From an uncultured Alphaproteobacteria bacterium (GTDB taxonomy: Bacteria > Pseudomonadota > Alphaproteobacteria > Rhodobacterales > Rhodobacteraceae): 64,000 nucleotides of DNA. Shown piece by piece: positions 1 through 64,000 of this stretch. The stretch covers positions 1 through 64,000 of the forward strand of contig CACJUU010000007.1 in NCBI GenBank assembly GCA_902596605.1, read 5' to 3'. The position numbers and the translations under genes are program-made. A model generated the notes under the pieces. The model made no database searches and was not told the DNA's origin. It worked only from the letters and a program-made list of their open reading frames with translations. The number at the start of each line of letters is the position of its first letter. Position 1 is the stretch's first letter.

Positions 1-1697
1 CTTACATCGAAAAAGAAGCTCAAATAAATGAACAAATCGACAGAATGCGGCATTCAGCGACAAGATCCCTGTTGGAACGAAAAGACGTGGTTATTGTTGC
101 ATCCGTGTCCTGTATTTACGGTATAGGTTCCGTTGAAACCTACAGCTCTATGACACAAAGTTTAAATAAAGGAGCTACTTTTAATCAAAGGCAAGTAGTT
201 AAAAACTTGGTCGAGCAACAGTATCGGAGAAATGACAAAAATTTTCAAAGAGGGAACTTTCGAGTTCGTGGTGACACTTTAGATGTATGGCCTGCTCATT
301 TAGAAGATCGAGCGTGGAGATTTTTGTTCTTTGGTGACGAGCTGGAAAAAATTGTTGAATTTGATCCGTTAACTGGAAAAAAGCTAGAGGAACTAACTCA
401 AGCAAAAATCTATGCAAATTCGCATTATGTAACACCTAGACCAACACTACAGCAAGCAATAAAAAATATAAAAGCAGAGCTGGTGATCAGACTTAAACAG
501 CTCAATAGTGAAAATAAACTTCTTGAGGCACAAAGATTAGAACAAAGAACTAATTTCGACTTAGAGATGATCGAGGCTACAGGCATGTGTAATGGTATCG
601 AGAATTACTCAAGGTATCTCACAGGTAGGAAACCTGGAGAGCCACCCCCCACACTTTTCGAATATATTCCCGATAATGCAATTGTTTTTGCAGATGAAAG
701 TCATGTGAGCATACCACAGCTTGGTGGTATGTTTAAAGGAGATTTCAGAAGGAAAAGTACTCTTTCGGAGTATGGTTTCAGGCTCCCTTCATGTACCGAC
801 AATAGACCATTAAAATTTGAAGAGTGGGATGCTATGAGGCCCCATACAATTTATGTATCTGCTACGCCTGGAGCTTGGGAATTAGATCAGACACAGGGGG
901 TTTTCACTGAGCAAATCATTAGACCTACCGGTCTAATTGATCCTGAAATTGAGGTTCGACCTACTGACTCTCAAATAGATGATTTGATAGTAGAAGTTAG
1001 CAAAGTAACAGAGAGAAATCTTAGGACTCTTTGCACCGTACTGACAAAAAAAATGGCTGAAGATCTCACCGAATATCTTCATGAGAAGGGTATTAGAGTA
1101 AGATACATGCACTCTGATATAGATACTTTAGAACGATTAGAAATTCTCCGTGATTTAAGAATAGGCACTTTTGATGTTTTGGTGGGTATCAATCTTCTGA
1201 GAGAGGGTTTAGATATTCCAGAATGTGGATTAGTAGCAATATTAGACGCCGATAAGGAAGGATTTTTGCGTTCCGAAACCTCATTGATACAAACGATTGG
1301 AAGGGCCGCCAGAAATATTGATGGAAAGGTCTTAATGTATGCCGACACAATCACGAAAAGCATGGAGAAAGCAATAGACGAAACTGATAGACGCCGTGAT
1401 AAACAAAAAAAGTACAACGTCGAGAACAGCATAACACCTAAAACGATCGAGAAAAATGTTAACGATATATTGGAGGGTCTCTATAAAGGGGACACTGACC
1501 AAGCTAGAGTAACGGCTGATTTGGAGAAAACACCTGGGATTGGCCATAATCTATCCAGTCATCTGGAGGATTTAAAATCGCAAATGCTTAGGGCTGCAGA
1601 AAATCTTGAGTTTGAAGAAGCGGCTAAATTAAGAGACCAAATACAGAAACTTGAAAAAACAGAATTAGAAATAAAAAAAGATCCCTTTGCGAGATAA
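1..1697 (+). CDS. uvrB: UvrABC excinuclease subunit B, C-terminal part (5' end outside window)
   Basis: Partial gene: the frame is open to the left edge (codons from position 3), and the first residues YIEKEAQINEQIDRMRHSA are the conserved UvrB segment after helicase motif I, so the true start lies outside. UvrB is the damage-verifying helicase-like subunit of nucleotide excision repair; UvrA loads it and UvrC cuts beside it. Visible here are the rest of the helicase core (VASVSCIYGIG; FADESH; YVSATPG; the LLREGLDIPE motif; QTIGRAARN) and the C-terminal UVR domain (LKSQMLRAAENLEFEEAAKLRDQI), which contacts UvrC. The next gene downstream is convergent, ending 3 bp away, with no visible terminator hairpin between them. 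No defect seen. Confidence 0.97.
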   Translation, partial: YIEKEAQINEQIDRMRHSATRSLLERKDVVIVASVSCIYGIGSVETYSSMTQSLNKGATFNQRQVVKNLVEQQYRRNDKNFQRGNFRVRGDTLDVWPAHLEDRAWRFLFFGDELEKIVEFDPLTGKKLEELTQAKIYANSHYVTPRPTLQQAIKNIKAELVIRLKQLNSENKLLEAQRLEQRTNFDLEMIEATGMCNGIENYSRYLTGRKPGEPPPTLFEYIPDNAIVFADESHVSIPQLGGMFKGDFRRKSTLSEYGFRLPSCTDNRPLKFEEWDAMRPHTIYVSATPGAWELDQTQGVFTEQIIRPTGLIDPEIEVRPTDSQIDDLIVEVSKVTERNLRTLCTVLTKKMAEDLTEYLHEKGIRVRYMHSDIDTLERLEILRDLRIGTFDVLVGINLLREGLDIPECGLVAILDADKEGFLRSETSLIQTIGRAARNIDGKVLMYADTITKSMEKAIDETDRRRDKQKKYNVENSITPKTIEKNVNDILEGLYKGDTDQARVTADLEKTPGIGHNLSSHLEDLKSQMLRAAENLEFEEAAKLRDQIQKLEKTELEIKKDPFAR

Positions 1698-1700
1698 CTC

Positions 1701-2120
1701 CTACGTTTCACCTGCTAAATTTATTGTTAAAACCCCCGCAATTTTCCACATATCGTCATATTTTTCTAGGATATAGTCATATGTCTCCAGACGGCCGTCA
1801 AAGGATTGGAATAAAACTCTCTGAATAGATCTCTTGCCAAGGTCCTGAAATTTTGTGAATTTAAAGCTTTTTGGTCTCCATATAATAGGGTATCCGTTCT
1901 TGACCATCAAACCAAAAACTTCTGGATTTGAGAACTGTGCTTGAATGTTGGGTGCCGCAAAAGTGTATGCTTTCTCGATATTATTTTGCTTGAAAGCCTC
2001 AATCTGTGAAGTTATGGTTTCACGTACCCTTTCACTTTCATCAGCAAAGACTAAAGTGCTAAATAAAGAAATAAATAATGCGATGATCCACACTTTTTTT
2101 ATAAAAATTCTCCACCTCAT
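1701..2120 (-). CDS. DUF4864-like exported protein
   Basis: A 139-residue protein with a hydrophobic N-terminal segment (about residues 8-26, ending VFADE) that looks like a signal peptide, so it is probably periplasmic. The rest (AFKQNNIEKAYTFAAP, GLMVKNGYPIIWRP, QRVLFQSFDGRLETYDYILEK) resembles the DUF4864 family of small SnoaL/NTF2-like proteins of alphaproteobacteria, which have no established function. Its ATG overlaps the stop of the upstream lysyl-tRNA synthetase gene (ATGA type), so the two are probably translated from one mRNA. The family call is from recognition of the pattern; the function is unknown. Confidence 0.75.
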   Translation of the reverse strand: MRWRIFIKKVWIIALFISLFSTLVFADESERVRETITSQIEAFKQNNIEKAYTFAAPNIQAQFSNPEVFGLMVKNGYPIIWRPKSFKFTKFQDLGKRSIQRVLFQSFDGRLETYDYILEKYDDMWKIAGVLTINLAGET

Positions 2121-3673
2121 TGTAAGACCTCATTCAATTTTTCGACTGTCTTTTCTTTACCTAGGAGAGCAAAAAAACTGCCTAGCCTAGGACCACTTTG
2201 ACTTCCTAATAGAACTTCATATATCAATTTGAACCAATCTCTATTGTTTTCAAACCCATTTTTTCTACCTACATCTAAAATAATTTGCTGAATTTCGCTC
2301 GCATCCCAGCTTATGTGTAACCCCTCTAATTTTTTTGTTAGCTCAACCAAAGGGATTCGCTCATTAGCTGAGGGTTTCTTAAAAACTAGCTTGGATGCAA
2401 GAAAATCATGAAAATAATTAATCGCATTTTGCAAAGCCCCACGCATTGTGGCGTTCATAGGATCTGCTTTTTCATTGATATACTTTCTTACGAATGAAAG
2501 AAGTGTTTCTATACTTGTTGATCCAGTTGCCCCCGCTAAGTTCATTAGCATAGAAAAAGAAACAAGTAGTTCTGACTTAGGAGGATTGGCTCGATGAAGG
2601 TGCCAAACAGGGTTTTGATATTTATCCTTCTCACTCTGTTGGTGATATACTTCTAAAAACTTATGATAATCATCAACAGCTCTAGGAATGGAATCAAAAT
2701 AAAGTCTTTTTGCTGTCTTTGGCTTTTGAAACATAAAGAGGCTCAAAGATTCCTTTGATCCATATCTTAGCCACTCTTCAACTGACAGGCCGTTACCTTT
2801 TGATTTGGAAATTTTTTGTCCTTGATCATCAAGGAATAACTCATAAAAAAACTGGTACGGTGCATTTCTCCCTAGCACTCTGCATATTTTTGATGCTAAG
2901 TTTGCAGACGGAATTAAGTCTTTACCATACATTTCATAATCTACAGACAATGCGAACCATCTCATTGCCCAATCGGCTTTCCATTGTAGTTTTACATTCC
3001 CATCTGTGACTGAAGTTTTAACTTTTTCTCCGTCAACATCTTTATAAACTATTGAATGTGTTGTAGTATCAATTTCAAGGGTGGGAACTTGCAAAACTTT
3101 ACCGGACTTTCTACTTATTGGCAAAAAAGGCGAATAGGTTAACTTTCTTTCGGGTCCAAGAGAAGGTAAAATTATTTCCATAATATCATTATATTTAGCT
3201 AGTACTTGTACTAATGCCTCGTTGAAAACACCAGTAGTGTAACATTCGGTCGACGAAATAAAGTTATAGTCGAAATTAAAACTATCGAGAAACTCACATA
3301 ATTTACTATTGTTGTGGTCAGCAAAGCTTTTGTGGGTTCCAAAGGGATCGGTTACCTTTGAAAGGGGTAAATCTAAATCTCGTTCTACTAACTCTTTATT
3401 TGGAATATTGTCGGGAACTTTTCGAAGACCATCCAAATCATCTGAAAAACATAAGAGATTGGTTCTAATTCCATATAGTTTTTCAAAGTAATGCATAACC
3501 ATTGAGGTTCTCATAACCTCACCAAATGTTCCAATATGAGGCAATCCAGATGGACCATACCCAGTCTGAAAAGTAACCTTATCTTTATTCTCATTGATAT
3601 TTTGCAAATATTTATTGAGACCAACTGCTTCTTGTGCAGGCCACACTTTAATATTTTCGGGTATATTTTCCAT
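2117..3673 (-). CDS. lysS: Class I lysyl-tRNA synthetase
   Basis: Charges tRNA-Lys with lysine in the cytoplasm. This is the class I enzyme (Rossmann fold), not the more widespread class II LysRS; in bacteria the class I form is typical of alphaproteobacteria and spirochaetes. Signature motifs are the HIGH-type PHIGTF (residues 45-50) and the KMSKS-type KISKSKG (287-293), with 518 residues, normal for the family. The frame extends to a TTG at 3685, but the ATG at 3673 (MENIPENIKVW) is the more usual start. It is transcribed with the DUF4864 gene, whose start overlaps its stop, and faces away from the terB-like gene. Confidence 0.95.
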   Translation of the reverse strand: MENIPENIKVWPAQEAVGLNKYLQNINENKDKVTFQTGYGPSGLPHIGTFGEVMRTSMVMHYFEKLYGIRTNLLCFSDDLDGLRKVPDNIPNKELVERDLDLPLSKVTDPFGTHKSFADHNNSKLCEFLDSFNFDYNFISSTECYTTGVFNEALVQVLAKYNDIMEIILPSLGPERKLTYSPFLPISRKSGKVLQVPTLEIDTTTHSIVYKDVDGEKVKTSVTDGNVKLQWKADWAMRWFALSVDYEMYGKDLIPSANLASKICRVLGRNAPYQFFYELFLDDQGQKISKSKGNGLSVEEWLRYGSKESLSLFMFQKPKTAKRLYFDSIPRAVDDYHKFLEVYHQQSEKDKYQNPVWHLHRANPPKSELLVSFSMLMNLAGATGSTSIETLLSFVRKYINEKADPMNATMRGALQNAINYFHDFLASKLVFKKPSANERIPLVELTKKLEGLHISWDASEIQQIILDVGRKNGFENNRDWFKLIYEVLLGSQSGPRLGSFFALLGKEKTVEKLNEVLQ

Positions 3674-3773
3674 TAGGTTTACCAATCCACATCAAAGGAA
3701 ATAAAAATATAAATGTTGTTCAAATAAAGTGAGATCCGTATAATATAAAAGTCATAGAATTGCTAGCATTTAA

Positions 3774-4202
3774 ATGGATATAAACCCAAGTACAACAATA
3801 TTGAGCCCTCAAGATGCATTGGTAGCTATTATGATAGCGGAAGGAACGTCGCACAGAGGTGTTACAAAAATTGAATTTGCCTCGATAATCAAAATCGTTG
3901 AACATCTACCAATATTTAAAGATTATGATGTGGCCCGTGTAAAAACTATTGCCGAGACGGTGTTTGACATATTTGAAGAGGAAGATGGACTTGATGCGCT
4001 TTTTGGTTTGATAAGGGTCTCTCTACCTGAGCATCTCTATGAAACGGCGTACGCGTTAGCTTGTGATGTAGCTGCCGCAGACGGGCGCCTTAAAGAAATC
4101 GAGCTCCAATTATTAAGAGAAATTAGATACGAACTCAACATAGATCGTCTACATGGAGCCGCTATAGAACGAGGTGCTAGAGCAAGACATCTTACGATTT
4201 AA
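3774..4202 (+). CDS. TerB-family protein
   Basis: A 142-residue, mostly helical protein with the TerB-like pattern: an N-terminal ALVAIMIAEG helix, an acidic centre (FDIFEEEDGLDALFGL) and the signature ALACDVAAADGRLKEIE, where acidic residues bind metal in TerB proteins. TerB-like proteins are linked to tellurite resistance and stress responses, but stand-alone copies such as this are common in alphaproteobacteria and have no proven role. It is transcribed away from lysS, with an 88-bp (3686-3773) to 100-bp gap depending on the lysS start, and meets dacB tail to tail. Confidence 0.85.
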   Translation: MDINPSTTILSPQDALVAIMIAEGTSHRGVTKIEFASIIKIVEHLPIFKDYDVARVKTIAETVFDIFEEEDGLDALFGLIRVSLPEHLYETAYALACDVAAADGRLKEIELQLLREIRYELNIDRLHGAAIERGARARHLTI

Positions 4203-4211
4203 AATTGATAC

Positions 4212-5657
4212 CTAAATACTATCTATTATTTTTCGAACTATTTGTCTTTCTTGAATTACAGCTCTGGAAAGCCAAGATGACGATCCCTTTGGCTTTTCAA
4301 AGTTACTGCTAGAGTTTTCTTTTCTTTTGTTTAAATCAGCTGAAAATATGGAAAACGCCATAACGGGAATATCCTCTTTACAAACGTATCCTGCTAATCC
4401 TCTTATATAATGCATGGTTCCCGATTTACCTTTAACCGTTATATTGCCAACCGAGTTAACTTTTCCTTTTGAAGTGTAAATTGGAATACGTTTTAAGACT
4501 GGTAAAAGACTCTTTTGAACATTATCTTGCATTAAAAACCTTCTAAAATCTTCAGATGTGGAAAAACTACCTGCGGATAACCCGCTGTGATTTAAGAATA
4601 GAGAGTTTTGCTTGCCAATAATGTCACGAAACCATCTGGTCATAATTATGGCAGATTGGTCAAGGTCATAAAGATTTGCCGAAATAAGTTTACTTGTAAC
4701 GAGTCCGAGTGACTCGGTAACCATATTTTTTGAGTATTTTAATGCACTTTTCAATATTTTTTTGTTATCAGCAGAATAGTGCGTGCACAGCAGTCTACTC
4801 TTCTTGGGTACTTTTTTACTGCCCATATTTGTAATCTCAATACCTCTATCAACCAAAAGCTGTTTCAAAGCCTCAGTGGCATAATAGGAACTCTCTCGAA
4901 CTGGTAGCCATCGACTACCTTCTTTCCCTAATATCCGCCAATTAACCGACCACCTCTCCTTGAATTTCGTTTCATCAAGCTCATAACTATACACAGGTCC
5001 TTTATTGTTTTCTAAATCAATGGTGATGTTTGTTACTTTTGCAATATTTTTTAAGCCTGGAGCAGTTAATGAAGTCTTATATTTCGCCTTTTCCAACCTT
5101 TTCCACTCAAATAGAATACGGTTCTCATTGAGGTTAATCGCTCCCATACCTGGATTATATGCATACTGAGGAAGTTGATTTCTATTTATATAATTTATGT
5201 CAGGCAGATAGCTGTTATCGTAGAAAAGGCTCCCAAGTACTTCGTTTACACCCAAATTTTTGACGGAGTCAATAAAAAGGGAAAGGTCATCCGTCTTAAG
5301 CGTGGGGTCTCCATAACCTTTGAGGTATAGGTCACCATGCAGTACAGAGTCTTTGATAACTCCATCAATGAACAATTCAGTTTTAAATCTGTCAAGTTTG
5401 TAACTATTGCTTAGATAATAACATGCAGTCACCATTTTAGTAACAGAAGCAATAGGTAACCTAAGTTTTTCGTTATGCCGACCGATGAGCTTATTCGATC
5501 TAAGGTCTACTGCCATAAAACTTGTGTTATTTTCGAAACCAGATTTTTTAATTAAACTGTTAAAAATATTTGTTGTTTTTGCTAAAGCATTTAAGGGAAT
5601 AATTCCTGTAATTGCCGACAAAGCACTCAACTTAATAAATTTTCTTTTACTAAGCAT
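4212..5657 (-). CDS. dacB: D-alanyl-D-alanine carboxypeptidase/endopeptidase (PBP4 type, peptidase S13)
   Basis: A periplasmic low-molecular-mass penicillin-binding protein that trims or cuts peptidoglycan stem peptides. The three active-site motifs are present in order: SVTK (residues 71-74), SKN (309-311) and KSG (411-413), with the long insertion after the first motif typical of PBP4/DacB. The N-terminus MLSKRKFIKLSALSAITG ends near NALA and resembles a signal peptide; KRKFIKL looks like a twin-arginine motif with the first Arg replaced by Lys. A GTG at 5672 is also in frame, but the ATG at 5657 places this signal correctly. The start overlaps the end of nadD by 8 bp, implying co-transcription. 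Confidence 0.92.
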   Translation of the reverse strand: MLSKRKFIKLSALSAITGIIPLNALAKTTNIFNSLIKKSGFENNTSFMAVDLRSNKLIGRHNEKLRLPIASVTKMVTACYYLSNSYKLDRFKTELFIDGVIKDSVLHGDLYLKGYGDPTLKTDDLSLFIDSVKNLGVNEVLGSLFYDNSYLPDINYINRNQLPQYAYNPGMGAINLNENRILFEWKRLEKAKYKTSLTAPGLKNIAKVTNITIDLENNKGPVYSYELDETKFKERWSVNWRILGKEGSRWLPVRESSYYATEALKQLLVDRGIEITNMGSKKVPKKSRLLCTHYSADNKKILKSALKYSKNMVTESLGLVTSKLISANLYDLDQSAIIMTRWFRDIIGKQNSLFLNHSGLSAGSFSTSEDFRRFLMQDNVQKSLLPVLKRIPIYTSKGKVNSVGNITVKGKSGTMHYIRGLAGYVCKEDIPVMAFSIFSADLNKRKENSSSNFEKPKGSSSWLSRAVIQERQIVRKIIDSI

Positions 5658-6252
5658 TTGATCTAAGATCACTAGAAGAAAGATTTAGTCTTTTTGAGTC
5701 CACTATGCACCAGATTGGAGGCTTAAAATGCTGTAGTTGCGCAGATCGCCCACTCATAAGTCTAAAACTCCTGTACTTAAAAGCAAACGTTGACGAATTC
5801 ACCAATGATCTACATTTCCCCCTGGCTACCACAGCAATTCTGACATTATTTGCTATCCATTGCCAGTTTTTCCAAAGATGAAATTGAATAATATTATCTT
5901 CACCCATCACCCAAATAAATTTTATATGTCTATGTCTTTTTTGTATAAAATTCAAAAGTTGGAAACTATAGTGAAAATTTTGCCTTATCTCAATTGGTGA
6001 AAGTTTAATATTGGGTGATTTAACCAATTTTTTGGTTTTCTGGACCCTATCATCAAAACTCGATGGACCGACTTTTTTAAGAGGATTTTTTTTCGTATAG
6101 ACCCAATATATCTGTCCTAGATCAAACATCCTTAAGGATACTTTGCTAATATGGACATGGCCTAAGTGGGGAGGGTTGAATGACCCTCCTAATATTCCTA
6201 TAGGCCTTCTATAGCCAATCCTACCAAGCGTTGTCTCCGGCTCTAGTTGCAA
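5650..6252 (-). CDS. nadD: Nicotinate-nucleotide adenylyltransferase
   Basis: Joins nicotinate mononucleotide and ATP to deamido-NAD+, the step before NAD synthetase (nadE, at 9.3-11.0 kb here). The nucleotidyltransferase motif GGSFNPPHLGHVHIS is near residue 21, and the C-terminal SSSDLR corresponds to the family ISSTxIR motif. At 200 residues with almost nothing after that motif, the protein is slightly short but complete. The only in-frame start is a TTG preceded by GAAGGA at a suitable distance; an in-frame TAA lies three codons upstream. In many proteobacteria nadD sits next to rsfS and rlmH; here it is followed by dacB. Confidence 0.93.
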   Translation of the reverse strand: MQLEPETTLGRIGYRRPIGILGGSFNPPHLGHVHISKVSLRMFDLGQIYWVYTKKNPLKKVGPSSFDDRVQKTKKLVKSPNIKLSPIEIRQNFHYSFQLLNFIQKRHRHIKFIWVMGEDNIIQFHLWKNWQWIANNVRIAVVARGKCRSLVNSSTFAFKYRSFRLMSGRSAQLQHFKPPIWCIVDSKRLNLSSSDLRSNA

Positions 6253-6316
6253 TTCTTTTTAATCCTTCAATAAAAAACATATGACAAAACAATAATACTA
6301 TTATAGCAATTAGAAC

Positions 6317-7984
6317 ATGAGTTCATATCAATATATATATACACTTAAAGAATTAACAAAAACCTTTCCAAATGGGAAAAATTGCTTTGAAAATATAACG
6401 CTGTCATTTTTGCCCGGCGTTAAAATTGGTTTGGTGGGAGTAAATGGAGCTGGGAAATCCACTCTATTAAAAATAATGGCAGGAATGGAAAGAGAATTTA
6501 ATGGTGAAGCTTATGCGGCTCAAGGTATAAAAGTGGGTTACCTTCCACAAGAACCAAAGCTCGACGAAAGTAAAACAGTAAGGGAGAACGTTTTGGCGTC
6601 TGTATCCGACAAAAAATCACTTCTTGACCAATTTAATAACTTAGCCGCTTCACTAGCAGATGATTACTCTGATGAAAAAATAACAGAGATGACACAGCTT
6701 CAAGATAAGATTGACTCACTCCAAATTTGGGATATCGACTCAAAAGTTGATATGGCCATGGAGGCACTAAGATGTCCTGATGATTTCTCTGTTGTTTCTA
6801 CATTATCTGGAGGAGAGATTAGAAGAGTTGCCTTATGCAAATTACTGCTTGAGGAGCCTGATTTGCTTTTATTAGACGAACCTACCAACCATCTAGATGC
6901 AGAAACCGTAAGTTGGCTTCAACAACATTTGATAGCTTATAAAGGTACGATCTTGATTGTAACTCATGACAGATATTTTCTAGATCAAATTACTGGGTGG
7001 ATCCTGGAACTCGATAGAGGGAAAGGTTTTCCTTTCGAAGGAAATTATTCTAGCTGGTTAGAAAATAAAAGCACAAGACTAGAATTAGAAGAAAAAACTG
7101 AAAAAGCTAAGAATAACATATTAAAAAAAGAACTTGATTGGATTAGACAAGGAGCTAAAGCTAGACAGGCTAAACAGAAGGCTCGAATTAGTGCTTATCA
7201 GGATTTGCTGAATGACGATAAAAAAGAAAAAATATCAACTTCCCAAATTATAATTCCCAATGGGCCGCGTTTAGGCTCGAAAGTAATAGATGCTGAAAAG
7301 ATAACAAAAACTTTTAAGAATAAAATGCTATTTGAGGACTTTAGTTTTTCTATTCCCCCGGGAGCTATTATAGGAGTAGTGGGAGCTAATGGAGCTGGAA
7401 AATCAACTCTTTTAAAAATTTTAACAGGTGAGGAGCCGCTCACTAGCGGTCACATTAGTATTGGAGAGACCGTTGAGTTGAGTTATGTCAATCAAAGTAG
7501 AGATAAGCTCGACGATAGAAAAAATGTATGGGAAGAAATTTCAAGCGGCTCAGATATAATTAAATTGGGTGATATAGAAGTTAATTCCAGAGCATATGTT
7601 GGTGCATTCAATTTCAAAGGCCCTGACCAACAGAAACGAGTAGGTCAATTGTCTGGTGGAGAACGAAATAGAGTGCATCTGGCAAAATTACTAAAATCAG
7701 GTGGAAATGTATTATTATTAGATGAACCGACTAACGATCTCGACATTGAAACACTTCGTGCACTTGAAGAAGCTGTACTTGAATTTGCAGGTTGCGTGAT
7801 AGTTGTATCACATGACAGGTTTTTTATGGACAGACTGTGCACGCATATCCTAGGCTTTGAAGGAGAGAGCAATGTGATGTTCTTTGAAGGAAACTTTAAT
7901 GATTACGAGAATGATAAAAAAAGGAGGTTGGGGGATGCAGCGGGTATTCCACAACGGGTCAAATACAGAAAATTCTCAACTTAG
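6317..7984 (+). CDS. ettA: Energy-dependent translational throttle protein EttA (ABC-F ATPase)
   Basis: A soluble ABC-F protein that binds the ribosomal E site and gates elongation according to ATP/ADP. It has two ATPase domains in one chain: Walker A GVNGAGKST and signature LSGGEIRRVAL in the first, GANGAGKST and LSGGERNRVHL in the second, each followed by LLLDEPTN. The interdomain linker is Arg/Lys-rich (WIRQGAKARQAKQKARI), and the C-terminal end RVKYRKFST matches the EttA subgroup. Its 555 residues are the usual EttA length. It ends directly against the convergent gltX gene, with no spacer and so no room for a separate terminator. Confidence 0.95.
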   Translation: MSSYQYIYTLKELTKTFPNGKNCFENITLSFLPGVKIGLVGVNGAGKSTLLKIMAGMEREFNGEAYAAQGIKVGYLPQEPKLDESKTVRENVLASVSDKKSLLDQFNNLAASLADDYSDEKITEMTQLQDKIDSLQIWDIDSKVDMAMEALRCPDDFSVVSTLSGGEIRRVALCKLLLEEPDLLLLDEPTNHLDAETVSWLQQHLIAYKGTILIVTHDRYFLDQITGWILELDRGKGFPFEGNYSSWLENKSTRLELEEKTEKAKNNILKKELDWIRQGAKARQAKQKARISAYQDLLNDDKKEKISTSQIIIPNGPRLGSKVIDAEKITKTFKNKMLFEDFSFSIPPGAIIGVVGANGAGKSTLLKILTGEEPLTSGHISIGETVELSYVNQSRDKLDDRKNVWEEISSGSDIIKLGDIEVNSRAYVGAFNFKGPDQQKRVGQLSGGERNRVHLAKLLKSGGNVLLLDEPTNDLDIETLRALEEAVLEFAGCVIVVSHDRFFMDRLCTHILGFEGESNVMFFEGNFNDYENDKKRRLGDAAGIPQRVKYRKFST

Positions 7985-9313
7985 CTAACATTTTTGAATT
8001 TTTTGCATTAAAGGAAAAAGCTTCTTCATATCAGGTCCATCGCTCTTCCCTGTAAGGAAATTACGAAGAGGCATAAACAAATCTTTACCAGATCTTCCAG
8101 TCAAGCTTTTTAACTTATCGGTCAATATTATCCAACTGTCGTTGTCACGGGGATATTCGCCAATTAGGCTGATTGCTATTTCTATGAACTGCTGATCTTC
8201 AGGGGCTATTATCGGGTTATTAGTGCCCTCTTTACACAGATGCCATATGTCTACTAAATCATCCTTAGAGTTTATATTGTCTTTTGCCATCATCCAAAAA
8301 TTTTCTTTTATGCTATCTGGAACACCAATCAGGTCAAGATAGGAAAAAATTTCGCTAACAGACAAACTGGCTATAAGTTTGCGAGAAATGGTTTGTAGAA
8401 CTTCCTTTTCAAATTTGACGGGAGCCGTACTAAATTTATTTAATTCGAATTTAGGTGTTAACTCATTTATATTGTTTTTTAGGTCGAGACCATCTCCAGT
8501 CCCTAGGGAAACTAATTTTGAAACAATGGCTCCCGCTTCTATTCCTGCTTCTTTTAAACTTTTAATAGATAAACTGCCACTTCTCTTGGAAAAATTCTCT
8601 CCAGAGTTATCTACAATCAAAGAGTGGTGTCCAAAAACTGGCAGACTTGGGGCTAATTTCTTAAAAATTTCTATTTGAACCGCTGTATTAGTCAAATGAT
8701 CAATACCTCTCACCACATCAGTAACACCAAAATCTGAGTCATCAATTACGGAAGCCAAACTGTAGAGAAACTGACCATTTCCCTTAACCAATATAGGGTC
8801 TGACACTACAGAAGTCCGGACATTTATTTCTCCTGCAATTTCATCTTTCCAAGTTACAGTTTCACCGCTCAACAAAAATCTCCAATAACTGTCATTTTTT
8901 TTTCTCAAAGCATCTTTTTCTACAACATCCAATTTTAAGGCTGCTCTATCATAAACTGGGGGCTTGCCCTGATTTTGCTGTTTTTTTCTTTTAAGCTCCA
9001 ACTCTAAGGAAGTTTCAAAGCATTCATAAACTACTTTTTGATTTTTAAATTTATTTAACACCTCTCTATATCTTTCTATTCTCAGAGATTGCTGCTCAAC
9101 TCTATCCCAATTGATGCCCAGCCACTCCAAATCTCTCTTTATTTGATCAATAAAATGCTGGGAAGATCGTTCCTTATCAGTATCGTCCAGCCTCAGAATA
9201 AACTCAGCACCAACTTTTTTTGCTTGCAAGTAATTGAACAGAGCTGTTCTAATATTTCCGACATGCAAATACCCTGTTGGAGACGGAGCGAATCTCAAAA
9301 CTCTTTTTGTCAA
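7985..9313 (-). CDS. gltX: Glutamyl-tRNA synthetase
   Basis: Class I aminoacyl-tRNA synthetase for glutamate. Motifs: RFAPSPTGYLHVGN (HIGH region) near the N-terminus and NFSKRSGS (KMSKS equivalent). In alphaproteobacteria such enzymes often also charge tRNA-Gln for later amidation, and two gltX copies are common; I cannot tell which type this is. The frame opens at a TTG at 9328, but a second TTG at 9313 has GGAGAG seven bases upstream and begins just after the nadE stop, giving the family-like start (M)TKRVLRFAPSPTG, so I chose it. The cysteines of the usual zinc-binding insertion are mostly absent (YECFETSLELELKRKK), as in many zinc-free GluRS. Confidence 0.93.
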   Translation of the reverse strand: MTKRVLRFAPSPTGYLHVGNIRTALFNYLQAKKVGAEFILRLDDTDKERSSQHFIDQIKRDLEWLGINWDRVEQQSLRIERYREVLNKFKNQKVVYECFETSLELELKRKKQQNQGKPPVYDRAALKLDVVEKDALRKKNDSYWRFLLSGETVTWKDEIAGEINVRTSVVSDPILVKGNGQFLYSLASVIDDSDFGVTDVVRGIDHLTNTAVQIEIFKKLAPSLPVFGHHSLIVDNSGENFSKRSGSLSIKSLKEAGIEAGAIVSKLVSLGTGDGLDLKNNINELTPKFELNKFSTAPVKFEKEVLQTISRKLIASLSVSEIFSYLDLIGVPDSIKENFWMMAKDNINSKDDLVDIWHLCKEGTNNPIIAPEDQQFIEIAISLIGEYPRDNDSWIILTDKLKSLTGRSGKDLFMPLRNFLTGKSDGPDMKKLFPLMQKIQKC

Positions 9314-9315
9314 AT

Positions 9316-10971
9316 CTAATCTCTCCAATGGTTTACTATAGGGATACGTCTTCCAAGAGAAAAGGGCCTTCTAGATATTTTAGGTCCTGGACAGGCTTGG
9401 TATCTTTTGTATTCGCTCAAGTAAAGAAGATTTTTAACGTTTACAACGGTCTTCTCTAAAAAGCCTTTTTCAATAACTTCCTTAACCGCTAGATCATCCT
9501 CTATAAGATACTCCAAAATAGTATCAAGCTCATCATAACTTGGAAGAGAATCTGTATCTTTTTGATCAAAGGCCAGCTCAGCAGAAGGCTCTTTTAATAA
9601 AATATTATCAGGAATGGGTTTTGCCACTTTAAAATCATCGTTTTTACCAACAATATTTCTCCATTTACTAAGTTTGTAAACTTTCGTTTTATATATATCT
9701 TTAAGAGGGTTGTAAGCTCCTGCCATATCGCCATAAATAGTTGAGTAACCCACCGCAATTTCTGACTTATTACCAGTAGACAAAAGTAAGTGCTTTTCTT
9801 TATTTGAAAACGCCATCAATAACACAGCTCTTAATCTGGATTGGATATTCTCCTCTGTGACATCTCTTTTCTTACCTTGGAACAACGGTGCTAAACGTTG
9901 ATCCACTTTGTCTATAATCTCTTGTATACCTATTGTCTCAAGCGTAATGCCAAGATTTTCAGACAGTTGTTTTGCATCATCTAAGGAGGCTCTCGAATTG
10001 AACTTTGAGGGCAAGGCCAAACAGACTACATTGTTAGCACCCAACGCATCCACTGCCATAACCGCCACAAGAGCACTATCAATTCCTCCTGACAAGCCAA
10101 TAACAACTTTTTGAAAATTTGACTTCAAAACATAATCTCTTAACCCAAGCACAACGGCTTTATAGTCTTGGCTTTCACCAGAACCAATTTCCGCTATTAA
10201 TTCAGGTAATGGAACCCAACCGCTTTTTCTATGCTCAAAGATAACTTGCTGTGTTTTTTCTAAAAACTGAGGAAACTGACAGACAATAGTACCTCTATTG
10301 TCATATACAAATGATCCACCATCAAATACTAAATCATCCTGGCCACCAACCAAATTTAAGTAAATAATAGGAAGGTTAGACTCCTCACATCGACTTTTAA
10401 TTATCTGCTGTCTTTCAGATAGCTTGTTGGATTCATATGGCGAACCGTTGGGAATAATTATTATATCGGCTCCCAACTCTTTCAGTTTGGAAATGATATC
10501 TGGATGCCACGCATCTTCGCATATAGGAAACCCAATCTTAAGTGTACCTAGATCTAAGAGTTCTAATTCATCTCCAGCGACGAAAAACCTTTTCTCATCA
10601 AAAACATCATAATTAGGTAAGTGCGATTTTTTGCTGACTATTTTTATAAATCCTTTATGTATAGATATAAATGCATTATAAATTTTTTTATCCAAGAGCC
10701 ATGGAGCTCCAATTAAAATTCTAACACCAAGGCTCTTTGTTTTCTCAGCAATTTGTTGAACCTGGATAGCGATATTTTCCAAAAAAGAATGTTTATTAAC
10801 GAGATCTAGAGGCTGGTATCCACTTAGAAACATTTCAGGAAAAACTATCAGATCTGATCCTTTTTTTTCTGCCTCATTAGCTTTGGTCAAGATATGTTGC
10901 GAATTAAAGTCTATTCCTCCAACGGTAGAGTTAGACTGGACTAAAGATATTTTAAGCTGATAAATACTCAT
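9316..10971 (-). CDS. nadE: Glutamine-dependent NAD+ synthetase
   Basis: Last step of NAD+ synthesis: amidation of deamido-NAD+ using glutamine. The N-terminal nitrilase-like glutaminase domain has its catalytic triad visible at Glu46 (VFPEMF), Lys115 (KKSHLPNYDVFDE) and Cys151 (PICEDAW); the C-terminal ATP-pyrophosphatase domain has SGGIDSA at about 294-300. Channelled ammonia passes between the domains. ATG 10971 (MSIYQLKISLVQSN) is preferred over a TTG at 11007 because it fits the family N-terminus. It is followed immediately by gltX on the same strand. Confidence 0.95.
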   Translation of the reverse strand: MSIYQLKISLVQSNSTVGGIDFNSQHILTKANEAEKKGSDLIVFPEMFLSGYQPLDLVNKHSFLENIAIQVQQIAEKTKSLGVRILIGAPWLLDKKIYNAFISIHKGFIKIVSKKSHLPNYDVFDEKRFFVAGDELELLDLGTLKIGFPICEDAWHPDIISKLKELGADIIIIPNGSPYESNKLSERQQIIKSRCEESNLPIIYLNLVGGQDDLVFDGGSFVYDNRGTIVCQFPQFLEKTQQVIFEHRKSGWVPLPELIAEIGSGESQDYKAVVLGLRDYVLKSNFQKVVIGLSGGIDSALVAVMAVDALGANNVVCLALPSKFNSRASLDDAKQLSENLGITLETIGIQEIIDKVDQRLAPLFQGKKRDVTEENIQSRLRAVLLMAFSNKEKHLLLSTGNKSEIAVGYSTIYGDMAGAYNPLKDIYKTKVYKLSKWRNIVGKNDDFKVAKPIPDNILLKEPSAELAFDQKDTDSLPSYDELDTILEYLIEDDLAVKEVIEKGFLEKTVVNVKNLLYLSEYKRYQACPGPKISRRPFSLGRRIPIVNHWRD

Positions 10972-11054
10972 CGCCAATGATCCAAAATAAATTTGCTGTT
11001 TTCCCAATTTTAGTTAAAATGACCTTCTAAGTCTATCTAGTTTTGATGATGTGA

Positions 11055-11073
11055 AAAAGTATTGAATACTTTT
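11055..11073. promoter_or_regulatory. Perfect 9-bp inverted repeat between nadE and the MORN gene
   Basis: AAAAGTATT, one central G, then AATACTTTT forms a perfect 19-bp palindrome in the gap between the divergent nadE and MORN-repeat genes, about 50 bp before the MORN start and 84 bp before nadE. With a one-base centre it is more likely a protein-binding site than an RNA hairpin. No regulator is nearby. A role as operator is inference; an AT-rich genome can produce such palindromes by chance. Confidence 0.35.
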
Positions 11074-11125
11074 CCTTCAATTTGAAATCGAAACGTCAGT
11101 AGCAAAAATGTACTCGGAGGTTCTA

Positions 11126-12550
11126 TTGAAAATTTATACTGAGAAGTTGTGGTCGCTCGTTGTGTTGATGTTTATTTTGCAAAATCCAGCTGCAGCTTTA
11201 GCTCAAGATCAGGTTAAACAATATGATGAAGGTAGCGTTTATGAGGGATCTTTTAAAAATGGGCTAAGAAATGGCTTAGGAAAGTATACTATGCCGGATG
11301 GTTTTACATATGAAGGAGAGTGGAAAGACGATCAGATTCAAGGAAAGGGAGTTGCAAGATATCCAACTGGTCAAATTTTTGAAGGCTTTTTCAAGCAAGG
11401 TGTACCCGACGGGGAAGGAACGATGACTTTTTCGGACGGAACAAAATATGAAGGAAGCTGGCTAGACGGTAAAATGGAGGGAGATGGTGTGCTATCTATG
11501 ACAGATGGATCCATATTTAAAGGAAAATTCTCTAATAATAATCGTGACGGTTATGGAGAGATGAATTATTCAGATGGTTCCATTTTCAAAGGTAATTGGA
11601 AACTTAATGAAAAACAGGGTAACGGGACATTAATTTATGCGGATAAATCTACTTATGAAGGAAATTGGGAAAAAGGTCTACAGCAAGGGTTCGGCAAACT
11701 AACTACAAAAGATGGAGTGGTTCTTGAGGGAGAATGGAAAAACGGAAAGATTAATGGAATTGGAAAACTTATCCAGTCAAATGGAGATAGATATGAAGGT
11801 AGCTTGGTAAATTGGAAGAGAAATGGAAAAGGAGTATCAATCTACACCACTGGGGAAAAGTATGATGGAAATTTCAAAGATGACCTGAGACATGGACAAG
11901 GAATTCTTACAGGTCAAGACGGCTTCAGATATGAAGGAAATTGGTCGCTCGGGAAGATGGATGGATTTGGTAAAATCACTTACTCTTCAGGGTCTGAGTA
12001 CGAGGGAAATTTTAAAAATAATCAACCAAATGGAATAGGAAAAATTTTCTTCAGTGATGGAGGTTCGTATGAAGGGTCATGGCTTAATGGGGTTATTGAA
12101 GGTAAGGGTACCGCTAAATATGCCAATGGATTAGTGTATGAAGGTGATTTTTCCCGTGGTAAAAATAACGGTTTTGGAATAATGACTTACTCAGATGGTT
12201 ACGTCTATAAGGGGTATTGGAAAAACGGAATTCAGGAAGGAGAAGGAGAAGAAATATTTCCAAACGGTACCGTTTATAAAGGCACGTTTAAAAATAATCA
12301 AAGACATGGAAAAGGAAGCATGGAAATGAAAGATGGCTTCTCATATAGTGGAGACTGGGTATCTGGAGAGATGAGTGGAAAAGGCATTGCCGTGTATGCT
12401 AACGGTGATAGATATGAGGGCTACTTTCTTAATGGTAAGAGAGAAGGAAAAGGTGTCATGAAGTTCCAAAATGGAAAGATAATTGACGCGATTTGGAAAG
12501 ATGGTAAAGAAATACAAAAAAATACAGGCAATTCAGTTGATAGAGACTAA
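11126..12550 (+). CDS. Exported MORN-repeat protein (18 repeats)
   Basis: A 474-residue protein with a signal peptide (MKIYTEKLWSLVVLMF, cleavage likely after ALA before QDQ) and then 18 consecutive 23-residue MORN repeats (YEGxWxxGxxxGxGxxxxxxG), without insertion or gap, from 11231 to 12472, plus a degenerate nineteenth. An upstream ATG at 11108 is in frame, but the TTG at 11126 has CGGAGG five bases before it and gives a clean signal sequence, so I chose it. MORN repeats form extended beta-hairpin arrays that bind proteins or lipids; bacterial exported ones are poorly characterised. The next gene on the same strand is mreB (76 bp from this stop), so a link to envelope shape is possible but unproven. 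See the finding on the 9+9 organisation. Confidence 0.9.
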   Translation: MKIYTEKLWSLVVLMFILQNPAAALAQDQVKQYDEGSVYEGSFKNGLRNGLGKYTMPDGFTYEGEWKDDQIQGKGVARYPTGQIFEGFFKQGVPDGEGTMTFSDGTKYEGSWLDGKMEGDGVLSMTDGSIFKGKFSNNNRDGYGEMNYSDGSIFKGNWKLNEKQGNGTLIYADKSTYEGNWEKGLQQGFGKLTTKDGVVLEGEWKNGKINGIGKLIQSNGDRYEGSLVNWKRNGKGVSIYTTGEKYDGNFKDDLRHGQGILTGQDGFRYEGNWSLGKMDGFGKITYSSGSEYEGNFKNNQPNGIGKIFFSDGGSYEGSWLNGVIEGKGTAKYANGLVYEGDFSRGKNNGFGIMTYSDGYVYKGYWKNGIQEGEGEEIFPNGTVYKGTFKNNQRHGKGSMEMKDGFSYSGDWVSGEMSGKGIAVYANGDRYEGYFLNGKREGKGVMKFQNGKIIDAIWKDGKEIQKNTGNSVDRD

Positions 12551-12617
12551 TTATCAAATGTTTAATTTGAAAGTTGATTAATTTTGATAAATTAATATAA
12601 GTGATAAAAAATTATAG

Positions 12618-13667
<1,050 letters not shown>

Positions 13668-13687
13668 AAGCTTTTTTATTTAGGAAA

Positions 13688-14548
13688 ATGGCTAATAAGT
13701 CTAAACCCCATAGATCTAAGTCATGGAGCATACCAGTTACAACGTTCATATTTGTATGCCTCATTCTTATTTTTATTTTGTGGCGAGTAGATAATACTAG
13801 GACAGAGTTAATAAGAACAAAAATTATCGATTTTGTTTCCCCCCTAACAATACCTCTAAACTACCCGATTAAAGTGGTTGGGGACTTAATCAAGTATTTT
13901 GAAATTTACTCATCACTATTAGAAGAGAATAAAGAACTTAAGAGAGATCTGCAGAATATGACTGGTTGGAAAGAAAAAGCCTTACAGCTGGAACAAAAAA
14001 ATGCGCAGCTCAGAGCGTTAAATAATGTAAAGCTGAGTGAAGATCTCATATGGGTAACAGGAGAAATGATGGCTGACAGTGGTAGTCCCTTTTATCAATC
14101 GGGGGTTATAAATATTGGATCGAAGGATGGGATAAAAAATGGCTCTGCGGCAGTAGACGGGCTTGGGCTTGTTGGTAGAATTTCTGGGGTTGGTCAGAAG
14201 GTCGCTAGAGTATTATTTTTAACAGACATTTCATCTGCAATACCCATAAAAATAAAGCGAAGCAACCAAAAAGGTCTTATGATTGGAGATAACAGTCCAT
14301 GGCCTCTGTTAGAGTTTGTTGAGGAAAAGGGTCTTATTAATATTGGGGATAGGGTATTCACGTCAGGTGATGGCAATGTTTTCCCATCTGATATTCTTAT
14401 AGGAACTATCTTGATTGATAATAAAAAAAAGTTGAGAGTAAAGCCAGTTGCTAATTTTGAGTCTTTGGAATTTCTACGAATTTTAAATACAAAGAAAATA
14501 GTTGTGGACTGGACAGAAACCGACTTGGTAGGAATGGAGAATTTTTAG
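13688..14548 (+). CDS. mreC: Rod shape-determining protein MreC
   Basis: Bitopic inner-membrane protein of the elongasome that activates PBP2 from the periplasm. It has a basic N-terminus (MANKSKPHRSKSW), one membrane segment (about residues 15-35), a coiled-coil region (LLEENKELKRDLQNMTGWKEKALQLEQKNAQLRAL) and a C-terminal beta domain with the family pattern SGVINIGSKDGIKNGSAAVDGLGLVGRI and TSGDGNVFPSDILIGT. Its 286 residues are normal. It starts 20 bp after mreB. Confidence 0.94.
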   Translation: MANKSKPHRSKSWSIPVTTFIFVCLILIFILWRVDNTRTELIRTKIIDFVSPLTIPLNYPIKVVGDLIKYFEIYSSLLEENKELKRDLQNMTGWKEKALQLEQKNAQLRALNNVKLSEDLIWVTGEMMADSGSPFYQSGVINIGSKDGIKNGSAAVDGLGLVGRISGVGQKVARVLFLTDISSAIPIKIKRSNQKGLMIGDNSPWPLLEFVEEKGLINIGDRVFTSGDGNVFPSDILIGTILIDNKKKLRVKPVANFESLEFLRILNTKKIVVDWTETDLVGMENF

Positions 14549-14557
14549 TCTAAGAAA

Positions 14558-15058
14558 ATGAATTTTTATCAATCGAATCTTTTAACAAATATCATTGTTT
14601 TTACTTTAGGACTCTTCTTTATTATTTCCCCTACCGCGTTAACAAGTACGGGTTTGAACAATACAAACTCATTTTACCCAGATCTTTTTTTATGTTTAAT
14701 CTTTGCTACTGCCCTAAATAGACCAAAGATAATAAACTTATATGCTATTTTGACACTATTGCTATTTTCAGATGTTCTACATATGAAGCCTATCGGACTA
14801 TTTACAATACTCATGTTTACAAGTGTTGTAGTAATAAGACGCTATAAAGAACAAATAGAGCAGTCACCATTCTACATACATTATTTGATATTTTTAATCT
14901 TGCTCTCTTGTGTTCAAACACTCAATCTTTTCCTACACCACTTACTATTTCTACCAAAACTTAGCTTCCTTACAATTGTTAATCAGACAATTTTTACTTT
15001 AATTTGCTATCCCTTATTTGATATACCTTATAAATTAATAAGAACGAAAAAAAGATAA
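14558..15058 (+). CDS. mreD: Rod shape-determining protein MreD
   Basis: A 166-residue integral membrane protein with about five or six hydrophobic segments, in the usual place between mreC and mrdA. Sequence conservation in MreD is low, so the call rests largely on position, size and topology; the pattern FYPDLFLCLIFATALNRPKIIN and LFSDVLHMKPIGL fits the family (rod-shape MreD proteins have PDxxL and a DxL/xxPxG block). Its stop overlaps the mrdA start (TAATG), indicating translational coupling. Confidence 0.88.
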   Translation: MNFYQSNLLTNIIVFTLGLFFIISPTALTSTGLNNTNSFYPDLFLCLIFATALNRPKIINLYAILTLLLFSDVLHMKPIGLFTILMFTSVVVIRRYKEQIEQSPFYIHYLIFLILLSCVQTLNLFLHHLLFLPKLSFLTIVNQTIFTLICYPLFDIPYKLIRTKKR

Positions 15059-16986
15059 TGTCGAGATTTAAAGACAACACCTTAAAATCAAGGCTGATCA
15101 AGCGAGTGCATAGAAGGATAGTGCTTGCCGGATTATTAAAAGCAAGTGCGGTGGCACTTTTGGGATGGAATATCAGAAAACTACAAATTGAAGACTCTGA
15201 GGATTACAAGCTACTAGCAGATGCAAACAGAGTTAATCTAAGACTTATTCCCCCTTCAAGAGGGCTTATTTTTGATAGATTAGGTACGCCGATTGCATTA
15301 AATGAACAAAATTACAAGGTAGTTTTCATTAGAGAACAAGCTCGTGAACCTGGGAAAGTATTAAAGAGACTTGCCAACATCATAGATTTAGAGCAAAAGC
15401 GTCAAGAGAAAATTATGCAAGATATGAAAAAAAGAAGCGCTTTTATACCAATAACCGTCGCCGAAAACCTTACATGGGAAGATTTTGCAAAGATATCAGT
15501 AAATTTACCAAGCCTACCAGGGATAATTCCAGAGGTAGGGTTAACCCGCCACTACCAGGAATACGAGTCTTACGCGCATATTGTAGGTTATGTTGGGCCG
15601 ATATCTGATAAAGATCTCGAATCTGAAAAACCAATTGACCCAGTTCTTCAAATCCCAAAGTTTCAAATAGGGAAAGTAGGGGTAGAAAAAAAACTAGAGA
15701 AACATTTACGAGGAAGAGCGGGGGTCAGTAAAGTTGAGGTTAACGCCTCGGGACGAGTAATGAGAGAACTAAATAGAACTCAAGGTAAATCTGGAGAAAA
15801 CATACACCTGACTATAGCAACCAATCTTCAGAAGTTTGCATCAGAAAGATTAAAGGGAATGAGCGCTTCATCGGTTCTTATTGATATTAAAAATGGAGAT
15901 ATATTATCACTAGTATCAACACCAAGCTATAATCCAAATAACTTTGTATTAGGAATATCGCAATCTGATTGGAACGCTTTACTGAATGACGAGCGAAAAC
16001 CTTTACTGAACAAAGCTACTTCTGGAGCATATCCCCCAGGCTCAACATTTAAAATGGTAGTAGCTGCAGCAGCACTTGAATTAGGGCTGATAGGATTAAA
16101 TGATAAAATTTTTTGTGCCGGTTTCTATGAGTTAGGAAGCAGAAAATTTCACTGCTGGCTAAAGGGAGGACATGGGAAACTAAATCTTCAAGAAGCTATT
16201 CAGAAGTCATGCGACGTCTATTTTTATGAGCTTGCTCGTAAAGTTGGAGTTAGAAGAATCGGGGACATGGCTAGACGGCTAGGTCTTGGTCAAGCATACA
16301 ATCTACCATTGACCGGTTTAAGTAAGGGTTTCGTACCCACAAAAAAATGGAAAAAGGAAAGATTTGGCACCAGCTGGCTTGTAGGAGACACTCTCAATGT
16401 GGGCATCGGACAAGGATTTAGCTTAGCAACACCTTTACAGTTAGCTGTTATGACTGCCAGACTGGCATCTGGGAAAAAGATAACCCCAAACATTATTAAA
16501 AATTCTAATAATAATCCAGATAACCCCAAAGCTCTTTCGATAAAAGAAAATACTTTGGTAGCTATTAGAAAGGGAATGTTTGACGTTTTAAATGAAAAAG
16601 ACGGTACAGCATTCAACTTTAGAACTACTGATCAGAATTTCTTAATTGCGGGTAAGACAGGTACATCTCAAGTGAGGAGAATAACGCGAGAGGAGCGAGA
16701 GGAAGGCGTGATCAAAAATGAAGATTTGCCATGGAAAATGAGAGATCATGCTTTGTTCACATGTTTTGCTCCATATGAAAATCCTAGATATGCTCTTAGC
16801 GTAGTAGTTGAGCATGGAGGGAGTGGTTCCAAGATAGCTGCTCCAATTGCACGGGATATAATGCTTTTTCAACTACATGGAGGTATTCCCCCTATCACTG
16901 CTTATCCAGAAAAGCAACAATTTGAGGTACGAAATAAGCTTATGGATATTGAAAAAAAAATAAATTCTAGAATTAACATAAATTAA
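15058..16986 (+). CDS. mrdA: Penicillin-binding protein 2 (elongation transpeptidase)
   Basis: Class B penicillin-binding protein that crosslinks peptidoglycan during lateral growth, working with RodA. One N-terminal membrane anchor (about 22-38) is followed by the pedestal domain (IPPSRGLIFDRLGTPIALN) and the transpeptidase domain with STFK (329-332), SCD (384-386) and KTG (533-535). Its 642 residues are normal for PBP2. It overlaps mreD by one base and precedes rodA by 10 bp. Confidence 0.96.
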   Translation: MSRFKDNTLKSRLIKRVHRRIVLAGLLKASAVALLGWNIRKLQIEDSEDYKLLADANRVNLRLIPPSRGLIFDRLGTPIALNEQNYKVVFIREQAREPGKVLKRLANIIDLEQKRQEKIMQDMKKRSAFIPITVAENLTWEDFAKISVNLPSLPGIIPEVGLTRHYQEYESYAHIVGYVGPISDKDLESEKPIDPVLQIPKFQIGKVGVEKKLEKHLRGRAGVSKVEVNASGRVMRELNRTQGKSGENIHLTIATNLQKFASERLKGMSASSVLIDIKNGDILSLVSTPSYNPNNFVLGISQSDWNALLNDERKPLLNKATSGAYPPGSTFKMVVAAAALELGLIGLNDKIFCAGFYELGSRKFHCWLKGGHGKLNLQEAIQKSCDVYFYELARKVGVRRIGDMARRLGLGQAYNLPLTGLSKGFVPTKKWKKERFGTSWLVGDTLNVGIGQGFSLATPLQLAVMTARLASGKKITPNIIKNSNNNPDNPKALSIKENTLVAIRKGMFDVLNEKDGTAFNFRTTDQNFLIAGKTGTSQVRRITREEREEGVIKNEDLPWKMRDHALFTCFAPYENPRYALSVVVEHGGSGSKIAAPIARDIMLFQLHGGIPPITAYPEKQQFEVRNKLMDIEKKINSRININ

Positions 16987-16996
16987 AATATTTAAG

Positions 16997-18109
16997 ATGA
17001 ACCCCTTCATAAAGATGATTTACATAAATTGGCCACTACAGATCCTAATTCTGGCAACGGCCTTGTTTGGTTTTTTAATGCTATATTCTGTTAGTGGTGG
17101 GAGTTGGGAGCCTTGGACTAAACCCCAAATAAATAGGTTTTTTATAAGCTTCATATTAATCTTTGTAATGTCAGCAATCAGTATTTCCTTTTGGCAGAAG
17201 ATATCTCCTTTTTGCTATATACTAGGTTTAGCATTATTAATTGCTGTGTATTTCTATGGTGATACGGGAATGGGTGCAAAAAGGTGGTTGGATTTAAGAA
17301 TAATAAAATTACAGCCATCGGAAGCGTTTAAAATTTCGATGGTAATGGTCCTTGCTTATTATTATCATAAGCTTCCTGTTAATAAGGTATCACATCCGTT
17401 TTATGTTTTAGTTCCACTTTTATTAATAATAATTCCTGCATTTATAGTTTTTCGACAGCCAGACCTTGGCACAGCATTGGTTATTATTATGATAGGTATT
17501 TTTGTAATGTTTATTGCTGGGGTACATTTTGGATATTTTTTATTTGGAGGATTTAGCTTCTTTACTCTACTTTTTATCCTATTTCAGAGTAGAGGTACAG
17601 AATGGCAGCTACTTAAGGATTATCACTTTAGAAGAATAGATACGTTTCTAGACCCATCAGCTGATCCTTTAGGAGCAGGTTATCACATTACACAATCAAA
17701 AATTGCCTTAGGTTCAGGGGGCCTTTTTGGACGTGGCTATATGCAAGGCTCACAGAGCCAGCTTAATTTCTTACCTGAGAAACATACCGATTTTATATTT
17801 ACTACTCTTGCAGAGGAGTTTGGATTTTTTGGTACAATTGGTCTTCTTATCATATATAGCCTTATTGTTGCTTTTTGTATTTTTTCAGCACTAGCAACTA
17901 CGGATAAGTACTCTCGATTATTGATAACAGGTCTTTGCATGACTTTTTTTACTTATTTCTCTATAAATATTGCAATGGTTATGGGGTTATTGCCAATTGT
18001 AGGCATCCCATTACCGCTTGTTTCCTATGGAGGATCTTCAATGATTGTAATCATGTTAAGCTTTGGGCTAATTCAAAGCGCGCACGTACATAAAAATATT
18101 GGCTTTTGA
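16997..18109 (+). CDS. rodA: Peptidoglycan glycosyltransferase RodA
   Basis: SEDS-family multipass membrane enzyme that polymerises lipid II into glycan strands as partner of PBP2. Motifs: GAKRWLDLRIIKLQPSE, RQPDLGTAL, HFRRIDTFLDPSADP, the LPEKHTDFIFTTLAEEFGF block, and the C-terminal PLPLVSYGGSSM. About ten membrane segments in 370 residues. It is the last shape gene of the operon; the following dehydrogenase overlaps its end by 11 bp. Confidence 0.96.
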   Translation: MNPFIKMIYINWPLQILILATALFGFLMLYSVSGGSWEPWTKPQINRFFISFILIFVMSAISISFWQKISPFCYILGLALLIAVYFYGDTGMGAKRWLDLRIIKLQPSEAFKISMVMVLAYYYHKLPVNKVSHPFYVLVPLLLIIIPAFIVFRQPDLGTALVIIMIGIFVMFIAGVHFGYFLFGGFSFFTLLFILFQSRGTEWQLLKDYHFRRIDTFLDPSADPLGAGYHITQSKIALGSGGLFGRGYMQGSQSQLNFLPEKHTDFIFTTLAEEFGFFGTIGLLIIYSLIVAFCIFSALATTDKYSRLLITGLCMTFFTYFSINIAMVMGLLPIVGIPLPLVSYGGSSMIVIMLSFGLIQSAHVHKNIGF

Positions 18110-19043
18110 TTTGAATATTTTCATTTCAACTGGATCTAAAACAACAGAATACAAGAAAGCTCTTTTAGAAGAAATCGAAGCCCAATCTTTGAGCTATAAT
18201 ATAATAGAAGACATATCCAGAAGTAGTGAGATTAATGCAGTAATATATGCTGATGACAGTGACATCTCCGATTTTTCCATTTTCCCAGAGGATACCGTAA
18301 TATTCTCTATATTTGCAGGTGTTGAAAAAACGCTTTTAAACAAAACAATCCAGCAACCATTGGTGAGATTAATTGATATAGAAATGACCGAATGCATGGC
18401 CGAATGGTGCACCGCACATGTGTTAAGGTATCATCTCGACCTTGATGAATTTATTAAGCCAGCAACAAAAGAATGGAAAGCTCACGACAAAGAAAGGCTT
18501 CTTGCAAATCAAATTGACATAGGGATCTTAGGCCTTGGCACTCTGGGATCAGCCACTGCAGAAAAACTTAAGAAACTTGATTTCAACGTAACAGGTTGGT
18601 CTGCAACAGAAAAAAAAATTAAGGGAGTACGATCATTAATAGGACCAGAAGGTTTGACAAAAATACTGTCCACTTCCGATTACTTAATACTACTACTACC
18701 ACTCACAGAGAAAACAAAAACCATTATCAACTCAGCTTCGCTTAAGATAGTTAAGACTGGAGCAATTTTGATTAATGCTGGAAGAGGAGGATTAATTGAA
18801 GACAATGATCTTCTAAAAGCACTTGATAGTGGGAAGCTTTCTGGGTGTACATTAGACGTCTTTAACCAAGAGCCTTTACCACCAGAACACCCCTTCTGGT
18901 CTCATGATAAAGTGACTGTTACACCTCATATATCCGCTCCAACTCGATTGAGAAGTTCTATTAAATCTATTCTGATAAATGTCGACAGAATAAAAAAAGG
19001 TCTGAAGCCCTTAGGTTTGGTAGAAAAAGAGAGGTTCTATTAA
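18099..19043 (+). CDS. D-2-hydroxyacid dehydrogenase, GhrA-like (glyoxylate/hydroxypyruvate reductase)
   Basis: NAD(P)-dependent D-2-hydroxyacid dehydrogenase. The Rossmann motif is IGILGLGTLGSATAEKL; downstream are INAGRGGLIEDNDLL (catalytic Arg region), LDVFNQEPLPPEHPFW (Glu) and VTPHISAPT (catalytic His). The latter matches the GhrA subgroup, which reduces glyoxylate and hydroxypyruvate; substrate is not certain from sequence. The TTG start lies inside the end of rodA, so the gene is probably carried on the shape operon mRNA; a second TTG at 18111 could also serve. Its stop overlaps that of the convergent Mrp operon by 4 bp. Confidence 0.88.
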   Translation: MAFDLNIFISTGSKTTEYKKALLEEIEAQSLSYNIIEDISRSSEINAVIYADDSDISDFSIFPEDTVIFSIFAGVEKTLLNKTIQQPLVRLIDIEMTECMAEWCTAHVLRYHLDLDEFIKPATKEWKAHDKERLLANQIDIGILGLGTLGSATAEKLKKLDFNVTGWSATEKKIKGVRSLIGPEGLTKILSTSDYLILLLPLTEKTKTIINSASLKIVKTGAILINAGRGGLIEDNDLLKALDSGKLSGCTLDVFNQEPLPPEHPFWSHDKVTVTPHISAPTRLRSSIKSILINVDRIKKGLKPLGLVEKERFY

Positions 19044-20734
19044 AACAAAATAATTCCTAAAACAAGCAATAATAGAATTGCAATAAAGAGAACCATGGTA
19101 CCTGAGGTCAATATTCTTGTCATAACACCTTCTGGCCCGGAAAAGTGGTAAACCTTATTAAGAAACAAAAGCAAAGATTTGTGTAATACCTTCAATCCTT
19201 TTTGTTCAACTGTTTCAAGAAATATTAATAACTTACTTATTATAGAAGGTAGAAATACTCGATATGTCCAATCGAAATCTAGGTTTATTGAGCGTGTTTC
19301 AGATGGAAGTTGCTTCATTTTACTTAAAATGAAGAAAGCTAGAATTGCAAAGCATAATAATTGCAACTGCGTTAGGATGTGTTCAAAAGTATAGGGATCA
19401 TATTTCACCTGAAAAGGCATTATCGCATACAAGTTATTGGGGTAAATACCTATATAAATGCAAAGAATTGAAGTTAAGCCCATTGCAAGCAGCATATGCA
19501 TTGGCGCTTCTTCTGGTCTCTTACCTGAGTCATGATGAAAAAAAGTAAAGTAGGGGACTTTTATTCCAGAATGCGACAAAACTCCGGCAGAAGCAAACAC
19601 AAGAATCAGCCAAATAATCTGATAGTGTTCTTTCCCTGCTCCGCTCATAATTAGCGATTTGCTAACAAATCCAGAAAACAAAGGGAACGCGGATATTGAT
19701 GCCGCTCCAATAAGGCAAAAGGTTGCTGTTAATGGCATAGTTCTGTACAACCCTCCCAACTCTGATGCTTTAGAAGTACCTGTTCTAAAAAGAACTGCAC
19801 CAACACTCATAAAGAGTAGAGCTTTATACAAAATATGAGAGAAAGCGTGTGCTGCAGTGCCATTAAGCGCTAACTCCGTTCCTACACCCACACCAACAAC
19901 CATAAAACCAAGTTGATTATTCAGGCTATATGCTAATACCTTTCTCAAATCATTTTCTACCTCTGCAAAGAAAATAGGAAATACTGTCATAGCAGCGCCA
20001 ATATAAATGAGAAGTTCTGTTCCTGGAAATCCTCGCGCTAACGCGTAAACTGCAAGTTTCGTAGTAAAAGCAGAAAGTATTACTGTCCCCGTTATCGTAG
20101 CCGAAGGATAGCTGTCTTGAAGCCAATTATGCAGAAATGGGAAAGCACACTTTATGCCGAAAGCAACAAAAATTAAACCTGTAGCTAAACTATTTAGTTC
20201 CATTTTACTAAAAGATATTGATCCAGTCTCAAAGTAAAAAAGAGCAACGCCGAATAGCAAGACAACCCCCGACAAAACTTGGATAATAAGGTAGCGCATG
20301 CCAGAATGATAAGCGCCTTCGGTTTTCCGGGCCCAAACCAAAAAAACAGATGATATAGCTGTAAGCTCCCAATAAACAAAAAGCGTAATAAGGTCACCAG
20401 CGAAAACAGCGCCTATTGCTGCTCCTGAATAAATAAGTGCTACAAAGGGCTGCGTACTTTCTCGAAGATGAAATGCAAACAAATTTCCTAAAAAAGCAGC
20501 TATACAAAAAATAATTCCAAATACTGTGGAAAGCTTATCTACCCTCATAAAATTGAGTTCAAGACCCATAAACTGTATCTTATAACCCTCTTCCCAGCCC
20601 CCATTAAGTAACACTAGCAGTGCTATAACAGGAACTAAGCAGACGAAAGAAGATTTTACAGCTCCTTTAGGTAAAAATATTGATACTAGTCCTCCTATCA
20701 AGAAGTAATATGGGAGAGGAAGTGTTGCTAACAT
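19040..20734 (-). CDS. Mrp-type antiporter, NuoM/NuoL-like D subunit (third copy)
   Basis: A 564-residue multipass membrane protein of the proton-conducting family shared by complex I subunits NuoL/M/N and MrpA/MrpD. Family landmarks: VYWELTAISSVFLVWA (with the conserved Glu in the fifth segment), GTVILSAFTTKLAVYAL (conserved Lys), RKVLAYSLNNQLGFMVVG, and AHAFSHILYKALLFMSVGAV. It is the last gene of a nine-gene operon. With the two other D-type subunits here it presumably replaces the large NuoL-like part of MrpA, which is absent as a single protein. Which D-type paralogue matches MrpA and which MrpD cannot be decided by eye. Confidence 0.87.
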   Translation of the reverse strand: MLATLPLPYYFLIGGLVSIFLPKGAVKSSFVCLVPVIALLVLLNGGWEEGYKIQFMGLELNFMRVDKLSTVFGIIFCIAAFLGNLFAFHLRESTQPFVALIYSGAAIGAVFAGDLITLFVYWELTAISSVFLVWARKTEGAYHSGMRYLIIQVLSGVVLLFGVALFYFETGSISFSKMELNSLATGLIFVAFGIKCAFPFLHNWLQDSYPSATITGTVILSAFTTKLAVYALARGFPGTELLIYIGAAMTVFPIFFAEVENDLRKVLAYSLNNQLGFMVVGVGVGTELALNGTAAHAFSHILYKALLFMSVGAVLFRTGTSKASELGGLYRTMPLTATFCLIGAASISAFPLFSGFVSKSLIMSGAGKEHYQIIWLILVFASAGVLSHSGIKVPYFTFFHHDSGKRPEEAPMHMLLAMGLTSILCIYIGIYPNNLYAIMPFQVKYDPYTFEHILTQLQLLCFAILAFFILSKMKQLPSETRSINLDFDWTYRVFLPSIISKLLIFLETVEQKGLKVLHKSLLLFLNKVYHFSGPEGVMTRILTSGTMVLFIAILLLLVLGIILF

Positions 20735-21025
20735 TTACTTTTCCTCCATCCCTGGATAATCTTCACTGTCCACTGCTTTTTTGGCATAAAAATTTTCTGG
20801 CCTGCCCAAAAGCAACCTTAGTAATCGTGATCCAAATATTATAATTGAAAACATTATAAAACCATAAATGCTATAAAAATTATAAGTACTCTCAATCTCA
20901 AAATAGACATATCTCTTAACAAAAAAATCTGCCACGAATAAGCAAAAGCACAGAAGTAAGAATGCACTCAGTAGAGCTCGAAGTCGGCTAGCTTTCTCAA
21001 AAAATATGAATGGGTTAAATTTCAT
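20735..21025 (-). CDS. Small membrane protein inside the Mrp operon
   Basis: A 96-residue protein with two hydrophobic segments (about 16-34 and 49-70) and a charged, acidic C-terminus (SEDYPGMEEK). Family not recognised. It lies between two D-type antiporter subunits, with its stop directly against the next start (20734) and 9 bp after the preceding gene, so it is almost certainly translated as part of the operon. It may be an accessory or assembly subunit of the antiporter; this is inferred from position only. Confidence 0.75.
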   Translation of the reverse strand: MKFNPFIFFEKASRLRALLSAFLLLCFCLFVADFFVKRYVYFEIESTYNFYSIYGFIMFSIIIFGSRLLRLLLGRPENFYAKKAVDSEDYPGMEEK

Positions 21026-21034
21026 TTAATTACC

Positions 21035-22498
21035 TTAGCTCACTAAACCAAAATTAATCATAAAATCTCTTATATAGCCTACGTAAAAAAACAAAAGGAA
21101 TGAGATACTAGCTGTTATTGCGGGCGGCAGCCAAACAAAGGCGCTCGGTTCTTTAAAACTTTTAATTTCTGTCCGGTCTTTAGGGTTAAGATAAAAGCCC
21201 TTTGCCACTAATGGCAAAAGATAAGCGATATTCAAGAGGGAACTTATTAATAGGACTAAAACAACAAATTGTTTATCTGCTTCGAGAGATGACAATATTA
21301 AAAACCATTTTGCCCAAGACCCACCCATCGGAGGAAGCCCTATTATCGATATTGCACCTATAAGAAAACTTAAAAACGTAATTGGCATCACCCTTCCCAA
21401 GCCCTGCATATCACTTATATCTGTTTTCTTGGTTGCTACATAAATAGAACCGGCACACATAAATAAAGTGATTTTTCCGAATGCATGTGTAACTATTTGT
21501 AGAGTTCCACCTAAAACACCCAAACTATTCGCGAGAGAGAAAGCAAGCACGACATAAGCCAATTGACTAATAGTAGAATAAGCGAGTCTAGCTTTTAAAT
21601 TATCTTTAGTCATTGCGATCAGAGAAGCAAATAAAATTGAAAAACAAGCTAACCAGGTTAGCCAATCTGTTGCACCTGATACTGACAAACTATCCAGCCC
21701 AAATATATAAACACCCACTTTGAGAACCGTAAAAACTCCCGCTTTAACTACAGCAACAGCATGCAGCAAAGCACTAACAGGTGTGGGAGCAACCATTGCA
21801 GCGGGTAGCCACCTATGGAATGGAAATAAAGCAGCTTTCCCGATCCCAAAAGCAAACAAACCAACGAGGAGTATTAATTCTAATGATCCAAAGGAGCCAT
21901 TTAATATTCCACCTTTTACAAAATCTAAAGTACCAACAGAAAAATAAATCCAAATTATTCCTAACAACTGTAGACCAATTGACGTTCCTAATAGTATCGA
22001 TAGGTAAACTCTTGCTCCCCTTAGCGCTTCAGTCGAACCCTTATGAGAAACTAATGGAAAAGTAATGAGAGTTAGTAGCTCATAGAATAGAAATAAGGTG
22101 AAAAGATTACCTGAAAATGAGATCCCCATTACACTGGCTATTGACACAGAAAAAAAGAAAAAGAACCTCGAATGGTTTCTCTCCTTTGCACCTCTCATAT
22201 ATCCAATCGCGTAAATATGAGTAAGTATCCAAAGTCCTGAGGCCAATAATGAGAATATAATACCCAAAGGCTCAATATGAAAGGAAATATCAATCCCTGG
22301 CATTATGGTTGCCAGCTTATATCGTGTTGCCTGTCCATCAAAGCCAAGAAAAATAATTACACTAAAATAAAATGTTATCAGTGCGCCTAGTAAAGTAACG
22401 GTATCCCTGACATTTGGTATTCTATTAAAAATTAAATTTAACCCGCCTACTAATGCCGGAGTAAAAACTGTTAAAAAAATCAAAAACTCTATCGGCAT
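21035..22498 (-). CDS. Mrp-type antiporter, NuoM/NuoL-like D subunit (second copy)
   Basis: A 487-residue proton-conducting membrane subunit. Landmarks: FLFYELLTLITFPLVSH (conserved Glu), APTPVSALLHAVAVVKAGVFTVLKV (conserved Lys with the His typical of NuoL/M), KARLAYSTISQLAYVVLAF, VTHAFGKITLFMCAGSI, and GLPPMGGSWAKWFL. The frame opens with a GTG at 22507, but the ATG at 22498 with AGGGTG six bases upstream is the better start. It follows the first D-type subunit by about 10 bp. The APTPVSALLHA block is closest to NuoL/MrpA-like subunits, so this could be the equivalent of the N-terminal half of MrpA. Confidence 0.87.
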   Translation of the reverse strand: MPIEFLIFLTVFTPALVGGLNLIFNRIPNVRDTVTLLGALITFYFSVIIFLGFDGQATRYKLATIMPGIDISFHIEPLGIIFSLLASGLWILTHIYAIGYMRGAKERNHSRFFFFFSVSIASVMGISFSGNLFTLFLFYELLTLITFPLVSHKGSTEALRGARVYLSILLGTSIGLQLLGIIWIYFSVGTLDFVKGGILNGSFGSLELILLVGLFAFGIGKAALFPFHRWLPAAMVAPTPVSALLHAVAVVKAGVFTVLKVGVYIFGLDSLSVSGATDWLTWLACFSILFASLIAMTKDNLKARLAYSTISQLAYVVLAFSLANSLGVLGGTLQIVTHAFGKITLFMCAGSIYVATKKTDISDMQGLGRVMPITFLSFLIGAISIIGLPPMGGSWAKWFLILSSLEADKQFVVLVLLISSLLNIAYLLPLVAKGFYLNPKDRTEIKSFKEPSAFVWLPPAITASISFLLFFYVGYIRDFMINFGLVS

Positions 22499-22508
22499 AA
22501 AATACACC

Positions 22509-24008
22509 CTACTTAAAAAGAATTTCTGTGGCCATGTTAGCTACATCCACTGTTAAACTAGTATTAATACCTAGAAAAATGCAAAATAAAGCGAGTATCC
22601 ATACAGGCATTAACGTGAGAACGCTTACTTCATCGTAAGACTCTGAACTTTCTGAAAAGTATAAAACTTCAACTATCTTCCAAATATAGATAACTGCGAA
22701 GAGAGACGATACGATAATGAGAATTGCTACTAACCAATACCCAGTTTCAAGCGCTGCTTCTAGAAGCAGCCATTTGCTAATAAAACCAGCTGTACCAGGC
22801 ACGCCGATTAAGCTTAAACCTCCAATTAGGAAAGCAGCCGAAGTAAATGGCATCGATTTTCCTAGGCCTCTTAAACTTTTTATATATACGTTCTTTGTAT
22901 TAAGCATAAAAGCACCGAGGGACATAAATAGTGCTGCTTTAGTGAAGCCATGATTAACCATATGCACTAATGAAGATGCAAGACCTTTTTGACTCATTAA
23001 CGATAATCCAAGGAGCATATACCCGATTTGTGCAAGGCTAGAATAAGCAAGTAACTTCTTTAAATTCTGTTTGAAAATGGCGATGACTGATGCCGCAATC
23101 ATTGCGATTACTGCAAGAGGCATCAAAAGGAGAAAAAAGAGTTCGTTGACAAAACTGTCTTCATAGTTAAACACAGAAAATACAAATCTGATCAAAACAT
23201 AAAGCGCAACTTTGGTTGCTGTTGCAGCCAAAAAACAGGTAACTACAGTAGGTGCAAAGGTATAAGCATTAGGCAACCAAACATGAAGAGGAACCATGGC
23301 AAGCTTGAGACCCATCCCTACAACAATAAAGGCGAACCCCGCTTGAATAGTTCTGTTATCACCTAATTGACTAGCTCTTTCCGCTATGTCCATCATATTT
23401 AGAGATCCAGTCGCCATGTATATATATCCAATACCAATTACAAAAAAAGTTGCACCAATAGTGCCCATTATTAGATAATTAAAGGACGCTGAAAGTGCTC
23501 TTCTATCAAGATAGGCCCCTTGTGCTACCAAAACATAGGTGGATAAACTTGAAATCTCTAAAAATACAAAAACGTTAAAAATATCTGCTGTTGCTACAAC
23601 ACCTAACAAACCGGTAAGGCATAAAAGAAAGCAAGAGTAGAACAAAGTATGCTTTTCTTCAGGAATTTCTGCGTGAAGTGAAGAATACGAAAAGATCAGA
23701 ACAATTGCACTTATAATTGATATGAGGAGCAATAGAATAGCGTTGGCCGCGTCTATTCTGTATTCAATTCCGATTGGTGGCGCCCATCCGCCAAGGTAAT
23801 ATGTGAGAATACTCCCATCACTAACAGCTTGTATCAGTAAGATTGATATAAATAAACACGCTAATGCGCCTACAAAGCTTAGCAACCAAGACAATGTCTT
23901 ATTGTTAAATACAACCAATATAGGTGCGATCAACATTGGAGTAATCACCTGCAAAATCGGCAAATGATTAACCAACTCTAAAGCGCCCTGTTTAATTTCT
24001 GAAGCCAT
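22509..24008 (-). CDS. mnhD: Mrp-type antiporter subunit D
   Basis: A 499-residue membrane subunit, of the three D-type copies the one in the canonical position directly after mnhC. Landmarks: FVFLEISSLSTYVLVAQG (conserved Glu), APTVVTCFLAATATKVALYVLIRF (conserved Lys), KKLLAYSSLAQIGYMLLGLSL, HMVNHGFTKAALFMSLGAF and GVPGTAGFISKW. Such subunits carry protons or cations across the inner membrane. Its start overlaps the mnhC stop by one base. Confidence 0.9.
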   Translation of the reverse strand: MASEIKQGALELVNHLPILQVITPMLIAPILVVFNNKTLSWLLSFVGALACLFISILLIQAVSDGSILTYYLGGWAPPIGIEYRIDAANAILLLLISIISAIVLIFSYSSLHAEIPEEKHTLFYSCFLLCLTGLLGVVATADIFNVFVFLEISSLSTYVLVAQGAYLDRRALSASFNYLIMGTIGATFFVIGIGYIYMATGSLNMMDIAERASQLGDNRTIQAGFAFIVVGMGLKLAMVPLHVWLPNAYTFAPTVVTCFLAATATKVALYVLIRFVFSVFNYEDSFVNELFFLLLMPLAVIAMIAASVIAIFKQNLKKLLAYSSLAQIGYMLLGLSLMSQKGLASSLVHMVNHGFTKAALFMSLGAFMLNTKNVYIKSLRGLGKSMPFTSAAFLIGGLSLIGVPGTAGFISKWLLLEAALETGYWLVAILIIVSSLFAVIYIWKIVEVLYFSESSESYDEVSVLTLMPVWILALFCIFLGINTSLTVDVANMATEILFK

Positions 24009-24433
24009 TAACTATTGGTCTCCATGACATTCTTTTTATTATATTTCTCCAAGTCATTTTGATCCAGTTTTTGGATATCATCTTCTTCAACCGTTTCATA
24101 CTCTTCTCGAATTTTTATTATTAAAGCTAAACCTAAGGCAGTAGTGGCGATACCAACAACTATTGCGGTAAGAATGAGGACATGTGGAAGCGGGTTAGAA
24201 TATATAACTGCGGAGTTATTAGCGGACTTATCAAGCAGAATTGGTGCTGTACCACCCTTCATTTTCCCTATTGATATATAAAACATAAAAACTGATGTTT
24301 GGAAAATATTTAATCCCACAATTTTCTTGATCAGATTTCCTCGTGAAACAACTATAAAGAGACCTGAGAGCATTAATATAATGAATAACCAGTAAGGCAA
24401 GTGCCCATAGATGAAGTTTAAACCACTGTTCAT
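24008..24433 (-). CDS. mnhC: Mrp-type antiporter subunit C (NuoK-like)
   Basis: A 141-residue protein with three membrane segments, of the NuoK/MrpC family: GLFIVVSRGNLIKKIVGLNIFQTSVFMFYI and the diagnostic PLPHVLILTAIVVGIATTALGLALI. The C-terminus is a longer than usual hydrophilic, acidic tail (REEYETVEEDDIQKLDQNDLEKY), which is not needed for the fold and may be lineage-specific. It sits 3 bp after mnhB and overlaps mnhD. Confidence 0.92.
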   Translation of the reverse strand: MNSGLNFIYGHLPYWLFIILMLSGLFIVVSRGNLIKKIVGLNIFQTSVFMFYISIGKMKGGTAPILLDKSANNSAVIYSNPLPHVLILTAIVVGIATTALGLALIIKIREEYETVEEDDIQKLDQNDLEKYNKKNVMETNS

Positions 24434-24436
24434 GGC

Positions 24437-24877
24437 TTACCACTCTTTATCGTCTAAACGCGGAGTGCGACCGGCAAAGCTATAATAGATAGCAATCATT
24501 ACAAAAGTCACTGTTATCCCAACACCCAGCTCAACCAATATGATCCCATAATGTTGCCCATGTTTCGGATGTTCGGGACTAATTGCGTGATAATTTAAAA
24601 ATTCAAATCCAAAGATAATTGAGAAAACACCTGTTAATGCGTATACTAAGACGCCCACCGCTGCCGCCTTCTGTGCAAACCAAATAGGCATTACTTTTTG
24701 TACATTCTCTAGGCCCATGACTATACCATAAAGGATAAAAGCAGCCGCGATAATAACACCAGCTTGGAAACCTCCCCCAGGAGAGTAATCACCATGAAAT
24801 TGCACATACAGGCCGAACAAAACGATAACTCCAACCATAAATTTTGTAATAACTTTTAAAATCAAATGATGTTTCAT
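24437..24877 (-). CDS. mnhB: Mrp-type antiporter subunit B
   Basis: A 146-residue membrane protein with the MnhB signature GLYVQFHGDYSPGGGFQAGVI, four membrane segments, and an ending FAGRTPRLDDKEW. A GTG at 24913 is in frame, but the ATG at 24877 (MKHHLILKVITKFMVG), with AAAGAG just upstream, matches the family and lies 4 bp after the preceding stop. It belongs to the cation/proton antiporter operon. Confidence 0.92.
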   Translation of the reverse strand: MKHHLILKVITKFMVGVIVLFGLYVQFHGDYSPGGGFQAGVIIAAAFILYGIVMGLENVQKVMPIWFAQKAAAVGVLVYALTGVFSIIFGFEFLNYHAISPEHPKHGQHYGIILVELGVGITVTFVMIAIYYSFAGRTPRLDDKEW

Positions 24878-24881
24878 AGTC

Positions 24882-25391
24882 TCACTCTTTATCTTTTCTT
24901 CCTTTGAGACCACTTAATAATAGGATAACTCCGAGACCTGCTGTCAGCACAACCACTGTTTCGCCTAGCGTATCATAACCTCGATAACTCGCCAATATAC
25001 CCGTTACGACATTTGGTATTCCCATATCTTTATAAGTGATACTCAGATACGTTGATCCAAGATGTAATTGAGCTGGTGAGTCAAAAGCTCCAAAGTTCGG
25101 CATATCAAGAGTTCCATAAATTAGCAAAACACCAACAAGGCAAACAACTACAAGTGGTAATATTATAGGTCTCTTTGTCTCTTTCTGAACCCGAACCGTG
25201 AGCGCCATTGTTGCAAGCATCAAAACAGTAGACACCCCTGCCCCGACAGCTGCTTCTGTAAAGGCGACGTCGACAGCATCCATCACTACAAAAAGCATTG
25301 CAGATACCAAACTAAATGCACCTGACAACATTATTACTGCAAACAGATGCTTTAACGTCAATGCCATTATTGCGATGGTGACTAAAACCAT
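24882..25391 (-). CDS. MrpA C-terminal-like subunit (DUF4040/MbhD plus MbhE-like)
   Basis: A 169-residue membrane protein that corresponds to the C-terminal third of MrpA as a separate polypeptide. The first part (HLFAVIMLSGAFSLVSAMLFVVMDAVDVAFTEAAVG) is the DUF4040/MbhD segment, related to NuoJ; the second part ends with GILASYRGYDTLGETVVVLTAG, typical of the MbhE/MrpA end. Separation of this part from the NuoL-like part is known in archaeal Mbh/Mrp complexes and in a subset of bacterial Mrp operons. Confidence 0.88.
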   Translation of the reverse strand: MVLVTIAIMALTLKHLFAVIMLSGAFSLVSAMLFVVMDAVDVAFTEAAVGAGVSTVLMLATMALTVRVQKETKRPIILPLVVVCLVGVLLIYGTLDMPNFGAFDSPAQLHLGSTYLSITYKDMGIPNVVTGILASYRGYDTLGETVVVLTAGLGVILLLSGLKGRKDKE

Positions 25392-25417
25392 GAAGAAACA
25401 TATGATAATAAATAACT

Positions 25418-25732
25418 CTATTTTCTTTCCCCCTCCTTTTTTTTGTATCCTAGAGTAACAAATGCTGCATTAGCAATGGCATGTGAAGCCGTAGGTGAGG
25501 AAATAAAAATAAAGATAGCTATAGCTAAAAGTTTAAAAAAGACCCATATGGTCGTGACATGTAACATCATTCCCAAAATTAGAAACAGCACGCCTCCTGT
25601 ATCGCTAATAGATGCGCCGTGTAGTCTTGACCAAAAATCAGGTAGCCTTATTAAGCCCAAGCTTCCAGTTAAAAGCAAAAACGATCCCAAGAGGATAAAA
25701 ATCCAACTTAATATTTCTATCAACAAACTCAT
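25418..25732 (-). CDS. mnhG: Mrp-type antiporter subunit G
   Basis: A 104-residue membrane protein of the MnhG/MrpG family: GSFLLLTGSLGLIRLPDFWSRLHGASISDTGGV is the diagnostic block (RLPDxxxRxHxxxxxDTxG). Three membrane segments, followed by ATASHAIA-like SPTASHAIANAAF. It overlaps mnhF by one base. MrpG is required for assembly of the Mrp complex in other bacteria. Confidence 0.93.
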   Translation of the reverse strand: MSLLIEILSWIFILLGSFLLLTGSLGLIRLPDFWSRLHGASISDTGGVLFLILGMMLHVTTIWVFFKLLAIAIFIFISSPTASHAIANAAFVTLGYKKKEGERK

Positions 25733-26016
25733 TACGCTTTATTTCTTCTCAAAGCTTTTTTATCACCAATTTCTTTATATCTAAAGAATTTAAGAATTGC
25801 GATTGTCCCAATAAAATTTAGCAGTGCATATAATAAGGCGATATCGAGAAAATCAGGTCTGTCAAATAAAAAACCAACGACGCTTATCATTAGAACAGCC
25901 AGTGTACCAAATGCATTTAACGCTAAAACTCTATCATATAATGTTGGGCCCAAAAATAATCTTACAATTACCAATATAAATGAAATCATGATTGAGATGG
26001 TTGCAACGTAAAACAT
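25732..26016 (-). CDS. mnhF: Mrp-type antiporter subunit F
   Basis: A 94-residue protein with three membrane segments and the MnhF pattern VRLFLGPTLYDRVLALNAFGTLAV followed by DIALLYALLNFIGTIAILKFF. Subunit F of the Mrp cation/proton antiporter. Second gene of the operon, 7 bp after mnhE and overlapping mnhG by one base. Confidence 0.93.
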   Translation of the reverse strand: MFYVATISIMISFILVIVRLFLGPTLYDRVLALNAFGTLAVLMISVVGFLFDRPDFLDIALLYALLNFIGTIAILKFFRYKEIGDKKALRRNKA

Positions 26017-26023
26017 AAATTCA

Positions 26024-26500
26024 TTACCCCTTTCTCTCGCATCTACTTACTCTCTTACCCATATCTTCTATTTCATCTTCAGTGCTACCAGAAAAATTTA
26101 GGGAATGTACCAAAAGACTATTTTTCTCAGTTTCAACCGTTATAGTCCCTGGAGTAAGTGTAATAGAGTTTGCAAATATTACTTGAGCCGCTTCACTTTT
26201 AGGAGCTAGGGGTACATCGAACATATTTTGCTTGATCTTTATTTGTGGGCTTAATATGGTCTTGGCCACTGCAACGTTGGATTTCAATATTTCCTTTAGT
26301 AGCCAAAAACAATAAGTCAGAAAGCTAAATAAATTCATTTGGAAATTAATTGGGGTTTCATCAATTACGCGCATACGTCGAAGTATATATAAGACGATCA
26401 AAACTGATATAACACCAAAAGATAACAACAGAAAATCAAAATGTCCTGAAAAGGAAATCCAAATCAGACCATATAATATTGCTAGCACAAAGATTTTCAA
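26024..26500 (-). CDS. mnhE: Mrp-type antiporter subunit E
   Basis: A 158-residue membrane protein of the MnhE/MrpE family: hydrophobic N-terminal part, then FWLLKEILKSNVAVAKTILSP, and the end block AQVIFANSITLTPGTITVETEKNSLLVHSLN, which is diagnostic. First gene of the operon; it starts with TTG and I see no strong Shine-Dalgarno, so initiation may be weak or the mRNA leader short. The operon promoter should lie in the 91-bp AT-rich gap shared with kdsA, which is transcribed the other way. Confidence 0.9.
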   Translation of the reverse strand: MKIFVLAILYGLIWISFSGHFDFLLLSFGVISVLIVLYILRRMRVIDETPINFQMNLFSFLTYCFWLLKEILKSNVAVAKTILSPQIKIKQNMFDVPLAPKSEAAQVIFANSITLTPGTITVETEKNSLLVHSLNFSGSTEDEIEDMGKRVSRCERKG

Positions 26501-26591
26501 AGTAAATTTAACCTATTCAAGAATAAAGAAATGCCGTAAACATATAATTAAATTATTAATAATAATAAGTAAATTAAAACAAGAGATTTAT

Positions 26592-27437
26592 ATGAATAAT
26601 ACTGAACTCACTGACCATACAATTGAACTAAATGGTCTCAAAATCTCAAATAAGTACCCAGTGACGCTTATTTCTGGTCCATGCCAGCTTGAAAGCCTCG
26701 AGCATACTATGATGATCGCCGAAAAATTAATAGAAATCTGTGATCGTAATGCTATCAACTTTGTCTTTAAATCGTCATTTGACAAGGCCAATCGAACTTC
26801 ACATTTATCAAAGCGTGGCCTTGGAATTGAAGAAGGTCTTAAAATCTTCCAAAAATTGAAGAGCAGTCTAAACATATCCACATTAACGGATGTACACACC
26901 CCCGAACAATGCGAGCTTGTAGCAAAAGAAGTCGATATTCTGCAAATACCAGCTTTTCTATGCCGACAGACGGATTTAATCATTGCAGCTAGTAAAACAA
27001 ATAAACCTGTCAATATTAAAAAGGGGCAATTTCTATCCCCTGCTGAGATGCAGCAAGTGGCTGAAAAATTCATATCTACCGGTAATGAAAATTTACTCCT
27101 CTGTGAACGAGGTGCTACTTTTGGCTACAATGATTTGGTTTGCGATATGCGTTCCCTGGAAATTCTCAAACAAAGTGGGTTCCCAACCATTTTAGATATA
27201 ACTCATTCCATTCAACAACCAGGAGGAAAAGGCTCAGAGAGTGGTGGCTCAAGAGAGTTCATTGAAACTTTAGCAAAAGCGGGTACAGCAGTTGGTATCG
27301 CGGGTGTTTTCATTGAGACCCACGAGAAGCCTGAGACAGCGCCGTCAGATGGTGCTTCTATGCTTCCTCTTGACCAATTATCAGGGCTATTAAGTAAAAT
27401 AAAAGCAATTGATAATGTCGTAAAATCTTTTGACTGA
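26592..27437 (+). CDS. kdsA: 3-deoxy-8-phosphooctulonate (KDO-8-P) synthase
   Basis: Condenses arabinose-5-phosphate with phosphoenolpyruvate to KDO-8-phosphate for the inner core of lipopolysaccharide, so the organism makes a Gram-negative outer membrane. Family blocks: LISGPCQLES, FKSSFDKANRTS, GLKIFQKLK, TDVHTPEQ, FLCRQTDL, KKGQFLSP, ERGATFGYNDLVCDMRSL and DITHSIQQPGG. The 281-residue length is normal. The usual neighbours (pyrG, eno) are not here; the gene stands alone before tRNA-Gln. Confidence 0.96.
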   Translation: MNNTELTDHTIELNGLKISNKYPVTLISGPCQLESLEHTMMIAEKLIEICDRNAINFVFKSSFDKANRTSHLSKRGLGIEEGLKIFQKLKSSLNISTLTDVHTPEQCELVAKEVDILQIPAFLCRQTDLIIAASKTNKPVNIKKGQFLSPAEMQQVAEKFISTGNENLLLCERGATFGYNDLVCDMRSLEILKQSGFPTILDITHSIQQPGGKGSESGGSREFIETLAKAGTAVGIAGVFIETHEKPETAPSDGASMLPLDQLSGLLSKIKAIDNVVKSFD

Positions 27438-27490
27438 GCAAAAATAAATTTTCTTGAATCATATGCACTAAGATATTACAACAATAGTGT

Positions 27491-27565
27491 TGGGGTGTAG
27501 CCAAGCGGTAAGGCAGCGGGTTTTGATCCCGTGTACCGTAGGTTCGAATCCTACCACCCCAGCCA
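27491..27565 (+). tRNA. tRNA-Gln (anticodon UUG)
   Basis: A complete cloverleaf: acceptor stem TGGGGTG paired with CACCCCA, D-arm GCC/GGC, anticodon stem GCGGG/CCCGT with loop TTTTGAT giving anticodon TTG, T-arm GTAGG-TTCGAAT-CCTAC, discriminator G and an encoded CCA. The 3' 49 bases of the gene are repeated at 28523-28571, so it serves as the attachment site of a small inserted element. Confidence 0.97.
27517..27565 (+). repeat. Attachment-site repeat, left copy (within tRNA-Gln)
   Basis: The 49 bp from the anticodon stem to the CCA end of tRNA-Gln are identical to 28523-28571 in direct orientation. The upstream bases differ (G at 27516, A at 28522), so the repeat has sharp limits. This arrangement, an intact tRNA on one side and a 3' tRNA fragment on the other, is what site-specific integration by a tyrosine recombinase leaves behind. 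Confidence 0.92.
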
Positions 27566-27591
27566 TTTCAGAAATCATTTCTTAAGTTTAT

Positions 27592-28080
27592 TTAAACGTC
27601 GAATACCGATACTTTTTTCATCATTACCTCTTGTACCCACTTAAGATCAGGTACTTGATCAACCTGCCAACCGGGAGGACAGGCAACTTTCTTTCCAGAC
27701 CTTAATGAAAATAAAAAAGCTCTAAAATTTGTGACAATATACTTTTCTGTTCCGGATTGAGATCTTTCACCCTTAAACTCAGATGAAAATAGACCCACTA
27801 GTTTTCTTATAGACCCATCATCTTTGAATTTGACCTTTTGATACAAATATCCTCTTATAACTTCCTCCGCGCTCTCTCCTGCTTCAACTTCGACTAACGA
27901 ACCCAAAATTTTCTCACTGCACTGTTGTAGAAATTCCGCGGAGATCTCATTGTAATGAACTGCAATTTCATCTGTATATTTTTTTATAATAACATTGAGC
28001 GGCGCTGAGTAAAATAGGGACTCCCGAGCCGCATTTGCACAAAAAATACAAAGTATCCATCCTGGACAATGCAAGGCCAT
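27592..28080 (-). CDS. Unrecognised protein carried by the tRNA-Gln insert
   Basis: A 162-residue open frame with ATG start. The N-terminus (GWILCIFCANAARESLF) is moderately hydrophobic and could be a short export signal. Cysteines occur at residues 5, 11, 14, about 53 and about 135 (ACPPGWQVDQVP). The middle part (VEVEAGESAEEVIRGYLYQKV) looks like a normal soluble protein, with mixed charge and predicted helices. I do not recognise the family; the CPPG segment faintly recalls Rap1a/Tai-type proteins but not enough to assign it. As the only cargo of a tRNA-inserted element it could be an accessory or defence/immunity gene; that is speculation. Confidence 0.6.
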   Translation of the reverse strand: MALHCPGWILCIFCANAARESLFYSAPLNVIIKKYTDEIAVHYNEISAEFLQQCSEKILGSLVEVEAGESAEEVIRGYLYQKVKFKDDGSIRKLVGLFSSEFKGERSQSGTEKYIVTNFRAFLFSLRSGKKVACPPGWQVDQVPDLKWVQEVMMKKVSVFDV

Positions 28081-28347
28081 CCACCTATCCTTTCTATTGA
28101 CTTAAGTTTATAATATGAACTAATATGAAAAAAAACAAGAACCTAACGTCAACTCTGTTTGAATTCATCAAATACAAATTCAATATTCTAAAAATTCTGA
28201 GTTGAGCAGTTTGTTTAGCTTCGTTTTTCTTTCTTGTTATGAGAAAGCAACGCGCTTTATTACAACAAGCCGGATTTTTAAAAAGCTATAATTTCGAGAT
28301 TTGTTATAATCAAGAGATGAAACTTAGCAAATGATCGACCAAAACAT
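28081..28347. other. Non-coding part of the tRNA-Gln insert
   Basis: This is the left part of the 552-bp stretch without a recognised gene between the cargo gene and the DEAD-box gene. I see no RNA gene, no terminator and no recombinase remnant in it. It contains the presumed promoter region of the minus-strand cargo gene and is AT-rich. Confidence 0.5.
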
Positions 28348-28491
28348 GTGAATAACAATTTCAAAGACTTAAATATTTTCCTAAACACATTTTGGCTGGT
28401 TTTGACAACACTTTTGACAACAGTTTTCGTGATTTTCCTGATAACTCATAAGAAGCATGAGAAGGATAAGAACTATTTTAAAGGGTTATGA
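28348..28491 (+). CDS. Possible 47-residue membrane peptide
   Basis: A short frame with GTG start: N-terminus MNNNFKDLNIF, one strongly hydrophobic segment containing LTTLLTTVFVIFLIT, and a Lys-rich tail HKKHEKDKNYFKGL. The layout is that of a small single-pass membrane protein, but there is no Shine-Dalgarno before the GTG. The hydrophobic part coincides with the interspersed DNA repeat also found at 30037 and 30519; the same frame there reads LATLLTTVFAIIFIT and FLTTVFVISLKI. It may therefore be a real peptide with decayed copies, or only a by-product of the repeat. Confidence 0.22.
   Translation: MNNNFKDLNIFLNTFWLVLTTLLTTVFVIFLITHKKHEKDKNYFKGL
28406..28429 (+). repeat. Interspersed repeat, copy 1
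   Basis: The 24-bp sequence CAACACTTTTGACAACAGTT plus TTCG is identical to 30037-30060. From 28412 it also matches copy 3 (30519 onward) for about 24 bp. The unit TTTTGACAACA is itself repeated in tandem here (28400-28410 and 28412-28422). It lies about 95 bp inside the right attachment repeat, where recombinase arm sites would be expected. Confidence 0.8.
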
Positions 28492-28522
28492 GAATCCTGA
28501 TAACTCCTGACAACAATATCCA

Positions 28523-28571
28523 CGGGTTTTGATCCCGTGTACCGTAGGTTCGAATCCTACCACCCCAGCCA
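28523..28571 (+). repeat. Attachment-site repeat, right copy (3' fragment of tRNA-Gln)
   Basis: Identical to 27517-27565. It lacks the acceptor 5' strand, the D-arm and part of the anticodon stem, so it is not a functional tRNA gene. It marks the right junction of the insert with the chromosome; the DEAD-box gene begins 62 bp downstream. Confidence 0.92.
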
Positions 28572-28632
28572 CCCCATGAAAATTATAAATCTTAGCTATA
28601 TCTTTATTTTTATTATTCTATAGATTGAGCGA

Positions 28633-30027
28633 ATGCTTGAAACAAAATCTATTCCTGAAGAATTACAATCCTCAATAAAAGAAAAAGGGTATAACGAACT
28701 AACGACAGTTCAAAGCTTAGTGCTTGACCCTGGCAACAATGATAAAGATCTTCTGGTGAGCTCCCAAACAGGCTCTGGCAAAACACTTGCTTACGGGTTG
28801 TCAATATCGGTTGCTGGACTTAAAGAAATTCTGGATACAGATAACAAACTTAAAACTCTAATCGTTACCCCCACGCGAGAATTAGCTTTACAGGTTTTTA
28901 ATGAATTAACATGGCTGTATTCTAAGACTGAGATCAGAATCTCAACGGCGATCGGTGGGATGGATATAAAAAGAGAAAGAAAAAACATTTCTAAAGGAGT
29001 TGATCTTTTAATAGGAACCCCCGGAAGGATTAATGACCATATCCGTCGGAAAACTTTCCAACTAAATAATCTAAGATCGCTTGTCCTTGATGAAGCTGAT
29101 GAAATGCTTGACCTAGGCTTTAAAGAAGACTTAGACATGATTGTAAATCAAAGTCCCGCAAATAAGAGGGTACTTATGTTTTCAGCAACCATCCCAAAAA
29201 AAATATTGTCATTAGCATCAAAATACCAAAAAAATGCTGTCAGAATTGAAGCAACTAGCCTTGGCAAAGCCCATACTGATATTTCTTATGAAACATATTT
29301 AGTAAAAAAACATGATATTGAAAACGCAATATTTAACTTTCTTCGATTTCATGATGGTAAGACTATTATTATTTTTTGTTCTACTAGGAATGCTGTAACA
29401 CATATATCATCTAGAATATTAAATAGAGGTTTTTCTGTTGTCTCTTTATCTGGCGCATTGAATCAATCAGAGAGATTTAAGGCATTACAATCTATAAAAA
29501 ATGGTAGGTGTAAGATATGTGTTGCGACAGACGTAGCTGCAAGAGGTATTGACTTGGTTAACCTAGATATAGTGATACATGCTGAGCTCCCTCATAATCC
29601 AGAAACCTTAATACACAGAAGTGGGCGAACCGGAAGAGCTGGGAAAAAGGGTCGGAGTATTCTTTTTTGTTCACCTGGCGAGAAAAGAAAATATGAAAGA
29701 TTGATCAATTCGGCAAAGGTAAGTCCAGTTATCAACAAATTTCTTTCTCAAGAAGAAATAGAACTTAAAGATAATGAAAAGATCATAAACTACCTTTCAA
29801 CAAGCCGAAAAAAAAGTTCTAGTGAACTTAAGCTTGCTAATGAGCTATTAAGTCGGTTTTCTAATGAAGACATAGCCTTAGCGTTAATTGAAAATTTTAA
29901 AGGAAAACTTCCTCCTATAGAGGAGGTAGAAAGTCTTGGCGAAGAACAAATTGTTCAAATGAAAAGTGATCGAAAAAAAAAGAAAAGAGGCAGACAAAAT
30001 TCCAGACGTAACTTCAGAAAAAGATAG
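28633..30027 (+). CDS. DEAD-box ATP-dependent RNA helicase
   Basis: Unwinds RNA duplexes using ATP. The motif order is complete: Q-motif region (TTVQSLVL), I SSQTGSGKT, Ia TPTRELALQ, GG, Ib TPGR, II DEAD (LVLDEADEMLDLGF), III SAT, IV IIIFCSTR, V ATDVAARGID and VI HRSGRTGRAG. The C-terminus is short and ends in a very basic tail (KKKKRGRQNSRRNFRKR) that should bind RNA. At 464 residues it resembles CsdA/RhlE-type helicases without the large RNA-recognition domain. It lies just right of the tRNA-Gln insert; its stop is followed 10 bp later by copy 2 of the interspersed repeat. Confidence 0.93.
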   Translation: MLETKSIPEELQSSIKEKGYNELTTVQSLVLDPGNNDKDLLVSSQTGSGKTLAYGLSISVAGLKEILDTDNKLKTLIVTPTRELALQVFNELTWLYSKTEIRISTAIGGMDIKRERKNISKGVDLLIGTPGRINDHIRRKTFQLNNLRSLVLDEADEMLDLGFKEDLDMIVNQSPANKRVLMFSATIPKKILSLASKYQKNAVRIEATSLGKAHTDISYETYLVKKHDIENAIFNFLRFHDGKTIIIFCSTRNAVTHISSRILNRGFSVVSLSGALNQSERFKALQSIKNGRCKICVATDVAARGIDLVNLDIVIHAELPHNPETLIHRSGRTGRAGKKGRSILFCSPGEKRKYERLINSAKVSPVINKFLSQEEIELKDNEKIINYLSTSRKKSSSELKLANELLSRFSNEDIALALIENFKGKLPPIEEVESLGEEQIVQMKSDRKKKKRGRQNSRRNFRKR

Positions 30028-30036
30028 AAATATTGG

Positions 30037-30060
30037 CAACACTTTTGACAACAGTTTTCG
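30037..30060 (+). repeat. Interspersed repeat, copy 2
   Basis: Identical over 24 bp to 28406-28429, in the same orientation, directly after the DEAD-box stop codon. Beyond position 30060 it diverges from the other copies. Confidence 0.8.
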
Positions 30061-30069
30061 CAATCATCT

Positions 30070-30468
30070 TTATAACTTAGCTGTATAATCGCTACATTTG
30101 TGTAAGTCAGCCTTTTTTACAGCTAGACTTCTTAATTTCATGTTTTTCTCAGATGATGGTGCGGTCATCAAATCCAGAAAAGACTGATGACTGGGATACC
30201 AGATCCCTAAAGCTTCATGAATTTTCTGATTGCCGATAAGAGTAGCTGATGCCTCTGTTTGCCATAAAACTTTGCCTCCAACCTCGGCTAGAAGAATATT
30301 CAATATTTCCATGTAGTCTTTATAAAGTTTGCCATTTGGAAACTCAGCTTCTGCGTTGTACTCATTAAGATTCAACATGATAATTGAACAATCTTTTGAA
30401 GTTCCTGCAATCTCTTTAAATTTTTCTATTTCTTCGATATTGACATTAGGTAGATCAGCCAAATTCAT
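30070..30468 (-). CDS. DUF1330-like protein
   Basis: A 132-residue soluble protein with the pattern CSIIMLNLNEYNAEAEFPNG, LAEVGGKVLWQTEASATLIG and ALGIWYPSHQSFLDLMTAP, which resembles DUF1330 proteins (ferredoxin-like dimeric alpha-beta barrels) of unknown function. It is bracketed by copies 2 and 3 of the interspersed repeat, so it may have been gained or lost by recombination between them. A second DUF1330 protein is at 34849-35139. Confidence 0.7.
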   Translation of the reverse strand: MNLADLPNVNIEEIEKFKEIAGTSKDCSIIMLNLNEYNAEAEFPNGKLYKDYMEILNILLAEVGGKVLWQTEASATLIGNQKIHEALGIWYPSHQSFLDLMTAPSSEKNMKLRSLAVKKADLHKCSDYTAKL

Positions 30469-30518
30469 TCTCCATTAAAAGTATTTTTTTATTCTTCGTC
30501 GTATTTTAAAAAAATATT

Positions 30519-30542
30519 TTTTGACAACAGTTTTCGTGATTT
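30519..30542 (+). repeat. Interspersed repeat, copy 3
   Basis: TTTTGACAACAGTTTTCGTG and a few more bases match 28412 onward; the 18-bp core TTTTGACAACAGTTTTCG is shared by all three copies, all in plus orientation. The copy lies in a 231-bp gap (30469-30699) with no gene that I can see. Confidence 0.78.
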
Positions 30543-30699
30543 CCCTGAAAATTATGTACTATAAGAAACTTGGCAATTATTTGACTACTTATAAAAGGTT
30601 TATATTTAGTTCAATTATTATGTGCCAAACCTACAGGGTCTGTCCCATGTATATCTGATCAATGATTTTTTACCTATTATGAGGTACAAACCTGAAATT

Positions 30700-31113
30700 T
30701 TACTTATACATTTGCGCAATCGCAGGGATCACTCCTCGACGGTTCAGGCTTTGATTAACTGACGATGGGTTCAATATCTTTTTTAAATAATCCAATGCAT
30801 CCTGTGGATCACAATTCCCACACATGAAAATATCAAGTGAAGCAAAATTACGTTCTGGCCAAGTATGTATACTTATGTGACTTTCTGATAAAACTGTTAC
30901 ACCGCTTACGCCCATTCCTTCACCAAAAGGATGATAGTAGGAATGCAGAATGGTCGCGCCAGCCTTGCGAGCACTTTCTTCTATTGCCTCTTTTATAAAA
31001 TCTAAGTCACCCATTTGTTCCATGTCCCAAAAATCAGCAAGTATGTGCCTTCCTGCAAATTGATCGCCTGTTTTTGAACATGTTACGAAATAATCGCTAT
31101 CGAGATGGTTCAT
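30700..31113 (-). CDS. speH: S-adenosylmethionine decarboxylase proenzyme (class 1b type)
   Basis: Pyruvoyl enzyme making decarboxylated AdoMet, the aminopropyl donor for spermidine. Self-cleavage occurs in the SESHISIHTWPE motif, between Glu77 and Ser78; Ser78 becomes the pyruvoyl group. The helper residues His83, Cys98 and Ser70 are present. ATG 31113 is one base after the speE stop with GGCAGGA upstream; a longer frame to 31182 would run inside speE and adds a tail not found in the family. The 137-residue length fits. Third gene of the polyamine operon. Confidence 0.95.
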   Translation of the reverse strand: MNHLDSDYFVTCSKTGDQFAGRHILADFWDMEQMGDLDFIKEAIEESARKAGATILHSYYHPFGEGMGVSGVTVLSESHISIHTWPERNFASLDIFMCGNCDPQDALDYLKKILNPSSVNQSLNRRGVIPAIAQMYK

Positions 31114-31114
31114 T

Positions 31115-32026
31115 TTATCCTGCCTCCTCTTCTTTCTTGGATCTTTTATTAATGTCATCTTGGATCCAGGGAGGAAGAACAAAAGATGCCAAATGCATTT
31201 CTGGACTGTAATGTCTAGTTTTAAAACATGCTCTTTTAAAACGTTTGTTGAGTGTTTCTAAAAGGGGTAGTGACCAAGTGGAGTTGAGAACTCCAAAGCC
31301 CAGCGTCATGTATCCGCCATAATACGTTGGGATCGCAGCAATATAACAACTAGCGCTCAATCCTGCCTCCTCAAGGCAAGATAGAGTACTTCCAACCTCA
31401 CCTGATTGAAATTGAGGGACACCTCCTTGGGTGGAAACCACAGCATTTTCCTTAAGAATTTCAACTAGGTTTTTATAAAATTCATGGCTAAATAATTTCT
31501 CCCCAGGGCCTACAGGATCAGTTGAGTCAATTATAACCACATCGAACTTTAAATCTGTTTCTTTCACATACGCAAAAGCATCGCCAACTATTAGTTGCAC
31601 TCTAGTATCTTGGTAAACTTCACCTCCATTATTAACGCTAGGTATATATTCCACGCAGGCATCAATTACCATCTGATCAATTTCTGCCATGACAACTCTT
31701 TTTATGCCTTTATGGCGAAGAACCTCGCGTAAAATCCCACCATCACCACCGCCAATAATTAGAATATTCTCTGGTTTTTCATGTGAAAAAAGGGGTACAT
31801 GCGTCATCATCTCTTGATAAACGAATTCATCACATTCTGTGATCTGAATTATACCATCAATGGCTAGCACACGACCAAGTGTATCGTTCTCGTAAATTGC
31901 AATATCTTGATATTCGCTCTTTCCCTCAAATAAGGTTCTATTGATTTCAAAACCCTGAAATGCCTTGCTTCCTTGAAGGGTATAAATGCTTTCAACATCT
32001 TCTATGAAATTACGCCGCGCAGGCAT
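31115..32026 (-). CDS. speE: Spermidine synthase
   Basis: Transfers an aminopropyl group from decarboxylated AdoMet to putrescine. Family blocks: LAIDGIIQITECDEFVYQEMMTHVPL, NILIIGGGDGGILREVLRHK (cofactor loop), DVVIIDSTDPVGPGEKLFSHEFY (catalytic Asp region), VSTQGGVPQFQSGE and PTYYGGYMTLGF. It has 303 residues. An AAGGAGG ribosome-binding site lies six to seven bases before the ATG, inside the end of the upstream speD-like gene, which it overlaps by 17 bp. The paired speH directly follows. Confidence 0.96.
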   Translation of the reverse strand: MPARRNFIEDVESIYTLQGSKAFQGFEINRTLFEGKSEYQDIAIYENDTLGRVLAIDGIIQITECDEFVYQEMMTHVPLFSHEKPENILIIGGGDGGILREVLRHKGIKRVVMAEIDQMVIDACVEYIPSVNNGGEVYQDTRVQLIVGDAFAYVKETDLKFDVVIIDSTDPVGPGEKLFSHEFYKNLVEILKENAVVSTQGGVPQFQSGEVGSTLSCLEEAGLSASCYIAAIPTYYGGYMTLGFGVLNSTWSLPLLETLNKRFKRACFKTRHYSPEMHLASFVLPPWIQDDINKRSKKEEEAG

Positions 32027-32462
32027 TTCGTCCCTCCTTGGTAAAATTTTTTACATGAGCCTGATTTGCCTGATGGAATCCCCTGTCCATATTATGTATA
32101 TTGGTTTGAGTAGGTTTGAAATATTTTTTACAAATCCCAAGTGCAGCTTCGACGTCAAATGCTTTACAAGAAAAAACATCAATATACACCTGTCCGATAT
32201 TTTCAGCAAAATGTGCGGCAATATTGGAAGTTTCAATCATTTGAAGTAAAGTATAGCCTGCGGCCTCATGGGAATGCGTGGCGAAATGCTCAATTACTGG
32301 GTCACCGTAAGCTACCATGTCAATAGCATGTACTAGCTCTTTACTCCAATTCAGTATATTTTCTTTATCTTCTAGTAACTCTTTGGGACAACCATTAAAG
32401 TCTAATACTAAATGCTGACCCCATGGTGCTCGCGCCAAATTAGTTTCATTTTGTGTCGTCAT
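32010..32462 (-). CDS. Divergent AdoMet decarboxylase homologue (speD-like), possible pyruvoyl ornithine/arginine decarboxylase
   Basis: A 150-residue paralogue of SpeH at the head of the polyamine operon. It aligns without gaps across the active site: Ser79 (the pyruvoyl Ser in MIETSNIAAHF), His84 and Cys99 (DVFSC) are at the same spacing as Ser78, His83 and Cys98 of SpeH. However, the Glu before the cleaved Ser is Thr, the Ser eight residues before it is Thr71, and the HTWPE substrate segment is gone. AdoMet decarboxylase homologues that became pyruvoyl ornithine or arginine decarboxylases are known in bacteria. Since a true speH and speE follow in the operon and no other ornithine decarboxylase is visible, supplying putrescine (or agmatine) is a sensible role, but unproven. 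A strong AAAGGAG precedes the ATG. Confidence 0.82.
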   Translation of the reverse strand: MTTQNETNLARAPWGQHLVLDFNGCPKELLEDKENILNWSKELVHAIDMVAYGDPVIEHFATHSHEAAGYTLLQMIETSNIAAHFAENIGQVYIDVFSCKAFDVEAALGICKKYFKPTQTNIHNMDRGFHQANQAHVKNFTKEGRNACAA

Positions 32463-32735
32463 TTCTTTCTCCTTTAATGATTGGCATAGGCCAACGTACG
32501 ATAAAGAAAAAGCTCGCGATAAAAGGTTTAAACGTCAAATGCTCTGATGGTAATGTCACCGGTTATGGCATACAACGTTATTTAATAACGCAAACCCTCT
32601 CAAAACTAGGCGGATGGGACTTTATGCAGCAAGCATCGAACAAAGCCCGCCCCGAATTAAAAACATTTACGCCGTTGCATAACCATTATCTGAAATTTTC
32701 AGGGGTTAGAGACACGTGCGTAAGCGCATGTATAC
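32463..32735 (-). promoter_or_regulatory. Long structured leader of the polyamine operon (candidate regulatory RNA)
   Basis: About 270-410 bp precede the speD-like gene with no credible coding frame. Read on the minus strand, 32651-32609 folds into a nested stem: GGCGG/CCGCC, then GCTTT/AAAGT, an internal GTTCG bulge, and ATGC-TTGCT-GCAT at the tip; CCCAT bulges on the 3' side. Further upstream, TGCG-CTTA-CGCA (near 32717-32728) forms a short hairpin with flanking ACA/TGT pairing. Such a leader suggests RNA-level control. The speF motif, an RNA upstream of alphaproteobacterial ornithine decarboxylase genes, is an obvious candidate class, but I cannot confirm the match by eye. Confidence 0.55.
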
Positions 32736-32872
32736 AAAATTTTAAAAAAAAAGAAATAAAAAAATTCTTCAGCGTAAATTAATTGTTCAACTCTTAATCT
32801 TTCAAAAAAATTTTCAACGGATAATGTAAATGATCTTCATAAGTTAAAGTTAAAATGAAAAGGTTTCTTGAG
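32736..32872. other. Intergenic region between the polyamine leader and the next minus-strand gene
   Basis: AT-rich, without a gene; it should contain the promoter of the polyamine operon. I see no clear sigma-70 boxes or terminator hairpin. Confidence 0.4.
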
Positions 32873-33814
32873 TTAAAAATACTTAGAATTTACCCAAACA
32901 AAATCCTCAGCGTCACTAAAAAATTCAAAAGACTTTTCAGGGACAATTAAAGAAGTAATGGGTTTACTACAACCACTCGAATAGTGAGTGTTGGCGTCTT
33001 GTTTATTTTCTATGGTATCCATCCCTATATAGATATATGTGTCATCAGTATCTTTATACTGAGCAATACAAGAAAAAAGGTTGCTTGATAATATTGACGG
33101 TTGAAGAACGATATCTTTTACTTCTTGAATAAAACTATCTTTCATCATTATTACTAATACACTGAACGCTTTCGCCTCGGCACTAAACCTACTCAAGTTT
33201 TTATAGTTTGGGAACCATCCCCAAACAGGTCCAGAAAAAGATTCGGTACGACTTCCGTTAGTATATTTAATTAAAAGGTGATCTACAGAGTCCAACCAGC
33301 TGGTACCGACTCCTTCTAAATCGAGAGCAGCATCAATACTCTCCATAAAACTTACACAAACAAATTCGTTTTTTTTATTGAAGCCCATTTGACGTGTAAT
33401 AACATTTGGGTATTCTCTAGTATAAAGTTCAGTTCTGAACTGATCAAAACATCCATCCTTTGGTCGATACTTAACAATCATAACCACTTGTGGATCAGGA
33501 AATTTTTCATATTCATGATCAGATATTTCTCGATTAGATTTATAAACAGGAGAAGAAATAAGGCCGTTGTTGGAAACCTTTCCTGCCTCTAATGGGACAT
33601 TTTGATCCTCAGATTTATTTACTTTAGGTTGCAACAAATCTTTTCCATTTTTAAGATCAAGATTTTGAGGACGTTTCCAAAAGAATACGTGACATCTACT
33701 TTCGGGATTTGGAGAAACAGAAACTAACTCCCAGCCCTTACCACCCATATCTTTCATATGAGATGAACGATCGGTTGTATTGAAGGGTAGTTCTGTATCT
33801 TTATAATCCCACAT
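32873..33814 (-). CDS. Unrecognised protein, possibly with repeated alpha-beta barrel domains
   Basis: A 313-residue soluble protein. The N-terminal 50 residues (MWDYKDTELPF, MKDMGGKGWELVSVSP, VFFWKRP) resemble the DUF4177-type small domain often found alone. After a hydrophilic linker (about 50-105) comes a part with PQVVMIVKYRPKDGCFDQF and FVCVSFMESIDAALDLEGVG, which looks like an antibiotic-biosynthesis-monooxygenase/EthD-type dimeric barrel, and a similar C-terminal unit (AFSVLVIMMKDSFIQEVKDIV). No catalytic motif is recognised. It stands alone, 106 bp from the EamA gene on the same strand. Confidence 0.65.
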   Translation of the reverse strand: MWDYKDTELPFNTTDRSSHMKDMGGKGWELVSVSPNPESRCHVFFWKRPQNLDLKNGKDLLQPKVNKSEDQNVPLEAGKVSNNGLISSPVYKSNREISDHEYEKFPDPQVVMIVKYRPKDGCFDQFRTELYTREYPNVITRQMGFNKKNEFVCVSFMESIDAALDLEGVGTSWLDSVDHLLIKYTNGSRTESFSGPVWGWFPNYKNLSRFSAEAKAFSVLVIMMKDSFIQEVKDIVLQPSILSSNLFSCIAQYKDTDDTYIYIGMDTIENKQDANTHYSSGCSKPITSLIVPEKSFEFFSDAEDFVWVNSKYF

Positions 33815-33920
33815 AATTATTTTTTATATTTTCATTTTTTTTCAGGTTTAAATTAAATTCCATATTCCCAAGATACATGAATGTAAAACAAACTGAAATC
33901 CCTTAAACATATATCCTAAT

Positions 33921-34778
33921 TTACAATTTACTTTTTCTAGAAATCAAAATCCCACCAAAAACAATTAAACCACCCCCAGCAACGGTTGAGATCGTCAGAG
34001 GGTCCTGGAAAAATATAATCCCTACTATAGATGCAAAGAAAAGATGAAAATATGAAAATGGTTGCAACACACTAGCTTCTGCATGGCGATAAGCGTTGGT
34101 AAGCAAAAAGTGGCCTACTAAGCTAAACGTACATAACAAAATTAGAAAGTATGAATCAGATAATTGTATCGGCTTATAAAATAGCGGGCTGGGAATTGTG
34201 ATCGCAATTGCGGAGACTAGAGATACCCAGAAAAAACTGGTTTCAGTATTATCAGTAGAAGCTACCTTTCTTGTAAGCACTGCATAAATTGCGAAGGTAA
34301 CTGCAGAGATCAAAGGCAAGACAGCTACAAAAGAGAATTCAAGATTTATTGGATTAATAATAATAGTTACTCCTATAAATCCTACCCCGACCGCTACTAT
34401 TTTTATTCTTGTAATTTTCTCTTCTAAAAATAGCCCAGACAACAGCACTGTCAGGAGAGGAAAAACCGCCATTAGTGCGTGTGTTACTATTAATCCAACT
34501 TGGGTATATGAGTAGATAGCCATTAATAAAGACGAAATGAATAAAAGCCCTCTAGAAACCTGGGCAACTGGCTGCTTTGTCTTTAAAATTGACCGTAAAA
34601 CACCTCGGCCTCTTAAGCTGACTAAAATCACAAAACTTCCAATTATCCAAAATCGGAACATGTTTATGTTTAATACATCATAAAGTTCGGCCATATACCG
34701 CGACATACCATCCATCAATGCAAGAAAGAATGTTGCTATAATCAAAGTGATTATTCCTTTTTTTGATGAAGTGGTCAT
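33921..34778 (-). CDS. EamA-family (DMT superfamily) transporter
   Basis: About ten membrane segments in two EamA repeats; the first repeat includes ALMDGMSRYMAELYDVLNINMFRFW, the second LTRKVASTDNTETSFFWVSL and ends ASVLQPFSYFHLFFASIVGIIFFQDPLT. Members export amino acids, metabolites or other small molecules; the substrate cannot be read from sequence. The frame opens with a TTG at 34808, but the ATG at 34778 (MTTSSKKGIITLI) starts just before the first membrane helix. 285 residues. Confidence 0.88.
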   Translation of the reverse strand: MTTSSKKGIITLIIATFFLALMDGMSRYMAELYDVLNINMFRFWIIGSFVILVSLRGRGVLRSILKTKQPVAQVSRGLLFISSLLMAIYSYTQVGLIVTHALMAVFPLLTVLLSGLFLEEKITRIKIVAVGVGFIGVTIIINPINLEFSFVAVLPLISAVTFAIYAVLTRKVASTDNTETSFFWVSLVSAIAITIPSPLFYKPIQLSDSYFLILLCTFSLVGHFLLTNAYRHAEASVLQPFSYFHLFFASIVGIIFFQDPLTISTVAGGGLIVFGGILISRKSKL

Positions 34779-34848
34779 AATTGAAGCTATAAATTGAAAA
34801 CAGTCCAACTAATGGACTATTTAAAAAAATTTAGCAATATATTTAAAA

Positions 34849-35139
34849 TTAATACCCCTCGACCATGAGAATATAACCCGTTGAATTTTCTTTGCGAATA
34901 TCAATTATTTTTGTGTATTCTTCTGACTCATAGAATTGCTTTGCTTTTTCTAAAGTATCAAATTCAACTACTACATCACGATTACCCTGAGGAGTTCCTT
35001 CGGCAATAATTTGATCGCCACCTCTTATTAGGTACCTACCCCCAAAACTTTTTATTATGTTTTCTGTTTCGGAGGCGTATTGTTGATATTTTTTTGGATC
35101 CGTAATTGTTATCTGTCCAATAATGTAGCCTTTTTTCAT
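34849..35139 (-). CDS. DUF1330 domain protein
   Basis: A 96-residue protein with the classic DUF1330 pattern: GYIIGQITITDPKKYQQYASE, GGRYLIRGGDQIIAEG, VVVEFDTLEKAKQFYESEEYTKI. Small dimeric ferredoxin-like protein of unknown function. It lies downstream of the frameshifted GFA gene on the same strand, 29 bp away. Confidence 0.9.
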   Translation of the reverse strand: MKKGYIIGQITITDPKKYQQYASETENIIKSFGGRYLIRGGDQIIAEGTPQGNRDVVVEFDTLEKAKQFYESEEYTKIIDIRKENSTGYILMVEGY

Positions 35140-35168
35140 AGTTCAACCTCAGTATTCTCATATTTCAT

Positions 35169-35584
35169 TTACTTTATTTTTGGCTGCGTATCAAATGTCT
35201 GATCCGTTACGATACAGTCCACCCAATCCAAACAAGACTTTTTCCATGCTTGTCTCTTGGGATGGAGACTCTTTCTTTGTCTAATTGTCCTGACTCTCAA
35301 CCCAAAAAAACCAGATTTTCCATTTTCAGGTTTAGCATAAATTCTTGTTCCACACTTTCCACAAAATGCCAATTCACGTTTTGCACCACTATCTGCTAAT
35401 TTGATATAAAAACTCAATTCTCCTTTTAAAAGATTGAAGCTATCATTAATAGCACCAACGACATAACCAAATGCAGTACCAAATTTATTTGGCAATCCGT
35501 ACAGTGACAAATTGTTGTTGTCTCAGGGTCAACATTCGCTTCAAACTTAATTTGCCCACACAGACATGTTCCATCTATATTCAT
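35169..35584 (-). pseudogene. GFA-family (glutathione-dependent formaldehyde-activating-like) gene with a frameshift
   Basis: From an ATG at 35584, with AAGGTG upstream, the reading frame gives MNIDGTCLCGQIKFEANVDP and then ICHCTDCQ, which are the first two zinc-binding motifs of the GFA/CENP-V family. The remaining family sequence (FGTAFGYVVGA, FCGKCGTRIYAKP, FGLRVRTIRQR) is in another frame from about 35490 down to the stop at 35169. Adding a single base in the A-rich stretch around 35480-35491 would join them as CQNKFGTAFG. The gene is thus broken by a one-base loss, unless it is a sequencing or assembly error. The function in intact relatives is only loosely tied to formaldehyde. Confidence 0.85.
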
Positions 35585-35698
35585 TCAGCACCTTTCTAAT
35601 CCTCAAATTCTTCAGAGTACGGAGCCTTTAACCACACGAGTATAACTAATTTTAAAAATAAACCTAGAAAGATCGCTGAATATATATAGAAATAACTC

Positions 35699-36613
35699 AT
35701 GCTTAATTTAGATCACCGATATTTAGGAATTATTGTTGCTTTAATGACAGTTTCTATCTGGGCTGTTTTTATAGTTGCTACCAGATTTTCTGTAAGCACT
35801 AGCTTTACAGTCGAGGAGGTTTTATTTTTAAGATTAGTACCGAGCACCTTGATCATGGCACCTTTTATGATCAAATATGATTTGATCCCCAGAGGTCTGT
35901 CTTGGTTTAAAGCTGGAATGTTGATGATTGGTGCTAGCGCTATTTTCCCATACATTGTTTCAAGTGGACTATCGTTTGCACCAGCGTCCGATGGTGGGGT
36001 GCTTGCTCCTGGTATGCTACCTTTTTGGACCGCGTTGGCTGCTTTTTTGATTTTAGGCGAAAAGTTTGACCAAATACGTCGAATTGGATTGTTTGTTATA
36101 TTGGTTGGGGCACTATTAGTTGGCTTATGGCAAATTTTATTTCATTCTGACGTAGGAGTTTGGAGGGGCCATATTCTTTTTCTTGTTGGGTCGGGATTAT
36201 TTGCCGTCTATTCAGTTATTTTTCGGCAAAGTGGGCTTACTCCCCTTCACGGTCTTGTAATAGGTTTGTTTTGGGGCACTCTATTTATTACCCCTATATT
36301 ACTCCTCACAGGAAGAGTAAACTTCAATGATGTATCTGCGTTTGATATAGGCATAACTATAGTTATTCAAAGTTTAATAATCGGTATTTTAGCTACCATT
36401 CTTTTCAACTATGGGGTTCGATTAATAGGAGCATCGGAGATGGGCGCGTTCGGTGCATTAACACCAATACTTGCAATGCTGGGAGGGATCATGTTTTTAG
36501 AAGAGACTGTACCTTCAATCAAGATGATTGGAATTTTTTTGGTTGCCATTGGTGTATTCTTGGCTTCGGGCATTCTAAAGCATAAAAGCCATAAAGATGA
36601 AAAACTACAGTAG
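35699..36613 (+). CDS. EamA-family (DMT superfamily) transporter
   Basis: A 304-residue inner-membrane protein with ten predicted helices in two EamA units (first: IIVALMTVSIWAVFIVATRF, FLRLVPSTLIMAPFMI, SFAPASDGGVLAPGMLPFWTALAAFLILGEK; second: FAVYSVIFRQSGLTPL, GASEMGAFGALTPILAMLGGIMFLEE). The substrate is unknown. It is not closely similar to the EamA protein at 33921-34778. It stands alone on the plus strand; the next gene begins 90 bp later. Confidence 0.88.
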   Translation: MLNLDHRYLGIIVALMTVSIWAVFIVATRFSVSTSFTVEEVLFLRLVPSTLIMAPFMIKYDLIPRGLSWFKAGMLMIGASAIFPYIVSSGLSFAPASDGGVLAPGMLPFWTALAAFLILGEKFDQIRRIGLFVILVGALLVGLWQILFHSDVGVWRGHILFLVGSGLFAVYSVIFRQSGLTPLHGLVIGLFWGTLFITPILLLTGRVNFNDVSAFDIGITIVIQSLIIGILATILFNYGVRLIGASEMGAFGALTPILAMLGGIMFLEETVPSIKMIGIFLVAIGVFLASGILKHKSHKDEKLQ

Positions 36614-36703
36614 GAAGAAAACTTTTATACCAATATCAAGGAAACTAATTTGACGGAGTGTCTTTTAAAACTAATCTTAAATAAATTAAATAAGGGATAA
36701 AAC

Positions 36704-38257
36704 TTGGAAACAATACTGTTATGGATGGCGGGTGCACTTTTTGCTGGCTATTTGTGCAGATTAATATTTATCCCAACAATAGTAGGCTTTATTCTATCGG
36801 GATACTTGTTCTCACTTTATGATGGAAGCGGACAATCATTATTAGACATACCATCAGAGATTGGCGTAGAACTCCTATTATTTTCAATTGGTTTGAAAAT
36901 CAAACCCTCATCACTGCTAAACACCTCACTATTTTTAGTATTCTTGATGCACTCTACCGCCGTTTTTTTTGTTTTTCTTCTACTTCTTAATCTTGGTATA
37001 AGTATAGAAATTAAAGTGCTCATTTGTTTAGCTTTTACCTTCTCCAGCACCATCATAGCTTCAAAGGCTCTCGAAAATCGAAATGAACTAACAACCTTTC
37101 ACGGCAGACTGGCTATATCATTGTTAATTTTTCAAGATATCTTAGCTCTTATAGTACTGTTACTTACCAATGACTCATCATGGACACCTTCAACCCTTTA
37201 CCTTCTTGCATTACCCCTATTAATTCCAATACTAAAAATATTATTAGAGAAATTTAACCCAAGTGAAGAACTAGAGCTTATTGCTACAATCTTATTGGCT
37301 TTGTTATTAGGCTCTGCTCTTTTTAAATATGCTGGATTATCAGGAGAAATAGGTGCCCTCACTCTAGGTATGTTAATGGCTAATTATAAGTCTGCAAAAC
37401 AGCTCGGGGAAAGAATATGGACAATTAGAGAGATCTTATTAGTAGCGTTTTTCTTCTCGCTGGGGATGAGCTTAGATCTAAATTTACAAATTATTCAAAG
37501 CGCATTTTTGATAACGAGCCTTATTTTTATTAAATCAATTATTTTATTTGGCCTTCTATTAGTGTTTAAGCTAAGAGCCTACACCGCTTTTTTAATAGTC
37601 ATTTCATTAGCAACTTACTCAGAGTTTTCATTAATACTTATATCCTCGTGGGAACAAAGTGGGCTGTTAAATTCAGAGACGTTCTCCATTCTAACATGCA
37701 CTATATGCTTTAGCTTTGCTTTAGGTGCTATCTTGAATAACTCGGTACATGAGATTTTTGTAGTAATTGAAAAGTATTTAGTTACGTTCGAAAGACGTCA
37801 ACACCATCCAGACGAGCAACCTCACACATGTGGCGGAGCCGATGTTATGGTGCTAGGCATGGGAAGAGTAGGTAGTGCGATTTTTGATAATTTGTCAGCT
37901 AACAATGTAAAAGTCGTAGGTTTTGATGCTGATACTAATCTTGTTAAGGAACAGTTAAAATCTGGGAAAAGGGTTACGTTTGCTGATGCAGAGGATCCAG
38001 GGTTTTGGTCGAAGCTAAGATTTGGAAAATTAAAAGCCATTATCTTAGCTTTACCAGAATTTCATGCTCAAAATTGGTCTACACAACAAGCAAGGCGTTA
38101 CGGCTTCAAGGGAAAAATAATTGTGCCCACGCGATCTCAAGGCAATCCCGAGACGCTTAAAATTTCAGGAGCTGATGAAATATATGACGCTTATCAAGCA
38201 ACAGGTATTGGCGTTACTGAAATTTTTCTAAAAGACAAAATTGAATTAACAGACTAA
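36704..38257 (+). CDS. Cation/proton antiporter, KefB/KefC type (CPA2) with RCK domain
   Basis: A 517-residue protein with an N-terminal Na+/H+ exchanger domain of about 12 helices (GVELLLFSIGLKIKPS; ALTFSSTIIASKAL-like TFSSTIIASKAL; FQDILALIVLLL; FFFSLGMSLDLN-like VAFFFSLGMSLD) and a C-terminal TrkA-N nucleotide-binding domain with VMVLGMGRVGSAIFDNL (about residue 382 on). Family members export K+ or Na+ in exchange for H+, some gated by glutathione. The start codon is TTG at 36704; no other start gives the complete first helix. Stands alone. Confidence 0.87.
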   Translation: METILLWMAGALFAGYLCRLIFIPTIVGFILSGYLFSLYDGSGQSLLDIPSEIGVELLLFSIGLKIKPSSLLNTSLFLVFLMHSTAVFFVFLLLLNLGISIEIKVLICLAFTFSSTIIASKALENRNELTTFHGRLAISLLIFQDILALIVLLLTNDSSWTPSTLYLLALPLLIPILKILLEKFNPSEELELIATILLALLLGSALFKYAGLSGEIGALTLGMLMANYKSAKQLGERIWTIREILLVAFFFSLGMSLDLNLQIIQSAFLITSLIFIKSIILFGLLLVFKLRAYTAFLIVISLATYSEFSLILISSWEQSGLLNSETFSILTCTICFSFALGAILNNSVHEIFVVIEKYLVTFERRQHHPDEQPHTCGGADVMVLGMGRVGSAIFDNLSANNVKVVGFDADTNLVKEQLKSGKRVTFADAEDPGFWSKLRFGKLKAIILALPEFHAQNWSTQQARRYGFKGKIIVPTRSQGNPETLKISGADEIYDAYQATGIGVTEIFLKDKIELTD

Positions 38258-38291
38258 TGAATTACGATATTTAATTTTAATAGGTGAATTG

Positions 38292-39281
38292 ATGGGAAAA
38301 AAGTTACTAACTATTTTTGGGGCAAGCGGTTTAGTTGGCTCTAGCGTTTTAAGAGAAGCACTGGATAGAGGTTATCTTGTTAATGGCACACTTAGAGATG
38401 TCGATAATCAAGATAGAATTACCAGATTAAAAAGCCTTCCCTCTGGAAAGAATGCCAAGTTTTTTTCGGCAAACATGTCAGATACTTCGTCGTTGGATAA
38501 TCCTCTCATAAATGCTGATGCAGTTTTTATCTGTTGCCTTATACCTACATATAAAGGCTTTGATGGAACACCCGCTAAAGAGCTTGATGACGAAAGAGGC
38601 TATAATGAAATTATTAAACCAACTGTGGAAGGCTGCCTTAATATCCTTAGGGCAGCAAAAAGAAATAATGTTAAGAATATTCTAATTTGTTCCTCCACTT
38701 CTAGTACAAACCCCATTCCCCCAGTTTCAATAAAGAACGAGCTGGATCATTGGTCTGATGAAAAAGAGCAATGCAATTCAAAAAAGTACACATCAGCAAC
38801 CAAAACATATATGGAGAAAGCCGCATTTAAATTTTGTAATGAAAATAATTTGCGCCTGTCCGTTTTTTTGCCTACTGGATTGTATGGGCCTGCTGTTTTA
38901 CCAGAACATCTAAGACACAATCCATTTTTATGGATTAAAAGTGTCCTTGAAGGGGGACCCCCAAGGCATCAAAGAGTGCCAAATGACTCTGCTTCGTTAA
39001 TACACCTCCAAGATTTAGCAAAGCTATTTTTGACAGCATACGAAATCCCCTCTGCTTCTGGTCGTTACTTTGGCGTCTTGGAAAGTTTTCATTGGAATGA
39101 TATTTATAAAGAGTGTCAGAAGTTAATACCAGACATGCAAATGCCTGAACCGATGTCAGAAGACCCCGTAGCACCAACACAATTTGATTTTAAACGAAGG
39201 GACAGTCTTGGAATTAAGATAAGAGATTTTCCCACGATCATGCATGAAACTGTCGAATGGATAAAAAGCAAACCCTTTTAA
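38292..39281 (+). CDS. NAD(P)-dependent epimerase/reductase, extended SDR
   Basis: Rossmann protein of 329 residues with GASGLVGSS (GxxGxxG at residues 10-16), NILRAAKRNNVKNILICSSTSST, and a C-terminal substrate domain. It looks like the dihydroflavonol-4-reductase/aldehyde reductase branch. The usual catalytic YxxxK reads Y-TSAT-K here (one extra residue before KTYMEKAA), so activity or the alignment of the Tyr is in question. ATG 38292 with TAGGTGA upstream is the start; a TTG one codon earlier is less likely. Substrate unknown. Confidence 0.82.
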   Translation: MGKKLLTIFGASGLVGSSVLREALDRGYLVNGTLRDVDNQDRITRLKSLPSGKNAKFFSANMSDTSSLDNPLINADAVFICCLIPTYKGFDGTPAKELDDERGYNEIIKPTVEGCLNILRAAKRNNVKNILICSSTSSTNPIPPVSIKNELDHWSDEKEQCNSKKYTSATKTYMEKAAFKFCNENNLRLSVFLPTGLYGPAVLPEHLRHNPFLWIKSVLEGGPPRHQRVPNDSASLIHLQDLAKLFLTAYEIPSASGRYFGVLESFHWNDIYKECQKLIPDMQMPEPMSEDPVAPTQFDFKRRDSLGIKIRDFPTIMHETVEWIKSKPF

Positions 39282-39553
39282 AGCAAATCTTGATGCGCTA
39301 TTATTAAACGGATTTTCTTAAATTTAAGTCAGTTACTAGCAAGTAGATACCAAACACTGTTTTCGAGATTTCGATTTACCAATTCAAAGGATTTGAATTT
39401 AAAATAAAGTCCAAAGAAATACATTATTAGCTTTTTATTGGTGGTGAAAATCGTATTTAAGCACTCAATTAGCCATGTTATTGATAATGTCGTAATTATT
39501 GCAGGCAGCATAAATTTTAGATAAAACTTTGAAATAATCTAAAAATAAGTTTT

Positions 39554-41191
39554 ATGAAAGAAAGCTTTCTCTGTAAGGTGCTAATGCCAAAAAATAGTTC
39601 AAAAGGATTAAAAATAAAATTCGAAACTCATTATGATGATCGAGACCTTTTATGTTTTGGGAATAGACCAAATGACTTTCTTGAAATTTATAAAAACGTC
39701 GTTGACAAACATCCAAACCGAACAGCTCTAGTTTTCAAAGATAAAACTGTAAGTTATAAAAAACTCGATGAGTTGTCCGATAGCTTTGCTGGAGGGTTGT
39801 TGAAAAGTGGACTAAAAGAGAAAAATATCCTTGTTATCAATCTCGCAAATAGCATTGAATTTGTAGTCGCTCTATTTGCTTCATTCAAAACCGGACTAAT
39901 TGCTATGCCTGTTGGCCATAGACATAAAAAAGAGGAGCTTATTTCTCTTTATAATGATGCAGGAGTACACGCAGTTTTATTTGATAAAGAAACCGAGAAA
40001 GAACAACCTTTTAGCGAAGATGGTAACTCTATTCTTTTTATAACTACGCAAGCTGAGACTCAAACTGGATGTCTAAAATTTAATGAATTACTTGAAAAAG
40101 GCGCTGAGGAAAACATCACTTTAAAAAAGATCGATGAGGAAGACCCAGCCATACTATTATATACCTCTGGTACTACCGGTCGCCCAAAAGGAGCTATATT
40201 GACCCATCTTGGGCTAGTCCATTCTTTTCTTCATTTCCAAATGGAGCTCGGACTTAAAAACGGTGAATGCACTATTCTTGCTGTACCTGCAAGCCATGTT
40301 ACCGGACTAGTAGCTCAAATTCTGGCCTTAATTGGATGTGCGGGCAAAATTGTCATAATGGAGCATTTTGAAGTACAAGAGTTTGCAATTCTTGCAAAGA
40401 AGCATGGATTGACATATTCAATACTTGTTCCAGCAATGTACGCATTACTACTTCATCGCAATGCGTTAATTGCTGAAGATTTACAATCGTGGAGAATAGG
40501 TGCTTTTGGGGGAGCTCCGATGCCTGATGCCGTTAGGAAGAAATTGGCTTCAAAGTTGCCATTCCTAAGTTTAAATAATGCATACGGTGCAACTGAAACC
40601 ACTTCCCCTACCACTATCATTCCAATTAATTGCAATGACCCAGGTGATAGCGTAGGTCTTGTAGTACCTTGCGGAAAAATTAAGATTGTTAACGAAAATA
40701 ATGAAGAGATAAATCAAGGTGAGCCTGGAGAGCTATGGATTAAAGGCCCTATGGTTGTACCAGGATATTGGAAAAACGAAAAAGCTACTCAAAACTCCTT
40801 TGAAAATGGTTACTGGAAGTCTGGTGATATCGCCAGCCAAGATGAAAATGGTTTTATACGAATTCATGATAGAAAAAAAGACATGATAAATCGTGGAGGC
40901 TATAAAATTTTTAGCGCCGAAATAGAAAACCTAATGATGTTAATGGATGGAGTCCAAGAGGCCGCTCTGGTGCCCTACCCTTGCCCCATACTTGGCGAAA
41001 GATCACACGCTTTTGTTTTTCCTTCATCAGCCTCGCTCGAGACTAATGAAATTCGGCTCCAACTGTCGGAAAAAGTTGCCAACTACAAAGTTCCCGATAA
41101 AATTACAATGACAAGAGAACCACTTCCACGGAATGTAAATGGTAAAATTACCAAGGCTCCTCTTAGAGAAAGGGCACACAAAGAATTATAA
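39554..41191 (+). CDS. AMP-dependent acyl-CoA synthetase/ligase
   Basis: Activates a carboxylic acid as acyl-AMP and then as CoA thioester. Motifs of the ANL superfamily: LYTSGTTGRPKGA (P-loop), NNAYGATETTSPT (A5), GYWKSGDIASQDENGFIRIHDRKKDMINRGGYKIF (hinge A8) and NGKITKAPLRE with the C-terminal catalytic Lys. 545 residues. The ATG at 39554 has no Shine-Dalgarno; the ATG at 39584 has AAGGTG close upstream and would give a protein 10 residues shorter, so the start is uncertain. The acid substrate is not predictable. The neighbouring SDR and FAD oxidoreductase may belong to one small-molecule pathway, but spacing is loose. Confidence 0.9.
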   Translation: MKESFLCKVLMPKNSSKGLKIKFETHYDDRDLLCFGNRPNDFLEIYKNVVDKHPNRTALVFKDKTVSYKKLDELSDSFAGGLLKSGLKEKNILVINLANSIEFVVALFASFKTGLIAMPVGHRHKKEELISLYNDAGVHAVLFDKETEKEQPFSEDGNSILFITTQAETQTGCLKFNELLEKGAEENITLKKIDEEDPAILLYTSGTTGRPKGAILTHLGLVHSFLHFQMELGLKNGECTILAVPASHVTGLVAQILALIGCAGKIVIMEHFEVQEFAILAKKHGLTYSILVPAMYALLLHRNALIAEDLQSWRIGAFGGAPMPDAVRKKLASKLPFLSLNNAYGATETTSPTTIIPINCNDPGDSVGLVVPCGKIKIVNENNEEINQGEPGELWIKGPMVVPGYWKNEKATQNSFENGYWKSGDIASQDENGFIRIHDRKKDMINRGGYKIFSAEIENLMMLMDGVQEAALVPYPCPILGERSHAFVFPSSASLETNEIRLQLSEKVANYKVPDKITMTREPLPRNVNGKITKAPLRERAHKEL

Positions 41192-41285
41192 TTTTCCAAT
41201 ATTAATTTTTAAGTTTTTAAGACTAAGATTATGTATTGCTTTAAATATTTTTATTAAAACTTATTTCGATTGTTAAGGAGATGTT

Positions 41286-41531
41286 TTGAACGATAACTAC
41301 GAAAATCTATTATATAATGTAAATGAGCCCATTGTCTGCGAAGCCTGCCTCAAAGAATATAAAAATTTAGACAACCCAGACATAGCTCTGAGAGATTATA
41401 TAAAGGTAGATGTGGGGTTTACTCGAATTGGCATTCAAGTTTGGTGCCAACGTCATGAGAAAAATATCTGTCATATTGATTTTAAAGGACACAGACCTCC
41501 AGCTGATTTCAGATGCTTAGAAAAGAGCTAA
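41286..41531 (+). CDS. Small Cys-containing protein
   Basis: An 81-residue protein starting at TTG with a strong AAGGAG five bases upstream. It has a CEAC pair near residue 18 and a later WCQRHEKNICHIDFKGH segment, suggesting a small zinc-binding fold. Family not recognised. Its stop precedes the start of the next small Cys-rich gene by 2 bp, so they form a pair. Confidence 0.65.
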   Translation: MNDNYENLLYNVNEPIVCEACLKEYKNLDNPDIALRDYIKVDVGFTRIGIQVWCQRHEKNICHIDFKGHRPPADFRCLEKS

Positions 41532-41533
41532 AA

Positions 41534-41794
41534 ATGCAAAACTTTATTTATAACCAACCTGAAGCAAAGTGTGATTTTTGTAAGGCAACAGATAATCCGC
41601 ATCCTGATTATGATGAAACAATTCCAATAACCAGAATAGATATTGGAAAAAAAAGAAAATTAACCCTATGTATAAATTGCTTTTTTATACATAAAGAATG
41701 TTCTGAAAAAAAAGGTCACCCTCTCATTGCTTATTTAATAAAATTAAATAATTTATCTCTTATTTTGGATAAATCTGACAAAAAAAATCTCTAA
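41534..41794 (+). CDS. Small Cys-rich protein, zinc-ribbon-like
   Basis: An 86-residue protein (MQNFIYNQPEA) with CDFC and LCINC pairs and HKEC, i.e. two CxxC knuckles about 35 residues apart that could bind one zinc ion. Family not recognised. A longer frame starts at 41513 inside the preceding gene, but the ATG at 41534 lies 2 bp after that stop. Next comes an FAD oxidoreductase, 18 bp downstream; the three genes may be one transcript. Confidence 0.65.
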   Translation: MQNFIYNQPEAKCDFCKATDNPHPDYDETIPITRIDIGKKRKLTLCINCFFIHKECSEKKGHPLIAYLIKLNNLSLILDKSDKKNL

Positions 41795-41812
41795 CGTAAT
41801 TATGATCTATAT

Positions 41813-42760
41813 ATGACTGAGAAGAAAACTGTAATAATTGGTGCTGGCATCTCTGGATTATTATGTGGCAAAAGATTAATCGAAGCTGGTCATTCAGTTC
41901 TTATACTTGATAAAGGCAGGAATATAGGTGGAAGGCTCAGCACACGACAAACTGATGGAGCTGTATTTCATCATGGTGCGAGTTCTATACCTGACTTTAA
42001 CAACCATGAAGAATTGCCAGAATTTGGGTTAGAAATATTCAAAAGAGCAGAGAAAGAAAGAATAATCCAGCGTAAAGGAAATCTATTTGAGCCCATAAAT
42101 TCAGTTGCCGACTTTGTAAATTACTGCGGGACGAATTTAAATATACGGAAGGGCTGTGAGGCTATATCGTTAAATTTATACAATAAGACGATTGTTGTGA
42201 AATCTAGGGGTGGGGTTCGTGAAAAAACAACTTATGATCTCTTGGTCCTTTCAATACCTCCAAATCAAGCTAAAACTCTAATTAATAAACAAATTAATAA
42301 GTTTGACAGTCTTATAGAGAAAGTCCAAATGAGGAGCTCTGCAGCAGCTCTCTTTTCCTTTGACATAAATCCAGAACCTGTAAAAGAAAAACATTTCTCG
42401 AACGAAAAAGTTCTTATTCAGGTAGAAAATAATCGATTCAAATGTGAGCAGCAGTTATTATGCTTAACCGTTCACACTAAAGAACCTTTTGCTAAGAAAG
42501 TCGTTAAAAACGATAAAAATACAATTAAAGAGCTTTTGCTCAAAGAGATAATAGATACCGTCCCCTTTTCTTTGCCTAAACCAACTTACGAAGCTGGCCA
42601 CCGTTGGCTTTATGGGTTCACTGAGCGGCCTTTGGGAAACCCTTATCTATATTATGAAAGGGAAAAGGTTGGTATTTGTGGCGATTGGTGTTCAGGTAAT
42701 ACAATTCTGGATGCAGCTTCAAGCGGCATCAAATTAGGTGAACAGGTTTTAAACCTATAA
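41813..42760 (+). CDS. FAD-dependent oxidoreductase, renalase/amine-oxidase-like
   Basis: A 315-residue flavoprotein with the N-terminal dinucleotide-binding motif VIIGAGISGLLCGKRLIEAGHSVLILDKG, then GGRLSTRQTDGAVFHHGA, and a C-terminal FAD motif GICGDWCSGNTILDAASSGIKLGEQVL. This matches the renalase-like family of bacterial NAD(P)/FAD oxidoreductases. The reaction is unknown for most bacterial members. It ends 28 bp before the convergent cyclase gene, without a clear terminator hairpin. Confidence 0.87.
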   Translation: MTEKKTVIIGAGISGLLCGKRLIEAGHSVLILDKGRNIGGRLSTRQTDGAVFHHGASSIPDFNNHEELPEFGLEIFKRAEKERIIQRKGNLFEPINSVADFVNYCGTNLNIRKGCEAISLNLYNKTIVVKSRGGVREKTTYDLLVLSIPPNQAKTLINKQINKFDSLIEKVQMRSSAAALFSFDINPEPVKEKHFSNEKVLIQVENNRFKCEQQLLCLTVHTKEPFAKKVVKNDKNTIKELLLKEIIDTVPFSLPKPTYEAGHRWLYGFTERPLGNPYLYYEREKVGICGDWCSGNTILDAASSGIKLGEQVLNL

Positions 42761-42788
42761 AATTTTTTTCTTCAGTTTGTTGCGATCT

Positions 42789-44552
42789 TTAGAAAAGGCT
42801 TTTAGCAAACTCTATTAGCGACTCTTTTGCACCATCATTATTCAGCCGAAAACTATCAACTTCAGCTGCCCAATCTTTATCCTTAAACTCCTCTTTTCCA
42901 CGTTTATACCATACTTTTTCTGTTATATCGTGTTCTTCATCACTGCAGAGCTTTGCTGTTAAAAGCCATGATTTAGGGTCTATATCTTCTAATTTTTCCA
43001 CTAACTCGAGACAATTGTCTTTATTTCTGGCCAAATACTCACCGAACAATACTGGAGATGTTCTGGAGTCAGAATTTGTTTTACCTTGTGCAATTGGGTC
43101 GATCTCTAAAGCTAATTTCAAGGCATCTAAACCCTGATCGATTTTACCTAGCCGTAGCGACACTTCTCCATAAACTGATAAGACACGTGGGTCATTCGGA
43201 ACCATCTTATATGCCTTGGCAGCATGCCTTTCTGCCACTCTAAAATTTCTGCCCGATAAATTTACTTCAGCCATCAATCGATGAACCTCAAAATCGTTAT
43301 CATTAAGTTCATGTGCTTTTTTCAGGCATCCTTCTGCTTCACTCCATATTTCAGCCATATCACCCTCAATAAAACCTCTACTCAACCCCTGTCCAAGTGC
43401 ACAGGCTTTCCAAGCATACGCTTGGCCGTTAGTCTCGTCAGCTTTTATAGCTTCATCGAAAGTGGTTAAGGCGTTTTGCAACGCATCCTTTTGTATTTTG
43501 TGGTGTAAAACCTTCCCTTTTAAAAGTAATTCGTAAGAGGACAGGTTTTCGGTGGGTTTTCGTTGAGCTCTTTCCAAGCTAGATAATTCAATCTCTCCCA
43601 AAAGTTTTCCTGAAATTTGTCTGACTATTTCATCTTGGACATCAAAGATATCTTCGATGATTTTATCAAACTTTTGGCTCCATATCTGACTATCGTCTTT
43701 CGCATCAGACAATTCGACAGAGATTCTTACCCTTTTACCCGATGAACGAATACTTCCAACAACAACATAATCAACGCCAAACTTTTCACAGAATGCTTTA
43801 AGATCCATCTCGTTGTCTCTAAAATCGAAACATGATTGTCTGGAGACTAGTTCTAATTCTCTTATCATTGAAAACTCGGTTATTAAGTCTTCTACAATCC
43901 CATCCACTAAATACCCACTATCTTCGTCATTGCTAGCATTCGAGAACGGCATGACAGCCAGCTTTGGCTTATAGTTTTTCTCAGACTCCTTTTTAGCGTA
44001 GCTCTTACCATCAGTCTTCTCTACTTTCCCACCTGTTGGAGAAATGCCGAACGTCTGATAACTATCAGAAATATTTTTTAATGCCTTAGTCCCCGCATCT
44101 TCAACTTTGAATTCTATTTTGTTATCAACTTGGTCCTTCACTGTTGATGAAATAAGTATTTGGCCAGGAGTACATGCAGCCTCCAACCGTGCAGCTATGT
44201 TAACGCCACTACCATAAATGTTATCCTTTTCAACAATCACATCATCCATATGCACTCCCACTCGCCATGTCATGATTGAGCTTTCTTCGGTTACTTTATT
44301 CCTTTCATCAATAGCTTTTTGAAAGTTTATCGCAGCGTTGACACAGGAGACGGGACTTGCAAATTCAGCAATAACAGAATCTCCTGCTGTATAGAAAATT
44401 TTTCCACCAAATTCTTCAATATAAGGATCTATAATAGAACGACAGGCCTTTAAATTATCTAGTGTTTTCTCTTCATCTTTTTCCATTAGACTGCTAAATC
44501 CCACACAATCAGTTGCCAAAATAGATGTTAGTCTTCTGTTTACACTAGCCAT
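42789..44552 (-). CDS. Class III nucleotidyl cyclase with TolB-like and TPR regions (paralogue A)
   Basis: 587 residues in three parts: class III cyclase catalytic domain (1-170), TolB-like N-terminal domain (about 200-330: KLAVMPFSNASNDEDSGYLVDGIVEDLITEF) and TPR-like helices (340-587). Metal ligands Asp15 and Asp58 and the transition-state residues Asn118 and Arg122 are present. The two purine-selecting positions are atypical: Tyr54 instead of Lys and Asn111 instead of Asp, so adenylyl cyclase activity cannot be assumed. Proteins of this architecture are common in rhizobia and relatives and mostly uncharacterised. Very similar to the gene at 62052-63821. Confidence 0.9.
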   Translation of the reverse strand: MASVNRRLTSILATDCVGFSSLMEKDEEKTLDNLKACRSIIDPYIEEFGGKIFYTAGDSVIAEFASPVSCVNAAINFQKAIDERNKVTEESSIMTWRVGVHMDDVIVEKDNIYGSGVNIAARLEAACTPGQILISSTVKDQVDNKIEFKVEDAGTKALKNISDSYQTFGISPTGGKVEKTDGKSYAKKESEKNYKPKLAVMPFSNASNDEDSGYLVDGIVEDLITEFSMIRELELVSRQSCFDFRDNEMDLKAFCEKFGVDYVVVGSIRSSGKRVRISVELSDAKDDSQIWSQKFDKIIEDIFDVQDEIVRQISGKLLGEIELSSLERAQRKPTENLSSYELLLKGKVLHHKIQKDALQNALTTFDEAIKADETNGQAYAWKACALGQGLSRGFIEGDMAEIWSEAEGCLKKAHELNDNDFEVHRLMAEVNLSGRNFRVAERHAAKAYKMVPNDPRVLSVYGEVSLRLGKIDQGLDALKLALEIDPIAQGKTNSDSRTSPVLFGEYLARNKDNCLELVEKLEDIDPKSWLLTAKLCSDEEHDITEKVWYKRGKEEFKDKDWAAEVDSFRLNNDGAKESLIEFAKSLF

Positions 44553-44709
44553 TTATAACCCTTCGTTTTTTCCTTTTGAACTTATAGAAACGACCAGCCT
44601 GATGCATTAGGGCTACTGCTGTTAGATCCATTTTTCCCGCAAATAACATTTCTAGGTAATCGTTCAGAATCTAATAGTATTATTTTTCAACCAATCTTCA
44701 ATGGAATTT

Positions 44710-45090
44710 TTATCTTTTGAAAAAAATCTTTTTATATTCTGGTCTTGCTAAAAAATGAGAGAGTAACGCTGCTAATAGAAAGAACCCGAGCGTCGCATAC
44801 TCACGATAATCAGTTATTCCATTCTGATAATAAATAATAAGGCCTGACCCTCCTATGGACTTTAAATATATATCAAGAAATTGGATCGGGAACATTCTTT
44901 CCTTACCAAACAAAAAGTGTCGTATAGCGAGATAACCAAAGGTAAGAAAAACACTCACCCTTACGATTTGCCATCGATGAAAGGGAATATCCTCTATTGA
45001 TTGATTAAATTCAAAAGGGAAAGAAAAAGAATAGCCCAACAGTGCAATTATACCTGCAAAGAGCGCCCAGACCCCAATTAGAAAGATCAT
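44710..45090 (-). CDS. Small integral membrane protein
   Basis: A 126-residue hydrophobic protein with about four membrane segments (roughly 2-20, 45-62, 75-88, 98-114) and a basic end. Family not recognised. The ATG is clear, and no neighbour is close enough to show an operon. Confidence 0.6.
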   Translation of the reverse strand: MIFLIGVWALFAGIIALLGYSFSFPFEFNQSIEDIPFHRWQIVRVSVFLTFGYLAIRHFLFGKERMFPIQFLDIYLKSIGGSGLIIYYQNGITDYREYATLGFFLLAALLSHFLARPEYKKIFFKR

Positions 45091-45263
45091 TATTTGTGCT
45101 ACTAATCTCAGTTACTTCCCTCAATTGCTTAGAACATAATAAAGACACAAAAAATAAGTTGGTGAACTGTTTACTCGTTTGACGATATCACATTTTCAAA
45201 TTTTTTCAATTTAATGGGATTCTCATCTAAATCTAACACCAGTTCAGATAAAAATTTCGGCTA

Positions 45264-45605
45264 TTAGTTCCTTACAACAGAGGCGCCTTCAATTTTAATA
45301 TCTGTTGCAACTGCTTCTTTTTCGTAGGTAAAGGCAAAAACGCCAGAAACCTTATTTTCCTTAAAAACGAAGCTATTCCTCAAATCACCTAGTAGTTTTT
45401 CTGAATCATCTTCGAACTTTTTCAAGGCTTTAGCATCCTCAAATTTCACATGAATATTTAAATCACCATCTTTACTTATTAGTATATTTAGTCCTAGAAA
45501 ATCATATTCTGCTATTTTTCCGCCCAAGGACTCTGAACAAAATCCAGCCGCTACTTTTGCCTCACTAACACCAGGAAACTTAAATTGATAAATCACTGCA
45601 AACAT
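45264..45605 (-). CDS. Unrecognised small protein downstream of the GAF gene
   Basis: A 113-residue soluble protein (MFAVIYQFKFPGVSEAKVAAGFC, LNIHVKFEDAKALKKFEDDSEKLLG) that looks like a ferredoxin-like alpha-beta fold. Its ATG directly follows the stop of the GAF-domain gene (no spacer), so the two are translated together. It could act with that sensor, but nothing in the sequence says how. Confidence 0.65.
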   Translation of the reverse strand: MFAVIYQFKFPGVSEAKVAAGFCSESLGGKIAEYDFLGLNILISKDGDLNIHVKFEDAKALKKFEDDSEKLLGDLRNSFVFKENKVSGVFAFTYEKEAVATDIKIEGASVVRN

Positions 45606-46430
45606 CTAAATATCTCCCAGTTCAGAGAGCATATTATCGAGATTAACTTGAGCTTGTTCTTTAGTAATTGATATTCTCTTGAATATTCCCTGATCAAGAT
45701 CTAATTCACTTTGGAACTCTCTAGCTTTTTTAGTCATAACTCCAGATGCGTCAAGCAAGTCAAATTTTATAAGATTTTGTTTTCCTGATTCATCTATTGG
45801 TCTTCCTTCAATAACTGTTAAGAAATTAATTGTGTCTCTAATAGTCATATTTGGATTTTGTTTAACAACCACATTAAGCATATCAATTGCTCGAGATGCA
45901 GTAATTTCTCTCTGATCACCCTGGGTTTCAAGTTGATGTGCCAGTCTTGCCGCAAGCTTTTGTATTAGTGTAATTTGATTATTATCGAGTTTTTTACCCA
46001 ATTCCGTATCGACAACACAAAGCGTCCCTAATATTAAACCACCCTGAGTAACTAAAGGGAACCCCCCATAAAATTTGACATATGGATCTCCAGTAACAAC
46101 AGGATGCTTTTTGAACCTCTCGTCTTTACTACAATCTTCTACTATTATCGGATCAGTACTGTTTAGAGCGAATTGACAGAATGTTTTCTCTCTAGGACTT
46201 TCAGGACGGTCCTCCGGCAATCCAATGTGACATAACATGTACTGTCTTTTTTCGTCAATTAGGCCAGTATAGCTAACAGGCATATTCGATATTTCTTTTG
46301 CTAGCTCTGTATAGATTAAAAACAGCTCTTTATTGGCGACATCCATTACCCCCGTCTTTCGAACTGCCTCAAGTCTTCGGGTTTCGTTGCTGGGTATGGG
46401 AGCCGGTGAAAAATCACTATAATCTACCAA
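45606..46430 (-). CDS. GAF-domain protein
   Basis: 274 residues. The GAF domain spans about 15-175: NETRRLEAVRKTGVMD, REKTFCQFALNSTDPIIVEDCSKDERFKKHPVVTGDPYVKFYGGFPLVT, GTLCVVDT. This is the class found in many bacterial sensors; the ligand is unknown. The C-terminal 100 residues are helical with no output domain recognised (no kinase or GGDEF). A TTG start at 46430 is supported by AGGAGG five bases before it. First gene of a pair with 45264-45605. Confidence 0.85.
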   Translation of the reverse strand: MVDYSDFSPAPIPSNETRRLEAVRKTGVMDVANKELFLIYTELAKEISNMPVSYTGLIDEKRQYMLCHIGLPEDRPESPREKTFCQFALNSTDPIIVEDCSKDERFKKHPVVTGDPYVKFYGGFPLVTQGGLILGTLCVVDTELGKKLDNNQITLIQKLAARLAHQLETQGDQREITASRAIDMLNVVVKQNPNMTIRDTINFLTVIEGRPIDESGKQNLIKFDLLDASGVMTKKAREFQSELDLDQGIFKRISITKEQAQVNLDNMLSELGDI

Positions 46431-46539
46431 AAAATCCTCCTTCTAAAAGTTTAGTTTATAAACCCTCTATTTCGATATAATATTATGTTTCTTACTAGTT
46501 TTTCAACTCTTTCATTATACCTATTACCATCTCGAACGA

Positions 46540-47283
46540 TCACATGCGTCGAAAAATAGATGGCATATAATAAGGCACTTTTTGTTGGTAGTCGGAAAAC
46601 CTTTTACCATAAATTTTTTGAAATCTTTTTTCTTTCAACATAGGACCAAAATAGCAATAAAGACTGTATGACAACGCAACGATAAATAAGTCCAAACTCA
46701 TGGATGGACTTGTCCAAAGAACTAGACTGAAAGATAAATAAATGGGTTGCCTTATTATCGAAAAAAGACCACGAGTAGGCATATCAGGAAAAATGGGGGT
46801 TTTTCCCTGATATACAGATGTCCAGCCTAAAGAACCAGTTTGCACTTTATATCCTGCCTGTATAGATGAAATAGATAATAAAGCCCAACTAAGGGAGTTA
46901 AGTATGATCATGTATAAGCTTGCTGGTGTTTCAATTTGCCAAATAAAAACTCCGGAAAAATTCCAGAGCGAGAATAAGAGTATAAGTTGTATGGAAGCTA
47001 TAGTAGCGTAGACCGTTGTTCTAAGAGTTTTGGCATAACTTTTAGGCGCAAAAATCTCTAATATCTTCATACCACGGTTAGATAAAAAGAATGAGTGGCC
47101 TATAGGAAACTGAATTAACAACAAAAGATTTATTACCACTGCACCAAAGCCTTCGAAGGGTCCAACTGAAAATTGAAAACCGGTCAAAATCGTCATAAAC
47201 ATTACTGCGCCAGCCACAAGAAAAATGCCATGGCACAATAAACCATAAAATAAAGCTATTGGTTTGTTACCTGATTTATCCAT
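46540..47283 (-). CDS. Membrane methyltransferase, isoprenylcysteine methyltransferase/NnrU-like family
   Basis: A 247-residue membrane protein with about six segments. The C-terminal part has the ICMT/PEMT-like signature: GLFSIIRQPIYLSFSLVLWTSP and EKRFQKIYGKRFSDYQQKVPYYMP (AdoMet-binding HPxY/E-E-like region, here with Gln instead of His). Its substrate is unknown. It starts 37 bp after the photolyase stop on the same strand and is probably the last gene of the photolyase operon. Confidence 0.8.
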   Translation of the reverse strand: MDKSGNKPIALFYGLLCHGIFLVAGAVMFMTILTGFQFSVGPFEGFGAVVINLLLLIQFPIGHSFFLSNRGMKILEIFAPKSYAKTLRTTVYATIASIQLILLFSLWNFSGVFIWQIETPASLYMIILNSLSWALLSISSIQAGYKVQTGSLGWTSVYQGKTPIFPDMPTRGLFSIIRQPIYLSFSLVLWTSPSMSLDLFIVALSYSLYCYFGPMLKEKRFQKIYGKRFSDYQQKVPYYMPSIFRRM

Positions 47284-47319
47284 GAGAAAAATATAGTTTG
47301 TCTTAAGAAAATGGAAACA

Positions 47320-48825
47320 TTAAAACTCAAATTCTTTTTGTAATTTTGACTTCTTTTTTCTCGATTTAAGATAATCGTTCTCAGAAATTTTTCTGCTACC
47401 TATCTTCCTCCAAATAGCTTCCGATTGGGATCTTGCTATTTTTAAGTTTTTGAGTTGATGAATCCTTGTCGAAGCGTTTTTCCTTGATAGTTTCTCATCA
47501 ACAATGGGGCTATAATATTTACCTAATAATTCTGGTGTCTCCCAGGGCGTATGGACATTTGCCCGAGGCATATGCCTTAACTCTGGAACCCATTTTTTTA
47601 TAAATTTTCCTTGAGGATCATGTTCCAATCCTTGCTTGATTGGGTTATAAATTCTTATTGCATTAATACCGGTAGTACCTGACTGCATCTGCACTTGAGA
47701 ATAATGAATTCCAGGTTCATAGTCTGAGAATAGACGCGCCAGATAAAGAGATGTTTGCCTCCAATCTATCCATAAATTGTAACTAGCGAAACTAACAAGC
47801 ATTGCTCGCATACGGAAGTTTATCCATCCAGTTGATATCAATGATCGCATACAGGCATCAACAAAGGGGAAACCTGTTTCTCCACGCTTCCATCTTTCAA
47901 AATTTTCCGAATAAGTGGTTTCTCTCTCCAATTTATCATAAATAGGATGAATGTTTTTCCACTCTATGCTCCTTAAATCTTCCAATTTTTGGATAAAATG
48001 ACAATGCCATCGGAGTCTTTTCTGGAATGAATTGTAAGAGGCTCGCCAGTTTTTTAATTTATCTCCAACTAGGTCTAGCTTTTTTTGGGTTTGTTCTTGT
48101 GTCCTCTGGAAAATAGTTCGGATAGAAATAGTCCCGAAGGCAATATGTGTAGACAGTCTAGAACAAGAAGCTGCAGATAACAAAGGTCCAGACATTTCTA
48201 TCTGATAGTTTTCACCCCGCTCAGTCAAAAAACTTTTTAAAACAATACCTGGCTCAATTTTGCCGAGGTTAGAATTTGGTTCGAAACCATCAAATTCCAG
48301 CGACATGTCTTGACATGATGGTAAATTATCAGAGTCTTCAGATACACATAATATTTTTTTAGGTACCTCATAAATTTTTTTTCGCATGTGACTGTGCCAA
48401 AGGGTTGACCATCCGTCACGAGAAATTAAATTCCTCACTACTCCATTTTGTTGATATTCTTTCCAGTCTATAGAGTTTTCATCGGTCCACTTTCGGATTG
48501 CTGAATCACGATCTTTTGAAAATTTATTCCATGTTTCATAGTGAGAAAAAATTGCTTTGACGTTATGTCGGGTTGCCAAAGACTTTAATACAGGAAGCGC
48601 TTCTCCAACTTTGATTACTAGCTTAGCGCCTCTTTTAATGAACATATCGTCAAGTTGCCTAAGGTAGTGCTGAAGATGTAAAAAATGCCGGTACGAAACA
48701 TCGGGCTGTTTCCAGAGGTCTGGTTCTAAAATGTAAAGAGGTAAAATTTCTCCTTTCGTGCAAGCATCGGACAGAGGCCCGTGATCGAGCATCCTCAGAT
48801 CTCTTTTGAACCACACGATATTCAA
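47320..48825 (-). CDS. Cryptochrome/DNA photolyase family protein
   Basis: 501 residues: N-terminal Rossmann domain (IVWFKRDLRMLDHGPL) and C-terminal FAD-binding helical domain (GETGFPFVDACMRSLISTGWINFRMRAMLVSFASYNLW, ARLFSDYEPGIHYSQVQMQSGTTGINAIRIYNP). These enzymes repair UV pyrimidine dimers by blue light, or act as blue-light receptors; this subgroup, common in marine bacteria, is usually annotated as deoxyribodipyrimidine photolyase, and the choice cannot be made by eye. It starts with TTG. The DUF2805 gene ends 8 bp upstream, a common association of this subgroup. Confidence 0.9.
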   Translation of the reverse strand: MNIVWFKRDLRMLDHGPLSDACTKGEILPLYILEPDLWKQPDVSYRHFLHLQHYLRQLDDMFIKRGAKLVIKVGEALPVLKSLATRHNVKAIFSHYETWNKFSKDRDSAIRKWTDENSIDWKEYQQNGVVRNLISRDGWSTLWHSHMRKKIYEVPKKILCVSEDSDNLPSCQDMSLEFDGFEPNSNLGKIEPGIVLKSFLTERGENYQIEMSGPLLSAASCSRLSTHIAFGTISIRTIFQRTQEQTQKKLDLVGDKLKNWRASYNSFQKRLRWHCHFIQKLEDLRSIEWKNIHPIYDKLERETTYSENFERWKRGETGFPFVDACMRSLISTGWINFRMRAMLVSFASYNLWIDWRQTSLYLARLFSDYEPGIHYSQVQMQSGTTGINAIRIYNPIKQGLEHDPQGKFIKKWVPELRHMPRANVHTPWETPELLGKYYSPIVDEKLSRKNASTRIHQLKNLKIARSQSEAIWRKIGSRKISENDYLKSRKKKSKLQKEFEF

Positions 48826-48833
48826 CTGGCGTC

Positions 48834-49034
48834 CTACTTTCCTTTACGAAAAATTCTTTTACGCCACGCAGTGTAGCTTCCCGATCTAAGATTTTTTCGC
48901 ATTAAAGTTTTTACTTCGATCTCCTTTAGCCCGAATTCATCTTTTATAGCCTTGAAACTTACTTTGTCACTAAGTGCTACCTCAATTAATTCAGACAAAC
49001 GCGCTTGAGATAAGTTTCTATCACTGCTTTGCAT
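48834..49034 (-). CDS. DUF2805 (TIGR03643 family) protein
   Basis: A 66-residue helix-turn-helix-like protein: LSELIEVALSDKVSFKAIKDEFGLKEIEVKTLMRKNLRSGSYTAWRKRI. This is the TIGR03643/DUF2805 family, often found next to photolyase genes as here. It might be a DNA-binding helper or regulator, but no function is established. The ATG overlaps the stop of the preceding gene and the photolyase gene follows after 8 bp. Confidence 0.88.
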   Translation of the reverse strand: MQSSDRNLSQARLSELIEVALSDKVSFKAIKDEFGLKEIEVKTLMRKNLRSGSYTAWRKRIFRKGK

Positions 49035-49255
49035 TAGATATGGTGATTTAGCAGTAAGTAATAAAAAACTATAGAACCAACAGCGCCTACTATTGCTGCT
49101 TGAGCAAACCTAGTTCTCATCTTTGCTGCCATTTCTTTCATTTTTTCGGGATCTGACCCGAAAATTAGTTCAACGGAGTCTTGAAGTGTTTCTCTATCAC
49201 TTGGATATTGACCTTTTGTTTTCATAGCTGCGGTTGACGTTCGCCTGGTTCTCAT
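49034..49255 (-). CDS. Small membrane-anchored protein at the head of the photolyase operon
   Basis: A 73-residue protein with a basic N-terminus, an acidic middle part (DSVELIFGSDPEKMKEMAAKM) and a hydrophobic C-terminal segment (AAIVGAVGSIVFYYLLL), i.e. a tail-anchored layout. Family not recognised. Its stop overlaps the start of the DUF2805 gene (ATGA), so it is the first gene of the operon. Confidence 0.65.
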   Translation of the reverse strand: MRTRRTSTAAMKTKGQYPSDRETLQDSVELIFGSDPEKMKEMAAKMRTRFAQAAIVGAVGSIVFYYLLLNHHI

Positions 49256-49415
49256 AATTAATTCTCCTTGTTTTGTTCAACAGATATGTTCTCGATCGAA
49301 AAGATGACAACTGGGTGTGTCATTTTGCCTCAGATTTGGAAAAAAATTTTTTTTAGCTTGGTTTTAAAAAAAATAGACCTACTTAATTGCGTACAATCAA
49401 AGCGGAGAATTAAAA

Positions 49416-49667
49416 ATGAAGAAGTTTATTATGTCTGTATTCGTCATCACACTTTTTGGCTCAAGCGTGTATGCAAGTGGCTGTAGCGAAATGGCGGCAT
49501 TCAACACTAAAATAAAGAAAGCTCTAAAAACAGCATCTTTCAACGAAAAGACCCTAGCAGATATTAGAGATTTGCAATCTGAATGCAAAAGACAGCACGA
49601 CATGGGAATGTCGGTGAGTGCGATAAGCTCATGCAACAAAGCGCTTGATTTAGTCGCTGTCAACTAA
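49416..49667 (+). CDS. Small exported protein
   Basis: An 83-residue protein with a typical signal peptide (MKKFIMSVFVITLFGSSVYA, cut before SGCSEM) and a mature part of about 63 residues with three cysteines and helical propensity. Similar small periplasmic proteins exist in proteobacteria without known function; family not recognised. It starts a plus-strand group with the CDGSH and DoxX genes. Confidence 0.7.
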   Translation: MKKFIMSVFVITLFGSSVYASGCSEMAAFNTKIKKALKTASFNEKTLADIRDLQSECKRQHDMGMSVSAISSCNKALDLVAVN

Positions 49668-49703
49668 GAATTGATACAAAATTTTGGGATTTTGGAGTAA
49701 TAT

Positions 49704-49919
49704 ATGAGTAGCAAAGAGAAGAAATTTACTAAGCTCGACGTCGTAAGCGGAAAGTCGTATTTCATTTGCCAATGTGGTCAGAGTGCAAAATATCCATTGT
49801 GCGATGGAAGCCATAAAAACACCTCCTTCAGTCCTGAAAAATTTGTCGCGTCCGCAAACACTTCCGTGAGTGTTTGTGGGTGCAATGATTTAAAAACAGT
49901 TGTTTGCGACTGCGCCTAA
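49704..49919 (+). CDS. CDGSH iron-sulfur domain protein
   Basis: A 71-residue protein that binds a labile 2Fe-2S cluster with three Cys and one His: Cys22, Cys24, Cys33 and His37 in the motif CQCGQSAKYPLCDGSH. The C-terminus has additional cysteines (VCGCNDLKTVVCDCA). These proteins are linked to redox sensing and iron-sulfur transfer. It lies 12 bp before the DoxX-like gene and probably shares its mRNA. Confidence 0.92.
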   Translation: MSSKEKKFTKLDVVSGKSYFICQCGQSAKYPLCDGSHKNTSFSPEKFVASANTSVSVCGCNDLKTVVCDCA

Positions 49920-49931
49920 TAGGAGTGAAAG

Positions 49932-50360
49932 ATGAATGCAATTGTGAAAAGATTAGAACGGTTTAACAGCGCTATACCAGAATTTTGCACTTCTCATTGG
50001 TTATTAAGAATACCTTTAGCGTTATTGTTCATACAAATGGGATTGATGAAGTTGCCCATAGACCCTGCTGAAGCAGAATCTTATGGTCTTTCTGTTCTTG
50101 TTTGGTGGGTGGTAGCTCTTGGTGAGTTAGGTAGTGGACTCGGTTTAATTGCGGGTGGACTGTTTAACACAAGAAAAATACCAAGTTGGTTGGGAGACAC
50201 CCTAACGCGCTTCAGCGGATTTACTATAGGTTGCATAACAACGGGCGTGATTTGGATTGGCGAACCCGAAAGTTTTCTAGACGTAATTCTGTATGACAAT
50301 CTTCACGTGTTTATGTGGGTCGGGGGTTTATTTTTCGCTCTACGTGGAAACCGTGCTTAA
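49932..50360 (+). CDS. DoxX-like membrane protein
   Basis: A 142-residue membrane protein with four segments, of the DoxX/DoxD-like type: LLRIPLALLFIQMGLMKLPIDP, VVALGELGSGLGLIAGGLF, and a final DNLHVFMWVGGLFFALRG. Function unknown; members are found with respiratory or sulfur-redox genes. It ends just before a bidirectional terminator hairpin. Confidence 0.78.
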   Translation: MNAIVKRLERFNSAIPEFCTSHWLLRIPLALLFIQMGLMKLPIDPAEAESYGLSVLVWWVVALGELGSGLGLIAGGLFNTRKIPSWLGDTLTRFSGFTIGCITTGVIWIGEPESFLDVILYDNLHVFMWVGGLFFALRGNRA

Positions 50361-50368
50361 AATATTTA

Positions 50369-50390
50369 GGGGACTTTAAACGTCCCCTTT
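50369..50390. terminator. Bidirectional terminator between doxX-like and mazG-like genes
   Basis: GGGGAC (50369-50374), a 7-base loop, then GTCCCC (50382-50387) and a T-rich stretch on the plus strand. On the minus strand the same hairpin is followed by TAAATATTTT. The TAA stop of the MazG-like gene lies inside the loop, so the hairpin overlaps its last codons. Confidence 0.75.
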
Positions 50391-50783
50391 ATTTATGTTA
50401 GCGTCAAACTTTTCATTAAATTGTTGTTGTGGAAATCGATTTGAAAGCTTTTCTTTATTACCATTTATAACATCCACTAAGTCAACCTTCAGCGCTAGAC
50501 AAGCTTGCGCTACATACCACATTATATCTCCCAATTCTCTTCTCATGTGTTCATGCGCGACAACATCAAAAGTCTTTCCCTGAAACATTATTTTCTTAAT
50601 TATTTCATTAAACTCTCCAACCTCTCCAGATAAACCAATACCAGCTGTTAACAATCGTGACATCTCGATATCTTTGGAATTGAGATAATTGATACGTTCC
50701 CTCATTTTATCAGATGATTTTGAAGCTTCACTTGTAACTTTATCTACGAAATCCATATACTCATCTAGCAAATTTTGTTGCAT
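50376..50783 (-). CDS. MazG-like nucleotide pyrophosphohydrolase
   Basis: A 135-residue all-alpha NTP pyrophosphatase of the MazG/dUTPase-like type. Metal-binding motifs: GLSGEVGEFNEIIKK (ExxE) and RRELGDIMWYVAQACLALKVD (ExxD). Such enzymes hydrolyse non-canonical or excess nucleotides. It ends within the terminator hairpin. Confidence 0.85.
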   Translation of the reverse strand: MQQNLLDEYMDFVDKVTSEASKSSDKMRERINYLNSKDIEMSRLLTAGIGLSGEVGEFNEIIKKIMFQGKTFDVVAHEHMRRELGDIMWYVAQACLALKVDLVDVINGNKEKLSNRFPQQQFNEKFDANINKGDV

Positions 50784-50816
50784 TTTTTACCCTATTTTGA
50801 TTTAACCTAATAATAA

Positions 50817-51299
50817 TCACTTTATATCCTTACCATCCTTTCGAATGTAATCATCTTTTGATTTAAACTCTTCGCCCTCCTTTAATAGACCAGCACCAGG
50901 AATGAAATTTACCTCTATCCGAATTCCATCTGGGTCTTCAAATAGTACATAATAATAACCTGGAGCCCAATCTCGTTCTTCGGGGCCACGTACAACTTTT
51001 GCATTGATCTGAGTCAAAAGCTCATAAGTTCTATCGACATCATCACGACTTTTAGCCCTTAAACATAGATGATGAAGACCAACCCTATATTGTTGGAAGG
51101 TTTCGGCTGAAAATTCAGGATCACATCTTCTTATACCTATAGCCGTTCTACCTCCAACATGATAGCAAAAATCCTGTCCATCCATAACACAGATCATTCC
51201 AAATTTTGGCAAAAGACTTTTGTAAAATTGTCTTGCTTCACTAAAACGTGAAACCGTCAATATTACATGAGCCATACCATTAATTTCAATTTCACTCAT
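50817..51299 (-). CDS. VOC-family protein (glyoxalase/dioxygenase-like)
   Basis: A 160-residue vicinal-oxygen-chelate protein: AHVILTVSRFSEARQFYKSLLPKFGM, LHHLCLRAKSRDDVDRTYELL and YYVLFEDPDGIRIEVNF, with metal-binding His and Glu at the usual places. Could be a glyoxalase, isomerase or dioxygenase; substrate unknown. The ATG overlaps the stop of the glutathione S-transferase gene (ATGA), suggesting a glutathione-linked reaction. Confidence 0.87.
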   Translation of the reverse strand: MSEIEINGMAHVILTVSRFSEARQFYKSLLPKFGMICVMDGQDFCYHVGGRTAIGIRRCDPEFSAETFQQYRVGLHHLCLRAKSRDDVDRTYELLTQINAKVVRGPEERDWAPGYYYVLFEDPDGIRIEVNFIPGAGLLKEGEEFKSKDDYIRKDGKDIK

Positions 51300-51958
51300 G
51301 TCGTAGTCATCGCACTTCCAAAAGACTTTACCTTATCTGCTTTTCCAGGTGATGGAGGGATGTTAAGACCTCTGTCACAAGCTGGGCGCATACGCATTTG
51401 CTGCATCCATCTTTCCAAATTTTCTAAACCATCCGTAGAAATTCGTGCCCATTTATGACTCCTTATCCAAGACCAATTAGCAATATCCGCAATAGAAAAG
51501 TCTCGAGCTAGCCATTCAGATTGGCTGAGCCGTACATCTAAGACTTCATATAATCTTCTTGTTTCATTATGATATCGTTTGCGCGCGGCAGGAACATCGT
51601 TTGGGAAGTATCGTTCAAAAACCACTGCCTGCCCTTGCATTGGCCCTATCCCGCTTGCTTGAAACATTAACCACTGTAAGACTAATGTTCTATCGGGTTC
51701 ATTACTTGGTAATAACTGGCCAAACTTTTCTGCTAAATAAAGAAGAATTGCGTTTGAGTCAAAAATGATGGTGCTGTCTTTTTCCATTGTCTTTAACACT
51801 GGAATTCGTCCATTGGGATTTATTTGTAAGAACCAGTTTGAATGTTGCTCTCCTGATTGTAAATCTATAATCTGCACCTCGTATTGAGCTGCCAACTCCT
51901 CAAGAGCCATAGCTACTTTCCATCCATTTGGAGTGGGTGCAGTGTAAAGTTTATACAT
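51296..51958 (-). CDS. Glutathione S-transferase (YfcG/Ure2-like)
   Basis: A 220-residue GST with the thioredoxin-like N-terminal domain (MYKLYTAPTPNGWKVAMALEE; NPNGRIPVL; FDSNAILLYLAEKFGQLLP) and an all-alpha C-terminal domain (FSIADIANWSWI). The TPNGxK motif is typical of the YfcG/YghU-type disulfide-bond oxidoreductases. First gene of a pair with the VOC gene. Confidence 0.9.
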   Translation of the reverse strand: MYKLYTAPTPNGWKVAMALEELAAQYEVQIIDLQSGEQHSNWFLQINPNGRIPVLKTMEKDSTIIFDSNAILLYLAEKFGQLLPSNEPDRTLVLQWLMFQASGIGPMQGQAVVFERYFPNDVPAARKRYHNETRRLYEVLDVRLSQSEWLARDFSIADIANWSWIRSHKWARISTDGLENLERWMQQMRMRPACDRGLNIPPSPGKADKVKSFGSAMTTT

Positions 51959-52048
51959 AGCGTTTCCTATAGAAGAAATGCTATTATACTAAATCAGAAA
52001 GAACAAGTTCCTTCTAGATGGAGGCTCGTTTTAAATTAGGAGACTATT

Positions 52049-52690
52049 TTGAAAAAAGTTGATTGGTATTTTGATTTTATTTCTCCATTCGCTTATTTAC
52101 AATTTTCGCAATTTAAAAAGTTTGAGAATGAGCTTAACATCACAATACATCCAGTGGTGTTTGGCGCTCTTCTAAAACATTGGGGCCAACTTGGACCTGC
52201 AGAAATTGTCCCTAAGAGAATATTTACGTATCGTTTTTTCAAATGGAAAGCTGACAAGTTAGGGATAGAATATACTATGCCTCCTTCACACCCATTCAAC
52301 CCTCTTCCGGCCTTAATGTCATGTATCGCAGGAAATTCGACCTATGAAGTAACTAAAGGAATATTCGACCTTATTTACAAACAGGGACAACAACCAGATC
52401 AAAAAGAGGGAATAAAAAAACTAGAAGCCGTAGTAAATGAACACAAATCATCAACGCATTCGAGACGGGAAGAAAGTTCTCTCAAAAAAATATTACGTAC
52501 TAACACATCCAAGGCTATAGAAAATGGCGTATTTGGCGTACCAACGTTTGTTGTCGATGGACAAGTTTTTTGGGGAGGAGATGCGTCGGATATGATGTTA
52601 GACTTTATAAAAAATCCTAAGCTATTTTCTTCGGAAGAGATGAAGCGTATTTCTTCTATGCCGATGGGTTTAATAAGAAACAAATCCTAA
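52049..52690 (+). CDS. DsbA-family 2-hydroxychromene-2-carboxylate isomerase-like protein
   Basis: A 213-residue kappa-GST-like protein: WYFDFISPFAYLQ with the catalytic Ser, and NGVFGVPTFVVDGQVFWGGDASDMM. It uses glutathione to isomerise or conjugate aromatic compounds in characterised relatives. Starts with TTG after AGGAGA. Transcribed away from the GST gene with a 90-bp gap. Confidence 0.88.
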   Translation: MKKVDWYFDFISPFAYLQFSQFKKFENELNITIHPVVFGALLKHWGQLGPAEIVPKRIFTYRFFKWKADKLGIEYTMPPSHPFNPLPALMSCIAGNSTYEVTKGIFDLIYKQGQQPDQKEGIKKLEAVVNEHKSSTHSRREESSLKKILRTNTSKAIENGVFGVPTFVVDGQVFWGGDASDMMLDFIKNPKLFSSEEMKRISSMPMGLIRNKS

Positions 52691-52699
52691 CTGACATTC

Positions 52700-53620
52700 T
52701 TATTTTAATTGGGCTATCTCTCTAATGTGATTTGGTGATAACCCGCAACAGCCACCAATAATATTTACCCCTTCCTTAATCCATTTTTCAGCAAAAGATT
52801 TAAGTTGTCTAGGTTGTATTACTCTATTGAAGTCCCAATTCGGTGAAACCCACCCGCCCGAGTCCGGATAAACCATTAGTGGTCCATCAAAGAAGTTTCT
52901 TAATACTTTTAACGACTCGCTTATGGCGTTTACGTCAGTGTGCATAATGCCAGCAACATCGATATTAAAATCTTTGACTATCTTAACAACACTTTCAAAA
53001 GGAATATCATCTTCTTCCATAAAACTTAACACAAGACCCGTATCGCTCAAACGAGTTGAGAACCCAGCCCATATAGGTTTTTTACTTTTTGCTGCAGCTT
53101 CAAAGGCTGACAGCATTCTATCAGGGTGGTACATCATTTCTAAAATAATAATGTCACAACCATTTTCAGCTAAAAACATAGCCATTTCCTCACAATTTTC
53201 TCTCAATCTACTTTCGGAAACACCATGCTTTGGATCAGATTGCTTAGCACCGTCAGGTATGGGAAGTCTATGAGACAACGATCCGGCAATTAATATATCG
53301 TTTTTTTTTGTTTTTATTTTTGCCTCTTGAGCGGCAAAAATCGCTTTAGAATTGATGTCTTCAAAGCTATCTGCCAGACCTGCTGCTTCTAACATTAATC
53401 GACTAGATGCGTAGGTGTTTGTAGTAATCACCTCAGCACCTGCATCTATGTAATCTAAATGAATTTGTTCTAAAATTTGGGTATTTAGTGAGGCGGACCC
53501 ACACCAAGTTTCGTCCATCTCTATACCTCTAAACTGCAACTCAGTTCCGACGCCTCCATCCAGTATGATTAAGTCATTTCTATCAATTTTCTTTTTTAGA
53601 GTCTCATATGCAGTTTCCAT
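52700..53620 (-). CDS. Homocysteine S-methyltransferase-family protein with an altered zinc site
   Basis: A 306-residue barrel enzyme of the homocysteine methyltransferase family: ILDGGVGTELQFRG, TTNTYASSRLMLEAAG, GGCCGLSPNHI. The last two zinc Cys (291, 292) are present, but the first one, expected in a GVNC-like segment, is His227 in GIMHTDV. Methyl donor and acceptor are therefore uncertain; it could be a divergent MmuM-like protein. Stands between convergent and divergent neighbours without an operon. Confidence 0.87.
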   Translation of the reverse strand: METAYETLKKKIDRNDLIILDGGVGTELQFRGIEMDETWCGSASLNTQILEQIHLDYIDAGAEVITTNTYASSRLMLEAAGLADSFEDINSKAIFAAQEAKIKTKKNDILIAGSLSHRLPIPDGAKQSDPKHGVSESRLRENCEEMAMFLAENGCDIIILEMMYHPDRMLSAFEAAAKSKKPIWAGFSTRLSDTGLVLSFMEEDDIPFESVVKIVKDFNIDVAGIMHTDVNAISESLKVLRNFFDGPLMVYPDSGGWVSPNWDFNRVIQPRQLKSFAEKWIKEGVNIIGGCCGLSPNHIREIAQLK

Positions 53621-53704
53621 AAATTATCCTCTTTTTGCCTTGTCATTTAGTCTTTAGCACTTTAATCAAAAAAAAGTGAAACAAATAGTTTTTTTGGAAA
53701 TTTA

Positions 53705-54325
53705 ATGACAATCGACAACAGTCAAATCATCCTTTATTTTTTTGCATTAATTATTTTGTTTCTTACCCCTGGTCCTGTTTGGGTGGCATTAATTGCTAGG
53801 ACAGTTTCTGGTGGAGCTAAATCTTCAATTTCGCTTGCTCTAGGCGTTTCTCTAGGTGATATGCTTTGGCCCTTTGCGGTTTATTTTAGCTTGGGTCTTC
53901 TTATATCAATTTATTTCGATATTTTATTGATATTTCGATACTTTGCTTCTTTTGTTTTAGTCTTGATGGGATTGCATATAATATACTCAAGGAATAAGCT
54001 GTTAAGTGAAGATCACCGTCTTACTAAATCAGGATTTGTTGCAGGTTTTTATGCAGGCTTCATCGCTGTAACTGCAAACCCCAAAGCATCACTTTTCTAC
54101 ATGACACTTCTTCCAGGTTTTTTCAATTTTGAATTAATAGGACTTATTGATGTTTTTCTAATTTCAGTTCTCTCTTTTTCCGTCCCGATGATAGGAAATA
54201 TTTTAATGATACTTTTCGTTGCAAAAATTAGGTCACTTTTATCTTCTCCAAACGCAATTAGTTTAACGAATTTAATTTCTGGTATACTCTTGGTACTTGT
54301 AGGAATATCCATATCGATTTTTTAG
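53705..54325 (+). CDS. LysE-family amino acid/metabolite exporter
   Basis: A 206-residue inner-membrane protein with six segments and the LysE/RhtB pattern FLTPGPVWVALIARTVSGGAKSSISLALGVSLGD at residues 18-52 and AGFIAVTANPKASLFYMTLLPGFF. Exports an amino acid or similar compound; substrate unknown. Transcribed away from the homocysteine methyltransferase-like gene (84-bp gap). Confidence 0.9.
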   Translation: MTIDNSQIILYFFALIILFLTPGPVWVALIARTVSGGAKSSISLALGVSLGDMLWPFAVYFSLGLLISIYFDILLIFRYFASFVLVLMGLHIIYSRNKLLSEDHRLTKSGFVAGFYAGFIAVTANPKASLFYMTLLPGFFNFELIGLIDVFLISVLSFSVPMIGNILMILFVAKIRSLLSSPNAISLTNLISGILLVLVGISISIF

Positions 54326-54366
54326 TTAATCTATTTCCTTTCTTATTCTGATAGAGTATCCGTAAT

Positions 54367-54978
54367 TCACTTTTTCCTATGGGGATCGCCCCTAGGTAAT
54401 ATATCTCGAATATAATCCCTTTGTTTCCACTCTGGTGGCGGAGGTACTCCCTTTCCTTTTCGAGGAATATGCGGGGAAGGTTTACTCTCTTTTAAATTTG
54501 GTACGTATCGCGGGCAATTTGGATAAATTTCGCATTTTATTCGCACAACAAACTTAGCACCGTGGTGTTTTTCCAAGGATTTTCTATCCCTATGAATACT
54601 CGCCTGTCCATTAATCCTTATACGGCGACTTTTTCCATCAAAATTTACGAATAATAACGCAACATTTGGATTTCTCATGATATTTCCAGCTGTCCGATAC
54701 ATTGAATTCCCATCATATTCTGGATATTCAATTACTCCTCCCTCAAGTATCTTCACAAATCCCGGATCTCCTGATTTTATATTACAATCGATATATTCTT
54801 TCCAAGAGCTCGCTATAAAAAAGAATTGCGCATTTTTTATTAATTCTTTTTCATCATCCCAAAACTCATAGTGCTTTCTGTTCTTTTCAATGGCTTCAGC
54901 TGTTCTGCGCCCGTCAAAAAGATCCTGAAACTCTCTCATTCCCTCATGAAAAAAATCTCTGTTCCTAAAGTCATTCAT
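54367..54978 (-). CDS. Pyridoxamine 5'-phosphate oxidase-family flavoprotein
   Basis: A 203-residue FMN-binding split-barrel protein: AQFFFIASSWKEYIDCNIKSGDPGFVKILE, GNSMYRTAGNIMRNPNVALLFVNFDGKSRRIRINGQASI, then a Pro-rich C-terminal tail (KGKGVPPPPEWKQRDYIRDILP). It is of the general PPOX/general-stress type, not PdxH itself. Reaction unknown. Next gene upstream is on the same strand but 85 bp away. Confidence 0.87.
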   Translation of the reverse strand: MNDFRNRDFFHEGMREFQDLFDGRRTAEAIEKNRKHYEFWDDEKELIKNAQFFFIASSWKEYIDCNIKSGDPGFVKILEGGVIEYPEYDGNSMYRTAGNIMRNPNVALLFVNFDGKSRRIRINGQASIHRDRKSLEKHHGAKFVVRIKCEIYPNCPRYVPNLKESKPSPHIPRKGKGVPPPPEWKQRDYIRDILPRGDPHRKK

Positions 54979-55063
54979 ATATGTCTCACAATTTTTTATT
55001 TTTGTTACAGAAAGTTACATCGAATTATAACATTTGGAAAAAGAAAATAGCCCAACAACTTTA

Positions 55064-56266
55064 TTATTTCCTTAAAATCATCTTCTCAGCACGAGTAGAA
55101 CTTTGTGACGGTAATAAAATAGATGCCAGAACAATAATAACAGAAAACAAACTTAAAAAACTAAAAAGCTCCGACAACTTATATCCCTTGTCCAACATAA
55201 AACTACATGTTGGTAGCACAGTAGCGCCAACTCCAAGATTGAGAACAAACTTCATGCTAAGAACGCGATTCCTCCAACCATCAGGAACATACCGTACCAT
55301 AACAGCATCAATAATTGGAATTTGCCCGAAAACAAAACAGACCGCTAACGTCATAAAGAATAATAGCTTGTAACCGTCGAATTGAGACGCCAAATATATA
55401 AAGATTATCTGACCAATTGAGACAATAAATAAAACTATTTTCGGTGATATACGATCAATAAACCATCCAACAACAACCTGTGAAAAAGAAGATATTGCAT
55501 AGACAAAAGAAGCAAGGAGTCCAGTCATCGCAACAGAAAGCACAAGGTTTTCCATATAAAGCTCCAAATACCGAGGAACGAGGAAAGTTACCGCTGTAAA
55601 AACGAAACCTCCAAAGGTGGTGCTAATTGCTAAGGCTAAAAGAGCTTGCCTCCAGCCATGAGAAAACTTTTCAGACTTTGTTTTAGGCGATCCTTCCTTT
55701 GGTAACTCCATAGGTTTGAGAGCATGTGCAAAAAATATTCCGTAGATTATGCATATTATTCCAGATATCAAAAAAGCCATTTTCCAATCACTATAAAAAA
55801 TAATAATGCCTGTAATTAATGGAGCACTAGCTACGCCCATATTTCCGAATAATCCATTGAGACCAAGGCGTAGACCGACGCGCTCTTTTGTTTCCAATAG
55901 CATTGCTATTCCGACCGGATGAAAAATAGCAGCAAAAAAACCCAAGCTGGACAAGCCTAATACCAGATGGAGTGATGTGTAAGAAAAACTTATCAGGATC
56001 GACGAGATGCCTATCCCAAAATGAAATACTACCATTGTAATAGATCTTGAAAAAATGTCTGCTACTCTGGCTGCTATTGGTGATGCAATACCAAACAGAA
56101 TGAACCCCAATGTTGCTAGCTGTATGGTTTCACCATAGGTGAGCCCTATGTCCCGCCCTGCATCGTAAGCTGCTTTGGCAAAGACGAGAATTATGAAGTG
56201 GTCTAAAAAATGACTAATAAAAAGATATGTGTCAGGAATTTTTTTGTTTCGAAAGCGTGAAAGCAT
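55064..56266 (-). CDS. MFS transporter
   Basis: A 400-residue major facilitator protein with about 12 membrane segments, including IASPIAARVADIFSRSITMVV (loop 2-3), FAAIFHPVGIAMLLE and GWFIDRISPKIVL. It resembles the fosmidomycin-resistance-type subgroup (FHPVG). Substrate unknown. A 16-bp palindrome covers the region where its ribosome-binding site would be expected. Confidence 0.87.
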   Translation of the reverse strand: MLSRFRNKKIPDTYLFISHFLDHFIILVFAKAAYDAGRDIGLTYGETIQLATLGFILFGIASPIAARVADIFSRSITMVVFHFGIGISSILISFSYTSLHLVLGLSSLGFFAAIFHPVGIAMLLETKERVGLRLGLNGLFGNMGVASAPLITGIIIFYSDWKMAFLISGIICIIYGIFFAHALKPMELPKEGSPKTKSEKFSHGWRQALLALAISTTFGGFVFTAVTFLVPRYLELYMENLVLSVAMTGLLASFVYAISSFSQVVVGWFIDRISPKIVLFIVSIGQIIFIYLASQFDGYKLLFFMTLAVCFVFGQIPIIDAVMVRYVPDGWRNRVLSMKFVLNLGVGATVLPTCSFMLDKGYKLSELFSFLSLFSVIIVLASILLPSQSSTRAEKMILRK

Positions 56267-56281
56267 GATAGTTTACTATCA
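56266..56281. promoter_or_regulatory. 16-bp palindrome at the MFS start codon
   Basis: TGATAG-TTTA-CTATCA is a perfect inverted repeat touching the MFS start codon and replacing a recognisable Shine-Dalgarno. It lies in the gap between the divergent MFS and YghU-like GST genes. It could be an operator or an RNA hairpin controlling MFS translation; neither is proven. Confidence 0.4.
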
Positions 56282-56374
56282 CGATTTACTCACAACGGCA
56301 TATTAAATAATTACCTTAGCTTATCACTTTTGTTAAAAGATTAAATTTTTTATGGAGTCATAGAGGGCATCAAA

Positions 56375-57250
56375 ATGAATAAAGAAACCAAATATATTCC
56401 ACCTGAGGTTTGGGAATGGGATAAGCCTAGTGGAGGAGCGTTTGAGAGCATAAACAAACCCACGGCTGGTTCTGCTTATGAACAGAAACTTCCCAGAGGG
56501 AAGCATCCTTTGCAACTTTACTCTCAGGGTACACCAAATGGTGTAAAAATAACATTAATGTTAGAAGAGCTGCTAGCTTTAGGACACAGAGGTGCTGAGT
56601 ATGACGCGTGGCTTTGCCGAATAAACAAAGGTGAGCAGTTTTCATCTGGTTTTGTGGAAATAAACCCTAATTCAAAAATACCAGCGTTACTAGATCAATC
56701 AAATGGGAAAGAACAAAGAGTTTTTGAGTCCGGTGCTATTCTTTTATATTTAGCCGAAAAATTTTCAGAGTTTTTGCCAACAGAACTAGACAAGCGTACT
56801 GAATGCCTTTCCTGGTTATTTTGGCAAATGGGAAGCACGCCGTATTTGGGAGGCGGCTTTGGGCATTTTTATTCCTATGCGCCTGAAAAATTTCAATATC
56901 CAATAGACAGATATGCGATGGAAACCAAACGTCAGTTGGACTTATTGGACCAAAGATTAAGTCAAACTGAATACTTAGCTTGTGAAAAATTCACTATTGC
57001 TGATATAGCCTCTTGGCCATGGTACGGACAGCTCGTGCTTGGTCGATTATATAGCGCTGGTAACTTTTTGGATGTGTCTTCATATAAAAATGTCGTTGCT
57101 TGGGCTGAAAAAATAGATCAAAGACAAACAGCAAGTAAAGCACGGATGGTTAATCGTATAGTAGGAAACCCAAAGTTTCAGTTGCATGAAAGACATGACG
57201 CGTCGGATTTCGAATTAAAAACACAGGATAAACTTAACGGTTCTGAATAG
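56375..57250 (+). CDS. yghU: Glutathione-dependent disulfide-bond oxidoreductase, YghU-like GST
   Basis: A 291-residue GST with the YghU-type N-terminal extension (YIPPEVWEWDKPSGGAFESINKPTAGS) before the thioredoxin-like domain (HPLQLYSQGTPNGVKITLMLEELLALG, NPNSKIPALL, ESGAILLYLAEKF) and the helical domain (FTIADIASWPWYGQLVLG). YghU binds two glutathiones and reduces disulfides. Transcribed away from the MFS gene. Confidence 0.92.
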   Translation: MNKETKYIPPEVWEWDKPSGGAFESINKPTAGSAYEQKLPRGKHPLQLYSQGTPNGVKITLMLEELLALGHRGAEYDAWLCRINKGEQFSSGFVEINPNSKIPALLDQSNGKEQRVFESGAILLYLAEKFSEFLPTELDKRTECLSWLFWQMGSTPYLGGGFGHFYSYAPEKFQYPIDRYAMETKRQLDLLDQRLSQTEYLACEKFTIADIASWPWYGQLVLGRLYSAGNFLDVSSYKNVVAWAEKIDQRQTASKARMVNRIVGNPKFQLHERHDASDFELKTQDKLNGSE

Positions 57251-57288
57251 GTTTATTTTTTAATTGAATATCTATTTCACCAAAATTC

Positions 57289-57315
57289 TTGAAAGTTAAA
57301 AGCTTTTGTTATAAC
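57289..57315 (+). promoter_or_regulatory. Possible promoter of the gcv operon
   Basis: TTGAAA (57289-57294) and TATAAC (57310-57315) resemble -35 and -10 boxes, with a 15-base spacer, shorter than the usual 16-18. They lie just before the glycine riboswitch, where the gcv transcript should begin. Confidence 0.35.
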
Positions 57316-57325
57316 GTTTTAACAA

Positions 57326-57476
57326 TATCGGGAGAAACTAGTAATAGTTGCCGAAGGAGCAACCGCCCCGGAAACTCTCAGGCAAAAAGGACCGGTATAG
57401 ACTGAACACTCTGGAGAGCGACTTTAAATAGTCCGCCGAAGGGATAACGATCTCAGGCAAAGGAACAGAGGGGGCA
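57326..57476 (+). promoter_or_regulatory. Tandem glycine riboswitch upstream of gcvT
   Basis: Two glycine-binding aptamers in a row. Aptamer 1 runs from CGGGAGAAAC through GCCGAAGGAGC to CTCAGGCAAAAAGGACCG; aptamer 2 from CTCTGGAGAGCG through CCGCCGAAGGG to CTCAGGCAAAGGAACAGAG. The GCCGAAGG and CAGGCAAAnGGA blocks are the class signature, present in both. Downstream, GCATTC/GAATGC enclosing GATGTG/CACATC (57474-57514), followed by CCGGTA/TACCGG, could be the expression platform. There is no T-run, so control may be of translation or Rho. In known cases glycine turns gcv expression on. Confidence 0.95.
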
Positions 57477-57553
57477 TTCTTGGATGTGTACTTACACACA
57501 TCTTTAACGAATGCCGGTAAAACCATTTAATACCGGAATAAGAAGGTTAAGTT

Positions 57554-58687
57554 TTGACAGAGCTTGAAAAGACAGCTTTATACGATCTTCATCGATCTCT
57601 CGGTGCTAAAGCGATACCTTTCGCTGGATATGAAATGCCTGTTAATTACCCTTTAGGAATTATGAAAGAGCACTTATATTGCAGAAAGTCTGCAGGCCTT
57701 TTTGATGTTAGTCATATGGGGCAGCTAGTCATTTCGTCTAATACACAGTCTATGCAATTCATTGCTTCTGAGTTGGAAAAACTTCTCCCCATTGATGTAT
57801 TAGGTCTTAGTGAAGACAGACAGAGGTATGGGTTTTTACCAAATAAAGAGGGAGGAATCATAGACGACCTAATGATATCAAATAGAGGAGATCACTATTT
57901 TGTTGTTATAAATGCTTCGAGAAAGGAAATTGATTTTAAATATCTTAGAGAAAATATTTCTAAAGAAATCGATGTTGACTTAATTAAAACAAGAGCACTT
58001 ATCGCTATTCAGGGCCCTCAATCAGAAAAGATATTATCCTGCCAAATCGGAGAATTGAGTTCCCTAACGTATCTTGATGTAAAAAACTTTTTGTATAAAG
58101 GAGAGACAATATGGGTTTCAAGGTCTGGCTATACAGGGCAAGATGGATTTGAAATATCACTACCTAATAGTCTATGTGAAGTGTTCTGTAAAAACCTTCT
58201 CGAACAAGATGGCATTGAACCGATTGGACTGGGAGCCAGAGATACCCTCAGACTGGAATGCGGGCTTTGCCTCTATGGACAAGATTTAAATGAAACAATC
58301 ACTCCTATTGAGGCCGGTTTAAAATGGGCTATTCAAAAAGTTAGACGGGCTGGAGGAGAGCGAGAAGGCGGTTTTGTAGGACAAAAAAAGATTTTAAAAC
58401 AAATTGAAGAACAACCTTATTTCAAGAGAGAGGCTTTTTTTCCCGATGGGAAAGCTCCTTTAAGATCTGGGACTAAACTGTTTAGCGATGATAAAGGGAA
58501 AAATGAAATTGGTATGATCACATCTGGCGGCTACTCACCATCTCTTGAAAGGCCAATTTCAATGGGGTATTTGAACCATAATAAATTCAATGTTGATGAA
58601 CCAATTTTTGGTGAAGTAAGAAACAAGTTCTTTTCTGTAACACTTACAAAATTACCGTTCGTACCAACCAGTTTTAAAAGAAATTAA
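57554..58687 (+). CDS. gcvT: Glycine cleavage system T protein (aminomethyltransferase)
   Basis: Moves the methylene group from lipoyl-bound aminomethyl on GcvH to tetrahydrofolate, releasing ammonia. Family blocks: LGAKAIPFAGYEMPVNYPLGIMKEHLYCRKSAGLFDVSHMGQ, GGIIDDLMISN, SRSGYTGQDGFEI, PIGLGARDTLRLECGLCLYGQDLNE and the C-terminal IGMITSGGYSPSL. 377 residues. TTG start after AAGGTTAAG. First gene of gcvT-gcvH-gcvP, behind the glycine riboswitch. Confidence 0.96.
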   Translation: MTELEKTALYDLHRSLGAKAIPFAGYEMPVNYPLGIMKEHLYCRKSAGLFDVSHMGQLVISSNTQSMQFIASELEKLLPIDVLGLSEDRQRYGFLPNKEGGIIDDLMISNRGDHYFVVINASRKEIDFKYLRENISKEIDVDLIKTRALIAIQGPQSEKILSCQIGELSSLTYLDVKNFLYKGETIWVSRSGYTGQDGFEISLPNSLCEVFCKNLLEQDGIEPIGLGARDTLRLECGLCLYGQDLNETITPIEAGLKWAIQKVRRAGGEREGGFVGQKKILKQIEEQPYFKREAFFPDGKAPLRSGTKLFSDDKGKNEIGMITSGGYSPSLERPISMGYLNHNKFNVDEPIFGEVRNKFFSVTLTKLPFVPTSFKRN

Positions 58688-58701
58688 GAGGAGATAGTAA
58701 T

Positions 58702-59061
58702 ATGAAATTTACAGAAGAACATGAATGGCTTGAGCCTGATGGAGATACCGTCAAGGTTGGTATCACAGAGTATGCTGCAGAACAATTGGGAGATATTGTA
58801 TTCATTGAACTACCAGATGTAGGAACTTCAGTTACCAAAGGACAAGAAATAGTTGTTATAGAGAGTGTAAAAGCAGCATCGGATATCCTGGCACCTCTTG
58901 ATGGTGAAATTATCGAGATCAATAATGCAATAGTGGATGACCCATCTATGGTTAACAACGATCCAACAGGCGAAGCTTGGTTTTTTAAAATGTCCTTAAA
59001 AAATCAAGGAGACCTTGCCGGTCTAATGAGTGAAGACGAATACAAGAAACATATCGAATAA
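58702..59061 (+). CDS. gcvH: Glycine cleavage system H protein
   Basis: The lipoyl carrier of the glycine cleavage system. The lipoylated Lys57 lies in VVIESVKAASDILAPLDGEI; the N-terminal FTEEHEWLEPDGDTVKVGITEYAAEQLGDIVFIELP is typical. 119 residues, normal length. It follows gcvT by 14 bp, with AGAGGAG upstream. Confidence 0.97.
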   Translation: MKFTEEHEWLEPDGDTVKVGITEYAAEQLGDIVFIELPDVGTSVTKGQEIVVIESVKAASDILAPLDGEIIEINNAIVDDPSMVNNDPTGEAWFFKMSLKNQGDLAGLMSEDEYKKHIE

Positions 59062-59082
59062 CTAAATTATTAGGGGGAAAAA

Positions 59083-61956
59083 ATGAATTTTGAAAATAAT
59101 AATTTTGAGCCAACGGAGTATCTACCTTACGATTTTGCTAATAGGAGGCACATAGGTCCATCGCCTCGGGAGATGGAAAAAATGCTTAAGCTTCTTGGCC
59201 TGAATAGTATTGATCAATTGATTGATCAAACAATTCCTCCATCCATAAGACAAAAAAAATTGCTTGATTGGGATAAGCCAAAATCTGAACGAGAGATGCT
59301 TTTCCATCTTAGAGAAACAGCGTTAAAAAATAAAAAAATGATGAGCTTAATCGGTCAAGGGTATCACGGAACTATAACACCCCCTGCAATTCAAAGAAAT
59401 GTTTTAGAAAATCCTGCTTGGTATACTTCCTATACCCCTTACCAACCAGAGATTTCCCAAGGACGTTTGGAAGCTCTTCTTAATTTTCAAACAATGATCA
59501 GTGATCTAACTGGACTGGAAATAGCGAACGCCTCTTTACTTGATGAAGCGACTGCATGTGCAGAGGCAATGACTATGGCAAAAAGAATTACCAAAAATAA
59601 GTCCATCAATTTCTTTGTTGACCAAGAATGCCACCCACAAAATATCGAAGTCCTTAAGACAAGAGCACAACCACTTGGATTAAATATTATTATTGGTGAT
59701 CCGGATAAAGACATTAACTATGAAGATTGCTTTGGAGCAATATTCCAATATCCTGGAACTTTTGGCACGCTCAGAGACCTTACAAATGTGACTGATAAAC
59801 TGCACGAAAAGGGTGCTCTTGTTACGATTTCAGCAGACCCCATGTCGTTAACTTTACTTAAAGAACCAGGTTCCATGGGAGCCGATATCGCTGTGGGATC
59901 AACACAAAGATTTGGTGTTCCGCAAGGATTTGGAGGGCCCCATGCCGCTTATATGGCTACCAAAGAGACTTATAAGCGCTTTCTTCCTGGTAGAATTGTA
60001 GGTGTTTCCATAGATAGTAAAGGCAATAAAGCATATCGATTGGCTCTACAAACAAGAGAGCAACATATTAGACGTGAAAAGGCTACTAGCAACGTGTGTA
60101 CGGCACAAGCTCTTCTAGCGGTAATGGCATCTTTTTATGCTGTGATGCATGGGCCAGATGGGCTAAAAGCTATTGCGCAAAGGATCCACAGAAAAACCGT
60201 TAGATTAGCCAAGGGATTGGAGGCACATGGTTTCAATGTGGAACAAAAACATTTTTTTGATACGATTACGATAGACGTCGGTCCCATGCAAAATGTAATT
60301 CTCAAATCAGCAATTAGTGAAGGAATTAATCTAAGAAAGATAGGCAAGTCTAGAATTGGAATATCATTGGATGAGAGAACCAGGCCAGCTATAATTGAGG
60401 CAGTATGGAGAGCATTTGGTATAAAACGAAAAGATGAAGACTTAACTCAGGGTTATCGAATTCCGAACGAATTATACAGACTTACTGATTTCCTTACTCA
60501 TCCTATATTTCATATGAACAGAGCTGAGAGTGAGATGACAAGATACATGCGCCGTCTTGTTGACAGAGATATAGCGCTTGATAGATCTATGATACCACTT
60601 GGCTCATGTACCATGAAACTCAATGCGGCTGCAGAAATGCTCCCCCTGTCTTGGCCTGAGTTTTCTCAAGTCCACCCTTATGCTCCCAAGGAACAAACCT
60701 TAGGCTATAACATAATGATAGACAACTTGTCTAAAATGTTGTGTGACGTGACCGGATATGACTCTATATCGATGCAATCTAATTCAGGGGCCCAGGGAGA
60801 GTATGCTGGACTGCTTACAATTGGGCGATATCATAAATCACGGGGAGATAATAACAGAGACATTTGTTTAATTCCCATGTCGGCACATGGCACAAATCCG
60901 GCTTCAGCACAGATGGCTGGATTACAGGTTGTTCCAGTCAATACATCAGATAATGGGGACGTTGATATAAACGACTTCGAAAGTAAAGCTAAGGAATATA
61001 AAGATCGGCTGTCATGTTGCATGATTACCTACCCTTCAACTCATGGTGTGTTTGAGGTTAATGTTTCAAAAATTTGCGCAATTACCCATAAATTTGGTGG
61101 TCAGGTTTACCTTGATGGTGCAAATCTAAATGCAATGGTTGGACTGGTTAAACCAGGCGAAATTGGGGCTGATGTAAGCCATTTAAATCTTCATAAAACT
61201 TTCGCGATCCCCCATGGTGGTGGTGGGCCAGGAATGGGGCCGATAGCGGTTAAAGATCATTTAACTCCATTTCTTCCAGGAAATCCAGTTGAGGATAATG
61301 ATGGAGGAGCTGTATCTGCTGCTCCATTTGGATCAGGTTCAATTTTGACTATTTCATGGGCTTACTGTTTAATGATGGGCGGCACAGGGCTCACACAAGC
61401 TACAAGAGTAGCCATTTTGAATGCCAATTATATTGCAAAAAAATTAGGAGAGTTTTATCCCATTCTTTACACTGGGCCTGATGGAAGAATTGCACATGAA
61501 TGTATCGTAGACATTAGACCCCTAACTAAAGATTCAGGTGTTACTGTAGATGATATTTCAAAGAGATTAGTTGATTGTGGTTTTCATGCACCAACCATGA
61601 GTTTTCCAGTTGCAGGAACTCTCATGATTGAACCAACAGAGAGTGAAACCAAAGCAGAACTTGATAGATTTTGTGATGCTATGATAGCGATTTTCCATGA
61701 AGCAAAGGATATTGAAGAGGGTCGTATCGATCCGGATAATAATCCTTTGAAAAACGCTCCTCATACTGTGGAAGATCTAGTTGGAGAGTGGAATAGACCA
61801 TATACTAGGGAGCAAGCTTGTTTTCCTCCTGGGTCCTTTCGTGTGGATAAGTATTGGCCGCCCGTAAATAGAATTGATAACGTCCATGGGGATAGAAATC
61901 TAATTTGTACATGTCCGCCCATGTCTGACTTTCAAGGAACGTGCGATGGAAACTAA
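59083..61956 (+). CDS. gcvP: Glycine dehydrogenase (decarboxylating), P protein
   Basis: Pyridoxal-phosphate enzyme that decarboxylates glycine and passes the aminomethyl group to GcvH. It is the single-chain 957-residue form, with both halves fused: N-terminal half ([67 protein letters not shown]) and C-terminal half containing the PLP-binding Lys705 in [20 protein letters not shown]. No frame or motif defect seen. It starts 21 bp after gcvH with AGGGGG upstream. The L protein gene is not in this window. Confidence 0.97.
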
Positions 61957-62051
61957 TTTTTTTATAGCTTTTGGTCATTTGTTCGTTTTACACTAAATTT
62001 TGAATTGGGCATTTGGTTGCCTATTAAAATCAAAGCTTTCTGTAATAAAAA

Positions 62052-63821
62052 ATGTCAAAAGTTAAACGTAAATTAACAACAATTCTTGCTACCGATTGTG
62101 TCGGCTTTAGCAAAAGAATGGATGAAAACGAAGAACTAACACTTGAAAACCTAAAAGCCTGCCGATCTATAATTGATCCACAGATAAAGGAATTTGGCGG
62201 AAGAATTTTTTATACAGCAGGTGACTCAGTGATAGCGGAGTTTGAAAGTCCTGTTGAATGTGTGAACGCAGCAATAGGTTTTCAAAAAGCTATTAATGAT
62301 AGAAATAATACGCTTTCTGAAGAATCTCAGCTGGACTGGAGAGTTGGCATACATCTCGATGACGTCATAATAGAGGGAGATAATGTCTATGGTAACGGCG
62401 TAAACATTGCAGCTAGACTTGAGACTGCCTGTTCTCCTGGACAAATATTACTTTCAACAGCAGTACAAGATCAGGTTAATAAAAGAATAAATTTTAGTAT
62501 TGAAGATGCTGGGACAAAATCTTTAAAAAATATTGACGAGGCCTTTCAAGTATATGGAATCTCTCCCTCTGGCAAAAAAATTTCTAAGACCGATGCACTT
62601 AAAGAAAAGGACGCACAAGAGGCGGTTAAAAGTTATAAACCAAAATTAGCAGTTTTACCTTTTGATAATATGAACAATGATGAAGACAGCGGTTATTTAG
62701 TTGATGGTGTTGTTGAAGATTTAATTACAGAATTTTCACGAATACGAGAACTTGAGGTCTTATCCAGACAGTCTTGTTTCGAATTTCGTGATGCCTCTAG
62801 CAGCATACGAGATTTTTGCAAAAAGTTTGGAGTAGATTACGCAGTTTCAGGTAGCATTCGTACATCAGGCAAGCGAGTAAGAATTTCCGTAGAATTATCA
62901 GACTCGAGTGATGGTAAAGCTCTTTGGAACAATAAGTATGATCGTATACTAGAAGACATTTTCGATGTGCAAGATGAGATTGTGAGAAAAATATCAATAG
63001 CACTTCTGGGCGAAATTGAAATTTCAAGTCTCGAACGAGCTAATCGTAAACCAACTGAGAATCTTACCTCATACGAATTATTACTTAGAGGCAAAGTGTT
63101 GCACCATAAATTTAAGAAAGAGGCTTGCCTTGAAGCTATAGATTCATTCAATAAAGCGATTCAGGCTGACAATAATAATGGGCAGGCATATGCCTGGAAG
63201 GCTTGCGCGATTGGTCAGGGAATGGGTCGTGGTTATTTAGAAGGTGATATGAAAGAGTGGTGGGATAATTCCATGCAGTGTATAGAGAAAGCTCAACAGC
63301 TAAATGATAATGATTTTGAAGTCCATAGAATGCTGGCCGAAGTTGCCTTAAGCACCCACGATTTCAAGGCTGGAGAAAGACATGCTCGCACGTCATTTAA
63401 GATGGTTCCAAATGATCCCAGAGTATTATCGGTGTATGGAGAAATACTTTCTAGAACTGGTTCAACAGAAAAGGGAATAGAACTTCTAGAAAGTGCTTTG
63501 GAATTAGATCCCATACCAATGGGGAAAACAAATACAGATCATAGAATTAGAGCCGTTCTATTTGGATATTTTATGGATAGAAACAGTCACATGTGCAAGC
63601 AGCTTATAAAAACTCTGCAAGAGGTTGACTTTAAATCATGGCTAGTGACCGCAAAAATTTGTGATGATGAAGAGATAGAATATACTTCAGAAGTTTGGTT
63701 TGCTGAAAATAAAGATCATTTCAAGGAAATGGATTGGGAAATGGAAATAGACAGGTTCCATTTAAATAATGAAGGTTTGCAGAAATCTCTTGTAGGCTTT
63801 GTTGAAAGCCTTTTCAATTAA
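62052..63821 (+). CDS. Class III nucleotidyl cyclase with TolB-like and TPR regions (paralogue B)
   Basis: 589 residues, the same layout as the gene at 42789-44552 and highly similar throughout (for example ILATDCVGFS, NLKACRSIIDP, FYTAGDSVIAEF). Metal ligands Asp15 and Asp58, and Asn118 and Arg122, are kept; the purine-selecting positions are Tyr54 and Asn111 as in paralogue A. TolB-like region about 205-335 (KLAVLPFDNMNNDEDSGYLVDGVVEDLITEF), then TPR-like helices. It follows gcvP by 95 bp, without terminator, and could be read through from it. Confidence 0.9.
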   Translation: MSKVKRKLTTILATDCVGFSKRMDENEELTLENLKACRSIIDPQIKEFGGRIFYTAGDSVIAEFESPVECVNAAIGFQKAINDRNNTLSEESQLDWRVGIHLDDVIIEGDNVYGNGVNIAARLETACSPGQILLSTAVQDQVNKRINFSIEDAGTKSLKNIDEAFQVYGISPSGKKISKTDALKEKDAQEAVKSYKPKLAVLPFDNMNNDEDSGYLVDGVVEDLITEFSRIRELEVLSRQSCFEFRDASSSIRDFCKKFGVDYAVSGSIRTSGKRVRISVELSDSSDGKALWNNKYDRILEDIFDVQDEIVRKISIALLGEIEISSLERANRKPTENLTSYELLLRGKVLHHKFKKEACLEAIDSFNKAIQADNNNGQAYAWKACAIGQGMGRGYLEGDMKEWWDNSMQCIEKAQQLNDNDFEVHRMLAEVALSTHDFKAGERHARTSFKMVPNDPRVLSVYGEILSRTGSTEKGIELLESALELDPIPMGKTNTDHRIRAVLFGYFMDRNSHMCKQLIKTLQEVDFKSWLVTAKICDDEEIEYTSEVWFAENKDHFKEMDWEMEIDRFHLNNEGLQKSLVGFVESLFN

Positions 63822-63822
63822 C

Positions 63823-64000
63823 TCAATCACCGGGATACATTAATGACAAAGTTTCAGCATACATAGCTAACTTTTTTATTCCCTTAATTTCCATCAATCT
63901 CTCAATTCTGACAAGAACGGAATTGTCTTCACGTATTATGACTTTCAATATCTTTGATTTAAGCCTTATAAATGACCCAACTTTTACTGGAGAAATGAAT
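63823..64000 (-). CDS. C-terminal end of an unidentified protein (5' end outside window)
   Basis: An open minus-strand frame enters from the right edge and stops at 63823-63825, one base from the convergent cyclase stop. The last 58 residues include FISPVKVGSFIRLKSKILKV and end AETLSLMYPGD. The PVKVGSFIRL segment is reminiscent of hotdog-fold acyl-CoA thioesterases, but this is too short to assign. Confidence 0.45.
   Translation of the reverse strand, partial: FISPVKVGSFIRLKSKILKVIIREDNSVLVRIERLMEIKGIKKLAMYAETLSLMYPGD

Follow-up and report, generated by a model that had tools for sequence, protein, structure and literature searches.

The window analysed in this study, a stretch of 64,000 nucleotides from an uncultured member of the Rhodobacteraceae, contains an open reading frame on the forward strand (positions 11108 to 12550) that encodes a 480 amino acid long protein. 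Its sole Pfam domain is the MORN repeat (PF02493; E = 1e-94, 305 bits at a cut-off of 22.5), and a search of the same protein against NCBIfam gave no match. Read by eye, the N-terminus resembles a signal peptide, with a charged start, a hydrophobic stretch and the sequence AAALA/QDQ, which would place cleavage after A-L-A and the probable signal peptide at residues 1 to 32 (11108 to 11203, forward strand). The N-termini of the orthologues are similar, and the protein is probably exported. The orthologue in the metagenome-assembled genome (MAG) EAC2087 (L013 / L039) contains an in-frame TAG in the signal-peptide region ahead of the array, reflecting either a sequencing error or decay.

Upstream of the MORN gene lies the divergently oriented nadE (9316 to 11007, reverse strand; Pfam NAD_synthase, 3.2e-74). 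The same neighbour is present in 32 of 33 loci of the family, so that the compared proteins are orthologous by position as well as by sequence. In the window's genus, the next gene downstream is mreB (12618 to 13667, forward strand; Pfam MreB_Mbl, 2e-143), and the genes at this locus include what we take to be mreC, mreD, rodA and the gene for PBP2. A functional link between the MORN protein and mreB was considered because of this adjacency, but it is weakened by the other loci: in 16 of the 33, it is leuA that follows the MORN gene (many loci have little downstream DNA), and a MORN gene directly before mreB was seen only in the window's genus and in G342. In several genomes, the MORN gene is followed by leuA and after it mreB, under both 9- and 18-repeat arrangements, and G385, G386 and G475 have mreB yet show no match to the MORN protein. 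In the accessible part of an article on elongation in Rhodobacter (PMC10470753), MORN, leuA and nadE were not found, and the open-licence literature yielded no paper on this MORN protein. In one genome (G023, locus L115), the space between nadE and the 18-repeat gene is occupied by a second MORN open reading frame (317 amino acids, 7 repeat hits), a tandem paralogue.

Starting at residue 42, the protein consists of 18 consecutive repeats of 23 residues (11231 to 12472; 18 x 69 nt), which follow each other without a gap, exactly as the original prediction had it. GxG occupies columns 15 and 17 in 18/18 repeats, and an aromatic residue is found at column 8 in 17/18, with Leu in repeat 9. The GxG start and the YEGEW-like second strand, forming one beta-hairpin per repeat, identify the window protein as a MORN protein. 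The array is followed by a partial 19th repeat or hairpin, GKIIDAIWKDGKEIQK (12473 to 12520, forward strand; model strands 458-464 and 467-471), as a C-terminal cap. By repeat register and half-array tree, the array divides into a first unit of repeats 1-9 (11231 to 11851) and a second copy with repeats 10-18 (11852 to 12472), both 9 x 69 nt long and on the forward strand.

A model predicted by AlphaFold2 from the window protein and 14 relatives (15 sequences) reached a pLDDT of 90.5 and displays 18 regular, near-identical hairpins with a strand pattern that is repeated 18 times; a model calculated without an alignment was poor (pLDDT 65.4) and was left unused. The best solved matches, both by structure and by sequence, are the MORN1 proteins of Trypanosoma, Toxoplasma and Plasmodium, and the MORN1 crystals 6t6q, 6t68 and 6t4d align with a TM score of 0.90-0.92 on the target over about 195 columns. 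The predicted fold of the window protein is accordingly described here as a regular MORN rod.

It had been proposed from the window that the array arose by doubling of a 207-residue unit, and several of the observations behind this proposal can be reproduced. The position-8 letters of the 18 repeats are FWFWFWWWLFWFWFWFWF, and from these the aromatics agree in 7/9 pairs of repeat n with repeat n+9. YEGSWL is present in repeats 4 and 13, and both GDRYEG and GKGV in repeats 9 and 18. The alternation of Phe and Trp at position 8 is also real, but the phase flip that had been assigned to the border between repeats 9 and 10 can be placed in the window only somewhere within repeats 6-10, because Trp in repeat 7 and Leu in repeat 9 already interrupt the alternation. 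In a relative, L030, the flip is located exactly at 9/10, with FWFWFWFWF in each half.

When the window protein is compared with itself at different repeat offsets, the mean BLOSUM62 score is 43.2 at offset 2, 47.6 at offset 4 and 44.6 at offset 7, and it rises to 52.3 at offset 9 (9 pairs), 52.6 at offset 11 (7 pairs), 50.4 at offset 13 and 61.0 at offset 15 (3 pairs only). Offsets 11 and 15 hence score as well as or above 9, and since an equal score at another offset had been named as the refuting outcome, the proposal would fail if judged on the window by itself. Since Phe-type and Trp-type repeats differ, significance was determined by shuffling repeats within the Trp and non-Trp classes, which gave p = 0.054 for offset 9 and p = 0.072 for offset 11. 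Nothing stands out at the DNA level (52.8% identity at offset 9 and 56.5% at offset 15), and Tandem Repeats Finder did not report the array in the window DNA. The self-comparison of the window is too eroded to establish a 9 + 9 arrangement decisively. One could even do away with a block duplication and assume that the gain or loss of one repeat near 7-9 shifted the phase, with the likeness at offset 9 being a by-product of the alternation. This would fit the position-8 aromatics of the window, which match at offsets 11 (6/7), 13 (5/5) and 15 (3/3) as well as at offset 9. Such a single-repeat shift is nevertheless hardly credible in light of the relatives, in which offset 9 is significant in 49/55 arrays with the Trp and non-Trp classes kept and repeats n and n+9 can be highly similar, and in light of the existence of 9-repeat orthologues.

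The closest named records of the window protein come from single-cell genomes of uncultured Alphaproteobacteria and from two MAGs with the label Rhodobacteraceae, so that the family sampled here is probably the Rhodobacteraceae. Across the family, the MORN protein was matched at E <= 1e-40 in 194 of 198 sampled genomes (171 of 173 genomes of good quality), and the remaining 4/198 showed no match. One of the genomes lacking a whole-protein match, G475, contains beside nadE the fragment FPDGSVYEGRF (L207, about 4230-4290), which resembles the border between repeats 2 and 3; Pfam gives it no score, and it is a probable relic of a lost MORN gene. Outside the family but within the same class, MORN arrays match more weakly and are differently built, and a MORN gene was found near 0/9 outgroup nadE loci (flanks of several kb in six and of 1.5 kb in three). 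The 1.2-Mb genome of G059, from another family of this class, shows an unusual density of 34 matches to MORN stretches. The window's own genome has a second short MORN fragment close to a contig end (G000:C11:988-1113).

A first reading of 61 family loci revealed 50 contiguous 18-repeat arrays and 4 nine-repeat arrays; 3 short or truncated loci (L136, L139 and L144) and 4 irregular loci (L029, L128, L132 and L142) were left out. Together with five 18-repeat arrays that were added later, 55 arrays outside the window's genus entered the offset statistics. Among offsets 1-13, offset 9 scores highest in 53 of these 55, a self-similarity peak at the length of the nine-repeat unit and beyond composition, and only L104 and L130 prefer offset 13. 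The class-controlled p value of offset 9 is below 0.05 in 49/55 and below 0.001 in 15 arrays. The identity between the two halves is 41.1-68.6% with a median of 50.2%, and in L030 repeats 4 and 13 are identical at 18/23 residues. A comparison between genomes leads to the same offset, with a mean over 13 orthologues of 63.6 for offset 9 vs 54.9 for the next-best offset 13. Within the window's genus (15 arrays; L016, with 14 repeats at a contig end, was left out), offset 9 ranks first in 5/15 and offset 11 in 10/15, and the halves are 39-45% identical. In the half-array tree, this genus has branch lengths of about 2.4 and 1.0 changes per site. Such fast evolution, in a genus that also went furthest in change, has blurred the doubling signal, which is why the window shows it only weakly.

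The alternation of Phe and Trp was discarded as evidence in its own right, as it also occurs in the 9-repeat proteins, where even offsets exceed odd ones, and across a large part of the G035 array with its 26 repeats. Consequently, only the phase flip and the residue similarity count. The possibility that slot 10, at the junction, is a hybrid repeat was also considered, but by eye it is indistinguishable from a changed repeat 1.

The unduplicated form is present in six genomes (G501, G029, G363, G326, G693 and G672), the last two of which were added among the best-scoring matches of a further pass over 394 family genomes at a cut-off of 1e-75, which 9-repeat forms with a weaker score would escape. 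All six proteins have the pattern FWFWFWFWF and lie beside a divergent nadE, that is, at the same locus as the 18-repeat proteins. They also end in the same kind of cap, a partial repeat (GAEYRGYW...) that directly follows repeat 9 and reads G-A-E/Q-Y-R-G-Y-W in four proteins and as variants in two. When used as a query, a 9-repeat protein typically aligns to two successive stretches of an 18-repeat protein, for example with residues 1-208 and then 1-219.

In three protein trees, the 9-repeat genomes branch outside the clade containing the 18-repeat genomes (support 84/84 for NadE, 100/100 for NadE+GltX+MreB and 100/99 for RpoB+RpoC), and genomes with odd array lengths or lacking the gene nest inside the 18-repeat clade in the NadE and NadE+GltX+MreB trees. 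Two 9-repeat lineages branch off successively (96/80 for NadE+GltX+MreB and 93/89 for RpoB+RpoC), and by parsimony this makes nine repeats the ancestral state. A single clade of all 9-repeat genomes is not rejected by the AU test on RpoB+RpoC (p = 0.112), and under that topology parsimony does not decide on the direction. From these trees, it is likely that the 9-repeat lineages are paraphyletic and that nine repeats are ancestral.

The opposite direction would require that 18 repeats are ancestral and that recombination of one half with the other shortened the array to 9 repeats. Apart from the AU result, this idea draws on a chimera-like appearance of the 9-repeat proteins, with a likeness to the first half in repeats 1-3 and 5 and to the second half in repeats 8-9. 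For repeats 1-3, the mean distance of the 9-repeat proteins to the first half (0.89) is indeed smaller than the distance between the halves (1.48); for these comparisons, trees of the 69-column partitions were too short for many of their forks, and mean distances alone were used. Repeats 3-7 are about equally distant in all three directions (1.16-1.24), but in repeats 7-9 the distance between the halves (1.12) is smaller than that of either half to the 9-repeat proteins (1.26 and 1.53), which speaks against a contraction. Moreover, a single breakpoint should produce a step in the preference of the 9-repeat proteins for the first over the second half; the score difference instead falls more or less gradually along repeats 1-9 (+31, +15, +10, +2.5, +9, +1, -5, -16 and -12), which is explained if the free ends stayed alike and the junction repeats changed. 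As the best trees would in addition demand two independent contraction events, we regard this scenario as improbable.

The half-array tree was calculated from 68 rows, namely both halves of 32 proteins chosen from the arrays above and, in addition, four 9-repeat proteins. It separates three clades, with the first halves at 99/92, the second halves at 100/97 and the 9-repeat proteins at 100/99, the latter being placed between the two half-array clades. L030 and L137 branch earliest among both the first and the second halves, as predicted if one duplication preceded the split of these genomes. A second such tree, built under a simpler model from the halves of 17 of these proteins together with six 9-repeat rows, retained the three groups, with a support of only 56/44 for the first halves. 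Similarity between repeats n and n+9 might also have evolved by convergence, imposed by a structural period of nine repeats, and the regular fold makes such a period conceivable. Convergence, however, gives no reason to expect 9-repeat orthologues that occupy this locus and end in a similar cap, or three clades in which identical genomes branch early among the first and the second halves, and the 26-repeat array of G035 has no peak at offset 9; we consider convergence very improbable.

The offset preference of the relatives, the 9-repeat orthologues and the half-array tree all support the proposed doubling of a 9-repeat, 207-residue unit, for which the comparison with homologues of either length proved more informative than the window. 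We assign a probability of roughly 0.85 to the reading that the 18-repeat array derives from one in-frame tandem duplication of a 9-repeat protein, with an inferred role as an exported periplasmic rod or scaffold. We place the doubling early in the history of the family, as an ancient event followed by erosion and not a recent one.

On the reading that the data support, one head-to-tail, in-frame copy of the complete 9-repeat array (621 bp) produced 18 repeats in the family's stem, once the lineages with 9 repeats today had diverged, probably by unequal recombination or replication slippage between repeats. As the doubled unit is odd and position 8 alternates between Phe and Trp, two Phe repeats became adjacent at 9/10, creating a phase defect halfway along the rod. 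Most lineages later lost the position-8 aromatic of repeats 7 and 9 in the first copy, with the window's genus having gone furthest (Trp7, Leu9). Among the 55 family arrays, this aromatic is found at slot 7 in 4/55 and at slot 9 in 13/55, compared to 54/55 at slot 16 (Phe in 53, Tyr in 1) and 55/55 at slot 18. Phe is present at both 7 and 9 in 6/6 nine-repeat proteins, and the early-branching 18-repeat arrays L030, L137 and L223 keep both. The phase defect and the loss of groove aromatics in the first copy may have generated a hinge or binding site that was absent in the 9-repeat ancestor, a tentative suggestion that we find rather doubtful. Array length can still change, as indicated by G035 (L029 / L126), with about 26 MORN repeats at the nadE locus, and G325, with about 17 repeats, both of which fall within the 18-repeat clade. 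Neither G035 nor G367, whose proteins have 26 repeats, entered the counts, as these arrays are rearranged or of uncertain placement at the nadE locus.

After Sec export, the array would fold into a long, twisted rod of beta-hairpins with an aromatic groove. The accessible part of the MORN1 structure report (PMC7725318) describes each repeat as a hairpin plus loop, with nine repeats spanning about 80 A; on this MORN1 scale of about 8 nm per nine repeats, a rod of 18 repeats would reach about 16 nm. As far as this part of the report extends, TbMORN1, TgMORN1 and PfMORN1 (6t4r, 6t6q and 6t4d) share with the window protein the all-MORN composition of 23-residue hairpins and, as predicted for the latter, the elongated twisted sheet with an aromatic groove. 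They differ in being eukaryotic (TbMORN1 has 15 repeats) and in forming tail-to-tail dimers, antiparallel 2 x 9 in the crystals, whereas the window protein carries two 9-repeat units head to tail in one chain and a probable export signal. The same part of the report states that membrane binding of MORN1 was not found and argues for protein-protein interaction. Because the window protein combines a probable export signal with no other domain, its sequence points to a periplasmic protein-binding scaffold as the most likely role.

MORN arrays and multi-repeat duplications are both already known, and the record of the event is what is unusually complete here. In their abstract, Bjorklund et al. 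2006 (PMC1553488) state that repeat proteins often gain several units in one step; nebulin, which grows by sevens, resembles the window array in that several repeats are copied at once and that this is visible from internal similarity. That part of the article stresses eukaryotes, and vertebrates above all; the present case concerns a bacterial family in which the unduplicated state is alive in early-branching genomes. With single-unit, freshly doubled and eroded states alive in one family and at one locus, a one-step doubling is well resolved, and the cost or benefit of doubling an array, as well as that of the phase defect produced by an odd unit, becomes directly testable. The survey also shows that nearly every genome sampled in the family encodes a MORN rod that is probably exported. 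We regard this as a clean example of repeat-protein growth and not as a new kind of system.

The window contains a further pair of paralogues, at 42789 to 44552 on the reverse strand and 62052 to 63821 on the forward strand, which are about 17.5 kb apart and 64% identical over 588 residues. They have a class-III cyclase domain, identified by Pfam on the protein encoded at 42789 to 44552, and weak TPR matches.
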